NCBI GenBank assembly: GCA_016786495.1
Contig: JAEUUJ010000027.1
Location: 17,343 to 81,342 of the forward strand
Origin: Cyclobacteriaceae bacterium
Lineage (GTDB): Bacteria; Bacteroidota; Bacteroidia; Cytophagales; Cyclobacteriaceae
Direction: 5' to 3'
DNA: 64,000 bases
The position numbers and the translations under genes were made by a program. Below are positions 1 to 64,000 of this stretch, one piece after another (position 1 is the stretch's first letter; every line of letters begins with the position of its first letter). Below the pieces are notes generated by a model. That model did not search any database. It was not told the DNA's origin and was given only the letters and a program-made list of their open reading frames with translations.

Positions 1-612
1 GTGTTTGCCATTCGGCAACTTGATGCGGATAACGAACCTGTGGAGAATGGAACGCGGAGAGAATTTGAATTTGAGGACGGGAAGCTTGTGCGAATTGATG
101 AGCGCAACGGGGATGAACTAAGTCGGTATTTTCTGTTTGAATACTCTTTAAATCAAATTATCCAAAAGGAGTACTTTGATGAAGACCCTGATGTTGACTA
201 CATAGTTACCTATTCACTTGATGAAAAAGGGCAAATAATTCAGAAAGTAAACGAAAGTGTGAATTCACCCGGATATTCATTTACCCAAAGTTATCAGAAT
301 GAAGCAGGAAATGTGGTCAGGGTAATTACAACTTCCGATGAGGATCAGCTCAATTTTAACCAAGAATTTGAATTCGACAGCAAACGAAATCCAAATGCAA
401 TTACGGGCTTCGAAATGTATTTTGTTGATGATATTTTTTCTTACCGCACACAAAACTCAAATAACATTCTAAAATCCACGACTACATACGAAGGTGAAGA
501 GCCCCGCGTATCAACTTACTCCTACACGTATGATTCTCAGGGTTATGCAATTGAGATGTTTGCGAATGGCGGACCTGACCGGGTTTGGTTCTACGATTTT
601 GAATGCAAGTAA
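1..612 (+). CDS. YD-repeat-like hypothetical protein, C-terminal part
   Basis: The window opens inside this gene, so the start lies upstream; the GTG at base 1 is probably an internal valine. The 203 visible residues are acidic and contain several beta-strand repeats of the type Y-(S/T)-x-D-x-x-G, such as TYSLDEKGQI and YTYDSQGYAI. They resemble the YD-type repeats of secreted Bacteroidota proteins of the DUF4595 kind. A related module occurs in the lipoprotein at 54129-54923. The stop codon directly abuts the stop of pcm on the other strand. Function is unknown; a cell-surface or periplasmic place is inferred only from the paralogue's lipoprotein signal. Confidence 0.7.
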   Translation: MFAIRQLDADNEPVENGTRREFEFEDGKLVRIDERNGDELSRYFLFEYSLNQIIQKEYFDEDPDVDYIVTYSLDEKGQIIQKVNESVNSPGYSFTQSYQNEAGNVVRVITTSDEDQLNFNQEFEFDSKRNPNAITGFEMYFVDDIFSYRTQNSNNILKSTTTYEGEEPRVSTYSYTYDSQGYAIEMFANGGPDRVWFYDFECK

Positions 613-1263
613 TCAACTGCCCCAGCCTTCTTTGCCCAACAACGGAACAAAAGCGAAGTTCTCGAATTCTTCTGTGATGAGTTGATCTTTCTTTCGTGTG
701 ATGCGGAGCATAACCTGTTTGTCGCGATTGCCTACCGGAATAATCAATATTCCATTGTCAGCTAATTGGTCCGTTAAGGATTTTGGAACAACCGGTGCAC
801 CTGCCGTGACGATGATCTTGTCGTATGGAGCTTTTGCGGGAAGCCCTTTTGATCCATCACCATGAAAGAAATATGGACTATACCCGAGCTTCGGCAGAAA
901 TGCTTTTGTCCGATCGTATAGCTTCTTGTTGTACTCAATTGTATAAACCTTCGCTCCAAGTTCCAGCAGGATGCACGCCTGGTATCCGGAACCCGTTCCA
1001 ATCTCCAGGACTTTGTCGCCCGGCTTTATTTCGAGCTTCTCAGTCTGAAACGCTACCGTGTAGGGCTGCGAAATGGTTTGGCCTTCTCCGATCGGGAAAG
1101 CTTTGTCCTGGTAAGCATGGTCCAGCAGGGCAGTTTCGAAAAAAACATGCCGCGGAACTTTGCTAATGGCTTTCAGCACGTTAGGGTCGGAAATGCCCTT
1201 TTTCTCAAGGGTTTTTACCAGTTTATTGCGCAATCCGCGCTGCTTGTAATTGTCTTCTAACAT
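613..1263 (-). CDS. pcm: protein-L-isoaspartate O-methyltransferase
   Basis: This enzyme uses S-adenosylmethionine to methylate abnormal L-isoaspartyl residues in damaged proteins and starts their repair in the cytoplasm. The family signature PIGEGQTISQPYTVA is present, followed by the SAM-binding motif VLEIGTGSGYQ and the later motif YDKIIVTAGAP. I chose the ATG at 1263, giving 216 residues beginning MLEDNYKQ, because this matches the usual Pcm length and N-terminus. An in-frame start at 1287 would add eight residues (MRFLHRNR) with no family counterpart. It stands alone, convergent with the preceding gene and divergent from the metal cluster that follows. Confidence 0.93.
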   Translation of the reverse strand: MLEDNYKQRGLRNKLVKTLEKKGISDPNVLKAISKVPRHVFFETALLDHAYQDKAFPIGEGQTISQPYTVAFQTEKLEIKPGDKVLEIGTGSGYQACILLELGAKVYTIEYNKKLYDRTKAFLPKLGYSPYFFHGDGSKGLPAKAPYDKIIVTAGAPVVPKSLTDQLADNGILIIPVGNRDKQVMLRITRKKDQLITEEFENFAFVPLLGKEGWGS

Positions 1264-1368
1264 GCGATTTCGGTGCAAAAAACGCATTTTTTAGGCGGTA
1301 ACAAAGTTTCCGACAATTCTTAGGAAAATTGAAACCAACCCCCTTACTTTAGGGTTCTCTCATGCACA

Positions 1369-1770
1369 ATGAATAAGCTTTTTGCCATAGCGTTCATGTG
1401 TATTTACCTGTTAATGTCAGTAGGGGTGGCTAAAACCACTCACTACTGCATGGGCAGGGAAAAATCCACAAAAGTCTTCTCGTTCGAGTCTAAGAAATGC
1501 CCTTGCAGCGCTTTTTTGCCACAAAACAACAACTGCTGCGAGGATGAGCATGAAATCCTGATCATTGACGATTCGCAGACGGCAGTCGCTTCACTTGAGG
1601 CTCCTGCTGCTGATTACTTCATTATCGAAGAGCTGCATTTCGCAGATCTTACCCAAGAAATTGCTTATTCGAGTTCGCAATTAATTACGGCTGATTTGGC
1701 CCCGCCTCCCAAGGAGCCACTTTTTAAGATCAACTGTAGTTTCGTTTTCTATGATGAGGAATTGAGCTGA
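1369..1770 (+). CDS. HYC_CC_PP-type small secreted protein
   Basis: A 133-residue protein with an N-terminal hydrophobic signal segment (residues 1-20), followed by the spaced motifs HYCMGR, CPC, NNNCCEDE and a C-terminal APPPKEP. These are the hallmarks of the Bacteroidota HYC_CC_PP family, whose genes sit beside heavy-metal-associated domain proteins and TonB receptors, exactly as here. The cysteine and histidine content suggests metal binding or sensing in the periplasm, but no biochemical role is established. It is the first gene of a three-gene cluster running in the same direction (66 bases before the HMA gene). A TACTTTAG stretch about 25 bases upstream could be its -7 promoter element. 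Confidence 0.8.
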   Translation: MNKLFAIAFMCIYLLMSVGVAKTTHYCMGREKSTKVFSFESKKCPCSAFLPQNNNCCEDEHEILIIDDSQTAVASLEAPAADYFIIEELHFADLTQEIAYSSSQLITADLAPPPKEPLFKINCSFVFYDEELS

Positions 1771-1836
1771 TGTTTTGCAGATCACACTGATCTGCCCGCT
1801 TAATTTTTATCATCCATTTTATCACATGTTAACGAT

Positions 1837-2223
1837 ATGAAAACGAATCTCATCACCTTGTTCATCATGATGCTGTTTGCATCCGTAAGCTATGCGCAAA
1901 GCCCTGCAACTGCATCAACCAAAGTTGTTACCGCCAACCTGAAAGTATATGGCAACTGCGGTATGTGTAAATCACGTATCGAGAAAGCGCTTGATACCAA
2001 AGGAGTCAAGCAGGCCAAGTGGAACCCGACAACCAAGAATCTGGAAGTAGTTTATGTTCCCGGTAAGATTACCGAGCGCAAAATCCAGGAACTCGTTTCG
2101 GCTGTAGGTCATGACACCGACAGTACGAAAGCATCCGATGCCGTGTATGCCAAGCTTCCTTTCTGTTGCCTCTACCGCGACCACGACCACAGCGGTATGG
2201 ACGATAACAAGAAGCACGACTAA
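1837..2223 (+). CDS. exported heavy-metal-associated (HMA) domain protein
   Basis: A 128-residue protein with a signal peptide ending near SYAQ (residue 21), then a ferredoxin-like HMA fold. The metal site is GNCGMC with cysteines 41 and 44, the CxxC of copper chaperones and P-type ATPase N-domains. The tail carries an extra pair of cysteines (FCCLYRD) and a histidine/aspartate-rich end, likely a second metal-binding patch. Export to the periplasm distinguishes it from cytosolic CopZ-type chaperones. It lies six bases ahead of the TonB receptor gene, so it probably hands Cu or another soft metal to, or accepts it from, that receptor. The metal identity is inferred. Confidence 0.88.
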   Translation: MKTNLITLFIMMLFASVSYAQSPATASTKVVTANLKVYGNCGMCKSRIEKALDTKGVKQAKWNPTTKNLEVVYVPGKITERKIQELVSAVGHDTDSTKASDAVYAKLPFCCLYRDHDHSGMDDNKKHD

Positions 2224-2229
2224 CGTAAT

Positions 2230-4515
2230 ATGCGAAGCAAGAAAATTCTGGCCGTTCTTTTCGGGACGGCCGGAGCGCTTCTGTCTGTACACATCAGTCA
2301 GGCGCAACAGTTGCTGGGCTTAGTTGTTGAACGCAACGAAAACGGCGTAGAGGAACCCTTGCCGGGTGCGAACATCGTTTGGCTTGGTACGTCAACCGCC
2401 ACCACCACGGGTGAAAACGGTGTGTTTATGATTAATCGCGTGGCAGGTGCCGACAGGCTTGTGATTAGTTTTGTAGGCTATCGCTCCGATACGCTCACCG
2501 TCACGGATCAAAAAAATGTCAAGGTAACGCTTGTTTCCAATCAGGTTTTAGAGGAGGTCACGATCGAAGGCTCGCGTTCATCAACGCGGATGGATGTCAC
2601 AAACCCGATCAACACCTCGGTCATGACAGAGAAAGAGTTGTTTAAAGCAGCCTGCTGTAACCTCTCGGAAAGTTTTGAAACGAATCCATCGGTTGATGTT
2701 GCGTTCACCGATGCAATAACCGGCACGCGCCAGATTCAGATGCTGGGGCTCTCAGGGCCCAACACACTTATTTCGATCGAGAACATGCCGGGTGTGCGGG
2801 GATTGGCTGCAAGCCAGGGAATTCAGTTTATTCCGGGAACGTGGATCAACTCCATTCAGGTAACGAAAGGAACGGGCTCGGTGATCAACGGCTATGAGAG
2901 CATTGCCGGACAAATCAACGTAGAACTGAAGAAACCACAGGAGAGCGAAAAGCTCTACCTGAACGGATATGTTAATCAATCCGCACGCTCCGAACTTAAC
3001 CTGAATTACACGGTTCACACCGGAGAGAAATGGGCAACAACCTTCTTGCTGCACGGCAGCACACGGCCGCTGGAAATGGACGAGAACGATGATTCATTCC
3101 TCGACTTCCCGACCGGCTCGCAAATCAATTTTATCAACCGGTGGGTGTATAATAGCGGGACCGGCTGGCTGGGACAGGTTGGTGTGAAAGTGTTATCCGA
3201 CACGAAACAAGGTGGTCAGCTTGACTTTAATCCGGAGGAGGATAAGTTTACGACCAACCGGTACGGGTTTGAGATCAATACAAAACGTTACGAACTGTGG
3301 GGCAAACTAGGGTATCAATTTAAAGAAAAGCCCTATCAAAGTGTTGGTTTACAGCTTTCTGCACTTACCCACGATCATGAAAGCTACTATGGCTTTAACG
3401 TTCACGATGCGGATGAGAAGTCGTTCTATTCAAACCTGATTTACCAGTCGATCATCGGGAATACCTCACATAAATTCAAAACGGGCGTGAGTTTTCTCTA
3501 TGATACGTTTGATGAGCGCTTGTATATTGAAAATGGAATCAACGTGGCCGGTACACTGACTAACAGCGCTTCGTTCGACCGGACTGAACTCGTTCCCGGG
3601 GCTTTTGTCGAATATTCGTACGATGATCTGCAGAAGTTTTCGTTGATAGCCGGAGTGCGGGTTGATCAGCACAACTTGTTCGGAACTATCTTTACGCCAC
3701 GGCTTCATGTGAAGTACAATGTTACGCCAACTACTTCGTTGCGTGCTTCTGCGGGGAAAGGTACCCGGGTTGCCAATGTTATTTCTGAAAACACGGGTGT
3801 GCTTGCTTCGTCCCGGTCGTTTGTCTTCTCGAATCTAACCAGCGATAAGGGCTATGGCTTTACTCCGGATGAAGCGTGGAACTATGGCCTGAGTCTTTCG
3901 CAGGATTTTACACTGGATTATCGTTCCGGTTCGGTACAAGTGGATTACTTCTTCACGGATTTTAAAAATCAGGTCGTATTGGATCTTGATAACACCGCAC
4001 GGGAAGCCCGTTTCTTCGGACTAAACGGAAAATCATTTTCGCACAGTTTGCAAGTGCAGGTCGACTATGAACTGATCAGGCGTTTTGATGTACGACTGGC
4101 GTATCGCTGGCTGAAAGTAGAAACTGATTTTACAGAAGGTATGCTTGCGCGGCCGCTCATTCCGCAGGGCAGGGCTTTTGTAAATCTGGCCTACGAAACC
4201 AAATCGGCCTGGAAATTTGACTATACAGTTCAATGGATTGGTCAGCAGCGTCTGCCCGACACTTCTCAGAATACAGCCGAGAACCAGCGCAGCGAGTGGT
4301 CGGATGAGTATATGCTGATGAACGCGCAGATCACAAAAGATTTCGGTGATAAATGGAGTGTTTACCTGGGTGTTGAGAACATCGGAGATTTTAAATTGAA
4401 AAACCCGATTGTGGCTGCGGGCGATCCGTTCGGTGCCCAATTCGATACATCGATGGTTTGGGGTCCGATCTTTGGCCGCATGGCCTATGCGGGATTCCGT
4501 TTCCGCCTGAAGTAG
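2230..4515 (+). CDS. TonB-dependent receptor of HMA-linked metal cluster
   Basis: A 761-residue outer-membrane receptor. After a signal peptide (to about SQAQQ) comes a carboxypeptidase-regulatory-like beta-sandwich (about 28-115, with EPLPGANIVW and FVGYRSDTLTV). The plug domain starts near residue 125, and the 22-strand barrel ends in RMAYAGFRFRLK with the expected terminal aromatic. The plug has a double cysteine, KAACCNLSESFE, typical of receptors encoded beside HMA proteins. Together with the two upstream genes it is likely a copper or other metal/metallophore uptake or sensing system. The substrate is not shown by sequence. No specific regulator gene is adjacent. Confidence 0.9.
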   Translation: MRSKKILAVLFGTAGALLSVHISQAQQLLGLVVERNENGVEEPLPGANIVWLGTSTATTTGENGVFMINRVAGADRLVISFVGYRSDTLTVTDQKNVKVTLVSNQVLEEVTIEGSRSSTRMDVTNPINTSVMTEKELFKAACCNLSESFETNPSVDVAFTDAITGTRQIQMLGLSGPNTLISIENMPGVRGLAASQGIQFIPGTWINSIQVTKGTGSVINGYESIAGQINVELKKPQESEKLYLNGYVNQSARSELNLNYTVHTGEKWATTFLLHGSTRPLEMDENDDSFLDFPTGSQINFINRWVYNSGTGWLGQVGVKVLSDTKQGGQLDFNPEEDKFTTNRYGFEINTKRYELWGKLGYQFKEKPYQSVGLQLSALTHDHESYYGFNVHDADEKSFYSNLIYQSIIGNTSHKFKTGVSFLYDTFDERLYIENGINVAGTLTNSASFDRTELVPGAFVEYSYDDLQKFSLIAGVRVDQHNLFGTIFTPRLHVKYNVTPTTSLRASAGKGTRVANVISENTGVLASSRSFVFSNLTSDKGYGFTPDEAWNYGLSLSQDFTLDYRSGSVQVDYFFTDFKNQVVLDLDNTAREARFFGLNGKSFSHSLQVQVDYELIRRFDVRLAYRWLKVETDFTEGMLARPLIPQGRAFVNLAYETKSAWKFDYTVQWIGQQRLPDTSQNTAENQRSEWSDEYMLMNAQITKDFGDKWSVYLGVENIGDFKLKNPIVAAGDPFGAQFDTSMVWGPIFGRMAYAGFRFRLK

Positions 4516-4518
4516 AAA

Positions 4519-4582
4519 GTTATCGGTTAATAGTTAATAGTCGGCTAATCCGCCGTCCGCCTATTAACTATTGACGGATAAC
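4519..4582. repeat. long imperfect palindrome between convergent genes
   Basis: The 22-base arm at 4519-4540 is matched by its reverse complement at 4561-4582 with three mismatches, including a perfect 12-base inner stem (4529-4540 with 4561-4572), around a 20-base loop. It fills almost the whole gap between two convergent genes, so it may end transcription from both sides. Its TTAATAGTTAAT wording is shared with the palindrome at 27124-27173. Confidence 0.7.
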
Positions 4583-4585
4583 GAA

Positions 4586-7135
4586 TCAGAATCCAATCAA
4601 AATAAACGGTGCCCAGTAATACGGTGCGGCATATTGTCCGTTTAATAAATTCAGCTTTGCTGTACGTAAGTCACGGCTATAGTTAGCGGACGGATTCTCT
4701 AAAAGTTGTTTGTAGAAATCTGTCATGAGTTGCGCGGTGGATTCATCGGCAACACTCCAGAACGATACGATGAGATTTTTTGCACCGGCATAAACCAGTG
4801 CGCGTGACAAACCGATCACGCCTTCGCCCTTTGAAATTTTACCGAGGCCGGTCTGGCATGCGGAAAGGGCGACCAGGTCAGCGTTTAACTCCAGGTTGTA
4901 GATTTCTCCCGCGAAAAGATTTCCATCCTCTGCTTCGGTGTCTGTCTGGAGAAAAATCCGCGATAGTTCCGGTGAGTTTTCATCCACCACACCATGGGTT
5001 GCAAAATGTACGAGTGAATAATCTTTGAGCGATCCGGATTTAATGACGCCTTCGTTTGCTTTGCGGTTCAGGTAAACTTCGTTCTTAATGCTTTTCTGAT
5101 TGAACAAGGTTGAAATCGCGTTAACCTCTGATTCGGTTCCGGGAAGATCAGCCAGTGCATCCTTGTCGGGGAATGTTACAGGCGCGCAAAATAAGGCTGA
5201 CGTAATCGGCTTTTGCTTATGTTGTTTTTGAAGCGCAAGTCCGGCTGAAAATTCGTACCGGATGCTGTATTCGCGCAGCAGGTAGGGGAGTTCTTTGAAG
5301 TTCAAACCGGTTGTTTCTTTTGCTAACAGCGTCTCGAACGGGATCACGCCCATGCGGCCCGTTGGGATGATTACCAGGTCATTTACCTGACCAGGAATTT
5401 TCTCGGGCACCAGCAGTTTGTAAAGCGTTCGGGCCGAGATCTTGAACGTATTAATTTCCTGGAAGAACAAGCTGTTCCGGAGACCCGTTATGTACTTATC
5501 GTATTGTGCCGGAAGTGCTTTTGACTCAATTGAAAACTTCTTTTTTGAGATCACGAATGTGTACAACCTGCCGTTGTATTCATCAATGAAATAGCTCACC
5601 ATGGCAGTACTGCCCGGCAGGATGCTCTGCAATTGCCGGATGGAAGGAGCCGCGGAATTGTACTTTAGATTGAAATACTCAGGATATTGATTTTCAAGGC
5701 GTTTCGTGAATTCCTGGTAGGCCCGGTTTAAACTGAAGAGTGTTTCGCGAAGATACTTTTCTTCCTCGGCTTCAGGCTTCTGGGCGAGCTTCTGGTTAAT
5801 CATGGCCACCGCTGCCTTGAGATTTTTTTCCTCTTCCAACAGGTCGTTCGGAATGTTGGCAAACGACTTGGCATTGGTGTCGGAGATGGCCTCCTGAAGT
5901 ACGGCCGACTTACTCTTTTCCGCAAAGTAAAAACTCAATTCACGGTAGTGTTTACGGTTGCTGAATGCCACCTCGCTGAGTTCGTAAGCGATCCTTACCC
6001 CGTCTGCATATACGTCATTGGCGACCGCCCCCAGTTCAATCTTATCGGTTTCGTTGGTTGCACCCTGGCGGAGCTGATCGATGAGTGAATCGCAGGCTTG
6101 CAAGGTTGTTAACCCCAGCAGCAGTTCGTCAAACCGTAATGACTTGCCGTAGTATTTTTTCTCCAACGCGCGGGCCTTGTACATAAGCGAGAACAGAAGC
6201 TGGCGGCCGTTGTAATAGTCTTTTATAACCGGAGTACGGGTGATGTCTTCATCGGAAAAACTGCTGATGTTGGCGATCAGCGCGAGTTGATAGTGCTTCA
6301 ATCCTTCATCGAAGTTTCGCTGCGAGATCTTTTGATTTCCAAGTAACGTATGGGTGAACGCCACTTCAGGATGCTTCGTGCCCAACGCTGCTTCGTACAT
6401 GGCGAGCGACTTCTCGTAATATCCCTGCGCAGCCTTTTCATCACCCAAAGACGAGTACGTTTGGCCGAGGTTCATCAGTACGAGTGCTTTGTTGGCATGT
6501 GCTCCCGGATAGACTTTATCCCATATCTTCAATGCTGTTTCATAATAGTTGATGGCATCACCGAAAAGTTTTTCTTTTGCGTAAACGATTCCCAGGTTGG
6601 TGTTGGCGATCGCAATTTTGGGGTCGTTATCTCCATGAAGTTTGCGATATGTTTCAAGCGCTTTTTCGTAATACTCGATTGATTTGTCACGATCCAGGTC
6701 GATGTAAACCATGCCAAGGTCGTTGTAGATGGCGGCAATCAATTCGTGATTGGCCGGTAATTTTTCCTGGCGAATCAGCAAGGCGTGATTGAGTTGTTCT
6801 TCAGCCTGGCTGTACTTGCCGGTAATCCGGTAAACGTTTCCCAAATGAACGAGTGCTTCTGCAGCCTGCAGACTATTGCCGTTGCCGTTTTTTTCAAAAT
6901 CATCCACGGCCATCAATAGATTTTCGAGCGCCAGATCATAGCGCGACTGCATCATGTAAAGCAGTCCGTAGTGGCTTTTAACCGACCCCTGATCGGCCTG
7001 AACTTTTTTCAACGCTGACTCAGCTTCGGCAAATTTTCCGGCCCGGATAAGTGAATCAACAGCCTTGAGCTCGCTTTTTTGGGCGTAGGTCGCAGTGGTG
7101 ATCGCTATCAGAATAATAATCGGGGTAATTCTCAT
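4586..7135 (-). CDS. exported TPR-CHAT protein (caspase-like protease domain)
   Basis: An 849-residue protein with a signal peptide (residues 1-18, ending TYAQ). Tetratricopeptide repeats cover about residues 40-310 (several copies of AxxxYEKALxxY-type helices), followed by a helical linker and a C-terminal CHAT domain (about 560-849). CHAT is a caspase-fold peptidase: the catalytic dyad is visible as His714 in HFATHG and Cys760 in LSACQTG. TPR-CHAT proteins are common in Bacteroidota, and some relatives act as proteases switched on by a partner protein. Here the signal peptide places it outside the cytoplasm, so its targets would be periplasmic. It lies two bases after an outer-membrane protein gene and is probably co-transcribed. 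Substrate unknown. Confidence 0.87.
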   Translation of the reverse strand: MRITPIIILIAITTATYAQKSELKAVDSLIRAGKFAEAESALKKVQADQGSVKSHYGLLYMMQSRYDLALENLLMAVDDFEKNGNGNSLQAAEALVHLGNVYRITGKYSQAEEQLNHALLIRQEKLPANHELIAAIYNDLGMVYIDLDRDKSIEYYEKALETYRKLHGDNDPKIAIANTNLGIVYAKEKLFGDAINYYETALKIWDKVYPGAHANKALVLMNLGQTYSSLGDEKAAQGYYEKSLAMYEAALGTKHPEVAFTHTLLGNQKISQRNFDEGLKHYQLALIANISSFSDEDITRTPVIKDYYNGRQLLFSLMYKARALEKKYYGKSLRFDELLLGLTTLQACDSLIDQLRQGATNETDKIELGAVANDVYADGVRIAYELSEVAFSNRKHYRELSFYFAEKSKSAVLQEAISDTNAKSFANIPNDLLEEEKNLKAAVAMINQKLAQKPEAEEEKYLRETLFSLNRAYQEFTKRLENQYPEYFNLKYNSAAPSIRQLQSILPGSTAMVSYFIDEYNGRLYTFVISKKKFSIESKALPAQYDKYITGLRNSLFFQEINTFKISARTLYKLLVPEKIPGQVNDLVIIPTGRMGVIPFETLLAKETTGLNFKELPYLLREYSIRYEFSAGLALQKQHKQKPITSALFCAPVTFPDKDALADLPGTESEVNAISTLFNQKSIKNEVYLNRKANEGVIKSGSLKDYSLVHFATHGVVDENSPELSRIFLQTDTEAEDGNLFAGEIYNLELNADLVALSACQTGLGKISKGEGVIGLSRALVYAGAKNLIVSFWSVADESTAQLMTDFYKQLLENPSANYSRDLRTAKLNLLNGQYAAPYYWAPFILIGF

Positions 7136-7137
7136 TC

Positions 7138-8061
7138 TCAGAAGCGATAGAAGTAGGTGACTGATGATACTAAATGTCGCGTGAGGCCATCGGGATTTTC
7201 ATCGCGTTGAACGATTTTGTGACCCATCAGGAGTTTGACTCCTGACTTGACGTTAAAGCTGTATCCCACCGTACCGATTGCAGACAGTGCGAGTCCTTTT
7301 GCGCCATCCGGTTTAACACGGCCTTCCGGTAATTCGATTTCATCGTTTGTGATCCGGTAAATTGGGAGCATACCCACCGAGAAGTTTAACCTCGAAAACC
7401 TGAAGTTGCGTTCCACGCGAAGCATGACATCGATTCCGCGCTTGAGCTGGTTGGCGCGCGCATATTTCTCGATGTACGCTGGATCTTCACCACTGCCGGC
7501 CCAGCGGCCCCACAAAAACTCGTTATGATTTTTATTCAGCGGAACCTGAATTCCGGTTGCGAACAGCCACTTGCGGTTTACCAGCGAGATACCTGCGATT
7601 GCATCATAGGTACCGAGGCTGGTTTGATAGTACATCGGTAACGGAAAACCATTTTCGGTTTTATTGGATTTATTCGTTGGAATTTTACTTCCCAGCGAAA
7701 CACTGACATCAAATTTTTCGGACGCGTAAATTGTCCGCGTAAAGCACAATGAAATATCACCGATGCCGGAAGTGTTTGCCAGCCGGCCCTGAACAGCCTG
7801 AAACGGAAGTTTGACCTGGAAACTGTTCTTTTTACCTACGCTGAAGCTTGCATCAAGCGTGGCTACATATACAATCGGAGTGAGCGTAGTCGTTCCCCGG
7901 TAGAAGCTTACTTCCATCGACCGCAGGCGGATGGGAATGTTTTTATTGTAGGGCTGATCGGGTTTCATGGCGCCCATGGTACAGAAGCCTGCATCACTAC
8001 ACCCTTGCGAAAAGGCTACCCGGACTACGAGCACGAAAACAACGGTGTAAACTAGTTTCAA
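7138..8061 (-). CDS. putative outer-membrane beta-barrel protein
   Basis: A 307-residue protein with a signal peptide (MKLVYTVVFVLVVRVAFSQG) followed by alternating strands typical of a small outer-membrane barrel, ending in the aromatic SSVTYFYRF. Residues after the signal include two cysteines (QGCSDAGFC) shared with a family of Bacteroidota hypothetical proteins that often begin SQGCSDAGFCT. No enzymatic motif is visible. It is the first gene of a two-gene unit with the TPR-CHAT gene, the two being separated by two bases. This suggests that the barrel anchors, activates or is processed by the CHAT protein, but that is inference. Confidence 0.7.
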   Translation of the reverse strand: MKLVYTVVFVLVVRVAFSQGCSDAGFCTMGAMKPDQPYNKNIPIRLRSMEVSFYRGTTTLTPIVYVATLDASFSVGKKNSFQVKLPFQAVQGRLANTSGIGDISLCFTRTIYASEKFDVSVSLGSKIPTNKSNKTENGFPLPMYYQTSLGTYDAIAGISLVNRKWLFATGIQVPLNKNHNEFLWGRWAGSGEDPAYIEKYARANQLKRGIDVMLRVERNFRFSRLNFSVGMLPIYRITNDEIELPEGRVKPDGAKGLALSAIGTVGYSFNVKSGVKLLMGHKIVQRDENPDGLTRHLVSSVTYFYRF

Positions 8062-8094
8062 AAGCAGGGATTTTACCTACAAAGTAAGCAAATA

Positions 8095-8121
8095 ATGAAA
8101 AACCCGGCTAAAACCGGGTTT
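8095..8121 (-). terminator. rho-independent terminator after M23 peptidase gene
   Basis: An 8-bp stem (8100-8107 with 8114-8121, sequence AAACCCGG/CCGGGTTT) closes a six-base loop. Read on the minus strand it is followed by a T-rich run. It lies about 30 bases past the stop of the gene at 8150-9130. Confidence 0.75.
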
Positions 8122-8149
8122 ATATTGTATCCCACTCTAACTGAATACC

Positions 8150-9130
8150 TTACATTCCAAGCGACTGGTTCTCGATGGACGACAGTTCGACAATCTTCTC
8201 GTACTCGGCAGGCGAGAGGTCGTTGAAGAAGTAGTGAACCGGATTAATCAGCACCCCGTTCAGCATAACCTCATAATGCAGGTGAGGAGCTGTTGAAATG
8301 CCTGTATCACCTACGTAACCGATTAGTTCTCCGCGTTTGATATTCTGACCGGTTCGAACGGCAAAGTCGTGCATGTGTGCGTACCGGGTTTTGTACCCGA
8401 AGCCATGATCGAGTACAACCATTTTGCCATACCCGCTGAACTTCACACTCACTTCTTCTACTTTACCATCAGCTGTAGCGTAGATGGGCGTTCCGATCGG
8501 CGCAGCGAAGTCAATACCCGTATGCATTTTCTTCACTTTATAGATCGGGTGAATGCGAACGCCAAAACCGGAAGCAAGTGCAACCAGTTGTTTATTGGAA
8601 ATGGGCTGAATTGCAGGAATGGCAGCAAAGAGTTTTACTTTTTTCTCCGCAAGACTTTTGAGTTCATCCTGTGACTTCAGTTCGATGTAAACCTTGCGCT
8701 TCAGTTTATCGACCTTTTCGCTTAATGCTACGATCATATCCTCGTCTACGAGGTTTTTGTCGCGGATGTCGGCATACCGGTCAGCACCGCCAACACCTGC
8801 GTTGCGGATATTTTTATCAATCGGCTCGGCACCCAGAACAATGCGGTAGATATTGTCATCGCGGTAAGCAACGGCATCAACCGCTTCGTTAATCAGTTCA
8901 ACCTCCTTCTCTTTGAGGTCGTAATAGTATTCAAGTTCCTTGATCCGGTTTTTGAGTACTATTTCTTTTGGTGAATCGAAGAAATTCTGAAAAAGAATAT
9001 TCAAGCACACAGCGACGACAAAAACGAGTGCACCAAGGCCGAACATATTGAGAATAATGTCGGTCTTCTTCGTTTTGACACGCTCGTACTTGCAAGTCTC
9101 CGTGTCGTAGTAATACTTGATTCTAGCCAT
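8150..9130 (-). CDS. M23 family metallopeptidase, membrane-anchored
   Basis: A 326-residue protein: a short cytosolic N-terminus, one transmembrane helix (about residues 26-49, LNMFGLGALVFVVAVCLNILF), a coiled-coil stretch (about 55-170) and a C-terminal LytM/M23 domain. Zinc-ligand motifs are intact, with HTGIDFAAP near residues 203-211 and the later HLHYE. M23 enzymes cut peptidoglycan cross-links or stem peptides. A type-II anchor with coiled coil is the layout of Bacteroidota envelope peptidases that act in cell-wall remodelling. It is a single gene with its own terminator downstream. Confidence 0.92.
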   Translation of the reverse strand: MARIKYYYDTETCKYERVKTKKTDIILNMFGLGALVFVVAVCLNILFQNFFDSPKEIVLKNRIKELEYYYDLKEKEVELINEAVDAVAYRDDNIYRIVLGAEPIDKNIRNAGVGGADRYADIRDKNLVDEDMIVALSEKVDKLKRKVYIELKSQDELKSLAEKKVKLFAAIPAIQPISNKQLVALASGFGVRIHPIYKVKKMHTGIDFAAPIGTPIYATADGKVEEVSVKFSGYGKMVVLDHGFGYKTRYAHMHDFAVRTGQNIKRGELIGYVGDTGISTAPHLHYEVMLNGVLINPVHYFFNDLSPAEYEKIVELSSIENQSLGM

Positions 9131-9255
9131 AGAAAACTTACAAGTATACGGAATGATTTTGCACGGTGTTTACCGGTTTCGGTGAACAAACGTGATCGTC
9201 CGATAAGTTGCCAAAATGCGGTTTTTGGGCGTATAACATCCTTAAAATTAGCATT

Positions 9256-10302
9256 TTAAGCGGATTTTTGAGCCTTTACGCGAATAGACTCGGAGCGGCC
9301 CTTTTTGAATACCTGCCGGCCCTTATTCAGCCCTTTGCGGATTTCTTTTTGTTGCTCAACGGGCAGCAGTAATGTCTCTTTACATTCCGCGGAACAACAG
9401 CCATTGAACTCAGCCGCGCATTCCTTACACTGAATGAATAACAAATGACAACCGTCATTTTTGCAGTTGGTGTGATCATCGCACGGTTTGCCACACTGGT
9501 GACACTGGCTGATGATGTCGTTCGAAATTCGTTCGCCCAGGCGTTCGTCAAACACGAAATTTTTGCCCAGAAATTTGTTCTCCAGATTCTGAGCCTTTAC
9601 CTGGCGGGCATATTCAATGATACCGCCATTCAACTGGAACACTTTCTTAAATCCACGATGCTTCATCCAGGCACTTGCTTTCTCGCAACGAATTCCGCCT
9701 GTGCAGTACATCACCAGGTTTTTGTCTTTCTTATCCGAAAGCATTTCTTCCACAATCGGCAATGAATCACGGAATGTATCTACATCCGGGCAAATGGCAT
9801 TTTTGAAATGCCCCACCTCACTTTCGTAGTGGTTGCGCATATCGACAATGACAGTGTCTGGATCTTCCGCAAGCTTATTGAAGTCGGCTGCGTTGAGGTG
9901 AACACCACTGTTCGTTACATCGAACGATGCATCGTCAAGGCCGTCAGCCACAACTTTTTTGCGTACGAGGATTTTGAGTTTGAAGAATGATTTACCGTCA
10001 TCTTCAACGGCCAGGTTCAGGCGGATGCCATTCAAAAATGGAATGCTGTACAGCATTTCGCGGAATCGCTCGACATTCTCGGTGGGCACACTGATCTGTC
10101 CGTTGATGCCTTCTTGCGCCACGTAAATTCGGCCCATAACGCCCAGTGAATCAAGCGTCAGGAAAAGCTCATCGCGGAAAGCTTTGGGATCAGCAATGTT
10201 GTGATACTTGTAAAAGGAAATGGTAGTGCGGTTCAGACGGTCCGCCATGGCGAGTTTCTCCTTGAGAACCTTGCCCTCAACTCGGTTGTGTAAATGTGTC
10301 AT
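9256..10302 (-). CDS. trhO: tRNA uridine(34) hydroxylase, rhodanese type
   Basis: This enzyme (YceA family) hydroxylates uridine 34 of tRNAs to 5-hydroxyuridine in an oxygen-dependent way, the first step toward 5-methoxy- or oxyacetyl-uridine. The 348-residue protein has the N-terminal acylphosphatase-like domain ([14 protein letters not shown]) and a rhodanese domain whose active loop reads [13 protein letters not shown], with the catalytic cysteine at about residue 200. A C-terminal cysteine cluster ([26 protein letters not shown]) is expected to bind zinc. The N-terminus HLHNR aligns with the known family start, which supports the ATG at 10302. The lysine-rich tail after residue 320 is not conserved. 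Confidence 0.95.
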
Positions 10303-10428
10303 GGTTATTCGGATTCTTTCGCAGGAAAAACCAAATAATGATGCAAAGATAAGAAATCGAACAGAATTGCAGGCGGTAGCGGGTGTTTCCGTTTCAAGCG
10401 TTATTTTTAGCGCTTCCTAAACCGGCCT

Positions 10429-12714
10429 ATGCGATACCTGCTCATTTCACTTTTCAGCGTTTCGTTTGCGTTGTCTGCGCAACAGATCAATACAAAAATT
10501 ACTGACCCGGAAGAATGGGTTAACCCGCTGATGGGGACCGCTTCGAAGCCGTCCATGTCAAATGGAAACACGTATCCTGCCGTAGGTGTTCCGTGGGGAA
10601 TGAATTTGTGGTCGCCCCAAACCGGTAAGATGGGTAACGGCTGGATGTATACGTATGATGCTGACCAGATCAGGGGCTTTAAACAAACGCATCAGCCTTC
10701 GCCCTGGATGAACGACTACGGTCAGTTTGCCATTATGCCCGTAACCGGGAAGGCAAAGTTTAATCAGGATGAGCGTGCCAGTTGGTTCTCGCACAAGTCA
10801 GAAATTTCGAAACCCTATTATTATAGCGTTTACCTCGCGGATGCGGACGTTACGGCTGAACTTGCGCCTACCGAACGTGCAGCATCTTTTCAGTTTACCT
10901 ATCCGAAGAGTGATAGTTCGTTTATCGTGATTGATGCATTTGATAAGGGCTCGTATATCAAGGTTATCCCCGGGCAAAACAAGATTGTGGGATACAGCAC
11001 GCGGTATTCACGCGGCAAGTTGGTTGACTTCAAAAATTATTTTGTGATTTATGTCGACAAGCCCGTCACATTTGCCAGGACCTGGAAAGGCAACCGGCTG
11101 GTAAAAGATTCACTGGAAATCACCTCGAATCATTCAGGTGCGATTATTGGTTTCCGCACGGAAAAAGGCGAAAAGGTATCACTTAAGGTTGCTTCATCCT
11201 TCATCAGCCTGGAGCAGGCGGAATTAAATCTTAAGCGCGAACTCGGCACCGATAACTTCGAGACCACGAAGTTGAAAGCCAAAACTTTGTGGAACAAAAC
11301 CTTGAGCAAGATTTCGATTGAAGGTGCTTCGATTGATCAGGCCAGAACTTTTTATTCGTGTCTTTACAGAACGCTTTGCTTCCCGAACAAACTGTATGAG
11401 ATCAATGCTTCCGGGAAGATAGTTCATTACAGTCCGTACAACGGAAAGATTTTGCCGGGCTACATGTTTGGTGGCACGGGCTTTTGGGATACGTTTCGTG
11501 CGTTGTATCCGTTTCTGAACTTCGTATACCCATCAATCAATAAAGAGATGCAGGAGGGATTAATTAACGATTATCTCGAAGGAGGTTTCTTGCCGGAATG
11601 GTCGAGTCCCGGATTTGCCGACATTATGATTGGCAACAACTCTGCATCGGTTGTTTCGGACGCCTACATCAAAGGGTTGCGCGGGTATGATATCAATACG
11701 TTGTATGAAGCGCTTATTCATGGTGCGAACAACGAAGGGCCCATGAGTGCCGTTGGCCGGAAAGGGGTGGAGTACTACAATTCACTCGGCTATGTACCGT
11801 ATGATGTGGGTATTAATGAAAATGCTGCCCGCACGCTGGAGTATGCATATGATGATTTTGCTATTTGGAAGCTTGCTAAAGCATTGAACCGGCCGAAGGA
11901 GGAAATTGACCTGTATGCGAAACGTTCACAGAATTATCGAAACCTGTTCGACAGGCAAACCGGGTTGATGCGCGGAAAAAACAAAGACGGCAGTTTTCAA
12001 TCACCGTTTAATCCCTACAAGTGGGGCGATGCCTTTACGGAAGGCAATAGCTGGCATTACACATGGTCGGTGTTTCATGATGTGCAGGGTTTGGTCGATT
12101 TAATGGGTGGCAATCAGCAATTCGTGAAAAAACTCGACTCCGTTTTTCTGTTGCCGCCCAAGTTCGATGACAGTTACTACGGAGGTGTGATTCATGAAAT
12201 CCGCGAGATGCAAATTGCGAACATGGGGCAGTATGCGCATGGCAATCAGCCGATTCAGCACATGATCTATCTGTATAATTATGCAGGTGCGCCCTGGAAA
12301 ACGCAGTACTGGGCCCGCGAAACCATGAACCGGATGTACAAAGCCACTCCGGATGGGTATTGTGGTGACGAAGACAACGGTCAGACGTCTGCTTGGTATA
12401 TCTTCTCGGCCCTGGGATTTTATCCGGTTTGTCCGGCTACTGATCAGTACGTGCTGGGAGCGCCCTTGTTTAAAAAGATTACGGTTACGCTTGAAAATGG
12501 CAAGCAGGTGGTGATCAACGCTCCCCGGAACTCCGATAACAATCGGTATGTGAATTCACTCAGGATCAATGGCAAAACCTATTCCAATAACTGGGTAGGT
12601 CACTTTGATTTGCTCAACGGTGCAACACTTGAATTCGATATGGCTGATAAACCCAATACGATACGCGGTACCATCAGGGAATCGTTCCCATATTCATTCT
12701 CTAACGAAAAGTAA
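10429..12714 (+). CDS. GH92 family glycoside hydrolase (alpha-mannosidase type)
   Basis: A 761-residue exported protein with a signal peptide ending ALSAQQ. It has the GH92 layout: an N-terminal beta-sandwich (NPLMGTASKPSMSNGNTYPA, about 30-280) and an (alpha/alpha)6 barrel. Diagnostic segments are GGTGFWDTFRALYPF and GDEDNGQTSAWYIFSALGFYP, the latter holding the catalytic acidic residues. GH92 enzymes are calcium-dependent exo-alpha-mannosidases acting on N-glycan or yeast-mannan linkages. This copy departs from the usual GNDDxGQMSAW wording and has an unusual N-terminus, so linkage preference may differ. It starts a three-gene unit; the next gene begins one base after its stop. Confidence 0.93.
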   Translation: MRYLLISLFSVSFALSAQQINTKITDPEEWVNPLMGTASKPSMSNGNTYPAVGVPWGMNLWSPQTGKMGNGWMYTYDADQIRGFKQTHQPSPWMNDYGQFAIMPVTGKAKFNQDERASWFSHKSEISKPYYYSVYLADADVTAELAPTERAASFQFTYPKSDSSFIVIDAFDKGSYIKVIPGQNKIVGYSTRYSRGKLVDFKNYFVIYVDKPVTFARTWKGNRLVKDSLEITSNHSGAIIGFRTEKGEKVSLKVASSFISLEQAELNLKRELGTDNFETTKLKAKTLWNKTLSKISIEGASIDQARTFYSCLYRTLCFPNKLYEINASGKIVHYSPYNGKILPGYMFGGTGFWDTFRALYPFLNFVYPSINKEMQEGLINDYLEGGFLPEWSSPGFADIMIGNNSASVVSDAYIKGLRGYDINTLYEALIHGANNEGPMSAVGRKGVEYYNSLGYVPYDVGINENAARTLEYAYDDFAIWKLAKALNRPKEEIDLYAKRSQNYRNLFDRQTGLMRGKNKDGSFQSPFNPYKWGDAFTEGNSWHYTWSVFHDVQGLVDLMGGNQQFVKKLDSVFLLPPKFDDSYYGGVIHEIREMQIANMGQYAHGNQPIQHMIYLYNYAGAPWKTQYWARETMNRMYKATPDGYCGDEDNGQTSAWYIFSALGFYPVCPATDQYVLGAPLFKKITVTLENGKQVVINAPRNSDNNRYVNSLRINGKTYSNNWVGHFDLLNGATLEFDMADKPNTIRGTIRESFPYSFSNEK

Positions 12715-12715
12715 G

Positions 12716-13990
12716 ATGAAGCGATTGATTCTAATTGCTGGCGCGCTATTCGTATGCATTTGCTGTGCGCAAGCCTTTGTGCGCTGCAAGTTGCAAGGCG
12801 AAGTCAAAGGCATCGAAACGAAAGCGATTTGGCTTAAGAAAGTATCTGAGAACATTCATACCGTTGTCGATAATAGAGAAAGACGAATTCCGGTTAAACA
12901 TGGCGCGTTTGAATATGAGTTCACGGCAGATGAGATTCAAGCGTATGAGTTTGTATTCGATGAAGACCTTGGAAGTACTTGGGGACTAATTTTCTTTCCT
13001 GATGACGGGCTCATCAGGATGGTGATTCAACGGTCAGGCATAGGTAAGGAGCTTATATGTGAAGGTGGGAAGCATAATGACGATTACGCGGACTACATAG
13101 CTTCACTTGCTCTGCCTTTTGCCAAACGTGAGGACCAACTTGTGAGGTGGCAGGATTCATTACTTGAACGAGATGAAATCGAGAGCGAAGCTTTTAAGGC
13201 AACTCGTAGTGAATTGAAGCTAGCCGGGGCTGACGAGGAAAGACGGGCACTGGTATTCCGGAAGCGGGACGAACTGGATAAAACGGGCAGGCGGTACAGT
13301 GACAAGGGTGCCAAATTTATACGCTCGTATGACTCATTGATGGCTGTTAAAACGCAATGGACATGTGACTATGTGATGAAGAACAGAACGTTAGTTTCAT
13401 ACTTCCTGCTTTACAACATGACTCGTTTTGCCAAGCCAGGCTCTGCTGAACTTGCTTTGGCGAGTCAGGCCTATCCGTTGTTTGAAAAGGAATTTCCGCA
13501 GCATACCTACACCAAGATTTTGCGGGATCAGTTAGCGGGCCTTTATTTTATCGCGCCTGGATATAAGTACATTGATGTTCAAGCCAAGACCCTTGACGGT
13601 AAGACGGTAGAACTATCGAGTGTTTTAACCGGCAAGATAAATTTGATTAACCTGTGGGGTTCGTGGTGTGGTCCTTGTATTGTAAAATGCCGGAAAGTAG
13701 TGCCACTCTATAATCGCTATAAAGACAAAGGATTTGAAGTCGTTGGCATCGCCAGAGAATTTAAAAATTTAAGTGCATTAAAAAGCAGATTATCAAAAGA
13801 GCAGTTCAATTGGATGAATTTGGTTGAACTTGATGACGAAAATGGCATTTGGAGTAAGTATGTAATTGCCGATGGCGCTGGTTTGCTGGTGCTCACCGAT
13901 CAAGCGGGAGTAATTCTTGCTGTAAATCCTTCGCCAGAAGAGTTAGAACAAATTATTAAAGGAAGACTTCAGAATGATACTAAGAATTAG
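12716..13990 (+). CDS. TlpA-like thioredoxin-fold protein with DUF4369-type N-terminus
   Basis: A 424-residue protein starting at the ATG one base after the GH92 stop. A longer in-frame opening to 12605 lies inside the GH92 gene and has no signal sequence. The chosen start gives a proper signal peptide (MKRLILIAGALFVCICCAQA). Residues 22-130 look like the beta-rich DUF4369 domain. A helical spacer follows, and then a thioredoxin domain with the active site WCGPC (cysteines 318 and 321). Such proteins reduce or exchange disulfides in the periplasm. It overlaps the next GH92 gene by 17 bases, so it is translated with the mannosidases. A role in folding exported cysteine proteins is inferred. 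Confidence 0.85.
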   Translation: MKRLILIAGALFVCICCAQAFVRCKLQGEVKGIETKAIWLKKVSENIHTVVDNRERRIPVKHGAFEYEFTADEIQAYEFVFDEDLGSTWGLIFFPDDGLIRMVIQRSGIGKELICEGGKHNDDYADYIASLALPFAKREDQLVRWQDSLLERDEIESEAFKATRSELKLAGADEERRALVFRKRDELDKTGRRYSDKGAKFIRSYDSLMAVKTQWTCDYVMKNRTLVSYFLLYNMTRFAKPGSAELALASQAYPLFEKEFPQHTYTKILRDQLAGLYFIAPGYKYIDVQAKTLDGKTVELSSVLTGKINLINLWGSWCGPCIVKCRKVVPLYNRYKDKGFEVVGIAREFKNLSALKSRLSKEQFNWMNLVELDDENGIWSKYVIADGAGLLVLTDQAGVILAVNPSPEELEQIIKGRLQNDTKN

Positions 13991-16274
13991 CGTTGTATTA
14001 TTGACCTTAACAACCATGCTCGTTGACGCAGCAGCCCAATCAAAACAAAATCTGGCGCAGTACGCCAAGCCCATTATCGGAACCGAGAAGATGGGTCATA
14101 CGTTTCCGGGCGCGACTGTTCCCTTTGGTGCCGTTCAGTTGAGTCCGGATACTGATACGATTCCGTACGAGGTCAATAACAAATACTCGGGCACGGTTTA
14201 TAAGTATTGTGCCGGCTACCAGTATGACGATCCGACAATCGTGGGATTCAGTCACACTCATTTTAGTGGTACGGGTCATTCCGACCTGGGTGATTTTTTG
14301 ATCATGCCCACTACCGGGAAACTTCAACTGAATCCCGGAACAGAAGATAAACCTGAAAGCGGCTTTCGGTCAGCGTTTTCACACAACAACGAAGTAGCCG
14401 AGCCGGGATATTACAAGGTTAAGCTTGACGATCATAATATTCTTGCTGAGATGACGGCCACTACCCGCACAGGCTTTCATCAATACACGTTTCCAAAATC
14501 CGATGATGCGCATATTATTCTCGACCTGATGGCCGGCATCTACAATTACGATGATAAGAACGTGTGGACGTTCGTGAGGGTGGAGAATGATACACTCGTT
14601 ACGGGATACCGGCAAACCCATGGGTGGGCAAGAACGCGTACGGTGTACTTCGCCATGTCGTTCTCGAAGCCGATAAAAGACTACGGTGCCCGTAACTATG
14701 CCAAGCCGCAGGCGTATCGTGGGTTTTGGCGGAAGTTTGATCAAACCCGGAACTTCCCAGATTTGGCCGGCAAACACTTGCGGATGTATTTCAACTTCAA
14801 TACCGAAGCAAACGAGTCGATCAAAATCAAATTTGCCCTGTCACCAGTGAGTACGGCTAATGCGGTCGAGAATATGAACACTGAAATTCCCCACTGGGAT
14901 TTCGAACGGATCAAACGCGAGGCCCGCGAGAGCTGGAATAAAGAATTCAGCAAGATTGAAATTCAAACCACCTCAAAAGAAGAGTTGGTTAACTTTTATA
15001 CCGCGATGTATCACGCAGCGTTGATGCCGTCTACGTATATGGACGTGAACGGAGAGTACAAAGGTCTTGATCAAAATGTTCATCGGACAACCGGATTCGT
15101 AAATTATACCTCGCTTTCACTGTGGGACACCTTCCGGGCGTTTCATCCATATCTCAATATTGTCAATCCGAAACGCAACGATGATATCGTTAAATCTATG
15201 CTTGCGCATTACGACCAAAGTGCGTTGGATATGTTGCCAATCTGGTCGCACTATGCGAACGATAACTGGTGTATGAGTGGCTATCATGCTGTGTCGGTCA
15301 TTGCCGATGCGGCTATAAAAGGTAATGCCACGTTTGACCTGAACAAAGCCCTTGACGCCTGTGTCACGACTGCCAGACGGAGAAGTTATGAGGGTATCGG
15401 GTACTACATTGATCTGGGGTACATTCCGCAGGATAAAAACGGGGTATCGGTATCCACGACCCTCGAATACGCATATGACGATTGGTGTATCGCGCAGCTC
15501 GCTAAAAAAGTGAAGCGCCAAGATGTGTACCAGGAATTTATCAAGCGGTCCGAAAACTGGATGAATGTTTATGATCGTTCGATTGGATTTATGCGCCCAA
15601 GGCTAAGCGATGGTTCGTTCAAGAAGGAATTCGATGTATTGAAAACAGATGGACAGGGCTTCATTGAGGGTAATGCCTGGAATTTCAGTCTGTACGTGCC
15701 ACACGATCCGGGCGGAATGATTGAAGCGATGGGGGGTAAGAAGCGGTTTGCCACGCACCTCGACTCCCTGTTTACCATGCACTTGCCGGATGAATTTTTT
15801 GCTGAGACAGAAGACATTACGCGTGAGGGGATTATTGGTAACTATGTGCACGGAAACGAACCCGCGCATCATGTAGCGTATTTGTATAACTGGACGGATC
15901 AGCCGTGGAAAACACAGCAGCGCGTGCGGATGATTTTAAAGCATCAGTATCATGATGGTCCTGCCGGACTGGGTGGTAACGATGATGCCGGGCAGATGAG
16001 CGCGTGGTATATTTTCAGTTCCCTTGGATTTTATCCGGTATCACCGGGATCGGATCAATACTGGCTGGGAAGTCCTTCGGTGAAGACGGCAACCCTTAAC
16101 CTCGAAAACGGCAAAACTTTTACCGTGGAAGCGATTGATCAAAGCGATAAGAATGTGTACGTGAAAAAGGTGATGCTGAATAATCAGCCCTTAGACAGGA
16201 GATACATTACGCACGAGGAAATTGTGAAAGGCGGGAAGCTCACGTTTGTAATGAGTGCGAAGCCAGCGAAGTAA
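13974..16274 (+). CDS. GH92 family alpha-1,2-mannosidase type
   Basis: A 766-residue exported enzyme with a signal peptide (to about AAAQS). It has canonical GH92 motifs: FPGATVPFGAVQLSPDT near the N-terminus, FSHTHFSGTGHSDLGDF, LSLWDTFRAFHPY, and GGNDDAGQMSAWYIFSSLGF, which carries the catalytic acidic residues. Family members remove terminal alpha-mannose in a calcium-dependent, inverting reaction. It matches the typical family wording better than its neighbour at 10429, so the pair likely attacks different linkages of the same mannan or N-glycan. The start overlaps the end of the thioredoxin gene. No SusC/D pair or regulator is adjacent, so uptake of products must rely on genes elsewhere. 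Confidence 0.94.
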   Translation: MILRISVVLLTLTTMLVDAAAQSKQNLAQYAKPIIGTEKMGHTFPGATVPFGAVQLSPDTDTIPYEVNNKYSGTVYKYCAGYQYDDPTIVGFSHTHFSGTGHSDLGDFLIMPTTGKLQLNPGTEDKPESGFRSAFSHNNEVAEPGYYKVKLDDHNILAEMTATTRTGFHQYTFPKSDDAHIILDLMAGIYNYDDKNVWTFVRVENDTLVTGYRQTHGWARTRTVYFAMSFSKPIKDYGARNYAKPQAYRGFWRKFDQTRNFPDLAGKHLRMYFNFNTEANESIKIKFALSPVSTANAVENMNTEIPHWDFERIKREARESWNKEFSKIEIQTTSKEELVNFYTAMYHAALMPSTYMDVNGEYKGLDQNVHRTTGFVNYTSLSLWDTFRAFHPYLNIVNPKRNDDIVKSMLAHYDQSALDMLPIWSHYANDNWCMSGYHAVSVIADAAIKGNATFDLNKALDACVTTARRRSYEGIGYYIDLGYIPQDKNGVSVSTTLEYAYDDWCIAQLAKKVKRQDVYQEFIKRSENWMNVYDRSIGFMRPRLSDGSFKKEFDVLKTDGQGFIEGNAWNFSLYVPHDPGGMIEAMGGKKRFATHLDSLFTMHLPDEFFAETEDITREGIIGNYVHGNEPAHHVAYLYNWTDQPWKTQQRVRMILKHQYHDGPAGLGGNDDAGQMSAWYIFSSLGFYPVSPGSDQYWLGSPSVKTATLNLENGKTFTVEAIDQSDKNVYVKKVMLNNQPLDRRYITHEEIVKGGKLTFVMSAKPAK

Positions 16275-16277
16275 GCA

Positions 16278-16901
16278 CTACTGATTCTTTGGCTTTAGTT
16301 CACCGCGGATCAAGGCGTTATACTCCTCACAGGTGAGGTTGCCATGCTTATCACAATACTGGCATGTCTGGTATTGATCTTTGATATACCCTTTTTTAAT
16401 CACCACGGTAGTGCCTTTGCATACCGGGCAGATTACTTTTCCTGACGGACCGCAATCAATGTCATACGCGGTAGAAAGAACCTGTTCGGCTTTCGCGGCT
16501 TCCTGTGCACGCGCTTTCAATACGCCTTCCTCCGATTTTCTGAGAATGGCAACGGCTTCTTCATAAAACTGGCCGCCTGTACCTTTCAACTGAATGTACT
16601 TGTTCAGCCAGTCGACACTTTGTTTATATTTTTCGAGATAGAATGAATTCTTGCCAAAGTAGAACGTGAGATCGGAGGGAACGCTCTTAACATTGTTGAG
16701 CACATACCGCAGTTTGGTATCGGCTTTCGCGTATTCACCATTTTCCATGAAGCGCACGGCTGAATCAAGAACCTGCATGATGGCTGCGCGTTTCCGCTGT
16801 TCGGCCTGAAGCCTGAATTGTTCCGCCTGTTCTTTATCCTGCGCCAGTAACGATCCCGCCACGAGGCAGAATCCGAAAATCAAAACGAACTTATTCATCA
16901 T
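16278..16901 (-). CDS. secreted protein with CxxC zinc-ribbon-like tail
   Basis: About 207 residues. I start at the paired ATGs at 16901/16898 (MMNKF) because they give a clean signal peptide ending SLLAQ; a GTG at 16919 would add six polar residues. A helical, charged region (about 25-130, TPR-like, with NGEYAKADTKLRYVL and KQSVDWLNKYIQL) leads to a cysteine-rich tail, CPVCKGT then CQYCDKHGNLTC. The tail is reminiscent of DnaJ-type zinc fingers. No function is known. It is convergent with the GH92 gene (three-base gap) and follows the ACMSD-like gene on the same strand, so the two may be co-transcribed. Confidence 0.65.
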   Translation of the reverse strand: MMNKFVLIFGFCLVAGSLLAQDKEQAEQFRLQAEQRKRAAIMQVLDSAVRFMENGEYAKADTKLRYVLNNVKSVPSDLTFYFGKNSFYLEKYKQSVDWLNKYIQLKGTGGQFYEEAVAILRKSEEGVLKARAQEAAKAEQVLSTAYDIDCGPSGKVICPVCKGTTVVIKKGYIKDQYQTCQYCDKHGNLTCEEYNALIRGELKPKNQ

Positions 16902-16918
16902 GATGCCAATCCTATACA

Positions 16919-17926
16919 CTAACTAAATCTTTCTTTTGAAACACCGAGCCATTCGAGCGGAGCGTTGCAGAAAATGTCTTCCTTGATGCTGCTGTCGATG
17001 TTCATATCTTCAATAAACTTGCCAACTTCCAGGTCGCCCAGCGGAAAGGGATAATCCGTTCCCAGCGTGATTTTTTTCGATCCCTGCAGTTTTAAAACGT
17101 AATCGAGCATTAACGGATCGTGTGTGATGCTGTCAACCCAGAACTTGCCGAGATAGTGTTTCGGGCCGATGTTATTGTCGATGGCTACCAGATCGGGGCG
17201 GCATTCAAATCCATGCTGAATTCTTCCGATCGTTGACAGGAACGATCCGCCTGCGTGCGCAAAGTTTACGCGAAGATTGGGCAACTTTTCAAAAATTCCT
17301 GCAAAGATCATGGAGCAGATGGCACGGGCCGTTTCGGCCGGCATGCCCACGAGCCACGGAAGCCAGTAACGCTGAATGTTCTTTTCACCCATCATATTCC
17401 ACGGATGAACCAGCAGGGCCATGCTGAGCTTTTCGCAGGCTTCGAAAAGCGGGAAGAACCGTTCTTCATTCAGGTTAAGGTCGTTAATGTTTGAACCGAT
17501 TTGGATACCGCTCAGGCCGATCTCTTTGCACCGTTCCAGTTCCTGTATGGCCAGTTCGGTATCCTGCATAGGGATGGTGCCGAGCCCCAAATAGTTTTTA
17601 GGATACTTAACTATTAATTCGGCAATATCATCGTTGAGGTATTTCGAAACATCGAGGCAATCGAGCGGCCGGGCCCAATAGGAGAACATTACCGGTACGG
17701 TACATACCACCTGAACCTGTGTTCCGAACTTAGCATAGTCCTTTATCCGGACCTCCGGGTTCCAGGAGTTCTCCTGAATTTCACGGAAGAACTGGTTGCC
17801 GCGCATCATCTTGGCTGCGCCTTTCTTGTGATGCTGCAAATAAATGAAATCGCCATACCCGAACTTCTCGCTCCAGTTCGGAAGCTTCCTGGGAAGAATG
17901 TGCGTATGGGTGTCGATTTTGAGCAT
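16919..17926 (-). CDS. amidohydrolase, aminocarboxymuconate-semialdehyde decarboxylase type (ACMSD)
   Basis: A 335-residue TIM-barrel metal enzyme that is collinear with ACMSD along its whole length. Matching blocks are KIDTHTHILP (metal-binding HxH), VCTVPVMFSYWA, VHPWNMM, YWLPWLVGMPAETA, FAHAGGSF and LGTDYPFPLGDLE. ACMSD removes CO2 from 2-amino-3-carboxymuconate 6-semialdehyde and diverts tryptophan breakdown away from quinolinate/NAD. The start at 17926 (MLKIDTH) fits the family better than a start five codons upstream. No other kynurenine-pathway gene lies in the window, so it is an isolated step here. Activity on 2-nitrobenzoate-type analogues, known in relatives, cannot be excluded. 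Confidence 0.88.
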   Translation of the reverse strand: MLKIDTHTHILPRKLPNWSEKFGYGDFIYLQHHKKGAAKMMRGNQFFREIQENSWNPEVRIKDYAKFGTQVQVVCTVPVMFSYWARPLDCLDVSKYLNDDIAELIVKYPKNYLGLGTIPMQDTELAIQELERCKEIGLSGIQIGSNINDLNLNEERFFPLFEACEKLSMALLVHPWNMMGEKNIQRYWLPWLVGMPAETARAICSMIFAGIFEKLPNLRVNFAHAGGSFLSTIGRIQHGFECRPDLVAIDNNIGPKHYLGKFWVDSITHDPLMLDYVLKLQGSKKITLGTDYPFPLGDLEVGKFIEDMNIDSSIKEDIFCNAPLEWLGVSKERFS

Positions 17927-17982
17927 TTCAGAATAAAGCAATTCCGAAATATCGTTGTTTTTTATCGGAGATCAAGTTCTGA

Positions 17983-19134
17983 TCAGGGTTTCATAAGCTG
18001 GTGGTTGAAGTCGGCTATTAACCGGAACAAATCGTTGTATTCGGTTAATGGCAAGGTGTCGGCTACATCATAAACGTCATGGTAGGCTTTGATTCCGCCA
18101 AGCGTGTATATAAAAAATGAGGGAATTCCTTTTTCGGTAAACCAGTAGTGATCGCTGTTGGCTGCTTTCCCGCGCGACTTTATTTGTACGAAGTAGTTGT
18201 TGGCGGCATTGATTTCTTTTAGCAGCGAAAACTCTTTCGAGAATACCGAGGCGTTCACCACCGTGATGCCTTCGTCACCCGTTCCTGCCAGGTCAAGGTT
18301 AAGTAAAAAACGAACATTGCTCAGGTTGATCAGCGGATTCTCTGAGAAATATTTTGATCCGATTAACCCTGCTTCTTCTCCCGCGAAACAAATGAATGCG
18401 ATGGAGTAGGGTTGAGGGTTGACTGCATAATATCGGGCAAGATTAAGCAGGAGCGCTATGCCGCTTGCGTTGTCGTTTGCCCCCGGGAAGAATGTTTCAT
18501 TGCCCATACCTCCGAGGTGATCATAGTGTGCGGTGATCACAATCAATGAGTCGGGCTTTCGCGTGCCCGGTACCAGTGCGGAAATGTTTGCTGTGGTAAA
18601 GTGATTCAGGACTTTGTTCTCAATGTTTACTTTAAACGAAGATGGTTTCTCCTTTATGGAACTCCGTAAAACCTGAATGCCAGTATATCCTTCCGCCTTC
18701 GATGCCACCGACCACGTGAGTTTATTTTCGAGTGAGACTACCACCGTGCTTTCAGCATTGATGAAATGAGCTGAGTCTTGTTCAAGGAGCGTTCCTTTCG
18801 CTTTTGTTCCGCGACTGTCGGGAGAAACAATATAATCTTGTCCGGGTATCAGTTCTGTGCCGTTGATCGACACGTCCATTTTACCCGGAAAGGTGTTTAC
18901 CGGATAGCTGAATTCCTGTACGTAACTTTTACCCGATAACGGCTTTAAACCATAGTGCTTAAATTCAGCAGCGAGGTATTCCGAAGCCTTCTGTAATCCG
19001 TTGTTCGTGTAACCGCGCCCCCAGAAGTACTCGGAGGTTAATGTGTCAATTGTTTTTCGGGCGCCCGCAACGTCCTGCGCAAAAGATAAGGTTACGCAAA
19101 AGTAAAGGAAGACCGTGAGCGTCCGCGTAAGCAT
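17983..19134 (-). CDS. M28 family zinc aminopeptidase, secreted
   Basis: A 383-residue protein with a signal peptide (ending LSFAQ), a PA-like insert (about 80-170) and an M28 peptidase domain. Co-catalytic zinc ligands are visible in TAHYDHLGG, GANDNASG, and the catalytic/ligand pair FAGEEAGLIGS. M28 enzymes release N-terminal amino acids from peptides outside the cytoplasm. The gene overlaps by one base (TGATG) the stop of the gluconate-dehydrogenase-subunit-3 gene upstream. It is therefore probably the third member of that unit, although its function does not obviously relate. Confidence 0.9.
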   Translation of the reverse strand: MLTRTLTVFLYFCVTLSFAQDVAGARKTIDTLTSEYFWGRGYTNNGLQKASEYLAAEFKHYGLKPLSGKSYVQEFSYPVNTFPGKMDVSINGTELIPGQDYIVSPDSRGTKAKGTLLEQDSAHFINAESTVVVSLENKLTWSVASKAEGYTGIQVLRSSIKEKPSSFKVNIENKVLNHFTTANISALVPGTRKPDSLIVITAHYDHLGGMGNETFFPGANDNASGIALLLNLARYYAVNPQPYSIAFICFAGEEAGLIGSKYFSENPLINLSNVRFLLNLDLAGTGDEGITVVNASVFSKEFSLLKEINAANNYFVQIKSRGKAANSDHYWFTEKGIPSFFIYTLGGIKAYHDVYDVADTLPLTEYNDLFRLIADFNHQLMKP

Positions 19135-19793
19135 CAGGAATCGAACTTAACCGATTCTTTCAACGTCTTTTCGTCATAGGCGAGGCCCATTTCGTCAAGC
19201 ACTTCTTTTGGAACGCCATCCCATTGATTGGGTTTGTTGCCCATGTAACCGAGGTCTTTAATTCCGATAGCACTCGTGAAGAATCCGGTTGTGGTGAGGT
19301 CACGCATCACATTGAAGAACGCAACACCTTGTTTCATTTCCGGTTTCGCCTGTTCAGGATATGCGATCTGGTCGACCATGGCGATTTGCTGCTGCGCAGA
19401 GCAATCCACAAATGCGCTGTTGAATTGTTTCAGGCATTGCAGGTCAAGCCACTTCAGACCGCCCCGCATTGGCAACTGGTAATACGGCCTGTCCTTCACT
19501 ATGAATTCAATGAATGCCGGAACCCCCGCTTCGGAAGCATTTCCGGAAACCTCATCTTTGGGAATAATGATGTCGCCCAGCACCGTGATCGTTTTCATTT
19601 CATGCTCATCGAAGAACTTTTCTGCAAGCAACTTCTCGTCCCGCTGTTTTTCAAACGGATGCCGGTCGTAGTTGAAGGTCGTTTCCGGTGACGTTGATTC
19701 CGTCTTTTTTGTATCGGTTTCGCACGACTGCAGGAGCGTGGTTACGCCCAGGGTTCCCAATGTTAATGCTTTTAGTGAATCTCTTCTTTTCAT
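19134..19793 (-). CDS. gluconate 2-dehydrogenase subunit 3 family protein
   Basis: A 219-residue protein with the signal MKRRDSLKALTLGTLG and a cysteine in LQSCETD, a twin-arginine-like or lipoprotein signal. The body matches the small gamma subunit of membrane-bound gluconate/sugar dehydrogenases (DEHEMKTITVLGDIIIPKDEVSGNASEAGVP). Such subunits escort and stabilise a GMC flavoprotein, here the product of 19885-21630, during export. No cytochrome c subunit is adjacent, so the electron acceptor is encoded elsewhere or differs. Confidence 0.88.
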   Translation of the reverse strand: MKRRDSLKALTLGTLGVTTLLQSCETDTKKTESTSPETTFNYDRHPFEKQRDEKLLAEKFFDEHEMKTITVLGDIIIPKDEVSGNASEAGVPAFIEFIVKDRPYYQLPMRGGLKWLDLQCLKQFNSAFVDCSAQQQIAMVDQIAYPEQAKPEMKQGVAFFNVMRDLTTTGFFTSAIGIKDLGYMGNKPNQWDGVPKEVLDEMGLAYDEKTLKESVKFDS

Positions 19794-19824
19794 GTTGTAT
19801 GTTTTTGAAGGTGTTCAGGTGTCG

Positions 19825-19885
19825 ATGTGTTAACGTGTTCAGGGTACTAACATTAACACGTTCCAACGCCAATACGTGAACACAT
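19825..19885. repeat. nested inverted repeats in spacer before dehydrogenase subunit gene
   Basis: Arms ATGTGTTAACGT (19825-19836) and ACGTGAACACAT (19874-19885) pair with one mismatch. Inside them AACGTGTT (19832-19839) pairs perfectly with AACACGTT (19855-19862). The short spacer between two co-directional genes is almost entirely made of GTGTTAACGTG-like words. It may be a dispersed palindromic repeat or an mRNA processing hairpin that sets the subunit ratio. Confidence 0.5.
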
Positions 19886-21630
19886 TATAAATTCTGTTGT
19901 TTAATCTGGTCGACAATGTACTCCGATGCTCTCCAGGAAAGTGCTAAGATCGTCCAGGTTGGATTTTTATCCGCCTGCGATACGAATGCACCACCGTCCA
20001 CCACAAACAAGTTCTTGCAATCATGTGCCTGGTTGAATTTATTGAGTGCTGAACGTTTTTTATCGCTGCCCATTCTTACTGTACCGACTTCGTGGATGAT
20101 TCTTCCGGGTGTTGCCAGTCCGTAATTAGTTTCCGGTCCGGCCACTCCGTACGTCAGCGTTGCGCCCATTTTGTGAATGATCTCCTGGAACGTTTCCTGC
20201 ATGTGTTTCGCCTGCTTGATTTCGTAATCGCTCCACTTATAATGGAAGCGTAAAACCGGAATTCCAAATTTATCCACCACGTTCGGATCAATCTCGCAAT
20301 AGTTGTCTTCGCGCGGAATTGCTTCACCGCGACCATCCATACCAAAGGCTGATCCAAAGAAATACCGGTGGTCGTCTTTTAATGATGCACCATAACCTCC
20401 TGCCCGCTTCATCGCACCATTTCGGTCAGGGAATTTTCCGTTGTAGTTTTGAACACCGAACCCGAATCCGTAGGAGGGCATTCCCATTCCACCCCAGTAT
20501 TCGATGTGATAACCGCGCGGGAAGTCAAGCTTTTTATTGTCAAGCCACCAGGGCGAGTACACATGGATTCCGCCTACACCATCTTCGTTGTAGCGTTTTC
20601 GATTGAACAATTTTGGAAGGATACCGCCCATGCCAACGCCCGTTGAGTCGTGCAGGTATTTTCCAACAACGTTGCTTGAGTTTGCGAGGCCGTTGGGATG
20701 AGCTGACGATTTCGAGTTTAGCAGCAGTCGGGCAGATTCGCACGCACTCGCTGCGAGCACCACCACTTTCGCACTCACCTGGTATTCCTGCATGTCGTCT
20801 TTCGACACATACGAAACGCCCGTAGCCAGTCCGCTGGAATTCGTGAGCACTTCGCGAACCATCGCGTTGTTAATCACTTCGAGGTTGTCGGTTTTAACGG
20901 CCGGTTTGATTAAGCATGAAGACGCGGAGAAGTCTCCATACACCGTGCAGCCCCTGCTGCATTGTGCGCAGAAGAAACATGAGCCCCGATCGTCATTAAT
21001 TTTTTTGGTAAGAATCGAAAGGCGGGAGGGAATAACGGTTACGCCAGCCGATGTTGCAGCGTGCTTGATGAGCAGTTCATGCAAACGCGGCTTGGGCGGT
21101 GGAAGGAATTTGCTGTCAGGATCGTTCGGTAATCCTTCTTTGGTTCCGAACACCCCGATCAGGTCGTCAACTTTGTCGTAGTACGGTGCAATATCATCGT
21201 AGCCGATGGGCCAGTCTTCACCGAGGCCGTCGTTGCTTTTACCTTTAAAATCTTTCGGGCCGAATCGCAGCGAAATGCGTCCCCAGTGATTCGTGCGGCC
21301 ACCCAGCATGCGCGAGCGGAACCAGTCGAACTTCGATCCGGGTGAGTTCACCTGCGTATAGGGTTCGCCTTCAATCTCCCAGCCACCATAGGCTGCGTCA
21401 AAATCACCAAACGGTCTGAACTGAGTAGAGGCGCCCCTTCGCGGGGAGTCGAACGGCCATTTTAATTGCGTAACATTCTTGGCGGGATCGTACCAGGGTC
21501 CGGCTTCGAGCACGAGCACTTTCAAACCGGCTTGTGTTAACACGTATGCAGCCATGCCGCCACCGGCACCGGAGCCCACAATGCACACATCATATTGTTT
21601 GGACGACTTCTTGATTTGGAGATCAGGCAT
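19885..21630 (-). CDS. GMC family oxidoreductase (FAD-dependent dehydrogenase)
   Basis: A 581-residue flavoprotein with the dinucleotide motif DVCIVGSGAGGGMAAYVLTQAG at its N-terminus and the GMC signature region GGRTNHWGRISLRF. The C-terminal substrate/FAD portion has HEVGTVRMG, with the catalytic histidine, and DGGAFVSQADKNPTWTILAL. A cysteine-rich insert, CFFCAQCSRGC (about residues 218-228), resembles an iron-sulfur or metal site present in the membrane gluconate/2-keto-sugar dehydrogenase branch. It probably oxidises a sugar, polyol or alcohol and is exported together with the small subunit encoded next. It has no signal peptide itself, consistent with piggy-back export by the partner. 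The substrate is unknown. Confidence 0.9.
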   Translation of the reverse strand: MPDLQIKKSSKQYDVCIVGSGAGGGMAAYVLTQAGLKVLVLEAGPWYDPAKNVTQLKWPFDSPRRGASTQFRPFGDFDAAYGGWEIEGEPYTQVNSPGSKFDWFRSRMLGGRTNHWGRISLRFGPKDFKGKSNDGLGEDWPIGYDDIAPYYDKVDDLIGVFGTKEGLPNDPDSKFLPPPKPRLHELLIKHAATSAGVTVIPSRLSILTKKINDDRGSCFFCAQCSRGCTVYGDFSASSCLIKPAVKTDNLEVINNAMVREVLTNSSGLATGVSYVSKDDMQEYQVSAKVVVLAASACESARLLLNSKSSAHPNGLANSSNVVGKYLHDSTGVGMGGILPKLFNRKRYNEDGVGGIHVYSPWWLDNKKLDFPRGYHIEYWGGMGMPSYGFGFGVQNYNGKFPDRNGAMKRAGGYGASLKDDHRYFFGSAFGMDGRGEAIPREDNYCEIDPNVVDKFGIPVLRFHYKWSDYEIKQAKHMQETFQEIIHKMGATLTYGVAGPETNYGLATPGRIIHEVGTVRMGSDKKRSALNKFNQAHDCKNLFVVDGGAFVSQADKNPTWTILALSWRASEYIVDQIKQQNL

Positions 21631-21694
21631 CAGGAATAGGTTTCCTGAAAGCTAAGCGTTTCTTTTTTAAAGTGTAACGCCAGAATTTACTTTT

Positions 21695-21931
21695 TTACGA
21701 GTGGCTGTGCTTCTCGTTCTTCGGAACGGGATCGTAACCATGTGTTCCCCACGGATGGCAACGTGCGATGCGCTTGGTTCCCAGCCAGATGCCTTTGATC
21801 ACGCCCAATTCACGAATGGCTTCGATGGCATATTGCGAACAGGAGGGTGTATGCCGGCAGTTCGATCCCAGGTAAGGCGAGATGGCGATCTGGTAGAAGC
21901 GAATGGGTAATATGAAGAGTTTTTTGAGCAC
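21695..21931 (-). CDS. yidD: membrane protein insertion efficiency factor YidD
   Basis: A 78-residue protein with the complete family signature: [29 protein letters not shown] and [18 protein letters not shown]. YidD lies at the inner membrane by an amphipathic helix and helps YidC insert membrane proteins. In many bacteria it sits with rpmH-rnpA-yidC, but here it is alone. The upstream region holds only a short CCGG-ending hairpin and no neighbour on the same transcript is obvious. Confidence 0.96.
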
Positions 21932-22105
21932 CGGATTTTTGAGGTCCGGTGCAAAAATAAGATTTTAAGGTGCAATTCCCTTTTTCGGATTTGGAGACTT
22001 TACATCTGGGAAAGGTCTCTTTGTGTTTTCTGGAATATTCGATTTAAGTTCAGGCTGCATTTTCAATTCAAAAAATCCCGTTGTCAGGCGATGTTGATAT
22101 TATCT

Positions 22106-23416
22106 TTATGGCCGGTACGTAACAATTACTACTTGTGGAATTGGTCGCGCGAAAACTGTTGAGAGATCATATGAATTCGTTAGCTGCGTGGGTTCGAGCC
22201 TAAAGCTAACCGGAATAACGAATCGTGAAGGGTAGCTTTTTCCATTTAGAACTGCAGGATTCCAATCTATGTCCGCATTTTTTAAAGCCATTATAACCTC
22301 AGCCTCGCAATCGGGCAGAAGTTTTTTTACCACCGAACAATTTTTGAGCTTTCCATTTTCGTCAATGTCAAACACCACAACCACATCACCTTCCGTGCCT
22401 GAAATTTTTGCAGACGAAGGATATCTTAATTCGCGTTGAAGTGATTTCATAAGTGCGCTCATTCCGTCTGCCGGCCCCGGATTAATTGTCAACGTCTGAT
22501 TTTGCCATTTTCCGTCTTTAAAAATGACATAGGAATCTGCAGTCGATTTATCGGTCACTTCCTGAGAATAAACCTTGCTGCAGAATAATGCTATTGTTGC
22601 ACAAAGAACTAAAGTCGTAATCAAAACCTTGATTGCCGCTCTTTTCTTGCTTGGAAGGATTGTCATCATAGTAAATCTTTTTTTAGTTATTGAATAGTTG
22701 AAACTGCTGGCCAGCGCATTCGTTTTGAGACGGGTTAACGTGCTTAGTAGTAAAGATTGGTAATGGGGAACATTCTTATGCGCTTTGATGACGGAATCAT
22801 CGGCTAAAAACTCATGATTCAACCGGATCGCTTTTTTGTATAAAATCAATGCCGGATTGAACCAGGAAATACACTGAATGAATTCAATGAAAACGATATC
22901 AAGTGAATGCCACTGCCTGAAATGGGTGAGTTCGTGTGTTAAAATATGAGGATTTGTTAAATCTATTCTGCTGATGAAAATGCAATTAAAGAATGTATGC
23001 GGAACTGCAGGCTCATTAAGAATAACAACAGGCACACCGTTCAAATAGTTGACCTTGTTATTCCGTTTAAGGCTAATTAATGATAGCAGGTTTTTGATGA
23101 ACCGGGTCAGCAATAAGGCGGTGATGGTGATATACGCTAAAGGAAGTATCAGCGAAACCGGAGACGTTGCCGTTTCCACTGAATATATTGTTTCTGGGGA
23201 TAAATCGATTGGCAATGGGTTTGATGGTATTGCTTGAGTAAGATAAAAGTCCGACTTTAATTCAATAGTTATCAACGGAATAATGCCCGACAATAAAATA
23301 GTAGCGAGCAGATAGAACCTGTTAAAGACAAGCATTTTTTCACGTTCCAGAAAACAATAATATACCGCAATGAAAATCAGTGAACATACAACTGACTTGA
23401 ATATGTAGAAAATCAT
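22106..23416 (-). CDS. M56 family (BlaR1-like) membrane metallopeptidase with TonB-type C-terminus
   Basis: A 436-residue sensor-protease. Four hydrophobic segments (about 1-20, 33-52, 95-115 and 260-282) surround a zinc peptidase site HELTHFRQWHSLD. The C-terminal extracytoplasmic part (about 320-425, with YPSSAKISGTEGDVVVVFDIDENGKL) is a TonB C-terminal-like domain instead of the beta-lactam-binding domain of BlaR1. The gene overlaps the preceding BlaI-type repressor gene by four bases (ATGA). By analogy with BlaR1/MecR1 the protease would cleave or trigger loss of the repressor when a signal arrives. The TonB-like end may contact an outer-membrane partner or cell wall. The signal is unknown. 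Confidence 0.88.
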   Translation of the reverse strand: MIFYIFKSVVCSLIFIAVYYCFLEREKMLVFNRFYLLATILLSGIIPLITIELKSDFYLTQAIPSNPLPIDLSPETIYSVETATSPVSLILPLAYITITALLLTRFIKNLLSLISLKRNNKVNYLNGVPVVILNEPAVPHTFFNCIFISRIDLTNPHILTHELTHFRQWHSLDIVFIEFIQCISWFNPALILYKKAIRLNHEFLADDSVIKAHKNVPHYQSLLLSTLTRLKTNALASSFNYSITKKRFTMMTILPSKKRAAIKVLITTLVLCATIALFCSKVYSQEVTDKSTADSYVIFKDGKWQNQTLTINPGPADGMSALMKSLQRELRYPSSAKISGTEGDVVVVFDIDENGKLKNCSVVKKLLPDCEAEVIMALKNADIDWNPAVLNGKSYPSRFVIPVSFRLEPTQLTNSYDLSTVFARPIPQVVIVTYRP

Positions 23417-23784
23417 TTCTTTTTCTGTTTAAGTTGTTGATCGATGATCTTCTTCAATTCTTCCAGTTCCTTTTCCGACAAGTTTGTTGCGGTCGTAAAG
23501 AAGGAGGCAAACTGCATGGCTGAGTTGTTGAAAAAACTCTTAATCATGGAGTTCACATGCTTGGAGAAGTATTGTTCCTTCTTGATGAGCGGATAGTATT
23601 CACGCGAATTGCCCTGAAGTTTGTAGCCAACGAATCCCTTCTCCTGCATCCGCTTAAGCAATGTGGCCACCGTAGTGCCTGCGGGTTTTGGCTCCGGGAA
23701 TTTTTCAAGGAGGTCTTTAAAGAATATCGTGTCGGCCGACCAGAGATATTCCATAACCTGTTCTTCTGCTTTTGAAAGGCTCAT
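23413..23784 (-). CDS. BlaI/MecI/CopY family transcriptional repressor
   Basis: A 123-residue winged-helix repressor (LSKAEEQVMEYLWSADTIFFKDLL then TTVATLLKRMQEKGFVGYKL) with the C-terminal helical dimerisation tail and a lysine-rich end. Members repress by binding TACA-N-TGTA dyads and are inactivated by proteolysis through the M56 partner encoded immediately downstream. A matching operator lies 22 bases before its start codon, so autoregulation of the two-gene unit is very likely. Confidence 0.93.
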   Translation of the reverse strand: MSLSKAEEQVMEYLWSADTIFFKDLLEKFPEPKPAGTTVATLLKRMQEKGFVGYKLQGNSREYYPLIKKEQYFSKHVNSMIKSFFNNSAMQFASFFTTATNLSEKELEELKKIIDQQLKQKKK

Positions 23785-23805
23785 TTCTACTACTTTAGAA
23801 TATAC

Positions 23806-23819
23806 TCTACAAATGTAGA
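23806..23819 (-). promoter_or_regulatory. putative BlaI-type operator
   Basis: The dyad TCTACAAATGTAGA is two perfect 6-base arms (TCTACA/TGTAGA) around two bases. It contains the TACA-NN-TGTA core recognised by BlaI/MecI repressors. It lies 22 bases upstream of the repressor's ATG, where it would cover the promoter. A second partial site, TCTACTACTTTAGA, overlaps 23786-23799. Confidence 0.75.
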
Positions 23820-23898
23820 ATAACTTCAGAAACGAGCTAGCTCCTTGTCAATTATTTTTTGACCGGCAGTGCTGTTGTGAAATCGGGAAACGGAGATA

Positions 23899-23926
23899 GT
23901 CAGTCTTCGACGAACTCAGAATGACA
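23899..23926 (+). repeat. isolated copy of palindromic TTCGACARGCTCAG-type repeat
   Basis: This 28-base stretch aligns with the units at 24371-24554 (core TTCGACGAACTCAG). Its own flanks are complementary (GTCA...TGAC), so it can still fold. It lies in the spacer between the BlaI operator and the GIY-YIG gene; apart from this and the inverted copy at 24021-24047 I see nothing else in that 250-base spacer. Confidence 0.6.
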
Positions 23927-24020
23927 GCGATTGGCGCTTTGAACCAAGTTAGGTTTTAGCATTAATCTTCCCGTCAAAGTGAAGCTGTTAGTGCTTATTC
24001 CATCCTTTATTGACAATACG

Positions 24021-24398
24021 TGTCACCCTGAGCTTGTCGAACGGTGATGACCCAAACTCTTTATTATCTTCGTTTGTGCGTAACTATCAATATTTCGTGT
24101 ACATAGTTGAATGCAGCGATGGCCTGTACTACATAGGGATCACCAATGACGTAGAGACGCGCCTTTGGGAACATAACGAAGGTGTTCACGAGGATAGTTT
24201 CACCTTTAAGAGACGACCTGTCGTTTTGCGATATTGGCAGCGTTTTAAGAATGTTCATCATGCAATTGAATTTGAAAAACAAGTGAAGGGCTGGAGTCGA
24301 AAGAAGAAGGAGGCCTTATTTAATGACGATTGGGATGAGATTGTTAGGTTATCGAATTTCAAGAATGTTAGCCAGTCTTCGACAGGCTCAGACTGACA
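24021..24398. mobile_element. possible GIY-YIG unit bounded by inverted palindromic repeats
   Basis: A small nuclease gene is bracketed by TGTCACCCTGAGCTTGTCGA (from 24021) and, in reverse orientation, a copy ending GGCTCAGACTGACA at 24398. The two ends are inverted copies of one repeat and both close with TGTCA/TGACA. The last eight codons and stop of the gene lie inside the right-hand repeat. This resembles a mobile unit with terminal inverted repeats. No target duplication could be defined by eye, so mobility is inference. Confidence 0.4.
24076..24396 (+). CDS. small GIY-YIG domain nuclease
   Basis: About 106 residues, essentially one GIY-YIG domain of the UPF0213/URI type. It shows YFVYIVECSDGLYYIGITND (the GIY and YIG strands), the arginine in VETRLWEHN, and the metal-binding glutamate in AIEFEKQVKGWSRKKKEAL. 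I use the GTG at 24076 because the domain begins there. A longer opening from a TTG at 24010 would translate an inverted repeat copy into MTIRVTLSLSN-like sequence. The last residues SQSSTGSD are encoded by the first unit of the tandem repeat array. Proteins of this type cut DNA, but most single-domain members have no assigned role. Confidence 0.85.
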   Translation: MRNYQYFVYIVECSDGLYYIGITNDVETRLWEHNEGVHEDSFTFKRRPVVLRYWQRFKNVHHAIEFEKQVKGWSRKKKEALFNDDWDEIVRLSNFKNVSQSSTGSD

Positions 24399-24554
24399 GA
24401 GAATTAGCCTTAATGACTCCTAGCCAGTCTTCGACAGGCTCAGACTGACAGAGAATTAGCCTTAATGACCCCTAGCCAGTCTTCGACAGGCTCAGACTGA
24501 CAGAGAATTAGCCTTAATGACCCTAGCCAGTCTTCGACAGGCTCAGGCTGACGG
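24371..24554 (+). repeat. tandem array of 52-base units with palindromic core
   Basis: Units start at 24371, 24423, 24475 and 24526 (spacing 52, 52, 51); the fourth is truncated after about 29 bases. Each begins GCCAGTCTTCGACAGGCTCA, whose arms CAGTCT/AGACTG can pair around an 11-base loop. In the fourth copy the arm reads AGGCTG, keeping the pairing through a wobble. The rest of each unit (CAGAGAATTAGCCTTAATGAC) is identical. The near-identity points to recent expansion. Confidence 0.9.
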
Positions 24555-24608
24555 GTTAGATCCTTAACGAATTGAAATTTTAGTGTTACGCAGGGGGTCA
24601 GAATCAGC

Positions 24609-26114
24609 CTATTCAATTGTATAGTTCATCTCACCATCCTTGCCATCCATTAGCTGAACGCCCAGCGCTTTCAGTTCATCGCGGATTTTGTCGGAGAGGG
24701 CAAAATTCTTGTCTGTGCGGGCTTTCTTACGAAGTCCGATCAATACATTAATCACCCCGTCCATCAATTCCTGGTTGTGACTTTCTTCGTCTTTGATACC
24801 GAGTACATCTTCCATCATGGCGATGTAGGTATTTTTGAATTCCTCAAAAGTTGATGCGCTTACCGCGGCAAACTTCAGGTTACCCGACTTAAAGTCGTTA
24901 ATCCGTGACGACATCTCGAACAATACCGCCAGTGTTTTTGCGGTGTTGAAATCATCACTCATCGTTTGATAGCATTCGCCAACCATTCGTTTCAGATCAG
25001 CCGCCAATGTTGCGTCATCATTTCCGTTACCGGGATGGTTCAGCGACTTAATTGTTGTTAAGGCGTTTGATAGTTTTTTAAATCCTTTCTCCGCCGCACT
25101 CAACGCTTCGTTCGAAAAATCAAGCGTGCTCGAATAATGCGACTGCAGCATGAAGAACCGCACGGCCATCGGACTATACGCCTTTGCCAACAGCGGATGC
25201 GAACCGGCAAACAGCTCCCGGGGTAAAAACGAGTTGCCTTTCGACTTGCTCATTTTCTCTCCATTCACCGTCAGCATGTTGGTGTGCATCCAATAACGAA
25301 CCGGAGATTTTCCCAGCGCGCCCACGTTCTGCGCGATTTCACATTCGTGGTGGGGGAACTTTAAGTCCATACCACCCCCGTGAATATCAAACTGATCACC
25401 CAGGTATTTTGTGCCCATGGCCGAGCACTCAAGATGCCAGCCCGGTATTCCTTCACCCCAGGGTGAATTCCAGCGTTGGATGTGGTTAGGCGAAACAGCT
25501 TTCCAGATCGCGAAATCAATCGCGTTACGTTTTTCATCCTGACGGTCCAGTTCACGCGTTCCTTCCAGTAACTCATCAATGTTCCTTCCGCTCAACTCAC
25601 CGTAGTGATGCGTTTCGTTGTACTTGCGCACATCGAAATACACTGAGCCGTTTACTTCATATGCATATCCGTTACTCAGGATCTTCTTTACCATGTCGAT
25701 TTGCTCAACGATGTGCCCGGTTGCAGTCGGCTCAATGCTGGGTGGAAGGACGTTGAAAATCCGACAAACATCATGAAAACTGGTTGTGTACTTTTGAACG
25801 ATTTCCATCGGCTCAAGCTGCTCGAGCTTAGCGCTTTCTTCAATGCGATCGACACCTACTCCCGCATCGTTGGTGAGATGGCCGGCATCGGTGATGTTCC
25901 GCACGTACCGAACCTTGTAGCCGATGTGAGTAAGATACCGGAACACTACATCAAAGGATGTGAACGTGCGCAGATTACCCAGGTGGACTTCGTTGTAAAC
26001 GGTTGGTCCACAGGAATATAAGCCAACAAACGGTGCCTTTGCAGGAACAAAAAGTTCTTTATTTCCGCTCAGGGAATTAGAAATGGAAACCGGGTATTTT
26101 TCGTACAGTGCCAT
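24609..26114 (-). CDS. cysS: cysteine--tRNA ligase
   Basis: A 501-residue class I aminoacyl-tRNA synthetase that charges tRNA-Cys. Visible are the zinc-site segment GLYSCGPTVYNEVHLGNLRTF, with the HIGH-equivalent HLGN, the second zinc cysteine region WHLECSAMGTKYLG, and the KMSKSKGN loop that binds ATP. The C-terminal anticodon-binding helical bundle (about 380-501) is complete. It stands alone on the minus strand, about 55 bases beyond the repeat array. Length is in the usual range. Confidence 0.97.
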   Translation of the reverse strand: MALYEKYPVSISNSLSGNKELFVPAKAPFVGLYSCGPTVYNEVHLGNLRTFTSFDVVFRYLTHIGYKVRYVRNITDAGHLTNDAGVGVDRIEESAKLEQLEPMEIVQKYTTSFHDVCRIFNVLPPSIEPTATGHIVEQIDMVKKILSNGYAYEVNGSVYFDVRKYNETHHYGELSGRNIDELLEGTRELDRQDEKRNAIDFAIWKAVSPNHIQRWNSPWGEGIPGWHLECSAMGTKYLGDQFDIHGGGMDLKFPHHECEIAQNVGALGKSPVRYWMHTNMLTVNGEKMSKSKGNSFLPRELFAGSHPLLAKAYSPMAVRFFMLQSHYSSTLDFSNEALSAAEKGFKKLSNALTTIKSLNHPGNGNDDATLAADLKRMVGECYQTMSDDFNTAKTLAVLFEMSSRINDFKSGNLKFAAVSASTFEEFKNTYIAMMEDVLGIKDEESHNQELMDGVINVLIGLRKKARTDKNFALSDKIRDELKALGVQLMDGKDGEMNYTIE

Positions 26115-26176
26115 AAAAGAAACAGGAGCGAAGGTAGGACTAAATGCCGAATTTCGAATCAGAATTTCTGATACTG

Positions 26177-27106
26177 CTACTTCGCCCCAAACAGGGTTTC
26201 GCTTTTAGCCGGAACCTTAACAAACTCCGGAACCTGTAACGAAGTTCCGATCTCCTGGTTCATTTTTTCGATCAGGTATTTCGCCAGTTCGGGCGAGTGA
26301 ATCTCCTCGTGCTGGTGCATGAAAAAGTAGATAGTTTTGATTCCTTCATCGGTCCATTGTTTCATACGCTGAACCCAATCATCCACGCGCGTGTAATCGG
26401 TGGGATGGAGGCCATTGCCGACAAACCGGATGAAGGCTTCCCGGGTGGTAAGGCGCATGTGTACACAATCCCGTCTTCCTGAGGCATCGGTGATTACGGA
26501 ACCCGTTTTTAATTTCTCGAACGTATTCCACGCATCATCGAACACTTGCTTATCGGCATACCATGCCGGGTGGCGGAGTTCAACAAAGAGTTGCACGTCT
26601 TTGGGTACCGATTCGATAAATGCCTGAATGGTGTCGATCGATTGGGGTGCCATCTGCGGATGCGGCATTAAGAAGATCGGACCGAGATTATTTTCGAACG
26701 CATAAATCGCGTCCAGAAATTCATCGAGCAGTTCTTTTGTATTCTTTAGTCTCCGGAGATGCGTGATCTGATCGACAAACTTCGGACAGAATTTAAAGTC
26801 TTTGCCAACCTTACTCTTCCAGCCCTCAATCTGCTTCCGGTACGGCATGCGATAGAAGGTGGCATTTAACTCGATCGCGTTAAACTTCTTTGCATAGTAT
26901 TCGAGAAAGTCACCGGCTTTGGTTTTGGGTGGATAGATTTTTCCCACCCAGTCGGGGCGACCCCACTTGGCACATCCTACATAGAAGGTTGTTTTCTTTC
27001 CAACGGGTGATTTTGCCAGTACGTTGGTTGTTCCCGGGTGGTCGGGGGGAAGCTTGAAGTTGATTTTGTCGAGGTCAGCTGTATCTGCTACTCTTCCGAA
27101 ATCCAT
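26177..27106 (-). CDS. DUF72 domain-containing protein
   Basis: A 309-residue TIM-barrel-like protein of the DUF72 (YecE) family. Typical segments are FYVGCAKWGRPDWVGKIYPP, FNAIELNATFYRMP, FCPKFVDQITHLRRL, and the late VHMRLTTREAFIRFVGNG with TIYFFMHQHEE. The family is widespread but without an accepted reaction; some members sit near iron-sulfur or nuclease genes. It is preceded by a perfect palindrome that separates it from the 2TM gene. Confidence 0.9.
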   Translation of the reverse strand: MDFGRVADTADLDKINFKLPPDHPGTTNVLAKSPVGKKTTFYVGCAKWGRPDWVGKIYPPKTKAGDFLEYYAKKFNAIELNATFYRMPYRKQIEGWKSKVGKDFKFCPKFVDQITHLRRLKNTKELLDEFLDAIYAFENNLGPIFLMPHPQMAPQSIDTIQAFIESVPKDVQLFVELRHPAWYADKQVFDDAWNTFEKLKTGSVITDASGRRDCVHMRLTTREAFIRFVGNGLHPTDYTRVDDWVQRMKQWTDEGIKTIYFFMHQHEEIHSPELAKYLIEKMNQEIGTSLQVPEFVKVPAKSETLFGAK

Positions 27107-27123
27107 GGCCGTTGTAGGGTAAA

Positions 27124-27173
27124 CGTTATTAGTTAATCGTAACCGGGGTAAGGTATGGGATTAACTAATAACG
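27124..27173. repeat. perfect 15-base inverted repeat
   Basis: CGTTATTAGTTAATC at 27124-27138 is exactly complementary to 27159-27173 across a 20-base loop. It lies between the DUF72 start and the stop of the 2TM gene. Its TTATTAGTTAAT wording resembles the palindrome at 4519-4582, suggesting one dispersed repeat family that may also end transcription. Confidence 0.75.
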
Positions 27174-27186
27174 AACAACGGATGAG

Positions 27187-27489
27187 TTATTGACGCTTCA
27201 TTTTTTCCATCTCTTCCTTGATCTTGCGGTCTTCCCAGTCTTTGCCGAAGAAGATGCCATTTTTGAAGAAGCTGATGGTATAGAAGAACATTCCGATTCC
27301 CCAGCCAAACCAAACCCAGCCTACCCACCAGTGGCCTTCTGAGTTGAAGTCGTTCTGGTACCAGTTTAAAAAGGTTAGAAAAGAACAAACCGAGAAATAG
27401 GCGATCAGCGAGCTGTAATAGCTTTTCTTTCTCCGCACGCTCTTGCGTGCTTCTTTGTACAGTTTTTCTTCTTCCGGTGTATTGTACAT
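27187..27489 (-). CDS. 2TM domain-containing protein
   Basis: A 100-residue membrane protein with a charged N-terminus (EEEKLYKEARKSVRRKKSYYSS), two hydrophobic helices (about residues 27-45 and 54-78) and a lysine-rich tail. It matches the Bacteroidota 2TM family, often found fused to or beside LytTR histidine kinases and regulators. Its partner is not obvious here; it is 25 bases downstream of the lipocalin-like gene. Function unknown. Confidence 0.85.
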   Translation of the reverse strand: MYNTPEEEKLYKEARKSVRRKKSYYSSLIAYFSVCSFLTFLNWYQNDFNSEGHWWVGWVWFGWGIGMFFYTISFFKNGIFFGKDWEDRKIKEEMEKMKRQ

Positions 27490-27514
27490 GACTCGTATGT
27501 TTAGGTGTTACAAG

Positions 27515-28063
27515 TTAATCAAGCTTGGTCAATTTTAATTCGATGAAGGGATACCAATTTACATTGTCGGGGGAGTATTCTCCTGTTTCGACCCAGCTCT
27601 TGGTTTTGGGATCAAGTTTGATTTCGTAGCGAATTTTGGCGTCATTCTGAACATCAAAACCCCAAACAAAATTGTTTTCCGCGACAACCTTGAAGTATGC
27701 GTCTGTTTTGCTTCCGTCTTTCAGATGCGAGGTCATTTTGAATTCTTTCGATTGTTCATCGTACGAGAGTACCGCGAACGCATTGAACATGATTTCGCCG
27801 GCATTCTGGGGATTGCGTCCCGTCCCTTCAAATACCAGGATGGTGTTGTCGAGCTTGAAGTAAATGTTTTCTTCCTGAATTACCCTGGTATCCGGCCCGT
27901 TGCGCTGTTTAGCGATGGCTTCACCTTTCCATTTCCCCGCGAGGTAAGCAACTTTTTGCATTTCCTGCTTTAAGGCATCGGATGCTTTACCCAAGCCTTG
28001 CGCGTGGCTGTGGCCGATGGCCAATCCGAGGAACATCGCACAGATAATCATGACGTTTTTCAT
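27515..28063 (-). CDS. exported lipocalin-like hypothetical protein
   Basis: A 182-residue protein with a signal peptide ending SHAQ (about residue 21) and a beta-barrel-like body (YLAGKWKGEAIAKQ, INVYFKLDNTILVFEG-type strands, KEFKMTSHLKDGSK). It resembles the heme-binding-like/DUF1579 group that binds small hydrophobic ligands. No catalytic motif is visible. Its ATG overlaps the stop of a small upstream reading frame by four bases (ATGA), which implies coupled translation. Ligand and role are unknown. Confidence 0.75.
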   Translation of the reverse strand: MKNVMIICAMFLGLAIGHSHAQGLGKASDALKQEMQKVAYLAGKWKGEAIAKQRNGPDTRVIQEENIYFKLDNTILVFEGTGRNPQNAGEIMFNAFAVLSYDEQSKEFKMTSHLKDGSKTDAYFKVVAENNFVWGFDVQNDAKIRYEIKLDPKTKSWVETGEYSPDNVNWYPFIELKLTKLD

Positions 28064-28272
28064 AGGTAATATTTGGTTAAGAGATTACAGGTTAGTTGAA
28101 CAAGCCAATCGGTTCCCGTGTGTTGTGCTACATAGGGGAGTGCCTTTGCCGGGAGTGTTATTGTGTTTTCGGACGAAACAACCGTGCGTGTTTCCATAAG
28201 AAGCAGGAATACAATCACCAGGCTTGTGGCGAGGCCGAGCGCGATCGATACCTTCTTAATGTTTGTTGTCAT
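28060..28272 (-). CDS. small single-span membrane protein
   Basis: A 70-residue reading frame with one hydrophobic helix (about residues 8-26, VSIALGLATSLVIVFLLLM) followed by a short polar domain with a single cysteine. I recognise no family. I keep it because its stop overlaps the start of the next gene in the ATGA arrangement, it begins with ATG, and its helix follows a positive-inside pattern (KK before the span). It could be a small regulator or simply a non-coding opening. Confidence 0.45.
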   Translation of the reverse strand: MTTNIKKVSIALGLATSLVIVFLLLMETRTVVSSENTITLPAKALPYVAQHTGTDWLVQLTCNLLTKYYL

Positions 28273-28311
28273 ATAAACTGGTTTATATTATAAACTATCT
28301 GGACAAAAAAA

Positions 28312-28599
28312 TTATTTGCCGATGTATTGTTTCAACGTGTTCACGTAATCTTCAAATGCTTTCAAGCCGTGCTTTGTGATCTTACAGGTTGTCAATGGTT
28401 TCTTTCCTTTAAATGTTTTTTCAATCGTGATGTATCCGGCCTCCGACAGTTTATCGAGTTGCACGCTCAGGTTTCCCGCCGTAGAATTGGTTTTCTCTTT
28501 CAGGTAGGTAAACTCGGCTGACTCGACACTCATGAGCAGCGACATTACTCCAAGCCTGAGTTGGGAGTGCAACAGCGGATCCAGATCTTTCAATGCCAT
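28312..28599 (-). CDS. winged-helix transcriptional regulator (HTH_34 type)
   Basis: A 95-residue DNA-binding protein starting MALKDLDPLLHSQLRLGVMS. This frame continues upstream inside the neighbouring gene, but the ATG at 28599 gives the exact family start. The wHTH reads TYLKEKTNSTAGNLSVQLDKLSEAGYI and the wing EKTFKGKKPLTTCKIT. This short regulator family in Bacteroidota is usually encoded next to a membrane protein that it probably controls. Here its ATG overlaps the stop of such a gene by one base (TAATG). Confidence 0.88.
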   Translation of the reverse strand: MALKDLDPLLHSQLRLGVMSLLMSVESAEFTYLKEKTNSTAGNLSVQLDKLSEAGYITIEKTFKGKKPLTTCKITKHGLKAFEDYVNTLKQYIGK

Positions 28600-29174
28600 T
28601 ACTTCTCCGATTTTCTGAGCATGTAACCCGGCACGAGATAGCCCAGGGCGATGGCAAAAGCCGAGATCAGAAATTGATCGGCCATCGGCACAAAGAATAA
28701 CACGGTGCCCGCTGCCCAAAACACCACACCGCCCCACATCAAAGGCTTGAACTTTAAAATAACCCCGGTGATGAATGTAGGCATTGCACACATCGCGATG
28801 ATTACCGGATTTATCATCCAACTGATTGATTTGCCCACCACAACCACAAGCACACAGTTAATTCCGTAACCGATCCAAACCCATTTATGAATCTGATCGA
28901 GGTGCGTAGAGACTGTTTGGGTTTTGCTTTGCCGCACACTGTAAATCGCGGAGATCAATCCTGCAGGAATGGTAAGCGCAAACATCAGAAACGGATTTTT
29001 TACATCCGTGAACCGGATCAGGATATAAACTCCGAGGTTGGCGATAACGATCGTCCATCCCCACAGCAGAAAGTAGAAGCTGCTCTTCCGAACGTTGCCT
29101 TTTGCCTGCCGGATCATGGAGGTAATCAGGTCCAGGCTTTGGTGAGGGTTCAAAGTTTCGTTGTGCTTTTCCAT
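28599..29174 (-). CDS. multi-span membrane protein paired with wHTH regulator
   Basis: About 191 residues with five to six hydrophobic segments (from about residue 32: FYFLLWGWTIVIANLGVYIL; PFLMFALTIPAGLISAI; WVWIGYGINCVLVVVVG; PVIIAMCAMPTFITGVIL; MWGGVVFWAAGTVLFFVPM; FLISAFAIALGYLVPGYML). I start at 29174 (MEKHNETLNPHQSL) because 16 residues upstream are not conserved-looking and would run into the promoter. It is probably regulated with the adjacent wHTH gene. Substrate or signal is unknown. Confidence 0.8.
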   Translation of the reverse strand: MEKHNETLNPHQSLDLITSMIRQAKGNVRKSSFYFLLWGWTIVIANLGVYILIRFTDVKNPFLMFALTIPAGLISAIYSVRQSKTQTVSTHLDQIHKWVWIGYGINCVLVVVVGKSISWMINPVIIAMCAMPTFITGVILKFKPLMWGGVVFWAAGTVLFFVPMADQFLISAFAIALGYLVPGYMLRKSEK

Positions 29175-29223
29175 ATCCGGGTTTAACGATACAAACATAA
29201 AATAGTTTATAAAATAAACCAAA

Positions 29224-29256
29224 TTGTTTAAAAATGCTTTTTTTTACCTAATTTTG
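29224..29256 (+). promoter_or_regulatory. putative Bacteroidota promoter of ribE, near-leaderless
   Basis: TAATTTTG at 29249-29256 fits the TAnnTTTG -7 element of Bacteroidota, with a TTG about 22 bases upstream as a weak -33 element. Transcription would start within a few bases of the ribE ATG at 29260, giving almost no 5' untranslated region. Confidence 0.45.
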
Positions 29257-29259
29257 GGC

Positions 29260-29844
29260 ATGTTCACAGGAATTATCGAAGCCTTTGGCAAAGTGAAGTC
29301 GGTTCGGCAGGAGGCCGGTAACAAGCATTTTACGATCGAAAGTCCGATCAGCAACCAACTGCGGGTAGATCAGAGTGTTTCGCATAATGGCGTATGCCTG
29401 ACGGTGATCCGGGTCGACAGCGACTCACACACGGTGACGGCAATTGATGAAACGTTGCGGAAGTCGAACCTCGGTAAACTGAAACAGGGCGATGCGATTA
29501 ACCTGGAACGCTGCATGGTTGCCAACGGCCGTTTTGACGGACACATCGTTCAGGGTCACGTTGATCAAACCGGAATGGTTACGTCGGTAAAAGAAGCAAA
29601 CGGAAGCTGGCTGATTGATTTCGAATACGATCCATCGTTTGGAAATGTAACCGTTGAAAAAGGCTCAATCTGCGTGAACGGAGTAAGTCTTACGTGTTTC
29701 AACTCAACGGCAACCGGATTTACGGTTGCCATCATTCCCTACACGTACGAGCATACGAACTTTAAAACGTTGAAGGCAGGCGATACTGTCAACCTCGAAT
29801 TCGACATCGTAGGAAAGTATGTAAAACGCCTGTTGGGGAAGTAG
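29260..29844 (+). CDS. ribE: riboflavin synthase, alpha subunit
   Basis: This enzyme joins two lumazine molecules to form riboflavin. The 194-residue protein starts MFTGIIEAFGKV, the canonical N-terminus; an opening from 29224 would add 12 hydrophobic residues. It contains two lumazine-binding repeats, with signature pairs VSHNGVCLTVI / GSICVNGVSLTCF and the FDGHIVQGHVDQTG segment. It is encoded alone and divergently from the membrane-protein gene, convergent with the PAP2 gene, with one base between the stops. No FMN riboswitch is visible upstream. Confidence 0.96.
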   Translation: MFTGIIEAFGKVKSVRQEAGNKHFTIESPISNQLRVDQSVSHNGVCLTVIRVDSDSHTVTAIDETLRKSNLGKLKQGDAINLERCMVANGRFDGHIVQGHVDQTGMVTSVKEANGSWLIDFEYDPSFGNVTVEKGSICVNGVSLTCFNSTATGFTVAIIPYTYEHTNFKTLKAGDTVNLEFDIVGKYVKRLLGK

Positions 29845-29845
29845 T

Positions 29846-30451
29846 CTACCTGACCTGAAGCGATTGTGCTTCTTTGTATTTTCGCTTCCAGATCCACTGC
29901 TGAACCTTGTAGCCGATCCATCCACACAACAAGCCGATCAACAAGCCCACGAGAATGTCGCCCGGGTAGTGAGCACCGAGGTAGATTCGCGTGTAGGTCA
30001 TCACCGTTGCCCAAACAAACAGTACCCACATCCAGCGATAGCGATGACGAAACACGAGCCAGAAGAACATCGCGGTAGCAAACGTGTTAGCCGCATGGCT
30101 TGAGGCAAAGCCATATTTACCACCGGTATAGATTTTTCCGGCCGTGTCTTTCACAAGGTGTACCAACCCCTGCAACGAGGGTTCGCGCGAGGGGCGAAGC
30201 CGTTCAAAGTACGGTTTCATGAACCCGCTCGTGATGCGGTCGGTGAGCAGAATAGCCAGCGCAATCCCGATGATGATAATCCACCAGTCTTTTTTGAAAT
30301 ACTTGATCGTAATGAAAAGCAAGAACAGATAAAGCGGAAGCCAGAATAACGTTTTGGTAATCCAGAACATGATCGGGTCCAGAAACGGGGTGTGAAAGCT
30401 GTTCAGATAAAGCAGCAATTCGCGATCAAGTTCCTTTAGCCATTCCAGCAT
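29846..30451 (-). CDS. PAP2 superfamily membrane phosphatase
   Basis: A 201-residue polytopic phosphatase. The three PAP2 motifs are present: KPYFERLRP (KxxxxxxRP), SSHAAN (PSGH-like, with the histidine kept) and TRIYLGAHYPGD (SRxxxxxHxxxD). Members dephosphorylate undecaprenyl pyrophosphate, phosphatidic acid or lipid A at the membrane. The ATG at 30451 (MLEWLKELDREL) is preferred over a GTG two codons upstream. Position next to ribE looks coincidental. Confidence 0.92.
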   Translation of the reverse strand: MLEWLKELDRELLLYLNSFHTPFLDPIMFWITKTLFWLPLYLFLLFITIKYFKKDWWIIIIGIALAILLTDRITSGFMKPYFERLRPSREPSLQGLVHLVKDTAGKIYTGGKYGFASSHAANTFATAMFFWLVFRHRYRWMWVLFVWATVMTYTRIYLGAHYPGDILVGLLIGLLCGWIGYKVQQWIWKRKYKEAQSLQVR

Positions 30452-30507
30452 ACACACGGGATTAAACTCAAAGCTACCGAACTCTGTAAAAAGATATAAC
30501 TTTCACC

Positions 30508-31443
30508 ATGAAATTTTCACAGGCACCTTCGGCTTTACTGATGGTCAGGCCAAACGCGTTTGGTTTCAACCCTCAAACTGCCGATACCAACGCATTTCAA
30601 CAACATGCCTCCGATGATTCGCTGTTGGTGCATGAAACGGCACTACGCGAATTCGACACCATGGTTGATGTACTGCGGTCGAACGACATTCAGGTGTTGG
30701 TGATCGAAGATTCGGCACTGCCACGTAAACCGGATGCAGTGTTTCCAAACAACTGGATTTCCTTTCATCACGATGGTTCGGTGGTTCTCTATCCGATGTT
30801 GGCAGAGAACAGGCGTGCAGAACGAACCAACCCGGTACTCGATATCGTCAGGCAACAATTCCGGATTCTGGCTGCTGTCGATCTGACGGCGTATGAAAAA
30901 CAAAATAAGTTTCTGGAAGGTACCGGCAGCATTGTGTTCGACTACGTTAACAAAATCGCGTATGCATCGCGCTCTGCACGAACAGACGAAACGGTGCTGG
31001 CTGAACTTGCAACCAAACTGGGATTCAAAACCGTTGTTTTCGATGCTGTTGACGAGCAGGGGCAAGCGATCTATCACACCAATGTGCTGATGTGCATCGG
31101 GGCGAAGTTTGTTATTCTCTGCCTGGATGCCATTCCGAGTGATGAAGACCAGGAGAAACTGCTCAACTCGTTTGCGACCACGGGTCATAAAGTCATTGCC
31201 ATCAGCTTTGACCAGATGAAGCAGTTTGCCGGAAACATGCTTGAGATATTGAGCAAATCGGGCGAGCCCTTTGTGTTGTTGTCGCAGCGCGCGTACCAGA
31301 CGCTTTTGCCTGGCCAGTTGAATGCCCTCAGCAGTTTTGCGGAGCCCTTACCAATCGCCATTCCAACCATCGAAGATCGGGGAGGTGGCAGCGTGAGGTG
31401 TATGGTGGCTGGAATTTTTAACCCCGCGCTTCGCGCAGATTGA
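30508..31443 (+). CDS. ctlX: citrulline utilisation hydrolase, CtlX type
   Basis: A 311-residue member of the guanidino-group-modifying superfamily (five-fold beta/alpha propeller). Diagnostic segments are VRPNAFGFNPQTADTNAFQ at the N-terminus, FPNNWISFHHDG (catalytic acidic region), GTGSIVFD, YHTNVLMCIG (catalytic histidine) and RGGGSVRCMVAGIF with the active-site cysteine near the end. CtlX-type proteins act in citrulline/arginine catabolism. A TAACTTTC stretch ends a few bases before the ATG and may be the -7 element. No other arginine-catabolic gene is adjacent. Confidence 0.9.
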   Translation: MKFSQAPSALLMVRPNAFGFNPQTADTNAFQQHASDDSLLVHETALREFDTMVDVLRSNDIQVLVIEDSALPRKPDAVFPNNWISFHHDGSVVLYPMLAENRRAERTNPVLDIVRQQFRILAAVDLTAYEKQNKFLEGTGSIVFDYVNKIAYASRSARTDETVLAELATKLGFKTVVFDAVDEQGQAIYHTNVLMCIGAKFVILCLDAIPSDEDQEKLLNSFATTGHKVIAISFDQMKQFAGNMLEILSKSGEPFVLLSQRAYQTLLPGQLNALSSFAEPLPIAIPTIEDRGGGSVRCMVAGIFNPALRAD

Positions 31444-31522
31444 GTTCGATCGTAACGCTTTACTGCGATTCTGAAAGAATTTGTTAATTTTCGCTGGTAT
31501 AGTTGGAATTAATCGACCCCCG

Positions 31523-33004
31523 ATGGAAAAGTTTGATCTGGTTGTAATAGGCGCAGGCCCTTCAGGCTATGCGGCTGCCATGCGCGCCATAGATTTTAAG
31601 AAGAAAGTACTGCTGATTGAAAAGGAGCGCGTAGGCGGAGCCGGTGTTACCAATGGCGCTTTGTCGTCAAAAACCTGGTGGGAGCTTTCACGCGAAGCTT
31701 CAAGTTTTCGCAAAAACCTGAAGCGGTACAATATTCAGGCACCCAGCATTTCTTATAAAGAGATTCAGGCTGAGGTAGTACGCGCAGTGGAAGAACGGAA
31801 GGGCATGCTCGAAGAGCACATGGAGTTATTGAAGAGTTCTCCCAAGGCAAACCTGCTCACCTTTAAAAGCGGAACCGCGCGGTTGATTACTCCCCATGAA
31901 GTTGAAATTGTAAATGGTTCACGCAAGGAAGTAGTAACAACCGACTACATTATCCTGGCCACCGGAAGCCGCCCGCGGTATCTTCCGGAATTGCCCATTG
32001 ATGAGAAGATTGTGATGACCAGCGAGGGAATTGAAACCATGGATGATTTTCCCGAGAGCATGGTGATCGTGGGAGCGGGGGTAATTGGTTGTGAGTATGC
32101 GACCATTTTTTCCGGCTTTGGAAAAACGAAAGTTCACCTGATTGATAAGGGTGCCCGCATTCTTCCGTTCGAAGATGAAGATGTTGTGAAAGTGATTGAA
32201 CGCAACATGGAGAACAGCGGAGTGCTCATTCACCGCAACTCGCGCCTGATCCGAATGGAAGTGAAGAATGGCCGTGTGGAATACGAACTGGAGTATGACG
32301 ACTCAAGCAAGGAAGTATTCAATGTAGAAAAGGCACTCGTTTCGGTAGGCCGGATTCCAAATTACGAGGAGTTGTGGGACGACAAAGTACCCATTAACAT
32401 CACCAAGCGTGGCATCGAAGATAACGATACACAAACCAACGTCACCAACATTTACGCGGTAGGCGATATCACCGCTGACATTTCGCTGGTAAATGTGGGC
32501 GAGTTAGAGGGTCGCTATGCGGTGGAAAAGATTTTCGGCAGTCCGAAGCGGAAGCTCGTGTATGAGAATATCAGCACGATTATGTTTCTCAGTCCGGAGG
32601 TTGCCGGTGTTGGTTTGAATGAAACACAGGCTCGTGAAAAGGGAATCGAATATAAGGTTGTTACACTTGATTACAGTTGTATTCCGCGGGCAATCGCGAA
32701 ACGCAATACACAAGGATTTATCAAATTGTTGGTTACAAACGATGACCAGATGAAAGTTCTGGGCGTGAAAATTATCGGCAACCAGGCGTCCAGCGCAATT
32801 CAGGCGGTTGCATTGTTGATTTCGATGGACAAAGGCATCGAGGAGTTGGCCGAGTGTGTTCATCCGCACCCGTCCATCACAGAAGGCATTCAGGAATGTG
32901 TTCGGATGTTGCTCGGAAAATCCCTGTTCAAACCTTCAGCACTGAAGGGCAGATTATCGTGCCGGACCTGGTCGGTTGGTGAATACAGCGACATTCATTT
33001 CTAA
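31523..33004 (+). CDS. dihydrolipoamide dehydrogenase-like flavoprotein without redox cysteines
   Basis: A 493-residue member of the pyridine nucleotide-disulfide oxidoreductase fold: FAD motif DLVVIGAGPSGYAAAMRA, NAD(P) motif MVIVGAGVIGCEYATIF, FAD-phosphate motif NIYAVGDITAD, and a dimerisation domain with HPHPSITE. Where Lpd has CxxxxC the loop reads GGAGVTNGALSSKTWWEL, so both disulfide cysteines are missing. It therefore cannot run lipoamide-type chemistry and may act as a transhydrogenase-like (SthA-like) or NAD(P)H:acceptor enzyme. The start at 31523 (MEKFDLVV) gives the normal N-terminus; 14 codons upstream are unconserved. Confidence 0.88.
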   Translation: MEKFDLVVIGAGPSGYAAAMRAIDFKKKVLLIEKERVGGAGVTNGALSSKTWWELSREASSFRKNLKRYNIQAPSISYKEIQAEVVRAVEERKGMLEEHMELLKSSPKANLLTFKSGTARLITPHEVEIVNGSRKEVVTTDYIILATGSRPRYLPELPIDEKIVMTSEGIETMDDFPESMVIVGAGVIGCEYATIFSGFGKTKVHLIDKGARILPFEDEDVVKVIERNMENSGVLIHRNSRLIRMEVKNGRVEYELEYDDSSKEVFNVEKALVSVGRIPNYEELWDDKVPINITKRGIEDNDTQTNVTNIYAVGDITADISLVNVGELEGRYAVEKIFGSPKRKLVYENISTIMFLSPEVAGVGLNETQAREKGIEYKVVTLDYSCIPRAIAKRNTQGFIKLLVTNDDQMKVLGVKIIGNQASSAIQAVALLISMDKGIEELAECVHPHPSITEGIQECVRMLLGKSLFKPSALKGRLSCRTWSVGEYSDIHF

Positions 33005-33017
33005 CGATTCATTTCTG

Positions 33018-34535
33018 TTAGTTCCTGTTTGCAAGAATTTCCGTTAGCGGAATTTTGCGGATTTTGCTTTCAATCCATGCCGAGAAGTCGAACAGCCGGA
33101 TGATTTGCTGTTCGAATACATCGTGGCGCATTTTATCAAAATCACTTTCGATTTTCTCCCACAGGGCTTTGCGTTTCATTCCCGATATCGGAAGGTTTTG
33201 ACGGTTTACGAAGCTGAGTACGCTCCGCTCTATTTTATACTCTTTCCCAACTACATTCATATCCCGTTTGATTGAACGGGTTTCTGATTTGATCAGATCA
33301 AAATCTTTTTTCTCGTACAGGATCATCAGGTTAGCCAGGCGAATTGTGCGATAGAGCGGCAGATACGAGTAGTTCTTACCAATAAAAATGATTTTGTTCA
33401 GTGCTTTTTGTGCTTTGCTGTAATCGCGCAGGCCAAAGTGAATCAGCGCAGTGTAAAGACTTAACTCCGCATTGCGGGCCAGACTGAGCAGATGCGATTT
33501 TTTAAAAAGATCGTCCGAATACCGCTGCATCAGTGCCTCGCTTGCAAAAAAGTCACCTTTGTCCAGCAATGGAAACACTTCGTACAGAAAAATCAGGCAG
33601 GTTACGTTTGCACTGAAGTTGAGCGAGGGATTGTTCAGTTTCTTCAGCTGGTTGATAAAATGCCGCATACCCTCATAGTTCTTAAGACTTCTAAGCGTGT
33701 CGAGGATACCTTCGAGTGTTAGTAAATAATAGATGGGCGGATTTGACCACAGATGCTTGTTGCTCTCCAGCAGGTTATTGAGTTCATAAAAGGAATGAAG
33801 CGCTGATTTGTAATCGCCTACGCTAATCAGGTAGTTAGCCTGGAAAAGCTGGTGAAGTTTCCGGATCTCAAAATTTTCAACGTTCGATGATGCAACCAAA
33901 CTCATCTCACTCACCACGAGGTCATTCAATTCATTCTTTTGCTGTTCGGACCGGATGTTTCCTTTGTGGAGTACACGGTGTTTCAGCAGTTCATACAGAG
34001 CCGACTGCTGATTGATCTTTTGCGTTATCCGCATGACTTCGTTAATGCGGAACTGCTTATGGAGCAGCATTTTCTCATCGATGTGCGGAAAGTTGAGTGT
34101 CAGCAGGTACTCAAGTTCCAGTCGTGACGCGATGAGCAGTGCATAATAGTTCTCAAGCTTGCGGGCACTGTCGATCACTTTTTGCAGCAGGTCGAAACAT
34201 TCTTCAAATAAAGATTTTTCAAACAGAATACGGGCCTTCAGGATTTTGTCAAACAGTGAGTAGTAGCTGTCCTGTTCGGTGCGAAGTTCAAGCATGGTAT
34301 CAAGCAACACTTGATACAGGTATTTGACCGTTGTGTCGAACGAGGCTCCGGAATGCTGCTTTAAAAATTTTGTGCGAAGCAGTTCCGGCGTCATTGCTTT
34401 ATTCTGATCAATGATATTATACAGACTCAAATAATACGGGAGTGATTCCGATCCGGGCGCATTCATTTTGAAAGCCTTTTTTTCAGGCTTCGACATGGAT
34501 TGAATAAGCGATATCAGTGCGGATGACTTCAGCAT
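33018..34535 (-). CDS. helical (TPR-like) hypothetical protein
   Basis: A 505-residue protein without signal peptide or long hydrophobic segment, so probably cytoplasmic. It begins MLKSSALISLIQSMSKPEKKAFK, and most of its length is amphipathic helix pairs reminiscent of degenerate tetratricopeptide repeats (about 100-430). I recognise no catalytic motif or DNA-binding domain with certainty. It is divergent from the citrate operon, with a 179-base AT-rich gap containing a perfect palindrome. A regulatory or scaffold role is possible but not shown. Confidence 0.6.
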   Translation of the reverse strand: MLKSSALISLIQSMSKPEKKAFKMNAPGSESLPYYLSLYNIIDQNKAMTPELLRTKFLKQHSGASFDTTVKYLYQVLLDTMLELRTEQDSYYSLFDKILKARILFEKSLFEECFDLLQKVIDSARKLENYYALLIASRLELEYLLTLNFPHIDEKMLLHKQFRINEVMRITQKINQQSALYELLKHRVLHKGNIRSEQQKNELNDLVVSEMSLVASSNVENFEIRKLHQLFQANYLISVGDYKSALHSFYELNNLLESNKHLWSNPPIYYLLTLEGILDTLRSLKNYEGMRHFINQLKKLNNPSLNFSANVTCLIFLYEVFPLLDKGDFFASEALMQRYSDDLFKKSHLLSLARNAELSLYTALIHFGLRDYSKAQKALNKIIFIGKNYSYLPLYRTIRLANLMILYEKKDFDLIKSETRSIKRDMNVVGKEYKIERSVLSFVNRQNLPISGMKRKALWEKIESDFDKMRHDVFEQQIIRLFDFSAWIESKIRKIPLTEILANRN

Positions 34536-34601
34536 GACTAAATTGAGGGTACTATTTGAATCATAACATATGCATGTAAATGGCTGTAAATCATATTATT
34601 A

Positions 34602-34615
34602 ATATACATGTATAT
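34602..34615. promoter_or_regulatory. 14-base perfect palindrome in the citrate-operon promoter region
   Basis: ATATACATGTATAT is its own reverse complement. It lies between two divergent genes, about 60 bases upstream of a TAGCTTTG (TAnnTTTG-type) sequence at 34672-34679 that could be the -7 element of the DASS-citDE-citF operon. It is a candidate operator; the cognate regulator is unknown. Confidence 0.4.
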
Positions 34616-34671
34616 CTTTTGTAATTACGATTTTCGGACATTTTTAGCATTATAACAAACGTTTGAAAATT

Positions 34672-34679
34672 TAGCTTTG
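34672..34679 (+). promoter_or_regulatory. putative -7 element of the citrate operon
   Basis: TAGCTTTG matches TAnnTTTG and lies 36 bases before the ATG of the transporter gene. No clear -33 TTTG at the usual distance was seen. Confidence 0.4.
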
Positions 34680-34714
34680 ACACCAGCGGACCGCAGGCCT
34701 AACTACACGAAAGA

Positions 34715-36199
34715 ATGTCGAAGCGATACATTGGCTTTTTCACAGGCGTACTTGCCTTCATTATAATCATGGTGTTGCCTGCACCGGAAGGGCTCTCACA
34801 CGAAGGCAAAAGCGCGGCTGCTGTTGTGATATTAATGAGTATCTGGTGGATCACGGAAGCAATCCCGGTTTTCGCCACAGCATTCCTTCCGCTCGCGCTA
34901 TATCCTTTGCTGGAAATTCTGCCGGCATCAAAAACGGCCGTTAACTATGGGCATAATTATGTGCTCATGATGCTTGGAGGATTTTTTCTCGGCAAAGCCA
35001 TCGAAGCGCAAAACCTGCACAAGCGTATAGCCCTGATCATCATAAACATTTTTGGCGTCAGCCGGAGGAAGATCATTTTTAGTATGATGGTGGCCACAGC
35101 TTTTCTTTCCATGTGGATTGCGAATGTTACTGCAGCTGTCATGATGTTTCCGATTGCGCTGTCGATCGTAGCCAAGGAGGAGGAAGATCTTTCCGGTAAG
35201 AAAAGCACGTTTGCAACCGCGTTGATGCTCGGCATCGCCTATTCGGCAACACTTGGCGGTTTAGGTACATTGATCGGAACACCCACTAACCTGATCATGA
35301 TCGGTATTCTGGAGAACCTTTTTCCGGATGCTCCACCCATTACATTTTTTACGTGGCTGAAAGTTGGACTACCCTTGCTGATTGTACTCCTTCCGGTGTT
35401 TGCGTATTACTTGTCGCGATACTTTAACGTCAGCGGAAACCTGAACGGGAACGAAACACTGATCAAAGACGAACTCAAAGCATTAGGCCGGACAACTCCC
35501 GGTGAACGAAGGGTAATTTACGTTTGCTTGTTCGCGATTGTCGGATGGGTGTTCCGGGAAAATCTCGTATTGGGCAACCTGATCATTCCCGGCTGGAGTG
35601 AATTACTCGGTCTGCAGGATTTTGTTCACGACAGTACCGTAGCGATGGCTGCAGCTATTCTGCTGTTTGCTATTCCGGCAACGAAAGAAAAGCGTTTGCT
35701 CGACTGGAAACAGGCAAGCCAGGTTCCGTGGGGAGTTGTGATGATTGTAGGCGGAGGATACGCAATTGCAGCAGGCTTCGAATCTACCGGCCTTGCAGAC
35801 TGGTTGGGCGCGCAACTTGCGTTTGTGAGCAGTTATCCATTTATCATTGTATTGATTTTGGTGATCGGGTTTGTGATGATCTTTACCGAGTTCAATTCGA
35901 ATACGGCAACGGCTAACATCCTGTTGCCCGTGTTGGCGAGCATGGCGGTTGCGGCAAGTATGAATCCCTTGCTATTGATGATTCCTGCAACGGTTGCATC
36001 ATCGCTTGGTTTTATGATGCCTGCGGGCACCGGTCCCAATACGGTTATTTTCGGGAGCGAACGCGTAACGGTATCGGACATGGTGAAGTGCGGAGTGTGG
36101 CTTAATTTAATCAGCCTGGTCGTGCTTACCATTCTGATGTATTTCGTGATTATGCCGTGGCTGAATTTTCAACCCGCGTTACCCGCGTGGGCGCAATAA
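34715..36199 (+). CDS. DASS family sodium-coupled carboxylate transporter
   Basis: A 494-residue polytopic inner-membrane protein of the SLC13/DASS family. It has about eleven hydrophobic segments and the two family substrate/sodium loops, LIGTPTNLIMIGI in the first half and EFNSNTATANILLPVL in the second (the SNT/TPTN-type motifs). Members import citrate, succinate or other di- and tricarboxylates. It is the first gene of an operon with citrate lyase subunits; 38 bases separate its stop from the next ATG. That context makes citrate the likely substrate, with succinate/malate exchange as the alternative. Confidence 0.92.
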   Translation: MSKRYIGFFTGVLAFIIIMVLPAPEGLSHEGKSAAAVVILMSIWWITEAIPVFATAFLPLALYPLLEILPASKTAVNYGHNYVLMMLGGFFLGKAIEAQNLHKRIALIIINIFGVSRRKIIFSMMVATAFLSMWIANVTAAVMMFPIALSIVAKEEEDLSGKKSTFATALMLGIAYSATLGGLGTLIGTPTNLIMIGILENLFPDAPPITFFTWLKVGLPLLIVLLPVFAYYLSRYFNVSGNLNGNETLIKDELKALGRTTPGERRVIYVCLFAIVGWVFRENLVLGNLIIPGWSELLGLQDFVHDSTVAMAAAILLFAIPATKEKRLLDWKQASQVPWGVVMIVGGGYAIAAGFESTGLADWLGAQLAFVSSYPFIIVLILVIGFVMIFTEFNSNTATANILLPVLASMAVAASMNPLLLMIPATVASSLGFMMPAGTGPNTVIFGSERVTVSDMVKCGVWLNLISLVVLTILMYFVIMPWLNFQPALPAWAQ

Positions 36200-36237
36200 A
36201 CGGGACAGTTGTATATTTAAGAGTTATTCAATCAATT

Positions 36238-37467
36238 ATGAGCAACGCAGGGTTTGCGGGCAATAAAGGCGATAAGGACCGATCCGATTGTTTTGTCGGA
36301 CTTGAGCTTGCATCATCAGGTGGCATCAGGCTTTCCGTAAAAAGCAAAGTGAAGTCACTTTATGGCGGCACCATTGAAAAACTCTGCCACGAAGTCCTGG
36401 CTTTTTTTGATGTAAACAATGCCATTGTTACCGTTGAAGATAAAGGTGCGTTGCCGTTTGTAATGGCTGCCCGCCTGGAAGCGGCAATTAAACGGGTCAT
36501 CCGAACGGAAAAGGAATTTCTTCCAGAATTGCTTAAAGAAAATCAATATGAGACCGCGCGCGACCGGCACCGGTTCTCACGACTATATCTGCCGGGCAAT
36601 ACACCAAGCCTGATGATTAACGCAGGTATTCATAAACCGGAAGCCGTGATCCTTGACCTGGAAGATGCAGTTTCGGTTGACAAGAAAAATGAAGCGAGAT
36701 TTCTCGTGCGAAACACGCTGCGTGCGCTCGACTTCATGGGAGCGGAGCGCATGGTGAGAATTAATCAGTTACCGGCAGGATTGAATGACCTGGACTGTAT
36801 CATTCCGCATCACGTGAATGTTGTATTGATTCCGAAATGTGAGGATGCGCATCAGATTCACGAGGTTAATAATCATATCCTGGCAATTTATAGTCGAATG
36901 AAAGTCAGGCCCGCAGTCTGGCTAATGCCGATCGTTGAAAGTGCATTGGGAATTGTAAATGTTTTTGAAATAGCGCGTGCAGCTGACAATGTTATTGCGG
37001 TGGCAATCGGTCTGGAGGACTATACCGCTGATCTTGGTGTAGGCCGTACTCCCGAAGGAACTGAATCGCTTTTTGCGCGAAGCATGTTGGTGAATGCCTG
37101 CAAAGCCGCAGGGGTTCAGCCGATTGATTCTGTTTTCTCGGATGTGGGCGACATGGAAGGATTACGGAAGAATGTTTTGCAGTCGAAAGCGCTGGGTTTC
37201 GAAGGAATGGGTTGTATTCATCCGCGCCAGATCAAGATCATTCAGGATGGGTTTGCACCGGGTGATCAGGAAATTGACAAGGCGAAAAGAATCGTCATGG
37301 CATTTATGGAAGCGACACGAAAAGGGCTGGGCGTTGTATCACTGGGTACAAAAATGATTGATGCACCGGTAGTGAAACGCGCCCAGCGCACCATCGACCT
37401 GGCAATTTCGCTCGGTACGCTAAATAAGAATTGGAAAGATACTTTTAACGCAGAAGAACAGGCATGA
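36238..37467 (+). CDS. citE: citrate lyase acyl carrier protein-beta subunit fusion (CitD-CitE)
   Basis: A 409-residue protein that joins two citrate lyase subunits. Residues about 1-90 match CitD: the start region to Ser16 (KDRSDCF), which aligns with the serine that carries the dephospho-CoA-derived prosthetic group, then VTVEDKGALPFVMAARLEA. Residues about 110-409 match the CitE TIM barrel: SRLYLPGNTPSLM, VILDLEDAVS (metal-binding acidic residues), ARRMVRINQLP-type strand, and IHPRQIKIIQ. CitE cleaves citryl-ACP to oxaloacetate and acetyl-ACP. The ATG at 36238 was chosen because the frame upstream overlaps the transporter. The stop overlaps the start of citF by four bases. Confidence 0.88.
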   Translation: MSNAGFAGNKGDKDRSDCFVGLELASSGGIRLSVKSKVKSLYGGTIEKLCHEVLAFFDVNNAIVTVEDKGALPFVMAARLEAAIKRVIRTEKEFLPELLKENQYETARDRHRFSRLYLPGNTPSLMINAGIHKPEAVILDLEDAVSVDKKNEARFLVRNTLRALDFMGAERMVRINQLPAGLNDLDCIIPHHVNVVLIPKCEDAHQIHEVNNHILAIYSRMKVRPAVWLMPIVESALGIVNVFEIARAADNVIAVAIGLEDYTADLGVGRTPEGTESLFARSMLVNACKAAGVQPIDSVFSDVGDMEGLRKNVLQSKALGFEGMGCIHPRQIKIIQDGFAPGDQEIDKAKRIVMAFMEATRKGLGVVSLGTKMIDAPVVKRAQRTIDLAISLGTLNKNWKDTFNAEEQA

Positions 37468-39026
37468 GTAAATCTGCAAAGCTGGTAGTAAACGCCATTG
37501 GGCGGGCGGTTCCAACGGAAGTGAATGGAAAACCGGCTATCCCTTATAAAGGAGTTGGTAAGCACAAACCGGATGGTAGAAAACTCGGTCCGCGGATCGC
37601 ATCCTGTGTTGATTTCCCGGAAGACGGAAACAAACTTGTGTCATCACTACGGGAAGCGTTGATTAAAAGCGGACTAAAAGACGGAATGACGATCTCCACG
37701 CATCACCATTTTCGCAATGGAGATTTAATTGCTGTGCAGATTTTTGATATCGCAAAAGAACTGGGTTTGAAAAACCTGGTTTGGTTCCCCTCTGCATCGT
37801 TTGAGTGTCATGCACCGTTAACAAAGTATCTCGAAGACGGGACCATTCATCACATCGAAGGAAGTATGAACGGTCAGTTAGGCAGGTTTACCTCGGAAGG
37901 AAAAATGAAAGGGGTGGGGGTGTTGCGTTCGCATGGCGGACGGTACCAGGCCGTTCAGGATGGTGAAGTAGAAATTGACATTGCTGTTATCGCAGCTCCA
38001 ACGGCCGATTTTTTTGGCAACGCAAACGGAGTCGATGGGCCCGCTGCATGCGGCTTGCTGGGTTTTGCGCTTGCTGATTCGCAGTATGCGGATAAAGTAA
38101 TCGTAGTGACTGATAATCTCGTAACGTTTCCATGTGTGCCGTGGCAGATCCAGGGAAATTATGTTGATTATGTTGTGAAGGTAGAGCAGGTTGGAATTCC
38201 TTCTAAGATCGTTTCCGGCACAACAGAAATTACTAAAAGTCCGGACCGGTTACTGCTGGCCGAAATGACCGCCAGGTTTTGTGAGCACGCAGGAATCATC
38301 CGGGACGGTTTTTCTTTTCAGGCAGGAGCAGGCGGTACTGCACTCTCGATTGGAATCTACTTCGCAGAAATGCTCCGGGCAAAAGGCATGAAAGCGCGTT
38401 TTGCACGGGGCGGAAGCAACAAGTACCTCGTGAACATGCTTGAGGAAGGATTGGTCGATTACATTCTCGACGGACAGACGTTCGATCTGGAAGGTGTAAA
38501 ATCAATGCGCGAAAATCCGAATCACGTTAATACCAGTCCGTTTACGAGTTACAATTACCACGGCAAGGGAAATTTTGCCTCCATGCTGGATGTAGTGATT
38601 CTTGGAGCTACCGAAGTGGATGTGAATTTTAATGCGAACGTGGTTACGCATTCCGATGGGTTGTTGCTGCACGGCATTGGCGGCTGGCAGAATTGTTTGT
38701 TTGCAAAGTGTACAATCCTTCCGGTGCCGTTATTCCGTGATCGCATTCCGGTTATTCGGGATGAAGTGACAACGCTTTGCGGGCCGGGCGAATTGATCGA
38801 TGTAATTGTTACCGAGCGTGGTATTGCCATTAATCCGTTGCGCACGGATTTGATTGACCGTGTTAAGGATAGCGGCCTGCCGGTTAAAACCATACGTCAG
38901 TTAAAAGCCGAAGCGGAGAAGATTTGCGGAGTTCCTGCAAAACAAAAGTTCGAAAAAGAAATAGTCGCTGTGGTTAAATGGGTTGACGGCACCGTGCTGG
39001 ATACGGTTTATAAAGTGTCGTCATAA
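37464..39026 (+). CDS. citF: citrate lyase alpha subunit (citrate:acetyl-ACP transferase)
   Basis: A 520-residue CoA-transferase-type subunit that swaps acetate on the carrier for citrate, forming citryl-ACP. The family blocks are complete: N-terminal RAVPTEVNGKPAIPYKGVG, STHHHFRNGD, HGGRYQAVQDGE, FQAGAGGTALSIG and HGIGGWQNCLF. Length is close to the usual 510. It is translationally coupled (ATGA overlap) to the CitD-CitE fusion and followed by a strong terminator. The ligase CitC and the prosthetic-group enzymes CitG/CitX are not in the window. Confidence 0.94.
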   Translation: MSKSAKLVVNAIGRAVPTEVNGKPAIPYKGVGKHKPDGRKLGPRIASCVDFPEDGNKLVSSLREALIKSGLKDGMTISTHHHFRNGDLIAVQIFDIAKELGLKNLVWFPSASFECHAPLTKYLEDGTIHHIEGSMNGQLGRFTSEGKMKGVGVLRSHGGRYQAVQDGEVEIDIAVIAAPTADFFGNANGVDGPAACGLLGFALADSQYADKVIVVTDNLVTFPCVPWQIQGNYVDYVVKVEQVGIPSKIVSGTTEITKSPDRLLLAEMTARFCEHAGIIRDGFSFQAGAGGTALSIGIYFAEMLRAKGMKARFARGGSNKYLVNMLEEGLVDYILDGQTFDLEGVKSMRENPNHVNTSPFTSYNYHGKGNFASMLDVVILGATEVDVNFNANVVTHSDGLLLHGIGGWQNCLFAKCTILPVPLFRDRIPVIRDEVTTLCGPGELIDVIVTERGIAINPLRTDLIDRVKDSGLPVKTIRQLKAEAEKICGVPAKQKFEKEIVAVVKWVDGTVLDTVYKVSS

Positions 39027-39056
39027 TTTATATCAACGGCAGTTATACATACCCCG

Positions 39057-39082
39057 AAAGACCACATCTTGTGGTCTTTTTT
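39057..39082 (+). terminator. rho-independent terminator after citF
   Basis: A perfect 10-bp stem (39057-39066 with 39070-39079, AAAGACCACA/TGTGGTCTTT) with a three-base loop is followed by a run of T. It lies 30 bases past the citF stop and closes the citrate operon. Confidence 0.92.
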
Positions 39083-39356
39083 AGTTTAGAAATCCTTCTA
39101 TTTCCGGCTATGCGAGTTGAATTCATGCAATCTCCCCACGGGATGCAACAACCGTTTCCGGGAATTTGAGAAAACAGAATTGTGCAGATTGATGTTGTGG
39201 TGTAGATATGAAAATTATGACCTTATTAATATGTATAAGATTGATTATCAATTAATTAAATTGATTTACTAGTTTTTGTGATTACCATAATGATTCATTT
39301 TTTGAAGAATTCAATCGTTTGAAGTGCCTACGTTTGAAACACCTATACCAGAGTTT
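39083..39356 (+). promoter_or_regulatory. AT-rich promoter region of the ribose-type PUL
   Basis: The gap between the citF terminator and rbsK holds no gene. It becomes strongly AT-rich from 39190. TCAATT-N5-AATTGA at 39248-39264 is an inverted repeat that could bind a regulator. TACGTTTG at 39329-39336 matches the TAnnTTTG -7 element and would start transcription about 15 bases before the rbsK ATG. No regulator gene (hybrid two-component, ECF sigma/anti-sigma, AraC or LacI) lies beside the locus. Confidence 0.45.
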
Positions 39357-40277
39357 ATGAAAAAAATCATTGTAATCGGAAGCTGTAACACCGACATGGT
39401 GATCAAAACCGATCGGCTTCCAACGCCGGGCGAAACCGTGTTGGGCGGCACTTTTCTGATGAACGCAGGCGGCAAGGGAGCAAACCAGGCAGTCACCGCT
39501 GCACGGCAGGGCGGAAAAGTAACGTTCATCTCAAAAACAGGAAACGATGTTTTCGGCAAGCAGTCGGTTGAACTCTACAACTCCGAAGGAATCAATACGG
39601 ATTATATTTTCTCCGATGCAAAAAACCCTTCCGGTGTTGCGCTGATTACGGTCGACTCACATGGTGAAAACTGTATTGTGGTTGCTTCGGGTGCGAATGG
39701 AAGTTTGTCACCCGCCGATATCGAAAGCGCGAAGGGAGAAATTGAAACCGGCAATTTCGTATTGATGCAACTGGAGATTCCGATTGAAACGGTTGAGTAT
39801 GCCGCTGAATTGGCAAGCAAAAAAGGCATTCCGGTTATTCTGAATCCGGCACCTGCCCGAACACTGTCGGAGAAATTGTTGAAGTGTTTATACGTCATCA
39901 CGCCCAATGAACATGAAGCTGAAATGCTTTCCGGGATCAAAGTTACCGACTGGAACAGTGCCCGCAAGGCTGCCGACATCATCAGCGACAAAGGTGTCGA
40001 TAATGTAGTGATCACGATGGGTGCCCAAGGCGCCTTCATCAAAGAGAAGAATTCGTACCACACCGTTGACGCGACCAAAGTGATTGCGGTTGATACAACG
40101 GCTGCGGGTGACTCTTTCAGCGGTGCGTTTTGTGTAGGACTCGCGGAAGGTAAAAACATTCTCGAGGCTGTGAAGACTGCTACACGGGTAGCAGCCATAA
40201 CCGTTACGCGCATGGGCGCACAATCTTCTATTCCATTCCGGAATGAGCTTGCATTGTTAGAAGTTGAAAAAGGGTAA
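39357..40277 (+). CDS. rbsK: ribokinase
   Basis: A 306-residue PfkB-family kinase that phosphorylates ribose to ribose 5-phosphate. Diagnostic blocks are IVIGSCNTDMVIKTDRLPTPGET, NAGGKGANQAVTAARQGG (PfkB signature 1), and DTTAAGDSFSGAFCVGLAEG (signature 2, with the catalytic aspartate). I start at 39357 (MKKIIVIGS); eleven codons upstream are not family-like. It is the first gene of the locus and ends two bases before the SusC gene. It therefore signals that ribose is the final product delivered by the downstream enzymes. Confidence 0.93.
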   Translation: MKKIIVIGSCNTDMVIKTDRLPTPGETVLGGTFLMNAGGKGANQAVTAARQGGKVTFISKTGNDVFGKQSVELYNSEGINTDYIFSDAKNPSGVALITVDSHGENCIVVASGANGSLSPADIESAKGEIETGNFVLMQLEIPIETVEYAAELASKKGIPVILNPAPARTLSEKLLKCLYVITPNEHEAEMLSGIKVTDWNSARKAADIISDKGVDNVVITMGAQGAFIKEKNSYHTVDATKVIAVDTTAAGDSFSGAFCVGLAEGKNILEAVKTATRVAAITVTRMGAQSSIPFRNELALLEVEKG

Positions 40278-40279
40278 TC

Positions 40280-43231
40280 ATGAAAAATAACCTCCATGCT
40301 ATGAAAAACATGTTACGGACTTTTGTCGCAGTTGCGTTGCTTCTTTGCGTGAACGCAGCGTATGCGCAAACCCGGATTACCGGAACTGTGAAGGACACCT
40401 CCGGTCAGGGTCTTCCGGGTGTTAGCGTTACGGTCAAGGGAACAACGTCGGGCGTTATCACGGATGCAGACGGAACATTTTCGGTCACGGCTGCAGAGGG
40501 ATCGGTGTTGATCTTCTCGTTTATCGGGTACGAAAGCGTGGAACGTACAGTGTCCGGTGCGTCACCTGTTGACGTAACGCTGACAGAATCGGTAACGCTG
40601 CTGGATGAAGTGGTGATGATCGGTTATGGAACGACAACCAAAAAGGAGTTAACAGGTGCTGTAACTTCGATTAAGGCAAAAGATTTTAATACCGGAAGTT
40701 TTAATGACCCGATGGGTCTTGTGCAAGGCAAGGTAGCAGGTTTACTAATTTCCAAACCAGATGGTGCTGATCCGCTGGCTGGATATCAGATTCTTCTCCG
40801 TGGAGCAAACACCCTTACCTCCGGGCAGCAGCCGCTCGTAATCATTGACGGTGTAATCGGTGCTGATCTTAACAACCTCAACTTTCAGGATGTTGAGACA
40901 TTCGATGTACTGAAAGATGGTTCAGCGGCAGCAATCTATGGAACACGGGGAACAAACGGTGTAATCATCATCACCACGAAAGGCGCGCGGCAGGGAAAAG
41001 GAACATTTGAGTATTCGGTACAGGGATCTACGCAACTGGCACCCCGATCGGTAAAAAACCTCAGTGCATCAGAGTTTAAATATGCGGTTGAACACTATCC
41101 CGTGAGTGCAGGGCCTTCGGTTTTGTTGGGAAGCAAGACCGACTGGTTTGATGAAATCACGCGTGATAACCCGGTAAGTTATCAGCAGAACCTCGCGCTT
41201 TCCGGGGGAACGGAAACGTTCTCCCATCGCACATCGGTAACGCATAGTACTGAAAACGGGTTACTGGCCAACAACCAGATGGAGCGCCTGCTGGTTAAGT
41301 CAAACATTAAACAAAAAGTGTTGCAGGAAAAGCTGACGCTTGATTTCAATATTATTAATAACGTCTCCAAGTACAAGCCGGCCAATTATGAGATTTTCCG
41401 GCAAGCCTTTATTCAAAATCCCACGCAACCGGTTTACGATGATTCCGACCCAAGAACGGGAGGATATTATTACGATGATGAGCTCGACTATCGCAATCCG
41501 GTGGCCATGCTGAATGAACGCAAACGCGATGGGAAAACCAACAACATGGTATTGAACATGCGTGCAACGCTCCAGATCACGGATAATCTTTCGTGGGATA
41601 ATTTTATTTCTACCCAAAAGTCTGAGTGGGAAGAAAATTCTTATAAAACACAGTTCTATCCTTCGCTGGTGGGGACCAACACAACACCGGGTGTGGCAGG
41701 GGAAGCGGAAATTTCGAATGGCCGCAACAGCAATTCACAGGTTGAAAGTGTTTTGAATTACGGTACCTCGTTTGGTGATCATAACCTCCAGTTGATTGCA
41801 GGGTATAGTTTTCAGGAGTTTTCAGAGAATAGTTCCTATGTCGGCAACTCGAACTTCGATACCGACGTGTACGGCTATAACAATATTGGTGCGGGATCAT
41901 ATTTCTATCAGGGAAAAGGCTACCTGGGTTCATACAAAGAATCCAGTCGACTGATTGCCACATTTGCCAGGGGTACGTACAATTTTAAAGAGCGCTATCT
42001 CCTATCGGCATCGTTGCGCAGGGAAGGATCATCAAAGTTTGGGGATAATCACAAATGGGGTCTTTTTCCGGCGGTGAGTCTGGGCTGGAGAATACATGAA
42101 GAGAATTTTCTCTCGGAAGTTTCATGGATTGATGAGCTTAAGATCCGTGCCGGCTTCGGAGTAACCGGAAACCAGGATTTCAGTCCGTATAAATCGCGCA
42201 TCCTCCTTGCGCGAAGCGGAAGCTTATATTATAACGAGCAATGGATCAACGCGTTTGAGCCATCGCAAAATCCAAACCCGGATTTACGTTGGGAAAAGAA
42301 GAAAGAACTGAATATCGGTGCTGACTTCGGTCTGTTCAACAACAAGCTAAGCGGTAGTCTCGAGTACTACATGCGAAAAACGGTTGACTTGTTGTGGACG
42401 TTCCAGGTATCCACGCCACCGTATCTTTATAAGGAGTTGTTTGCCAATGTTGGAACCATCAGCAACCAGGGTATTGAGTTGACGCTGAATGCGCAGGTGA
42501 TGAAGAAAGGATCTTTCCAATGGGGAATGATTTTTACAGCAAGTCATAACAAAAACAAACTCAATAAACTTTCCAATGCTGAGTTTACGCAAAAGTCGTA
42601 CGAAGTAGGTTTCCTGGGTGGAACCATTACGGCCAATACACAACGTATTGAAGAGGGTAAACCGTTAGGAACATTTTACGGACCCGTTTGGCTTGGGGTA
42701 AAAGATGGCCGGGATGTGTTTAAGAATCAGAATCCGGTGGGCGAGGTAGATCGTGAGGATTGGGAGGATATCGGCAACGCGAATCCGTTTGCCTTTCTCG
42801 GCTGGACGAACAGCTTCAATTATAAAAACTGGGGTCTGCGATTTGCTTTCCGTGCAGGCCTGGGGGGCAAAGTTTTGAATTCTTACCGACTGTATTACGA
42901 GAGCTGGAAGAGCTTGTCGATCCGCAACATCGTTCATACACAATATGAGAACCCCGAGTTTACCGCTGCGATCACCTATTCATCCAAGTATGTGGAGGAT
43001 GCAACCTTCCTGAAACTCGACAACATAGCCCTTAACTACAATTTCAATCTGCAGTCAAAACTTATCTCGCGACTGAATGTGTTTGCATCAGCCCAGAATG
43101 TTTTCTGGCTCACGAAATACAAAGGCATTGATCCCGAAGTAAACCTGGGCGGACTTGAGCCCGGAATCGACCGGTTGTCGTATTACCCGCGCTCTACATC
43201 AGTGACCATCGGTTTAAATGCAGCTTTCTAA
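40280..43231 (+). CDS. SusC/RagA family TonB-linked outer membrane protein
   Basis: A 983-residue importer barrel. After a signal peptide ending AAYAQ come a carboxypeptidase-regulatory-like domain (ITGTVKDTSGQGLPGVSVTVKGT, about 30-105) and a TonB box region with VVMIGYGTTTKKELTGAV. The plug includes GIYGTRG-like AAIYGTRGTNGVIIITTK, followed by the large barrel. It imports glycans or their fragments through the outer membrane using TonB energy, with SusD (next gene) as the lid. ATG at 40280 is used; an ATG seven codons in (MKNMLRTF) is an equal candidate. It follows rbsK by two bases. Confidence 0.95.
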   Translation: MKNNLHAMKNMLRTFVAVALLLCVNAAYAQTRITGTVKDTSGQGLPGVSVTVKGTTSGVITDADGTFSVTAAEGSVLIFSFIGYESVERTVSGASPVDVTLTESVTLLDEVVMIGYGTTTKKELTGAVTSIKAKDFNTGSFNDPMGLVQGKVAGLLISKPDGADPLAGYQILLRGANTLTSGQQPLVIIDGVIGADLNNLNFQDVETFDVLKDGSAAAIYGTRGTNGVIIITTKGARQGKGTFEYSVQGSTQLAPRSVKNLSASEFKYAVEHYPVSAGPSVLLGSKTDWFDEITRDNPVSYQQNLALSGGTETFSHRTSVTHSTENGLLANNQMERLLVKSNIKQKVLQEKLTLDFNIINNVSKYKPANYEIFRQAFIQNPTQPVYDDSDPRTGGYYYDDELDYRNPVAMLNERKRDGKTNNMVLNMRATLQITDNLSWDNFISTQKSEWEENSYKTQFYPSLVGTNTTPGVAGEAEISNGRNSNSQVESVLNYGTSFGDHNLQLIAGYSFQEFSENSSYVGNSNFDTDVYGYNNIGAGSYFYQGKGYLGSYKESSRLIATFARGTYNFKERYLLSASLRREGSSKFGDNHKWGLFPAVSLGWRIHEENFLSEVSWIDELKIRAGFGVTGNQDFSPYKSRILLARSGSLYYNEQWINAFEPSQNPNPDLRWEKKKELNIGADFGLFNNKLSGSLEYYMRKTVDLLWTFQVSTPPYLYKELFANVGTISNQGIELTLNAQVMKKGSFQWGMIFTASHNKNKLNKLSNAEFTQKSYEVGFLGGTITANTQRIEEGKPLGTFYGPVWLGVKDGRDVFKNQNPVGEVDREDWEDIGNANPFAFLGWTNSFNYKNWGLRFAFRAGLGGKVLNSYRLYYESWKSLSIRNIVHTQYENPEFTAAITYSSKYVEDATFLKLDNIALNYNFNLQSKLISRLNVFASAQNVFWLTKYKGIDPEVNLGGLEPGIDRLSYYPRSTSVTIGLNAAF

Positions 43232-43240
43232 CTTTTAAAG

Positions 43241-44743
43241 ATGAGCAACATGAAAAAGTATATAACACTCGTAACAGTTGGTCTGCTCTTCGTAACAACA
43301 TCATGTTTCGATTTGTCGGAGCACATTTATTCCAACATACCGGCTGAAAATTTCTTTCAAACGGAAAAGGATGTAATTGCGTATGCAGGCCGTGCGTATG
43401 TGAAGCTTCAGCCTTTTCCGGAAGAGCAGAGGCTTTGGTCGCTGGGCGAGCTCGCGGCCGATGAACTGGTAATTCCTACCAAGCACAACGGAGAGTGGTA
43501 TGATCAGGGCCGCTGGGATGATATCCATAAGCTGAACATTGCCCCGAATAATAAGATCCTGACACAGGCCTGGGACATGGTATTTCAGGGTATATCGGCA
43601 TGCAATGAAATTCTGAGTGTCATTTCTACCATCAACTTTGATAATAAAGAACGCGTGCTGGCCGAGATCAAAATTCTCCGTGCCTTCTATTATTACTGGG
43701 GTATCGACTACTGGGGTAACATTCCCTTCTCAACGTCATACGGCTCAAAGGAACTTCCTCCACAGAAAAACCGTGCGTTTGTATATGCATTCATCATGCA
43801 GGAGATAGACGAGAATATTGACTTCCTGCAGGAAACGCCAAGCAGCCAGTACTACGGCCGGGTAACCAAAGCCATGGCATACATGCTGCAGGCCAAGATG
43901 TATATGAATGCGCAGGAGTGGATCGGTGAAAATCACTTTGCGGATGCGGTAACTTCGTGCGATAACATCATTGCCCTCGGAGCGTACGAGATTGAGGATG
44001 ATTATTTCACAAACTTCAAGATCCATAACGAAGATTCGAAAGAGAATATCTTTGTTATCCCGTATCATTCCCAGCTAACAACCGAGCATTTCTACTGGTC
44101 GTACCTGACGTTGAATTCAGCCAGCCGGGCTACCATTAACATGACCGGAGTGCCGTGGGACGGGTTCGTGGTAAATCCGGTGTTCTTCGCGAAGTACGCA
44201 ACGGAAGATTTGCGCAGAAAGTCGTTCCTCTTTGGTCAGCAATACGATAAGGCCGGTAATCCGATCGTCATTGACGGAGTTCCATTTATTTATTCGCCAA
44301 CCATTGCCAACTACAGTTCACGCGGTGAATGGGAGGGAGCCCGCATTGCAAAATATGAATACCAGGAACAACTAAACTACGATGTGAACGACATGGAAAA
44401 TGATTTCGTGCTGTTCCGGTATGCCGATGTTTTGTACACCAAACTCGAAGCGTTATATCGACTGGGGCAGGCAGGAACCTTTATCAGCGATCCGGATCTT
44501 CAGAAAATCAGAACGCGCGCGGGCCTGACACCTTACACGGTGGGTGAACTTACTGATACCGAGTTGCTGGATGAACTCGGCCGTGAGTTCGCGTTTGAAG
44601 GCCATCGCAGGCAGGATATGATTCGTTTCGGAGTTTGGGAAAATGCTGGCTGGAATAAACCTTCAACCACACCGAATAAGCGGTTGTTTCCCATTCCGCA
44701 AACCGCGATTAACACCAATAACAATCTCATTCAAAATCCTTAG
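43241..44743 (+). CDS. RagB/SusD family nutrient-binding lipoprotein
   Basis: A 500-residue surface lipoprotein with a lipobox cysteine in FVTTSCFDL. SusD/RagB landmarks are the N-terminal FFQTEKDVIAYAGRAY, the TPR-like helical scaffold and the C-terminal FRYADVLYTKLEALYR, ELGREFAFEGHRRQDMIRFG and KRLFPIPQTAINTNNNLIQNP. It binds the glycan or glycoside at the cell surface and closes the SusC channel. It lies ten bases after SusC. ATG at 43250 is an alternative start. Confidence 0.95.
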   Translation: MSNMKKYITLVTVGLLFVTTSCFDLSEHIYSNIPAENFFQTEKDVIAYAGRAYVKLQPFPEEQRLWSLGELAADELVIPTKHNGEWYDQGRWDDIHKLNIAPNNKILTQAWDMVFQGISACNEILSVISTINFDNKERVLAEIKILRAFYYYWGIDYWGNIPFSTSYGSKELPPQKNRAFVYAFIMQEIDENIDFLQETPSSQYYGRVTKAMAYMLQAKMYMNAQEWIGENHFADAVTSCDNIIALGAYEIEDDYFTNFKIHNEDSKENIFVIPYHSQLTTEHFYWSYLTLNSASRATINMTGVPWDGFVVNPVFFAKYATEDLRRKSFLFGQQYDKAGNPIVIDGVPFIYSPTIANYSSRGEWEGARIAKYEYQEQLNYDVNDMENDFVLFRYADVLYTKLEALYRLGQAGTFISDPDLQKIRTRAGLTPYTVGELTDTELLDELGREFAFEGHRRQDMIRFGVWENAGWNKPSTTPNKRLFPIPQTAINTNNNLIQNP

Positions 44744-44745
44744 TG

Positions 44746-46740
44746 ATGAAGTTAAGAACCTATCTGATTGCCATTGTTATCCTTGCGTCACCGGGTGCGT
44801 TCGCGCAGAAAACACGGACCATCTCAAAAGCTGAGCTTCGCGACAAAATTGCCGGTGCATGGATCGGGCAAATGATCGGCAACATCTACGGGCTTCCGCA
44901 CGAGAACAAATACGTGAATGCGCCTGGCGATGAAAGCAAGTGGCCTTACGGCTACACCAAGAACCTCGACAAACTCAAGCAATACAAAGGCGCCTTTTCG
45001 GATGACGACACGGATGTTGAGTACATGTATCTGCTCACGATGGAGAAGTACGGATATGAACCAACCTACGAGCAAATGCGCGATGCATGGATGTTTCACA
45101 TCCGCGACCGTGTGTGGCTTGCGAACCGTGGTGCACTCGGCTTGATGCATTTTGGGTATACGCCTCCCTTCACCGGTGATAAGAACATCAACCCGCATTG
45201 GTTTCAGATCGATCCGCAATTAATCAACGAAATATGGGCGTATACGGCCCCGGGTATGATCAAGTATGCGGCACAAAAATCGGATTGGGCTGCATTGATC
45301 ACGAGTGATGAATGGGGAGCAGAACCAACCGTGATGTACGGTGCGATGTATGCGGCCGCATTTTTTGAGAAAGATATTCGCAAACTGATCGACATCGGCC
45401 TGAAGGAACTTCCTGCGAACGGGCGATATGCACAAACAGTGCGTGATATGATTGCGCTGCATCAGAAGTATCCCAATAAGTGGCAGGACGCCTGGAAGGA
45501 AATGGCTGACAAGTATTACATCCACGAGCCTGATCTGACCAAAACCATCTGGAATGCAAACCTCAATGGAGCGTGCGGCATACTGGCGATGTTGTACGGA
45601 AAGGGTGATTTTCAGAAAACGCTCGACTTGTCATGCGCGATGGGCTTTGATGCCGATAACCAGGCGGCTACCGTTGCCGGATTACTCGGTATTGTGTACG
45701 GATTTAAAGGACTGCCTGCAAACCTGTACTTGCCGATTGAAGGCTGGACAAAGCCGTTTAATGACACGTATATCAACATCACCCGTCATGAATTGCCGGA
45801 TGCGAGCATCCAGGACATGATTGATCGCACGCTGGCAGTAACGCTGTCGTTAGTAAAAGCTGAGGGCGGATCCGTTACCGGCAAAGCAGGTGCGGAAAAA
45901 GTCAACATCAATACCGCGGCAACATTCGATGTTCCGGTAGAATTTTATGTAGGCCCAGCACCCCGGATGGAAGTCGGAAAACCCGTCGACTTTGCCTTCT
46001 ACAGCGATGCTAACAAGAAATACAACTGGACACTCGCAGGAGGTGAACTTCCCAGGGGTGTAACCTTCGATAAAGGTAAATTGTCGGGAACACCAACGGT
46101 ACCCGGTAAATACAAGATCACAGTACAGCTCGACAACGGAAAAAAGTTTTTGAAAAAGGACTTCGACCTGCTCGTCCGTACAGCAAATATTGCTGCGTCA
46201 GCAGCGGCTGTGTTATCGAACGTAAGCGAACTTAACTGGAAGGTTATCGATTCGGCCTGGGTAACCTTTGGCAAGTCGATGTACGCTACAACGCCCGACC
46301 CGGTATTGCGCGATGGAAAATTTAACGGTACAGGTTCTGTTTTTTACAGCCTGGCTGCGAAAGCCAGGATTGCAAAAGTTGATTACTACGGCTATGAATG
46401 GAAAGACGATCAAAAGATTAATATGATCGGGTTCTTCACAGGTGGTATGGAGGAATTTGGCGGCTGGTTTACTTCGTTGAATGTTCAATATAAAAATGAG
46501 GAAGGTAAATGGGTTCCTGTCGAGCGTATAACGATTAACCCGTCATTATCGAAAACAGACATTGTATTCTTTCAACCACATTTCGTGGAGTATGTGATCA
46601 GCTTCGAGCCTGTAAAAACAAAAGCCATTCGCATCATTGGCGATGCTGCCATTCAGGATCACTGGAATAAGTATACCAAGAAAGTTTCCGGTTTCACATC
46701 CATCAGTGAATTAAGTGTTTACCGGGCTGAAAGCAAGTAA
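44746..46740 (+). CDS. ADP-ribosylglycohydrolase-family protein with Ig-like and discoidin-like C-terminus
   Basis: A 664-residue exported protein (signal to GAFAQ). The N-terminal ADP-ribosylglycohydrolase-like domain (about 28-375) keeps acidic metal ligands in AFSDDDTDVEYMYLL and MGFDADNQAATVAGLLG, although GD of the first motif is GN (IGQMIGNIYG). After it come an Ig-like putative domain (about 405-480; GELPRGVTFDKGKLSGTP) and an F5/8-type C/discoidin-like sandwich (about 495-663), both suited to binding sugars. Family enzymes remove ADP-ribose or ribosyl groups. With ribokinase and SusCD the likely job is freeing ribose from a riboside. It begins three bases past the SusD stop and is the first of three related proteins. 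Confidence 0.85.
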   Translation: MKLRTYLIAIVILASPGAFAQKTRTISKAELRDKIAGAWIGQMIGNIYGLPHENKYVNAPGDESKWPYGYTKNLDKLKQYKGAFSDDDTDVEYMYLLTMEKYGYEPTYEQMRDAWMFHIRDRVWLANRGALGLMHFGYTPPFTGDKNINPHWFQIDPQLINEIWAYTAPGMIKYAAQKSDWAALITSDEWGAEPTVMYGAMYAAAFFEKDIRKLIDIGLKELPANGRYAQTVRDMIALHQKYPNKWQDAWKEMADKYYIHEPDLTKTIWNANLNGACGILAMLYGKGDFQKTLDLSCAMGFDADNQAATVAGLLGIVYGFKGLPANLYLPIEGWTKPFNDTYINITRHELPDASIQDMIDRTLAVTLSLVKAEGGSVTGKAGAEKVNINTAATFDVPVEFYVGPAPRMEVGKPVDFAFYSDANKKYNWTLAGGELPRGVTFDKGKLSGTPTVPGKYKITVQLDNGKKFLKKDFDLLVRTANIAASAAAVLSNVSELNWKVIDSAWVTFGKSMYATTPDPVLRDGKFNGTGSVFYSLAAKARIAKVDYYGYEWKDDQKINMIGFFTGGMEEFGGWFTSLNVQYKNEEGKWVPVERITINPSLSKTDIVFFQPHFVEYVISFEPVKTKAIRIIGDAAIQDHWNKYTKKVSGFTSISELSVYRAESK

Positions 46741-46741
46741 G

Positions 46742-48388
46742 ATGAAATCAGGTACTGAAAAATTTTGGTTGTTTCTGGTTGTGTGTGTGATAGCTTCCGG
46801 CTGTGAGCCGGAGGCTAACACGAACGACGTACTATCGAAGGGATCAATCACCCTTTCCAAAGCAACACTTCAGGACAAAATCAAAGGAGGCTGGGCTGGT
46901 CAAACCATCGGTGTGGTTTACGGTGCTCCCGTTGAATTCAAGTACCAGGGTTCTCTGATTGACGACAAAATGAACATTCCATGGCATGAACACTACGTGA
47001 AATACTGGTGGGATAAAAAGCCAGGATTGTTCGATGATATTTACACCGATTTGAATTTTGTAAAGGCTTTCGAAAAGCACGGCCTGCAAGCGAGCTCTGA
47101 TTCGATCGCTCATCATTGGTCGAATACAGCGTACCATCTTGCACATGCCAACCAGGCATCACGGTATAATATTCTTAACGGCATCATGCCACCTGCGTCA
47201 GGTTTCTGGAAAAATAATCCTCATGCCGATGATATTGACTTCCAGATTGAAGCCGATTTTATTGGCCTGATGGCGCCCGGGATGGTGAACGCAGCAACGG
47301 ATATTGCCGATCGGGTGGGTCACGTAATGAACAGTGGTGACGGCTGGTATGGTGGCGTGTTCGTGTCGGCTATGTATTCACTTGCATTTGTATCAGACGA
47401 CCCGGTGTATATCGTGGAGCAGGCAATTAAAACAATTCCGGCCGGAACAAAATTTCATGACTGTATCGCGGATGTAATTGCCTGGCATAAGCAATACCCG
47501 GACGATTGGAAACAAACCTGGTTCGAAGTTCAGAAGAAGTGGAACCTGGATGTTGGTTGCCCGAAGGGTGCATTTCTCGGTTTTAACATCGATGCGAAAA
47601 TTAACTCCGCATATGTTGCCATCGGCATGTTGTACGGTAACGGTGACTTTACAAAATCTGTTGACATCGCTGCCCGATGCGGACAGGATGCTGATTGTAA
47701 TCCGGCAACGGTAGGAGGAGTGTTGGGTGTTATGCTGGGGTATGATAAGATTCCTGCGTTCTGGCTGAAGCCTTTGCAGGAGATCGAGCGTGACAACTTC
47801 GAGAATACAGATGTATCCCTTGGGAAGGCATACACCTGGAGTTTCAATCATGCGTTGGGTGTGATTGAACAAGAGGGAGGCAAGACAGCGGGAGGAGAGG
47901 TAACCATTCCGCTTGAGACGCCGGTTGCTGTGGCATTTGAGCAAAACTTTGAAAAGACATTCCTGGTTGAACGCAGCAAAATCGACAAATCGTTTACCGA
48001 TGAAATAACCCTTGAGTTTACCGGAAACGGCTACCTGCTGTACGGAAACATGGTAAAGCGCGGAAAGATTGATGCTGACTACATCGATCGCATTTCAAAA
48101 CGTACCTACGGCTCAGAACCCCTCGGGCTTGCAGAGTTAAACGACTCCTATGTTGCCACGATGCTGGTGTACACGGATGATGTTGTAACCGATACGGTTT
48201 CATTGCCGATGATGAACACGGCCCGCAAGCTTGAGCCGTCCTGGAATTATCAAATGCCGGAGGGCATACATACGATCAAATTGAAATGGATCAATCCGGA
48301 TAAAAACTATGAGTATCGCGTTAACGACATGATTGTTTACTCAGGAAACGAACCGCAAAGCAATCTTCCAATAACCGCTTCGAAATGA
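46742..48388 (+). CDS. ADP-ribosylglycohydrolase-family lipoprotein 2
   Basis: A 548-residue lipoprotein (lipobox VIASGCEPE) starting one base after the previous stop. An earlier opening at 46715 overlaps that gene and spoils the signal peptide. The fold motif IKGGWAGQTIGVVYG is followed by DDIYTDLNF in place of the usual TDDT-type ligands, and RCGQDADCNPATVGGVLG matches the C-terminal metal motif with Cys replacing Thr. The C-terminal 150 residues look beta-rich and resemble those of the third copy. Highly similar to the gene at 48385, it may act on the same ribosides with another linkage. Confidence 0.82.
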   Translation: MKSGTEKFWLFLVVCVIASGCEPEANTNDVLSKGSITLSKATLQDKIKGGWAGQTIGVVYGAPVEFKYQGSLIDDKMNIPWHEHYVKYWWDKKPGLFDDIYTDLNFVKAFEKHGLQASSDSIAHHWSNTAYHLAHANQASRYNILNGIMPPASGFWKNNPHADDIDFQIEADFIGLMAPGMVNAATDIADRVGHVMNSGDGWYGGVFVSAMYSLAFVSDDPVYIVEQAIKTIPAGTKFHDCIADVIAWHKQYPDDWKQTWFEVQKKWNLDVGCPKGAFLGFNIDAKINSAYVAIGMLYGNGDFTKSVDIAARCGQDADCNPATVGGVLGVMLGYDKIPAFWLKPLQEIERDNFENTDVSLGKAYTWSFNHALGVIEQEGGKTAGGEVTIPLETPVAVAFEQNFEKTFLVERSKIDKSFTDEITLEFTGNGYLLYGNMVKRGKIDADYIDRISKRTYGSEPLGLAELNDSYVATMLVYTDDVVTDTVSLPMMNTARKLEPSWNYQMPEGIHTIKLKWINPDKNYEYRVNDMIVYSGNEPQSNLPITASK

Positions 48389-49959
48389 TGACCAAAGGCT
48401 TTCTTTATATCGCTGTTGTTTTGCTGCTGCTTGTGTCATGCACACAGCAAAAAGACACTGCAGTTCTGCCGGAGACGTTTTCAATATCAACCAAAACGTT
48501 CAAAGATAAGATTCGTGGCGGCTGGGCTGGACAAACCATTGGCTGTACGTTTGGCGGTCCTACCGAATTCAAGTTTAAAGGCACACTCATCCAGGATTAC
48601 CAGCCGATCATCTGGCACGACCACTATATAAAAGAGACTTTTGAAATGGATCCGGGCTTGTACGATGATGTGTACATCGATATGACGTTCGTTGAGATTC
48701 TGGAAAAATATGGTCTTGATGCACCAGTCGACTCGTTCGCATTGTCGTTTGCGCATGACGATTATAAACTCTGGCACGCCAACCAGGCTGCACGCTACAA
48801 CATCCTGAATGGCATTATGCCTCCGGCATCCGGCCACTGGATGAATAATCCTCATGCGGACGACATCGACTTTCAGATTGAAGCTGACTTTGCGGGTATG
48901 ATGACGCCCGGCATGATCAACGCATCATCCACAATCTGTGATAGCATTGGTCACATTATGAATTATGGCGATGGCTTCTACGGCGGTGCGTTCATGTCGG
49001 CCATGTACTCCGCTGCCTATGTAACCGATGACATCAACCTGGTTGTGAGTGAGGCATTGAAAATCATTCCCGCTGAAAGCAAGTTCTATAAAACCATTGC
49101 GGATGTGATTGCGTGGCATAAGCAATACCCGGACGACTGGAAGAAAGCGTGGTTTGAAATTGAGAAGAAGCATTCATCTGACAAGGGTTGTTCCGAAGGG
49201 GTATTCAATGCATTCAACATTGATGCAAGTTTGAATGCCGCCTATGTAGTAATGGGATTGCTGTATGGTGAAAAAGACTTTTTCAAAACCATGGATGTGG
49301 CTACCCGTTGCGGACAAGACTCTGACTGCAACCCCGCTACTGCCGCGGGCATTCTTGGTGTGATGATCGGCTATAACAACATCCCGGAATACTGGAAACC
49401 AGCGCTTGAGGAAACAGAAGGGCTGAAGTTTCCCTACATGGACATCTCATTGCGTGAAATTTATGATCTGAGCTACAAGCACGCACTACAAGTGGTTAAG
49501 AAGAATGGCGGAACGGTGTCAGATTCGACCATTACCTTGACTGTTCAGAAACCTCGGATGCTGCGGCTTGAGCAATCTTATGAAGGATTGTATCCGGCTT
49601 CGGAATTGCTAATCCGGAAAGATCATTTGGAAGATCCTATTGTCGTGAATTTCACTGGAAACGGTGTAGTGGTACTCGGCAATCTTCGTAGTATGTGCGG
49701 AGTTTCGCAAAGTGACTACGTAGCACTCCTGGATGTGTATGTTGATGGAGTGAAGAGCGAGCAGGTTAAAATGCCGTTCGACTACATCGTTCGCAAATAC
49801 GACATCTACCATAAATACCTGTTGCCACAAGGTGAACATAAAATCGAAATCAAATGGGTGAATCCCAACCCCGACTTCAGGATGTACCTGAAATCGGTTG
49901 TTACGTATGCCGATTCACCTGTTAAACCTATTGATCCGGCCGTTGTAAACGCGAAATGA
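48385..49959 (+). CDS. ADP-ribosylglycohydrolase-family lipoprotein 3
   Basis: A 524-residue lipoprotein (lipobox LLVSCTQQ) whose start overlaps the stop of copy 2 by four bases. Conserved blocks shared with copy 2 are IRGGWAGQTIGCTFGGPTEFKFKG, RYNILNGIMPPASGHW, NPHADDIDFQIEADF, AWHKQYPDDWKKAWFE and RCGQDSDCNPATAAGILG. The N-terminal acidic motif reads DDVYIDMTF. The two proteins plainly arose by tandem duplication. Release of ribose or ADP-ribose from an extracellular substrate is inferred from family and context; the altered metal ligands leave the exact reaction open. Confidence 0.82.
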   Translation: MMTKGFLYIAVVLLLLVSCTQQKDTAVLPETFSISTKTFKDKIRGGWAGQTIGCTFGGPTEFKFKGTLIQDYQPIIWHDHYIKETFEMDPGLYDDVYIDMTFVEILEKYGLDAPVDSFALSFAHDDYKLWHANQAARYNILNGIMPPASGHWMNNPHADDIDFQIEADFAGMMTPGMINASSTICDSIGHIMNYGDGFYGGAFMSAMYSAAYVTDDINLVVSEALKIIPAESKFYKTIADVIAWHKQYPDDWKKAWFEIEKKHSSDKGCSEGVFNAFNIDASLNAAYVVMGLLYGEKDFFKTMDVATRCGQDSDCNPATAAGILGVMIGYNNIPEYWKPALEETEGLKFPYMDISLREIYDLSYKHALQVVKKNGGTVSDSTITLTVQKPRMLRLEQSYEGLYPASELLIRKDHLEDPIVVNFTGNGVVVLGNLRSMCGVSQSDYVALLDVYVDGVKSEQVKMPFDYIVRKYDIYHKYLLPQGEHKIEIKWVNPNPDFRMYLKSVVTYADSPVKPIDPAVVNAK

Positions 49960-49960
49960 T

Positions 49961-51529
49961 ATGAGGGGGAGACTGTTTTTTGTTGTATTGATTATTATCC
50001 TGGTATCGGGTTGTTCGGACGATGACCCGAAAAAAGCTAATGTCCCGTTTGTACGCCTGCGCGAAGATCAAATTTTGCAAAGCACAATCCTGAACCGCGC
50101 TGTCGAATATGCGGTACTGCTGCCGGCCGACTACGATGAAACAACCGAATCCTATCCGGTAGTGTACCTGCTTCACGGTTTTGGCGATGACGAAACTGCC
50201 TGGTACAGGAATGGCGGACTACAATACAACGTGGACAAATATATCACGGAAACTGTACCCATGATTTATGTGATGCCACAGGGATTCAATACCTATTATA
50301 TCGACAAGTACAACGGAAGCTTTCCCTATATGGAAATGTTCGTGGAAGAGCTTGTTCCTGAAATCGATGCGAGATTCCGTACGAAGAACGATAAGAGTCA
50401 GCGCGCGGTTATGGGTTACTCAATGGGTGGGTATGGCGCGTTAATTCTGCCGACAATGCACCCGGAAGTATTTTCAATCAGCATTCCGCTGAGCATGTCG
50501 TTCCGGACGGATGAACAGTACATCGCAGAATCGCAGCAGGCGTTTGACAATCAGTGGGCACCAAACTTTGGCCCTGCAAAAGGTGTTGCCGGAGCCGCAC
50601 GGTTAACTGATTATTTCAAGCAGCGAAGTCCATTTTACTTCTTTCAGCTGGAAAATGTTTCAGCTTATAACAATGTAAAATTTTTGATTGATTGCGGAGA
50701 CGATGAGGAAGCGCTCATTTTCACGAGTAACAGTCTTCATTCATTGATGCGAAGTAATGGCATTCAACACGAGTACCGCGTGCGGAGCGGTGGCCACTCA
50801 TTCGATTACTGGAAGAAGTCATATCCGGAAGCATTGAAGTTTATCAGCGATGCGGTGCAGGGAATTCCGTATCCGGAAGAACCGGAACCGGTGGCTGTCG
50901 GAACACTAATCAGTGAAGGCTATATCGAAACTATTACGGTTTCGGGAATTGCGCTGAACATCGTAAAACCTGTTGACTATGCGTCCGCTACGATTGAGTA
51001 TCCGGTACTTTACCTGATTCATGATGCAGGAATTGATGCGCAGCAAAACCGCATTCATACATTTTCGCTTCTTCGAAATGCGATGAGTGAATCGAAAATT
51101 CCTCAATCGATCATTGTTGAGATAACCCAATCAATCGATGATGATGAGATGGAGGAAATTGTGGCATACATAGATCAAACGTATCGTACAAAAGATGTCC
51201 GCGCAAACCGGGTGATCATGGGTAACGGTACACGGGCTGTCAACGCGTTAACACTTGCGGATAACTCGGATTCATTCAGTGACTGCTTCATTTTCAATGC
51301 ACAGCTTCCTGATGAAGCTAACAATGTTTCAAACGATGTGTTTTATTACGTTGACGCGACCGATAAGAGCGCAAGTTTCAGGGGCTATGAAAACCTGTAC
51401 GCGAAAATCAGAAATGACGGTACGGACGGCTATGAATACCGGGTACGTCAGGGTGCTGATTCCTACCAGGCATTCCTAAACGGACTGAGCGAATCACTTC
51501 CATCCCTAAAAGAAAGTTTGAGCCCATGA
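49961..51529 (+). CDS. esterase lipoprotein with a second, degenerate esterase domain
   Basis: A 522-residue lipoprotein (lipobox ILVSGCSDD). The first domain (about 25-305) is an esterase D/feruloyl-esterase-type alpha/beta hydrolase: YPVVYLLHGFGDDETAWY (oxyanion region), GYSMGGYGAL with Ser154, LIDCGDDEEA with Asp247 or 248, and GGHSFDYW with His279. The second domain (about 320-520) has the same fold wording (YPVLYLIHDAG, YRTKDVRANRVIMG) but shows GNGTRA where the serine should be and no catalytic histidine. The gene lies one base after ADP-ribosylglycohydrolase 3. It probably strips acyl groups from ribosides before hydrolysis. Confidence 0.88.
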   Translation: MRGRLFFVVLIIILVSGCSDDDPKKANVPFVRLREDQILQSTILNRAVEYAVLLPADYDETTESYPVVYLLHGFGDDETAWYRNGGLQYNVDKYITETVPMIYVMPQGFNTYYIDKYNGSFPYMEMFVEELVPEIDARFRTKNDKSQRAVMGYSMGGYGALILPTMHPEVFSISIPLSMSFRTDEQYIAESQQAFDNQWAPNFGPAKGVAGAARLTDYFKQRSPFYFFQLENVSAYNNVKFLIDCGDDEEALIFTSNSLHSLMRSNGIQHEYRVRSGGHSFDYWKKSYPEALKFISDAVQGIPYPEEPEPVAVGTLISEGYIETITVSGIALNIVKPVDYASATIEYPVLYLIHDAGIDAQQNRIHTFSLLRNAMSESKIPQSIIVEITQSIDDDEMEEIVAYIDQTYRTKDVRANRVIMGNGTRAVNALTLADNSDSFSDCFIFNAQLPDEANNVSNDVFYYVDATDKSASFRGYENLYAKIRNDGTDGYEYRVRQGADSYQAFLNGLSESLPSLKESLSP

Positions 51530-53064
51530 GAAAACTGGAGCTTATCGTTGTGTTTTTAGTTGGCTGCATTTCCGTGTACGCACAAAAGCCGCGTGTCATG
51601 GAAGGGCTAACGATGAATAGCAAAATACTATCGCAAGGTGTGAACTATTCAATCGTGCTGCCGGAGGACTATTACACGTCAAACAAACACTACCCGGTGG
51701 TTTATCTGCTGCACGGTCTCGGTGACAATGAATCTTCCTGGCTTGAGTATGGACAAATTAGTCAGGTTGCCGATGCAGCCGTAAGGAAAAAGGAAATCAT
51801 CCCGATGATCTATGTGATGCCGGCAGGGTACCGGAACTACTATGTGAATGATTATGCAGGTACGTTTTTGTACGAAGATATGTTTATCCGCGAGCTGGTG
51901 CCGTTTATTGATTCTCAATATCGCACGCTGGCCGATAAATCGCACCGCGCAACGCTTGGTTACTCCATGGGCGGGTTTGGAGCGCTGGTGCTTCCACTCC
52001 GCAACCCCGACGTGTTTACGGTAAGCGTTCCATTAAGCATTTCCGTTCGTACCGACAGTCAATATATCACAGAAGATGCATCCGGTTGGGATGAGCAATG
52101 GGGCCGTTTGTTTGGCGGAACAGGAACAACGGGTGAAAGCCGCATAACCGACTACTACAAAAAGCATTCACCGTTCCATATTTTTTCACAACCCGACTTG
52201 AGCCAACTTCAAAACCTGAAGCTATACATCGATAATGGTGATGATGAAGAAACGCTGTGCCGCAGTAACGAGGAGCTTCACATGTTGCTGCGCGACCGGA
52301 ATTTTCCGCACGAGTTTCGCGTCCGCAACGGAGGTCACGAATTTCAATACTGGCGTGACGCGCTTCCAAACGGACTTCATTTTATCAGCGATGCATTTCA
52401 AGGCAGACCTTACCGGGGCGATATTAAAAATTCGGCGAAACCTGCAAACGTTTCCAGATCAACTAAGCTTGTTAGTGAGGGGCAATATAAAGTTTGGCTT
52501 CCCGCAGAGTACGCCAGCACAGCGCGCCTGTATCCCGTGCTTTATGTTGCAGGTGTACAAAGTCATTCGTTTGATAAAATCGTAAAACGCATCGGGCAAC
52601 TGATTGACAATGGATCACTCACGCCAGTCATGGTTGTGTTTGTTGATTCAACCGTTTCTGACATTGTTGCTGTAACCGCTTCGGTAGAACAAAAATATCG
52701 TGCCCGGAATGGCTGGAGATTCCGTGCGTTGATGGGAGTAGAATCGGGCGGGTCTGTTGCGCTTCGTGCTGCATTGACTCCGGAAATGTTTACGTCCTGC
52801 GTGCTCTTTGATGTGCCGCTCGACTGCGAGTTGCTCAAGGCAACGGTTCAGAAGAGCAAAAAGACGTTGAGCCGCACATGGTTCTTCATGTATAGTCCCG
52901 ACAAAGGCAACACGTACCAGGCAAATGGTTGTGCCCACATCTTTCTGCGCGATGAAGAAGTGTATCACGAGTACCGCGTGCAGGAGGGAAAAGGCGGAAA
53001 TGCCTGGATGCTCGGCAACCTGGAAGAAGCTTTAAACTTTATACAGCGAAAAATTCACCGATAA
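51526..53064 (+). CDS. exported esterase with a second, partly degenerate esterase domain
   Basis: A 512-residue protein with a signal peptide ending ISVYAQ. The active first domain has YPVVYLLHGLGDNESSW, GYSMGGFGAL with Ser147, YIDNGDDEETL and NGGHEFQYW. The second domain retains a serine (Ser407 in GVESGGSV) but reads GGNAW where a histidine is expected. It is a tandem duplicate of the preceding gene, overlapping it by four bases, yet is secreted or periplasmic rather than a lipoprotein. The two esterases may therefore work on either side of the outer membrane. Substrate: acyl or feruloyl esters on sugars, inferred. Confidence 0.88.
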   Translation: MRKLELIVVFLVGCISVYAQKPRVMEGLTMNSKILSQGVNYSIVLPEDYYTSNKHYPVVYLLHGLGDNESSWLEYGQISQVADAAVRKKEIIPMIYVMPAGYRNYYVNDYAGTFLYEDMFIRELVPFIDSQYRTLADKSHRATLGYSMGGFGALVLPLRNPDVFTVSVPLSISVRTDSQYITEDASGWDEQWGRLFGGTGTTGESRITDYYKKHSPFHIFSQPDLSQLQNLKLYIDNGDDEETLCRSNEELHMLLRDRNFPHEFRVRNGGHEFQYWRDALPNGLHFISDAFQGRPYRGDIKNSAKPANVSRSTKLVSEGQYKVWLPAEYASTARLYPVLYVAGVQSHSFDKIVKRIGQLIDNGSLTPVMVVFVDSTVSDIVAVTASVEQKYRARNGWRFRALMGVESGGSVALRAALTPEMFTSCVLFDVPLDCELLKATVQKSKKTLSRTWFFMYSPDKGNTYQANGCAHIFLRDEEVYHEYRVQEGKGGNAWMLGNLEEALNFIQRKIHR

Positions 53065-53085
53065 ATAAATCCTAACCTATAAACT

Positions 53086-54090
53086 ATGTATATCATCAGC
53101 AGCTATTCTCTCGCGGTTTTCTTCTGCATCATTACGATGCTGTGCTGGGGATCGTGGGGAAACACGCAAAAACTTGCAGCCAAGACATGGCGGTATGAAT
53201 TGTTTTACTGGGACTACGTGATTGGCATTGTTCTGCTGTCTGTGGTGTTCGGATTCTCGCTGGGCAGTATGGGCGAACAGGGCAGAAGCTTCACAACCGA
53301 TCTCGCGCAGGTTAGCAGTGACAACCTGTGGAGCGCTATTCTCGGAGGCGTAATCTTTAACGCGTCAAATATCCTTTTGTCGGCTTCGATCTCTATTGCC
53401 GGAATGGCGGTTGCTTTCCCGGTAGGTGTCGGACTTGCGCTGGTACTTGGAGTCGTGCTCAATTATAACAGTGCCTCGAAAGATGACCCGATAATTTTAT
53501 TTTCCGGGGTAGCGCTGATTGTGGTTGCGATCATTCTGAACGGCATTGCGTCCGGAAAGATGTCAGCTGGCGGGAAAAAGTCGTCCTCAAAAGGTATCTG
53601 GCTTGCGGTTATTGCTGGTGTGCTGATGTCATTCTTCTACCGGTTCGTAGCGGCTGCGATGGACGTCAACAATTTCGAGTCGCCTACACCCGGTATGATG
53701 ACACCATACACTGCCTTCTTCGTGTTTGCGATGGGTATGCTGGTGAGCAACTTCCTGTTCAACACAGTGATTATGCGGAAGCCGTTCGTGGGTTCCCCGG
53801 TTACATACAAAGATTATTTCAGCGGAAGTTTTGGTACCCATCTCGTGGGTGTTGCCGGTGGATTGATCTGGGGACTTGGAACTGTGCTGAGCTACATGTC
53901 GGCCGGAAAAGCAGGTGCTGCCATTTCGTACGCACTCGGACAAGGCGCAACGATGGTTGCAGCGTTCTGGGGTGTGTTTATCTGGAAGGAATTCAGAGGT
54001 GCAGGTCCACGTGTAAACGTGCTGCTCTTCTTTATGTTTTTACTTTTTATCTCTGGGCTCGCACTGATTATCGTGTCGGGCGGCAATTAA
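53086..54090 (+). CDS. GRP/DMT-type sugar permease
   Basis: A 334-residue inner-membrane protein with about ten hydrophobic helices, the layout of the glucose/ribose uptake (GRP, RhaT-like) branch of the drug/metabolite transporter superfamily. Motifs are FCIITMLCWGSWGNTQK in helix 1, FPVGVGLALVLGVVLNY in helix 4, and the symmetric second-half YALGQGATMVAAFWGVFIWKEF. Coming after SusCD and ribose-releasing enzymes and with ribokinase in the same operon, it most likely imports ribose into the cytoplasm, comparable with the permease of Bacteroides ribose utilisation loci. Confidence 0.88.
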   Translation: MYIISSYSLAVFFCIITMLCWGSWGNTQKLAAKTWRYELFYWDYVIGIVLLSVVFGFSLGSMGEQGRSFTTDLAQVSSDNLWSAILGGVIFNASNILLSASISIAGMAVAFPVGVGLALVLGVVLNYNSASKDDPIILFSGVALIVVAIILNGIASGKMSAGGKKSSSKGIWLAVIAGVLMSFFYRFVAAAMDVNNFESPTPGMMTPYTAFFVFAMGMLVSNFLFNTVIMRKPFVGSPVTYKDYFSGSFGTHLVGVAGGLIWGLGTVLSYMSAGKAGAAISYALGQGATMVAAFWGVFIWKEFRGAGPRVNVLLFFMFLLFISGLALIIVSGGN

Positions 54091-54128
54091 ACAATTAAAC
54101 TAACTATTAACCTAAAACAATTTATGCT

Positions 54129-54923
54129 ATGAAAAAAAGTCTGATGTTTATGAGTGCAGCGGTGCTGGCGTTGAGCACCGTGTTGATCTCATCGTGTAGC
54201 GATGACGAAGGTGGTGGCGGATCGAAAGTTCCACCTGCAAAAATTAAGACCATTGCTTTCAATGATGGCTCGGCTATCGAAAGCTGGGAGTTTACGTATG
54301 ACGATCAGGATCGTGTGAGCAGCATCAGCAATGTTTACGATGGCGGCGACCCGTCAATCATTGCTTACACGTACGATGATGCTGCAAGTGAGCTGACCAT
54401 CCTGAAGGACGAAAACGAGACGATTTATGCGCTTGACGCTGAAGGCCGTGTAGTGAAAGAATACTGGAATGAAGACAAAACTGAATGGGAGGGTTATCAG
54501 TATGATGCGGATGGCCGGATGATCAAAGTGTTCGAGCACTACAGCGGTGCGGATCACCTGAAGTACGACCTTACTGTGGAAGATGGTAACCTGACTCACC
54601 GGATTCGGTACGAAGATGATGGCACTACCATTCGCGAAGATCGTGAGTTCACTTACACAATTGGAGACAATGCCAGCGGAATCCACCAGACGTATGCAGT
54701 AGATTCAGAATGGAAAAACATTGCCGGATTGTATGGAAAGCAAAGCAAGAAACTGGTAGAAGCGTATGTTCGTCACATTACTTCCGATCCGGGTACCAGC
54801 TTCGGTGCAACGTATACTTACACGTTCGATGATAAAGACCGCGTGGCAACGCAAACAAAGAACGGGACCAGCAGCGGTGGTAACTTCACCGAGTCGTGGG
54901 CATACACATATTACGAAGATTAA
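54129..54923 (+). CDS. lipoprotein with YD-like repeats
   Basis: A 264-residue lipoprotein (lipobox LISSCSDDEG, then a glycine-rich linker). The body is a run of beta repeats of the form YDxxGR/DxxDRV (EFTYDDQDRVSSISN, LDAEGRVVKEY, YDADGRMIKVF, YTFDDKDRVATQ). The same kind of module is found in the truncated gene at 1-612. It is the last gene before the operon terminator and may be a surface glycan-binding or scaffold protein, in the position that SusE/F-like genes often take. No catalytic motif is present. Confidence 0.75.
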   Translation: MKKSLMFMSAAVLALSTVLISSCSDDEGGGGSKVPPAKIKTIAFNDGSAIESWEFTYDDQDRVSSISNVYDGGDPSIIAYTYDDAASELTILKDENETIYALDAEGRVVKEYWNEDKTEWEGYQYDADGRMIKVFEHYSGADHLKYDLTVEDGNLTHRIRYEDDGTTIREDREFTYTIGDNASGIHQTYAVDSEWKNIAGLYGKQSKKLVEAYVRHITSDPGTSFGATYTYTFDDKDRVATQTKNGTSSGGNFTESWAYTYYED

Positions 54924-54943
54924 TTTTTTTGGTTAGAGTTCGG

Positions 54944-54976
54944 GGCCAGGAACGGTAATTCGTTTCTGGCCTTTTT
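54944..54976 (+). terminator. rho-independent terminator after the ribose-type PUL
   Basis: An 11-bp stem (54944-54954 with 54961-54971, GGCCAGGAACG/CGTTTCTGGCC, one G-T pair) with a six-base loop is followed by TTTTTC. It ends the operon that begins at rbsK and also lies ten bases from the stop of the convergent fucosidase gene. Confidence 0.92.
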
Positions 54977-54984
54977 CATTTCCG

Positions 54985-56301
54985 TCACTTCACTTCGAGC
55001 TCGACAATCGTATCAATCTCGTTCAGTTTGGCTTTCGGAATTTTTAACGTTACTCCGAATTCATTATCGGCAAACTTAACGGCACTCTTGTCGCCAAACA
55101 TCTTAGCGGATACTACTTTCTTTCCGAGGGAGGGGAGGATGAGGGTTTCATCCTGCCAGTTCAAAATGTGAACATAACAGGTGTTTCCTTTTTGCGTCAT
55201 TACGCCCCAGTCGCGGGCAGATAACGGACCACCTTTGGTGCCATAGATTGTTTCACCGTTCAGTTTTAACCATGCGCCCATTTGCTTCAGCAAGGCAACA
55301 TGTTCCGGTTGAATCTTGCCGTTCGGCATCGGCCCGACATTCAACAGGAAGTTGGCTCCGTAGCCGGCCGATTTTACGAGATACTGAATGAGCTCTTTTT
55401 CGGATTTGTTGCTGGCATCGCGCAGGTTAAATCCCCAGGAGTTGTTAATGGTTTCGCAGGTTTCTTTCGGTAACGCCCCGATTTTTTGTTCAGGCGCAAA
55501 ACCTGTGGTGTTATGGCCGGGCAGATCTTTTTCGAACATCTGGAAATCTTCACCCGCGTATGGCGCTTGGTGGTGATTACTTCCGATCAGTGCAGCCGGT
55601 TGTAATGCGTGAATCAATGCGTATGTTTTTTCTAACCGCCAGTCGGCATCTTTCTTATCCCACATGCCGTCAAACCAGATTCCTGCAATCAGGCCGTAGC
55701 CGGTGAGCAATTCTGTTAACTGCGCATCCATGTAGTCGAGGTATTTGTACCAGTCACCGTTTTCAGGCCGGCCTGTATAGCCATTGCCGGTGTTGCCGCG
55801 CGGAAAATAATCCGGGTGATGCCAGTCGAGCTGGGAATGATAAAAGAACAGTTTCATTCCCTGCGCATGACACTCATCGGCCAGCATATTGAGCACGTCT
55901 TTTTTGTACGGAGTGCGGTCAACAATATCGTAGTCGGATACTTTACTGTCGTACATCGCGAAACCGTCATGATGTTTGCTGGTGATCGTAATGTATTTCA
56001 TGCCGGCATCTTTTGCCATCTGCACCCATTCTTTCGGATTGAATTCAATCGGGTTAAAGAATGCAGGCAACTTCTCGTACGTCTTTACCGGGATTTGTTG
56101 GTTGTTCATAACCCACTCGCCGTCACCCAATTCACTATAAACTCCCCAGTGAATGAAAAGTCCGAAGCGGGCATCTTCAAACCATGCGCGTGTCTTTAAG
56201 TTCTCAGGCGTTGGCTGGTATTGGGTTTGGGCGTTGATCGTCAATAGACCGTTGAGTAAAAAGACGAACGCAATTGACCCTTTACGATAAAGATTCAACA
56301 T
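54985..56301 (-). CDS. GH29 family alpha-L-fucosidase
   Basis: A 438-residue exported enzyme (signal to INAQT) with the GH29 (beta/alpha)8 barrel: ARFGLFIHWGVYSELGDGEW, KYITITSKHHDGFAMYDSK and AGIWFDGMWD, where Asp211 is the expected nucleophile. The C-terminal beta-sandwich (about 340-438) is short. Family members release alpha-L-fucose with retention of configuration. It is monocistronic and faces the ribose-type locus. Its product is not obviously a substrate of that locus, so joint function is uncertain. Confidence 0.93.
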   Translation of the reverse strand: MLNLYRKGSIAFVFLLNGLLTINAQTQYQPTPENLKTRAWFEDARFGLFIHWGVYSELGDGEWVMNNQQIPVKTYEKLPAFFNPIEFNPKEWVQMAKDAGMKYITITSKHHDGFAMYDSKVSDYDIVDRTPYKKDVLNMLADECHAQGMKLFFYHSQLDWHHPDYFPRGNTGNGYTGRPENGDWYKYLDYMDAQLTELLTGYGLIAGIWFDGMWDKKDADWRLEKTYALIHALQPAALIGSNHHQAPYAGEDFQMFEKDLPGHNTTGFAPEQKIGALPKETCETINNSWGFNLRDASNKSEKELIQYLVKSAGYGANFLLNVGPMPNGKIQPEHVALLKQMGAWLKLNGETIYGTKGGPLSARDWGVMTQKGNTCYVHILNWQDETLILPSLGKKVVSAKMFGDKSAVKFADNEFGVTLKIPKAKLNEIDTIVELEVK

Positions 56302-56332
56302 AATGATTATGATTGAGTGATGTAGTCTACGG

Positions 56333-56923
56333 TTACTTGTGCCGCTTTTTCAACACGCCTTTCACATCGTCCAGCGACATGCCCTTTGCCTGCAGCAGCA
56401 CAAGATAGTGATAAAGTAAGTCAGCCGCTTCGTTCAGGAACAGATCGCGGTTATCGTCTTTCGCCTCAATCACCAGTTCTACGGCTTCTTCACCAACCTT
56501 TTGTGCGATTTTATTAATACCGGCTTCAAACAGTGACGTGGTGTACGATCCTTTTTTAGGACTTGCTTTCCGGTCTTTTATGATTGTCTCCAGCCGGTTT
56601 AAATCCCAGCCCTCGTTCTTTTCATTGAAGCATGTATCCGCGCCTGTGTGGCAGGTTGGTCCTTTCGGGATTACCTTTACCAGCAGGGAATCATTGTCGC
56701 AATCCTGGATGATTTCAACCAGTTCAAGCGAGTTGCCGGAGGTTTCGCCTTTCGTCCACAACCGCTTTTTACTGCGACTGTAAAACGTGACCTTCTTTTC
56801 ACGGACGGTTTTTTCGTACGCTTCTACATTCATGAAAGCGACCATGAGCACTTTCTGTGTAGCGGCATCCTGCACTACACAAGGAACCAAACCATTAAGT
56901 TTATCGAAATCAATCTTGGCCAT
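56333..56923 (-). CDS. hisI: bifunctional phosphoribosyl-AMP cyclohydrolase/phosphoribosyl-ATP pyrophosphatase
   Basis: The 196-residue HisIE fusion carries out histidine steps 2 and 3. Residues 1-105 are the cyclohydrolase (VLMVAFMNVEAYEKT, SRSKKRLWTKGETSGN, and zinc/magnesium site QDCDNDSLL...GPTCHTGADTCF). Residues about 110-196 are the pyrophosphatase (SYTTSLFEAGINKIAQKVGEEAVE and NEAADLLYHYLVLL). It is the last gene of the his operon, nine bases after hisF. Confidence 0.96.
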   Translation of the reverse strand: MAKIDFDKLNGLVPCVVQDAATQKVLMVAFMNVEAYEKTVREKKVTFYSRSKKRLWTKGETSGNSLELVEIIQDCDNDSLLVKVIPKGPTCHTGADTCFNEKNEGWDLNRLETIIKDRKASPKKGSYTTSLFEAGINKIAQKVGEEAVELVIEAKDDNRDLFLNEAADLLYHYLVLLQAKGMSLDDVKGVLKKRHK

Positions 56924-56932
56924 AATGTCGTA

Positions 56933-57691
56933 TCAAATCCGAACGGGAATAGTGTGTTGTGCCAGGTATTTTTTTAATTCAGGGATCCTGATCTCTCCAA
57001 AATGAAAGATGCTTGCCGCCAGCGCAGCGTCAGCCTTCCCGATGCTAAATACATCGAGAAAGTGCTTCACCGTTCCGGCTCCGCCTGAGGCAATCACGGG
57101 GATTGTTAATTGTTCATGAAGGGAAGCCAATGCGCTCGTGGCAAAACCATTTTTGGTTCCGTCATGATCCATGCTGGTAAACAAGATTTCACCGGCCCCG
57201 CGGTTTTCGCATTCCTGCGCCCAGGAAAATAGTTCTTTGTCGCTGGGTTGTTTTCCGCCATGCGTATGTACGATCCACTGTTCGTTCACATACCGGGCAT
57301 CTATTGCAGCAACAATGCACTGGGAGCCAAACGCCTTGGCGAGTTCATCCACCAGTGCGGGGTTTCGTACGGCTGCGGAGTTCACGCTTACTTTGTCTGC
57401 TCCGGCTTCCAGCAGGGGAGCGACATCGGCTGTAGAATTGATTCCGCCACCTACAGTGAACGGGATATTGATGTTGCGCGCGATTTCTTTTACGAGTGAC
57501 GCAAATGTTTTTCGCTTTTCGTTGGTCGCGGAGATGTCGAGGAATACGAGTTCATCGGCACCCTGTTGTGCGTACGTTGAGGCGAGTTCCACCGGATCGC
57601 CTGCATCACGAATGTTCACAAAGTTGATGCCCTTTACCGTGCGGCCATCTTTAATATCCAAACAGGGAATGATGCGCTTGCTCAGCATCAC
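56933..57691 (-). CDS. hisF: imidazole glycerol phosphate synthase subunit HisF
   Basis: A 252-residue TIM barrel, the cyclase half of IGP synthase, which uses ammonia from HisH to form imidazole glycerol phosphate and AICAR. Key acidic residues are seen in [16 protein letters not shown] (Asp near 11) and [12 protein letters not shown] (Asp near 130), with phosphate loops VGGGINS and ASGGAG. The start overlaps the stop of hisA by four bases, and its partner HisH is encoded one gene further upstream. Confidence 0.97.
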
Positions 57692-58410
57692 TTAAAAGTA
57701 AAAGGTTTGAGGTCGATCAGTTCGATCTTGTGTTCGTACAGCGCTTTACCGATGATTGCACCATAAACGCCCATGGCTTTCAGCTTACGAAGATCTTCCA
57801 GTGAACTGACGCCACCACTGGCTGTTATCTTGAGGGTAGGGAACCGCGTAAGAAGTTTTTCATACAATCCGAAGTTCGGGCCGTCCAGCATGCCGTCTGA
57901 TCCGATGTCGGTGCACGTCAGGTATTCCAGTCCGCTGCCCATATAATCTTCTACCAGTTCGAATAACCGGAGTTCGGTAGGTTCAAGCCAGCCGTTAATC
58001 ATGATGTGCTCTCCCTTTACGTCTGCACTGAGAATGAAATTCCGTGCACCATACTCATTCATCCAGCGCTTGAACTTCTCCGGTTCGTTGATCGCTACAC
58101 TTCCGATATTGATTTGATAGATGTCGAGGTTGATGAGTTGCTCGACATCCTCATCGGTTTTAACACCGCCTCCGAAGTCGATCTGAAGCGCAGTTTTCTC
58201 CTGCAGTTCGTAGATCACGTCCCAATTCACCACTTCACCCTCTTTCGCTCCATCCAGGTCAATCAGATGAAGGTATTCGAGGTCGGCATTCTGGAATTGC
58301 AGCGCTACGTCTAACGGATCTTCGCTGTAGATCTTTTTCTTCTTGAAATCGCCCTGCGTCAGCCGAACGCATTTACCGTCAATAATATCGATTGCTGGAA
58401 TAATCTTCAT
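57688..58410 (-). CDS. hisA: phosphoribosylformimino-5-aminoimidazole carboxamide ribotide isomerase
   Basis: A 240-residue TIM barrel with the catalytic N-terminal aspartate in [18 protein letters not shown] and the second in [14 protein letters not shown], plus phosphate-binding [11 protein letters not shown] and ASGGVSS. It opens the ribose ring of ProFAR in histidine step 4. Stops and starts overlap by four bases with both hisH before it and hisF after it. Confidence 0.97.
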
Positions 58411-58985
58411 ATCGCTAAAAAATTCTTCAAAATCATTTGTCCCGCTTCCGCGGATTTCTCGGGGTGAAACTGTACTGCATAAAAATTGTCTTTTCGCATC
58501 GCTGCACTAAACGGAACTGTGTACGGTGTAACGGCCGAAGTAAAATTGTTCACGGGTACGTAATAACTGTGTACATAATATACACTTTTGTTTTCAAGAT
58601 CCGGCTGAATCCAGTCATTGACTTTTGTCAGGGAATTCCAACCCATGTGCGGTACTTTAAAATCGGTTTCCGGGATAAACCGTTTTACGGGCTGATCGAA
58701 AATCCCCAGACAAGGGGTGTTATTTTCTTCCGAATGACGGCACATCAACTGCATTCCCAAACAAATTCCGAGTACAGGTTGTTTCAGATTTGTGATAACC
58801 TCGTCGAGTTTGCGGTCGCGCAGATACGCCATGGTGGTACTTGCTTCGCCCACTCCGGGAAAAATCACCTTATCCGCTTTCGTAATCGTCTCAGGGTCGT
58901 CAGAAATCGTAAAGTCAACGCCCAGCCGCTCCAGTGCGAACGACACCGACTGAATGTTTCCTGCGTTGTATTTGATTAGAACCAT
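58407..58985 (-). CDS. hisH: imidazole glycerol phosphate synthase glutaminase subunit HisH
   Basis: A 192-residue class I glutamine amidotransferase. The nucleophile elbow is LGICLGMQLM with the catalytic cysteine, and the His-Glu pair is in AVQFHPEKSAEAG. It supplies ammonia to HisF. It begins MVLIKYNAGNIQSV; the family's usual YGxGN is NAGN here. The 129-base gap before it, the only sizeable one in the operon, contains a triple 14-base repeat. Confidence 0.96.
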   Translation of the reverse strand: MVLIKYNAGNIQSVSFALERLGVDFTISDDPETITKADKVIFPGVGEASTTMAYLRDRKLDEVITNLKQPVLGICLGMQLMCRHSEENNTPCLGIFDQPVKRFIPETDFKVPHMGWNSLTKVNDWIQPDLENKSVYYVHSYYVPVNNFTSAVTPYTVPFSAAMRKDNFYAVQFHPEKSAEAGQMILKNFLAI

Positions 58986-58992
58986 GTTGAAC

Positions 58993-59034
58993 GACGAGTT
59001 ACGAATGACGAGTTACGAATAGCGAGTTACGAAT
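58993..59034. repeat. three tandem 14-base repeats inside the his operon
   Basis: GACGAGTTACGAAT occurs at 58993-59006 and 59007-59020, with a variant (AGCGAGTTACGAAT) at 59021-59034. The array lies between hisB and hisH, about ten bases before the hisH start codon. It could be recent slippage; it might also space the hisH ribosome site or an internal promoter. The rest of the gap (59035-59114) shows nothing clear. Confidence 0.7.
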
Positions 59035-59114
59035 TTTGATTTGTGATCGGTTTAAAACTTGTGATTGATTTAAAAATTTCCAGTAACGAATACTTCCAAC
59101 TTCAGCCTCCCCAC

Positions 59115-60230
59115 TCAAAGCGTGCCTTTCGTGCTCGGTAAATCATTTCCCTCTTTACGTACAGCCATTTTAATTGCTTTCGCAAAAGCTTTAAAAATTG
59201 CTTCAATCTTATGATGTTCGTTTGTTCCCCCGGCCTTGATATTCAGGTTACTTTTTGATGCATCGGAAAATGACTTGAAAAAATGGACGAACATTTCCGT
59301 TGGCATTTCGCCAATCTTCTCGCGCTTGAATTCTGCCTCCCACATCAGCCACGGACGGCCGCCAAAGTCGAGTGCTACTTGCGCCAGGCAATCATCCATG
59401 GGTAAACAAAAGCCATACCGCTCAATGCCGCGTTTGCTGCCCAGGGCCTTGCTGAAAGCCTCGCCAAGCGCAAGGGCAGTGTCTTCGATGGTATGGTGTT
59501 CATCGATGTGCAGATCACCCTTAACCTGGATGTCGAGATCGACCTTTCCGTGTTTGGCAAGCTGATCAAGCATGTGATCGAAAAAGCCCAGCCCGGTGGC
59601 AATGTTGCTCTTTCCGCTTCCGTCAAGGTTCACCGATATGGTAATGTCGGTTTCTTTTGTTTTACGGTTTACCACCGCACTTCTGGGAGATGCGATAAAT
59701 AAATTATAAATGTCCTGCCATGACGCGGTGCGCAACGCACAGAATTCCGCAAAGCCCGATGCTGTTAGTTTTTCATCCAGACTTGTATCTTTTAAAAGAA
59801 TCGCTTTGGAGCCGAGATTTTTAGCAAGTTCAACATCCGTAAGTCGGTCGCCAATAACGTATGAGTTCTTTAAATCGTAGTCAGACGAGAAGTACCTGGT
59901 TAGCATTCCGGTGCCCGGCTTGCGGGTCGGCTTGTTCTCGCGCTGGAACGATTTATCGATACAAACTTCTGAGAACGTAATGCCTTCATGTTTAAACGTC
60001 TTCATCATCCGCTCATGAGCGGGCCAGAAGTTCTTTTCCGGAAAGCTGTCGGTACCCAACCCGTCCTGGTTGGTAACCATTACCAGCTCGTAGTCAGTTT
60101 CGCGGGCAATTTTTCCGAGCCACGTAAACACACCAGGGTAGTATTCAAGTTTTTCGAGGCTGTCGATCTGTTCGTCCGGCGGTTCAATGATTAATGTGCC
60201 GTCACGATCAATAAACAATACTTTCTTCAT
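59115..60230 (-). CDS. hisB: bifunctional histidinol-phosphatase/imidazoleglycerol-phosphate dehydratase
   Basis: A 371-residue fusion. Residues 1-165 are the HAD-type histidinol-phosphatase ([13 protein letters not shown] with the nucleophilic aspartate, [26 protein letters not shown]). Residues about 178-371 are the dehydratase ([35 protein letters not shown] and [19 protein letters not shown], supplying manganese-binding histidines). The ATG at 60230 ([11 protein letters not shown]) is used; 25 codons upstream lie inside hisC. It overlaps hisC by four bases. The phosphatase's zinc-binding Cys/His loop known from E. coli is reduced to one cysteine ([11 protein letters not shown]). Confidence 0.95.
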
Positions 60231-61279
60231 AGCTTCTTCAACGCTTTCACCAGCCGCTGATTTTCTTCGGGTGTTCCAACGGTAATCCGCAGACATCCAT
60301 AACACAACGTGACCTTTGAACGGTCGCGTACAATAATTCCTTTTTCCATTAAATACTGATGTGTGAGAAACGCATCGCTCATGCGCACCAGCAGAAAGTT
60401 TGCGTCCGAAGGATAAACAGCTTCCACGGCAGGAAGTTTTACGAGGGCCTTCGCCAGCTTCTTGCGTTCCTTCACAATCTCTTTTACAGACGACTCCATG
60501 AACATCGTGCTTTCCAGCGCGTCAAGAACAAGTTCCTGTGTGCGGGTATTCACGTTGTACGGATACTTGATCTTGTTGAGCAAGGCGATAATTTCTTCGG
60601 AAGCGAAACACATCCCGAGCCGGAGGCCGGCAAGTCCCCATGCCTTTGAGAAGGTTTGCAATACAACGAGGTTAGGGTACTTGGCGAGTTCGTGGACAAA
60701 GCTCTTGCTCTTCGCGAAGTCGAGATACGCTTCGTCAATCACCACGAGGCCGTAAAAGCGTTTCAGAATTTCAACGATTTTATCGCGACTCAATAAATTC
60801 CCGGTAGGGTTATTCGGACTGCACAAGAAAAGGATCTTGGTTGTGGCATCGAATGTATTGGGGAACGTTTCGAGGTCAAGATCAAACTCAGGTGTAAGCA
60901 GCGCTTGCTGAACCTTAACGGCATTTACCTCTGCGCACACCGAATACATGCCGTACGTTGGCTCGGTAACCAGAATCGAATCCTGGTTGGGTTCGCAAAA
61001 CGCGCGGATTAACAGATCGATCGCTTCATCACTTCCGTTGCCCAGAAATATTTGGCCTGAACGAACATCTTTCAGCTCGGCAATTTTCTCTTTCAATCTC
61101 CGCTGCTGCGGATCGGGGTAGCGGTTATACGGAGACGGGTAGGGGTTTTCGTTTGCGTCCAGGTAAATCTCTGCTTCGCCTTTGAACTCATCGCGGGCCG
61201 AAGAATACGGCTTCATGTTCAGGATGTTTTTCCTCACCAGCGTGCTGATATCAATAAAAGATTTCGAACGTTTTGCCAT
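60227..61279 (-). CDS. hisC: histidinol-phosphate aminotransferase
   Basis: A 350-residue PLP enzyme of fold type I. The PLP lysine lies in [16 protein letters not shown]. Other landmarks are [45 protein letters not shown] and VIDEAYLDF. It converts imidazole acetol phosphate and glutamate to histidinol phosphate. It lies between hisD (18 bases upstream) and hisB (four-base overlap) in the operon. Confidence 0.97.
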
Positions 61280-61297
61280 GACGCAATAATTCCAGGG

Positions 61298-62581
61298 TTA
61301 GTTTAGGGTTGCCAGACGGACGGTGACGGCCTGCTTATGACCTGTAAGTTGTTCTGCCTCAGCCATTTTCTCAACCACAGGTCCCAACGATTTCAGTCCG
61401 TTTTCCGTTAGCTTCTGAAACGTAATATACCGGATAAAACTTTCCAGTGAAACGCCACCGGATGCTTTCGCATACCCGTTGGTGGGGAGCGTGTGATTGG
61501 TTCCGGACGCGTAATCGCCTACGGCCTCGGGTGAATAATTTCCGATAAAAACCGAACCTGCATTTACGATCTTGTCGCTTAAGCCATCTGCATCCTGCGT
61601 GTTGATGATTAGGTGCTCCGGAGCATATTCGTTAATAAAATCAACAGCTGTTTCAACCGAACTCATGCAAATGATCTTGCTGTTTTGCAATGCCTTCTCC
61701 GCGATGGTCTTCCGTGGCAACGTGGTGAGCTGTTTATCAATTTCGGCTGTGATGGCTGAGATGATTTGTTCGTTGTTCACCACCAGCATCACCTGACTGT
61801 CTTCACCATGTTCCGCTTGTGAGAGCAGGTCGGCTGCTACAAACGCAGGGTTTGCCGTTTCATCCGCCCAAACTAAAACTTCCGACGGGCCTGCGGGCAT
61901 ATCAATCGCAATGCCTTGCTGATTCACCAATTGTTTTGCTTTGGTAACGTATTGATTGCCGGGACCGAAAATCTTATAAACCTTTGGAATGCTCTCCGTT
62001 CCATACGCCATGGCAGCTATCGCCTGCGCTCCACCCACTTTGAAAATCTTGGTAATCCCGGTGAGTTGTGCTGCGTACAGAATCGCGGCATTGACTTTTC
62101 CGTCAGCATCGGGTGGTGTACATAAAACAACCTCCTTGCATCCCGCCAGCCTGGACGGAACACCCAACATCAAAACCGTAGAGAATAATGGTGCGGATCC
62201 GCCCGGAATGTAGACACCAACTTTTTGTATCGGAACTGCTTTTCTCCAGCACTTCACGCCCGGCATCGTTTCAACCGGCGACAAGGTTTGTTTCTGAGCC
62301 TCATGAAATTTTTCGATGTTTCGTGCAGCGGCAGCAATGGCATCCTTTAAATCCTGTGGAACCGCTTTGCTGGCTTCTCCTATTTCACTGGCCGATACCT
62401 GGAGTTGTTTTACATCCGCGCGGTCAAATTGCCGGGTAAATTCACGCAACGCATCATCGCCCGACCGTTGCACACGCGCGAGAATATTTTTCACCGAGTT
62501 TTCTAAAAACTCAAGTTCGACTTGAGGCCGGGCACATAGCTCAGCCCAGGTTTCAGGCGAAGGGTTGATAAACTGTTGCAT
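61298..62581 (-). CDS. hisD: histidinol dehydrogenase
   Basis: A 427-residue zinc enzyme that oxidises histidinol to histidine in two NAD-dependent steps. Signature regions are VGVYIPGGSAPLFSTVLM, KVGGAQAIAAMAYGTESIPKV, IDMPAGPSEVLVWADE, ADLLSQAEHGEDSQVMLV with the zinc/catalytic histidine, NEYAPEHLII, and GDYASGTNHTLPTNGYA. It starts two bases after hisG. Confidence 0.97.
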   Translation of the reverse strand: MQQFINPSPETWAELCARPQVELEFLENSVKNILARVQRSGDDALREFTRQFDRADVKQLQVSASEIGEASKAVPQDLKDAIAAAARNIEKFHEAQKQTLSPVETMPGVKCWRKAVPIQKVGVYIPGGSAPLFSTVLMLGVPSRLAGCKEVVLCTPPDADGKVNAAILYAAQLTGITKIFKVGGAQAIAAMAYGTESIPKVYKIFGPGNQYVTKAKQLVNQQGIAIDMPAGPSEVLVWADETANPAFVAADLLSQAEHGEDSQVMLVVNNEQIISAITAEIDKQLTTLPRKTIAEKALQNSKIICMSSVETAVDFINEYAPEHLIINTQDADGLSDKIVNAGSVFIGNYSPEAVGDYASGTNHTLPTNGYAKASGGVSLESFIRYITFQKLTENGLKSLGPVVEKMAEAEQLTGHKQAVTVRLATLN

Positions 62582-62583
62582 GG

Positions 62584-63444
62584 TTATAAAATCATTTTTT
62601 CAATTGGAATAACGAGAATGCCCTGTGCGCCAAACGACTTCAACTGATCGATCTTTTCCCAAAAATCGTTTTCGTCTACCACAGAATGCAGCGAACTCCA
62701 GCCTGGTTTGCCTAACGGGATAATGGTCGGACTCTTCATACCCGGAATGATGCTGGTGATTTTTTCGATGGCTTCATTCGGGCAGTTCATCAAAATGTAT
62801 TTGTTGTTCTTCGCTTTCTGCACGGCTTCGATGCGGAACAGCAGTTTATCAAGGATTTGTTGCTTGGCGGCTTCAAGGTTCGCACTGCCAATGATCACCG
62901 CCTCCGAGTTCATTACCACCTCAACTTCTTTCAGCCCGTTGCTTAACAAAGTACTGCCGGTACTCACAACATCGCAGATCGCGTCTGCAAGCCCGATGCC
63001 GGGAGCAATTTCAACCGAGCCACTGATCTCGTGTAATCCCGCGGTCAGGTTGTTCTTTTTCAGAAATGCCGTTACAATGTTGGGGTAGGAGGTAGCGATG
63101 TTTTTTCCGTTGAACCAGGAAAGTCCGGTATAGGTTTCTGAACGGGGTATGGCCATGGATAAACGGCAGCGAGCGAAGTCGAGACGTTTAACAATCGTAT
63201 TCTGTTTTTGTTTTTCCGTGAACACGTTTTCGCCCACAATGCCAATGTCGGCTACCTTATCTTCCACGTATTGCGGAATGTCGTCATCACGCAGAAAAAG
63301 AATCTCGACCGGAAAATTCCGGGCCTGTGTTTTGAGTTGGTCTTTGCCGTTGCTGAAGAGAAGGCCGCTTTCCTGGAGTAGGCTCAGCGAGCCTTCCTGC
63401 AGGCGTCCGCTTTTCTGAATGGCAATTCGAAGGAGTGTATTCAT
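62584..63444 (-). CDS. hisG: ATP phosphoribosyltransferase, long form
   Basis: A 286-residue first enzyme of histidine synthesis, joining ATP and PRPP. It begins LLRIAIQKSGRLQEGSL and has the PRPP-binding EIAPGIGLADAICDVVSTGSTLLSNGL. Its C-terminal ACT-like regulatory domain (about 215-286) identifies the long form that binds histidine for feedback inhibition and needs no HisZ. It is the first structural gene behind the attenuator at 63465-63598, so enzyme amount is controlled by charged tRNA-His and activity by histidine itself. Confidence 0.96.
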   Translation of the reverse strand: MNTLLRIAIQKSGRLQEGSLSLLQESGLLFSNGKDQLKTQARNFPVEILFLRDDDIPQYVEDKVADIGIVGENVFTEKQKQNTIVKRLDFARCRLSMAIPRSETYTGLSWFNGKNIATSYPNIVTAFLKKNNLTAGLHEISGSVEIAPGIGLADAICDVVSTGSTLLSNGLKEVEVVMNSEAVIIGSANLEAAKQQILDKLLFRIEAVQKAKNNKYILMNCPNEAIEKITSIIPGMKSPTIIPLGKPGWSSLHSVVDENDFWEKIDQLKSFGAQGILVIPIEKMIL

Positions 63445-63464
63445 ATGTGTTTGTGAATCGTGAT

Positions 63465-63502
63465 AAAAACAAAAAAGGCCTGCCGGATCGCGGCAAGCCT
63501 TT
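63465..63502 (-). terminator. his operon attenuator terminator
   Basis: A 12-bp hairpin (63491-63502 pairing with 63474-63485, one G-U pair, five-base loop) is followed on the minus strand by TTT, G and TTTTT. It stands between the leader peptide and hisG. Its upstream arm can alternatively pair with GGCAGG at 63536-63541, which would dissolve the terminator. Confidence 0.9.
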
Positions 63503-63523
63503 CTTCAAAGTCTTATGGTTTAG

Positions 63524-63598
63524 TTAAAACATAAACCTGCCACGCATCGTGTGAAGTACATGATGGTGGTGCAGATGGATGTTTGTTGTTGTTCTCAT
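63524..63598 (-). CDS. hisL: his operon leader peptide
   Basis: A 24-codon reading frame with ATG at 63596-63598 and TAA at 63524-63526. It encodes MRTTTN followed by IHLHHHHVLH and TMRGRFMF, so six of nine consecutive residues (8-16) are histidine. Such a peptide has no other purpose than to make a ribosome pause when histidyl-tRNA is scarce. The histidine codons overlap the first arm (63566-63574) of an RNA hairpin whose second arm (63536-63543) also pairs with the terminator, the geometry needed for attenuation. It is too short for usual gene finding. Confidence 0.9.
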   Translation of the reverse strand: MRTTTNIHLHHHHVLHTMRGRFMF

Positions 63599-63607
63599 TT
63601 GATGGCT

Positions 63608-63638
63608 CAAAGAAAAGCAACAATTTTAATTTAACAAA
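63608..63638 (-). promoter_or_regulatory. putative promoter of the his operon
   Basis: On the minus strand TTTG (63635-63638) lies 19 bases from TTTCTTTG (63608-63615), close to the Bacteroidota TTTG-N19-TAnnTTTG promoter. The expected start point is only a few bases before the leader-peptide ATG at 63598. Confidence 0.55.
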
Positions 63639-63660
63639 ACTGTTTCGGGATAAACGTTGT

Positions 63661-63668
63661 TAATTTTG
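63661..63668 (+). promoter_or_regulatory. putative -7 element of the TPR lipoprotein gene
   Basis: TAATTTTG matches TAnnTTTG and lies 20 bases before the ATG of the last gene, divergent from the his promoter. The -33 element is not clear. Confidence 0.4.
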
Positions 63669-63688
63669 AGGCCTAACGACTGTTAATC

Positions 63689-64000
63689 ATGATTTTTAGA
63701 GGGATACTGGTAGTATTATGTTTCGCGATAGCTGGCTGCGACAGCGCAGGCACGAAAAAACACCGGTTCCTGCTAAAAGGAAATGCCGAGTTGGCCGACC
63801 GGCATGAGGATGCTGCCATCCGGTATTTTAATGAGGCACTGAAAATAGATTCGTGCTTTGCTGATGCCCATAACAACCTCGGAACGCTGTATTTCCGTCA
63901 GAAAGATTACGGTCAGGCTATTCAGTATTATAGTCAGGCACTCGGCTGCGACCCGACCTACCTGCCGGCTTATTTTAACCGGGCAAATACGTTCTATGAA
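63689..64000 (+). CDS. TPR lipoprotein, N-terminal part
   Basis: The gene starts at the ATG at 63689 and runs off the window; 104 residues are visible. A lipoprotein signal (LVVLCFAIAGCDSAG) is followed by tetratricopeptide repeats: HEDAAIRYFNEALKIDSCFADAHNNLGTLYFR and KDYGQAIQYYSQALGCDPTYLPAYFNRANTFYE follow the 34-residue consensus. It is probably a surface or periplasmic scaffold protein. Full length and further domains cannot be judged. Confidence 0.85.
   Translation, partial: MIFRGILVVLCFAIAGCDSAGTKKHRFLLKGNAELADRHEDAAIRYFNEALKIDSCFADAHNNLGTLYFRQKDYGQAIQYYSQALGCDPTYLPAYFNRANTFYE

Follow-up and report, generated by a model that had tools for sequence, protein, structure and literature searches.

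A candidate translation-coupled histidine attenuator before the his operon of a Cyclobacteriaceae bacterium, and relatives that keep the His leader without a clear terminator

Upstream of the histidine operon in a member of the Cyclobacteriaceae lies an element that we read, with a probability of about nine in ten, as a classical ribosome-mediated transcription attenuator responding to His-tRNA; it is found on the minus strand of the window, as we call the whole 64,000-nucleotide stretch of DNA that was analysed. Sequence and covariation together point to a leader peptide, its His codons, a terminator, an antiterminator and the spacing between them. It is well supported, as far as sequence goes, that the attenuator would work like hisL, having, the protector hairpin aside, the testable features of a leader-peptide attenuator, and that it is not a member of the Rfam family RF00514. 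The mechanism is of a textbook type and is little described in the phylum Bacteroidota. The more surprising point is not this ordinary-looking attenuator but a set of relatives in which a His leader is present without a clear terminator, a lineage that lets one ask how an attenuator changes its output device.

Read from the window sequence, the order on the minus strand is a Bacteroidota-type promoter, the His leader, the terminator and hisG. Promoters of this type carry TTG at -33, and a TTG within GTTTTG was read directly at 63635..63637. After a spacing of 19 nt it is followed by TTTCTTTG at 63608..63615, also read directly, which agrees in five of six positions with the -7 box consensus TAnnTTTG (PMC9723704; here and below, articles are cited from partial texts), and 9 nt separate this box from the leader ATG. 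As the consensus box spans -12 to -5 (PMC9723704), the predicted 5' UTR is 5 nt long, with transcription starting at 63603, so that the leader would have a nearly leaderless start, judging by promoter position alone. Leaderless transcripts amount to 5.5% in F. psychrophilum (PMC9723704) and 5' UTRs of under 10 nt to about 3.7% in B. thetaiotaomicron (PMC7366714); very short UTRs are thus rare in published transcriptomes, and one of 5 nt would be unusual if confirmed. Near-leaderless leader peptides would be material for studying the coupling of transcription and translation. Canestrari et al. 2020 reportedly describe leaderless polycysteine frames in mycobacteria.

The 24-codon frame with six His codons that the original prediction had placed before hisG is confirmed at 63598-63524 (-), by direct reading and by conservation; it encodes MRTTTNIHLHHHHVLHTMRGRFMF, with His at codons 8, 10, 11, 12, 13 and 16. 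Codons 9-11 hold arm 1, the putative protector (CUGCACCAC, 63566..63574, -), while arm 2, the 5' arm of the antiterminator (CGUGGCAGGUUU, 63533..63544, -), lies in the last leader codons and is assigned from pairing, covariation and duplex energy. Arm 3 (AGGCUUGCCGCG, 63489..63500, -), common to antiterminator and terminator, is assigned from pairing and covariation; these and a terminator scan define arm 4, the 3' arm of the terminator (63474..63485, -). Sequence and the same scan give the U-tract at 63471..63476 (-), the first U's of which can also pair in arm 4. The first structural gene is hisG with its C-terminal domain (62584..63444, -; TIGR00070 and TIGR03455), and NCBIfam models give the order hisG-D-C-NB-H-A-F-IE, the remainder of the operon (hisD, hisC, bifunctional hisNB, hisH, hisA, hisF and hisIE) occupying 56333..62581 (-). 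We observed that hisC and the listed hisNB frame (window 59115-61279, -) overlap at 60227-60305 if the listed GTG start is used; because the hisNB model match begins at residue 26, hisNB probably starts later than at the listed GTG. On the other side, a divergent TPR-repeat gene (63689-64000, +), cut by the window end, has its intergenic region in common with the his promoter.

Among the 1238 short ATG frames of the window, four (two of them nested) have at least five His or HHHH, and HHHH occurs in the His leader only. It could be argued that such a frame is due to chance and that the hairpin behind it separates hisG from the divergent TPR gene as an ordinary insulator or constitutive terminator, and terminator-like hairpins are indeed common in the window (22 in 10 kb against 12.5 expected). 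With a constitutive terminator, however, the operon would be silent; covariation links arms 2 and 3, as detailed below; and a leader as defined by our rule (ATG, 6–45 codons, at least three His) was found in 129 of 136 hisG upstream regions, which are partly non-independent as the family and named-contig surveys have species in common, but in only 171 of 1360 dinucleotide shuffles. Under a stricter rule (HHH, or at least five His), the figures were 111 of 136 and 14 of 1360. We consider this reading exceedingly improbable.

The family survey found hisG in 57 of 60 same-family genomes, all 57 upstream regions of which were read, and the named-contig survey kept 80 loci of 111. The ATG rule identified a leader at 54 of the 57 and 76 of the 80 loci, respectively, the script reported a terminator at 18 and 75, and both features coincided at 18 and 72. 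Of the three family-survey misses, L010 and L055 have no leader and L053 has one with a GTG start; the misses among named contigs are L096, where the contig ends, L107, L117 and L122. The same script recovers hisL of E. coli K-12 together with its terminator. The closest named-contig relative, Cyclobacteriaceae bacterium isolate SSF30 (L058), has a HisG that is 100% identical over 286 residues and a leader that differs from that of the window by one base. Relatives without the frame, or with the DNA kept minus its His codons, would have spoken against the original prediction; the surveys gave the opposite picture, His frames being conserved across them. By eye, the near relative L107 keeps the terminator behind a leader-like frame with only two His, possibly a decayed sensor.

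The strong terminator that had been proposed before hisG was recovered at 63502-63471 (-), and its 15 stem pairs, 7 being GC, are the largest number at any of the 22 terminator-like sites in 54000-64000. Covariation was assessed in 52 Cyclobacteriaceae loci from L058-L116, aligned from the leader start to the U-tract with the window's own species as the first row; these are the 57 loci with both leader and terminator, minus five near-identical ones. Terminator pairs were formed in 96.6% of cells, compared with 26–64% in slid versions, and nine of 12 pairs showed changes on both sides, in 36 cells against a shuffled mean of 12.3. For the antiterminator, 80.2% of cells were paired, compared with 36–51% in slid versions, and 20 cells had both-side changes against a shuffled mean of 7.7, a number that none of 500 shuffles attained; a version slid by +3 had 27 such cells. 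Both-side changes affected six of its 12 pairs, and 48 of the 500 shuffles had as many; of the other four measures, one was matched by 21 shuffles and the remaining three by no shuffle. In an alignment-free comparison of the duplex between arm 3 and the leader tail with shuffled tails, the mean z was -3.0, and 82 of 89 loci, among which species recur between the two surveys, fell below -1. Thus, the competing 2:3 and 3:4 pairings of the original prediction both covary, with arm 3 common to the two. Arms 1, 2 (GUGGCAGG, 63543-63536) and 3 (CUUGCC, 63497-63492) lie where they had been placed, and the 2:3 pairing is longer than claimed, joining CGUGGCAGGUUU at 63544-63533 to AGGCUUGCCGCG at 63500-63489 by 12 pairs including G-U. 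At Flavobacteriaceae loci (e.g., L123, L125, L128, L132), the arm pair consists of CUCAAGCG and CGUUUGAG, and the His run is kept.

The hairpin of arms 1 and 2 fared less well. Its pairing is possible in the naked fold of the window, as had been claimed, but covariation in the 52 loci shows no excess, 60.7% of cells being paired against a shuffled mean of 61.6%; only a CCAC:GUGG core recurs, and this core sits in the His codons.

As a classical attenuator, the element would operate as follows. Transcription would start some 5 nt upstream of the leader AUG, and the leader frame would be translated by a ribosome trailing RNA polymerase. With charged His-tRNA in short supply, the ribosome would stall on His codons 10–13, its leading edge short of arm 2, and arm 2 (RGRF codons near the leader end) would pair with arm 3 once the latter was made; with this pairing no terminator would form, and hisG-D-C-NB-H-A-F-IE would be transcribed. 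If His-tRNA were plentiful, the ribosome would reach the stop codon and cover arm 2, arms 3 and 4 would pair, and transcription would end at about 63471. In the weakest step of the scheme, which concerns RNA that is not translated, arm 1 may hold arm 2 and termination would prevail. The start site, the stalling and the response to histidine are thus predicted features of the element.

For these predictions, the RNA was folded only as far as arm 3, with the ribosome assumed to mask 30 nt. For the window, the probability of the antiterminator was 1.0 with codons 10–13 in the A site, 0.28 for naked RNA and 0.0 with the ribosome at the stop codon; with the ribosome at the sixth His (codon 16), arm 2 is covered and the probability was also 0.0. 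In the stalled, naked and stop-codon states, pairing of arm 3 with RNA upstream of it averaged 0.88, 0.57 and 0.42 for 57 near loci, 0.77, 0.38 and 0.41 for 18 family-survey loci, and 0.90, 0.53 and 0.27 for 15 other loci. The expected direction was seen at all 57 near loci (L058-L116, which include the window's own species), at 15 of 18 (L001-L057) and at 15 of 15 (L117-L137), the predicted switch being absent or reversed in L008, L050 and L057; this direction is partly built in by geometry, since arm 2 falls under the mask when the ribosome is at the stop codon. It is this geometry that recurs: of 89 loci, 84 have the start of arm 2 within the leader frame; it follows the His run at a median distance of 16 nt (14–17 nt at 51 of 89), and at 58 of 89 it lies 19–25 nt before the frame end.

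A thermodynamic switch on the full-length leader was rejected, as the terminator prevails on average in every state. At equilibrium, the full-length RNA of the 57 loci had a mean terminator probability of 0.95 naked, 0.93 stalled and 0.95 at stop, hence hardly any switching; values below 0.5 in any state were confined to three loci (L063, L076, L113), in L063 in the wrong states, and the antiterminator was higher stalled than at stop at 20 of 57. The switch must consequently be kinetic, with the antiterminator formed before arm 4 is made. The claim that stalling frees arm 2 agrees with the folding predictions for RNA up to arm 3, at all near loci; an opening of the terminator is hardly predicted for the full-length RNA at equilibrium.

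The antiterminator and terminator pair taken by itself would equally suit a tRNA- or metabolite-sensing RNA, such as a T-box or a riboswitch, or an RNA-binding protein that chooses between the two in place of a translating ribosome, translation of the leader being a prediction. Such a sensor appears very unlikely to us. A scan with Rfam 15 found nothing at gathering score in the whole window or in 20 relatives, so that these models miss the window attenuator, and the 18 matches listed for 63400-63720 at E up to 10 include no T-box. At about 130 nt, the leader RNA is short; apart from the arms, conservation is highest in the start codon and the His codons, with a few leader-tail and stop positions; moreover, in the leader before trpE of the same genome, a Trp run takes the place of the His run. 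The 18 weak Rfam matches, the best of which was Thr_leader with 22.8 bits against 55, were taken as chance.

Its compact operon raises the alternative that the attenuator is an enteric one acquired together with an enteric-type hisGDC[NB]HAF[IE]. Gene order and bifunctional hisNB are as in enterics, and a survey of his genes in the superphylum suggests that hisNB might have come from gamma-proteobacteria by transfer (PMC8305728), which would favour such an origin. RF00514 (His_leader), however, scores E. coli at 131.6 bits, a positive control, and has no match in the window at gathering score, nor is it listed for 63400-63720 with the E limit relaxed to 10; the leader frame of the window contains arm 2, whereas in E. 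coli the His run stops two codons before the stop; and His leaders are present at nearly all Bacteroidia loci of the phylum survey described below. An enteric origin is thus highly improbable. The attenuator resembles hisL of E. coli and Salmonella (RF00514) in having a leader with a His run and an intrinsic terminator before hisG, and differs in the antiterminator 5' arm inside the leader ORF and in the predicted near-leaderless start. A plasmid search with the leader DNA gave no match.

Lopatovskaya et al. 2010, reportedly a comparative paper on attenuation, could cover Bacteroidetes. Otherwise, no title or abstract in the literature searched combined a Bacteroidota his leader peptide with its arms, and the nearest was a transcriptome study of Flavobacterium psychrophilum (PMC9723704). 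That study, in the text available, reports strong clues that amino-acid operons are preceded by leader-peptide attenuators, as well as a structured hisG 5' element in F. psychrophilum and other Flavobacteriaceae, with no Rfam hits. The element concerns the same gene and phylum as the window attenuator, for which leader, arms and covariation are given here; the available part of the study describes none of these for the F. psychrophilum element. The remark that such attenuation is far less documented in Bacteroidota therefore fits the literature searched, with the qualification that attenuation clues had already been given (PMC9723704). The authors of an earlier article were aware of leader-peptide systems in no phyla other than Proteobacteria and Actinobacteria, to which they added hisS/hisZ in bacilli (PMC2965389). 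His attenuators of Firmicutes have been reported in the Bacillus cereus group, Peptostreptococcaceae and Erysipelotrichales (PMC9413887); like that of the window, they have a His leader, a terminator and an antiterminator and fall outside RF00514, and they differ in belonging to another phylum and in having three to five consecutive His codons in their leaders.

The promoter was followed across relatives by requiring at least five of six positions of TAnnTTTG, 3–17 nt before the leader ATG, with TTG 17–23 nt upstream. This arrangement is present at 32 of the 57 near loci (shuffled rate 0.043) and, in the family survey, at 8 of 17 terminator-type (0.049) and 22 of 36 terminator-less loci (0.045). 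A perfect box occurs at one of 57, 4 of 17 and 25 of 36 loci in these groups (shuffled 0.019, 0.021 and 0.010); the box of the window's own group is thus imperfect.

Attenuation in this genome appears to extend to tryptophan. Its trpE (L206) is preceded by a leader with a WWW run, MIRVSNIAWWWHISETDM, and a terminator of -24.2 kcal/mol, with an arm pair GUGAACAGC:GCUGUUCAC noted by eye; the arrangement of run, terminator and arm pair is of the same kind as in the his leader, from which it differs in its Trp codons and its position before trpE. No clear leader was found in the stretches upstream of ilvD, homoserine dehydrogenase and prephenate dehydratase of the same genome, which lie within or next to upstream genes.

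A survey of the phylum found hisG in 138 of 158 genomes, and 68 new loci were read. By a strict rule applied without a shuffle baseline (HHH, or at least four His at a density of 0.2; ATG, GTG or TTG starts), a His leader is present at 32 of 33 Bacteroidia loci and 12 of 35 loci of other classes, and 24 and 8 of these leaders, respectively, are accompanied by a terminator of -9 kcal/mol or better. The Bacteroidia count suggests an old origin and a general occurrence, within Bacteroidota, of translation-coupled attenuation at amino-acid operons. One of the 12 leaders of other classes, L196, looks like chance.

The His leader is found without a clear terminator at 37 of the 57 family loci (36 by script, plus L053), namely upstream of hisG in L012, L014-L026, L028-L032, L034-L039, L041-L048, L051, L053, L054 and L056. 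A looser terminator finder detected weak sites, of -3.6 to -9.0 kcal/mol, in five of the 36 (L014, L019, L023, L036, L048). At these loci the His codons lie close to the end of the frame, the median distance from the last His to the peptide end being two residues, compared with eight in terminator-type loci. At 34 of 37 loci the stop codon lies inside the best hairpin formed near the last His, and in two more this hairpin comes within 2 nt before the stop; 28 distinct arm pairs are used (e.g., UUCCUCC-UAA-GGAGGAA, AUCUCUC-UUGA-GAGAGAU, AUUGCU-AAUA-AGCAAU), and five of the stop-region hairpins are weak, above -2.5 kcal/mol (L025, L032, L038, L039, L043). A stop-enclosing hairpin of -4 kcal/mol or better is present at 29 of 36 terminator-less loci against 12.2% of shuffles, and the same test gave one of 18 terminator-type loci against 11.7%. 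From the stop hairpin to hisG, the sequence is G-poor and pyrimidine-rich (C 0.222, G 0.129, T 0.363), compared with C 0.166 and G 0.188 before the leader. These composition figures and the last-His distances are based on 39 loci, including L119-L121 and L136; L119 and L120 (terminator-less by script, with a terminator by eye) and L136 (uncertain hisG start) are all outside the stop-hairpin tests.

Two changes between the architecture states are required on a quick 78-row HisG tree, with states set by hand for L119 and L120 (terminator), L053 (terminator-less) and L136 (none). One change falls at a fork of 39 Cyclobacteriaceae rows, 37 terminator-less and two without leader (SH-aLRT 84), and the other at L121, on a contig labelled Pyrinomonadaceae. 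This family is assigned to the Acidobacteriota, but the hisG of L121 resembles those of Bacteroidota, and a hairpin marks the end of its His leader; the cause would be either mis-binning or transfer.

At trpE, a leader with at least two Trp and a terminator (looser script) is present in all 16 terminator-less genomes read, the trp terminator falling after the chosen ATG in L218 and L221; the lack of a terminator thus concerns his and not attenuation in general. For comparison, six of nine terminator-type genomes had no trpE frame by the filter and were not counted. Elsewhere in the phylum, the families coded f3 (5 of 5 loci) and f21 (3 of 3) have strict leaders and no terminator. Without a shuffle baseline, stop-enclosing hairpins were counted at three of five f3 and three of three f21 loci; the other two f3 hairpins end 3 and 6 nt before the stop, and those of f21 are weak (-2.6 to -4.2 kcal/mol).

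That the terminator-less leaders act by sequestering the hisG start found no support, accessibility of the start being 0.567 naked, 0.561 stalled and 0.560 at stop. By analogy with tna and with mycobacterial cys leaders, these leaders may instead act through Rho-dependent attenuation, the one line of evidence being base composition. The mycobacterial cys leaders carry Cys codons close to the stop, together with suggested sites for Rho, and are likened by their authors to E. coli tna (PMC1262725). In the available account of them (PMC1262725), they share with the terminator-less his leaders the regulatory codons at the leader end, the absence of an intrinsic terminator and the pyrimidine-rich tract that follows; the his leaders differ in responding, presumably, to histidine and in the frequent stop-enclosing hairpin. 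In such a Rho-type device, a ribosome stalled on the last His codons would keep the hairpin open and shield a Rho loading site, which a finishing ribosome would expose. We tentatively suggest, with somewhat more doubt than confidence, that one and the same His leader serves two exchangeable his attenuators in Bacteroidota, the classical one of the window and a Rho-type one with stop hairpin and pyrimidine stretch in the sister Cyclobacteriaceae clade, and perhaps in f3 and f21. By eye, at L019, L028, L037, L048, L053 and L054, a ACATATCGCCC-like stretch near the leader start recurs after the stop hairpin.
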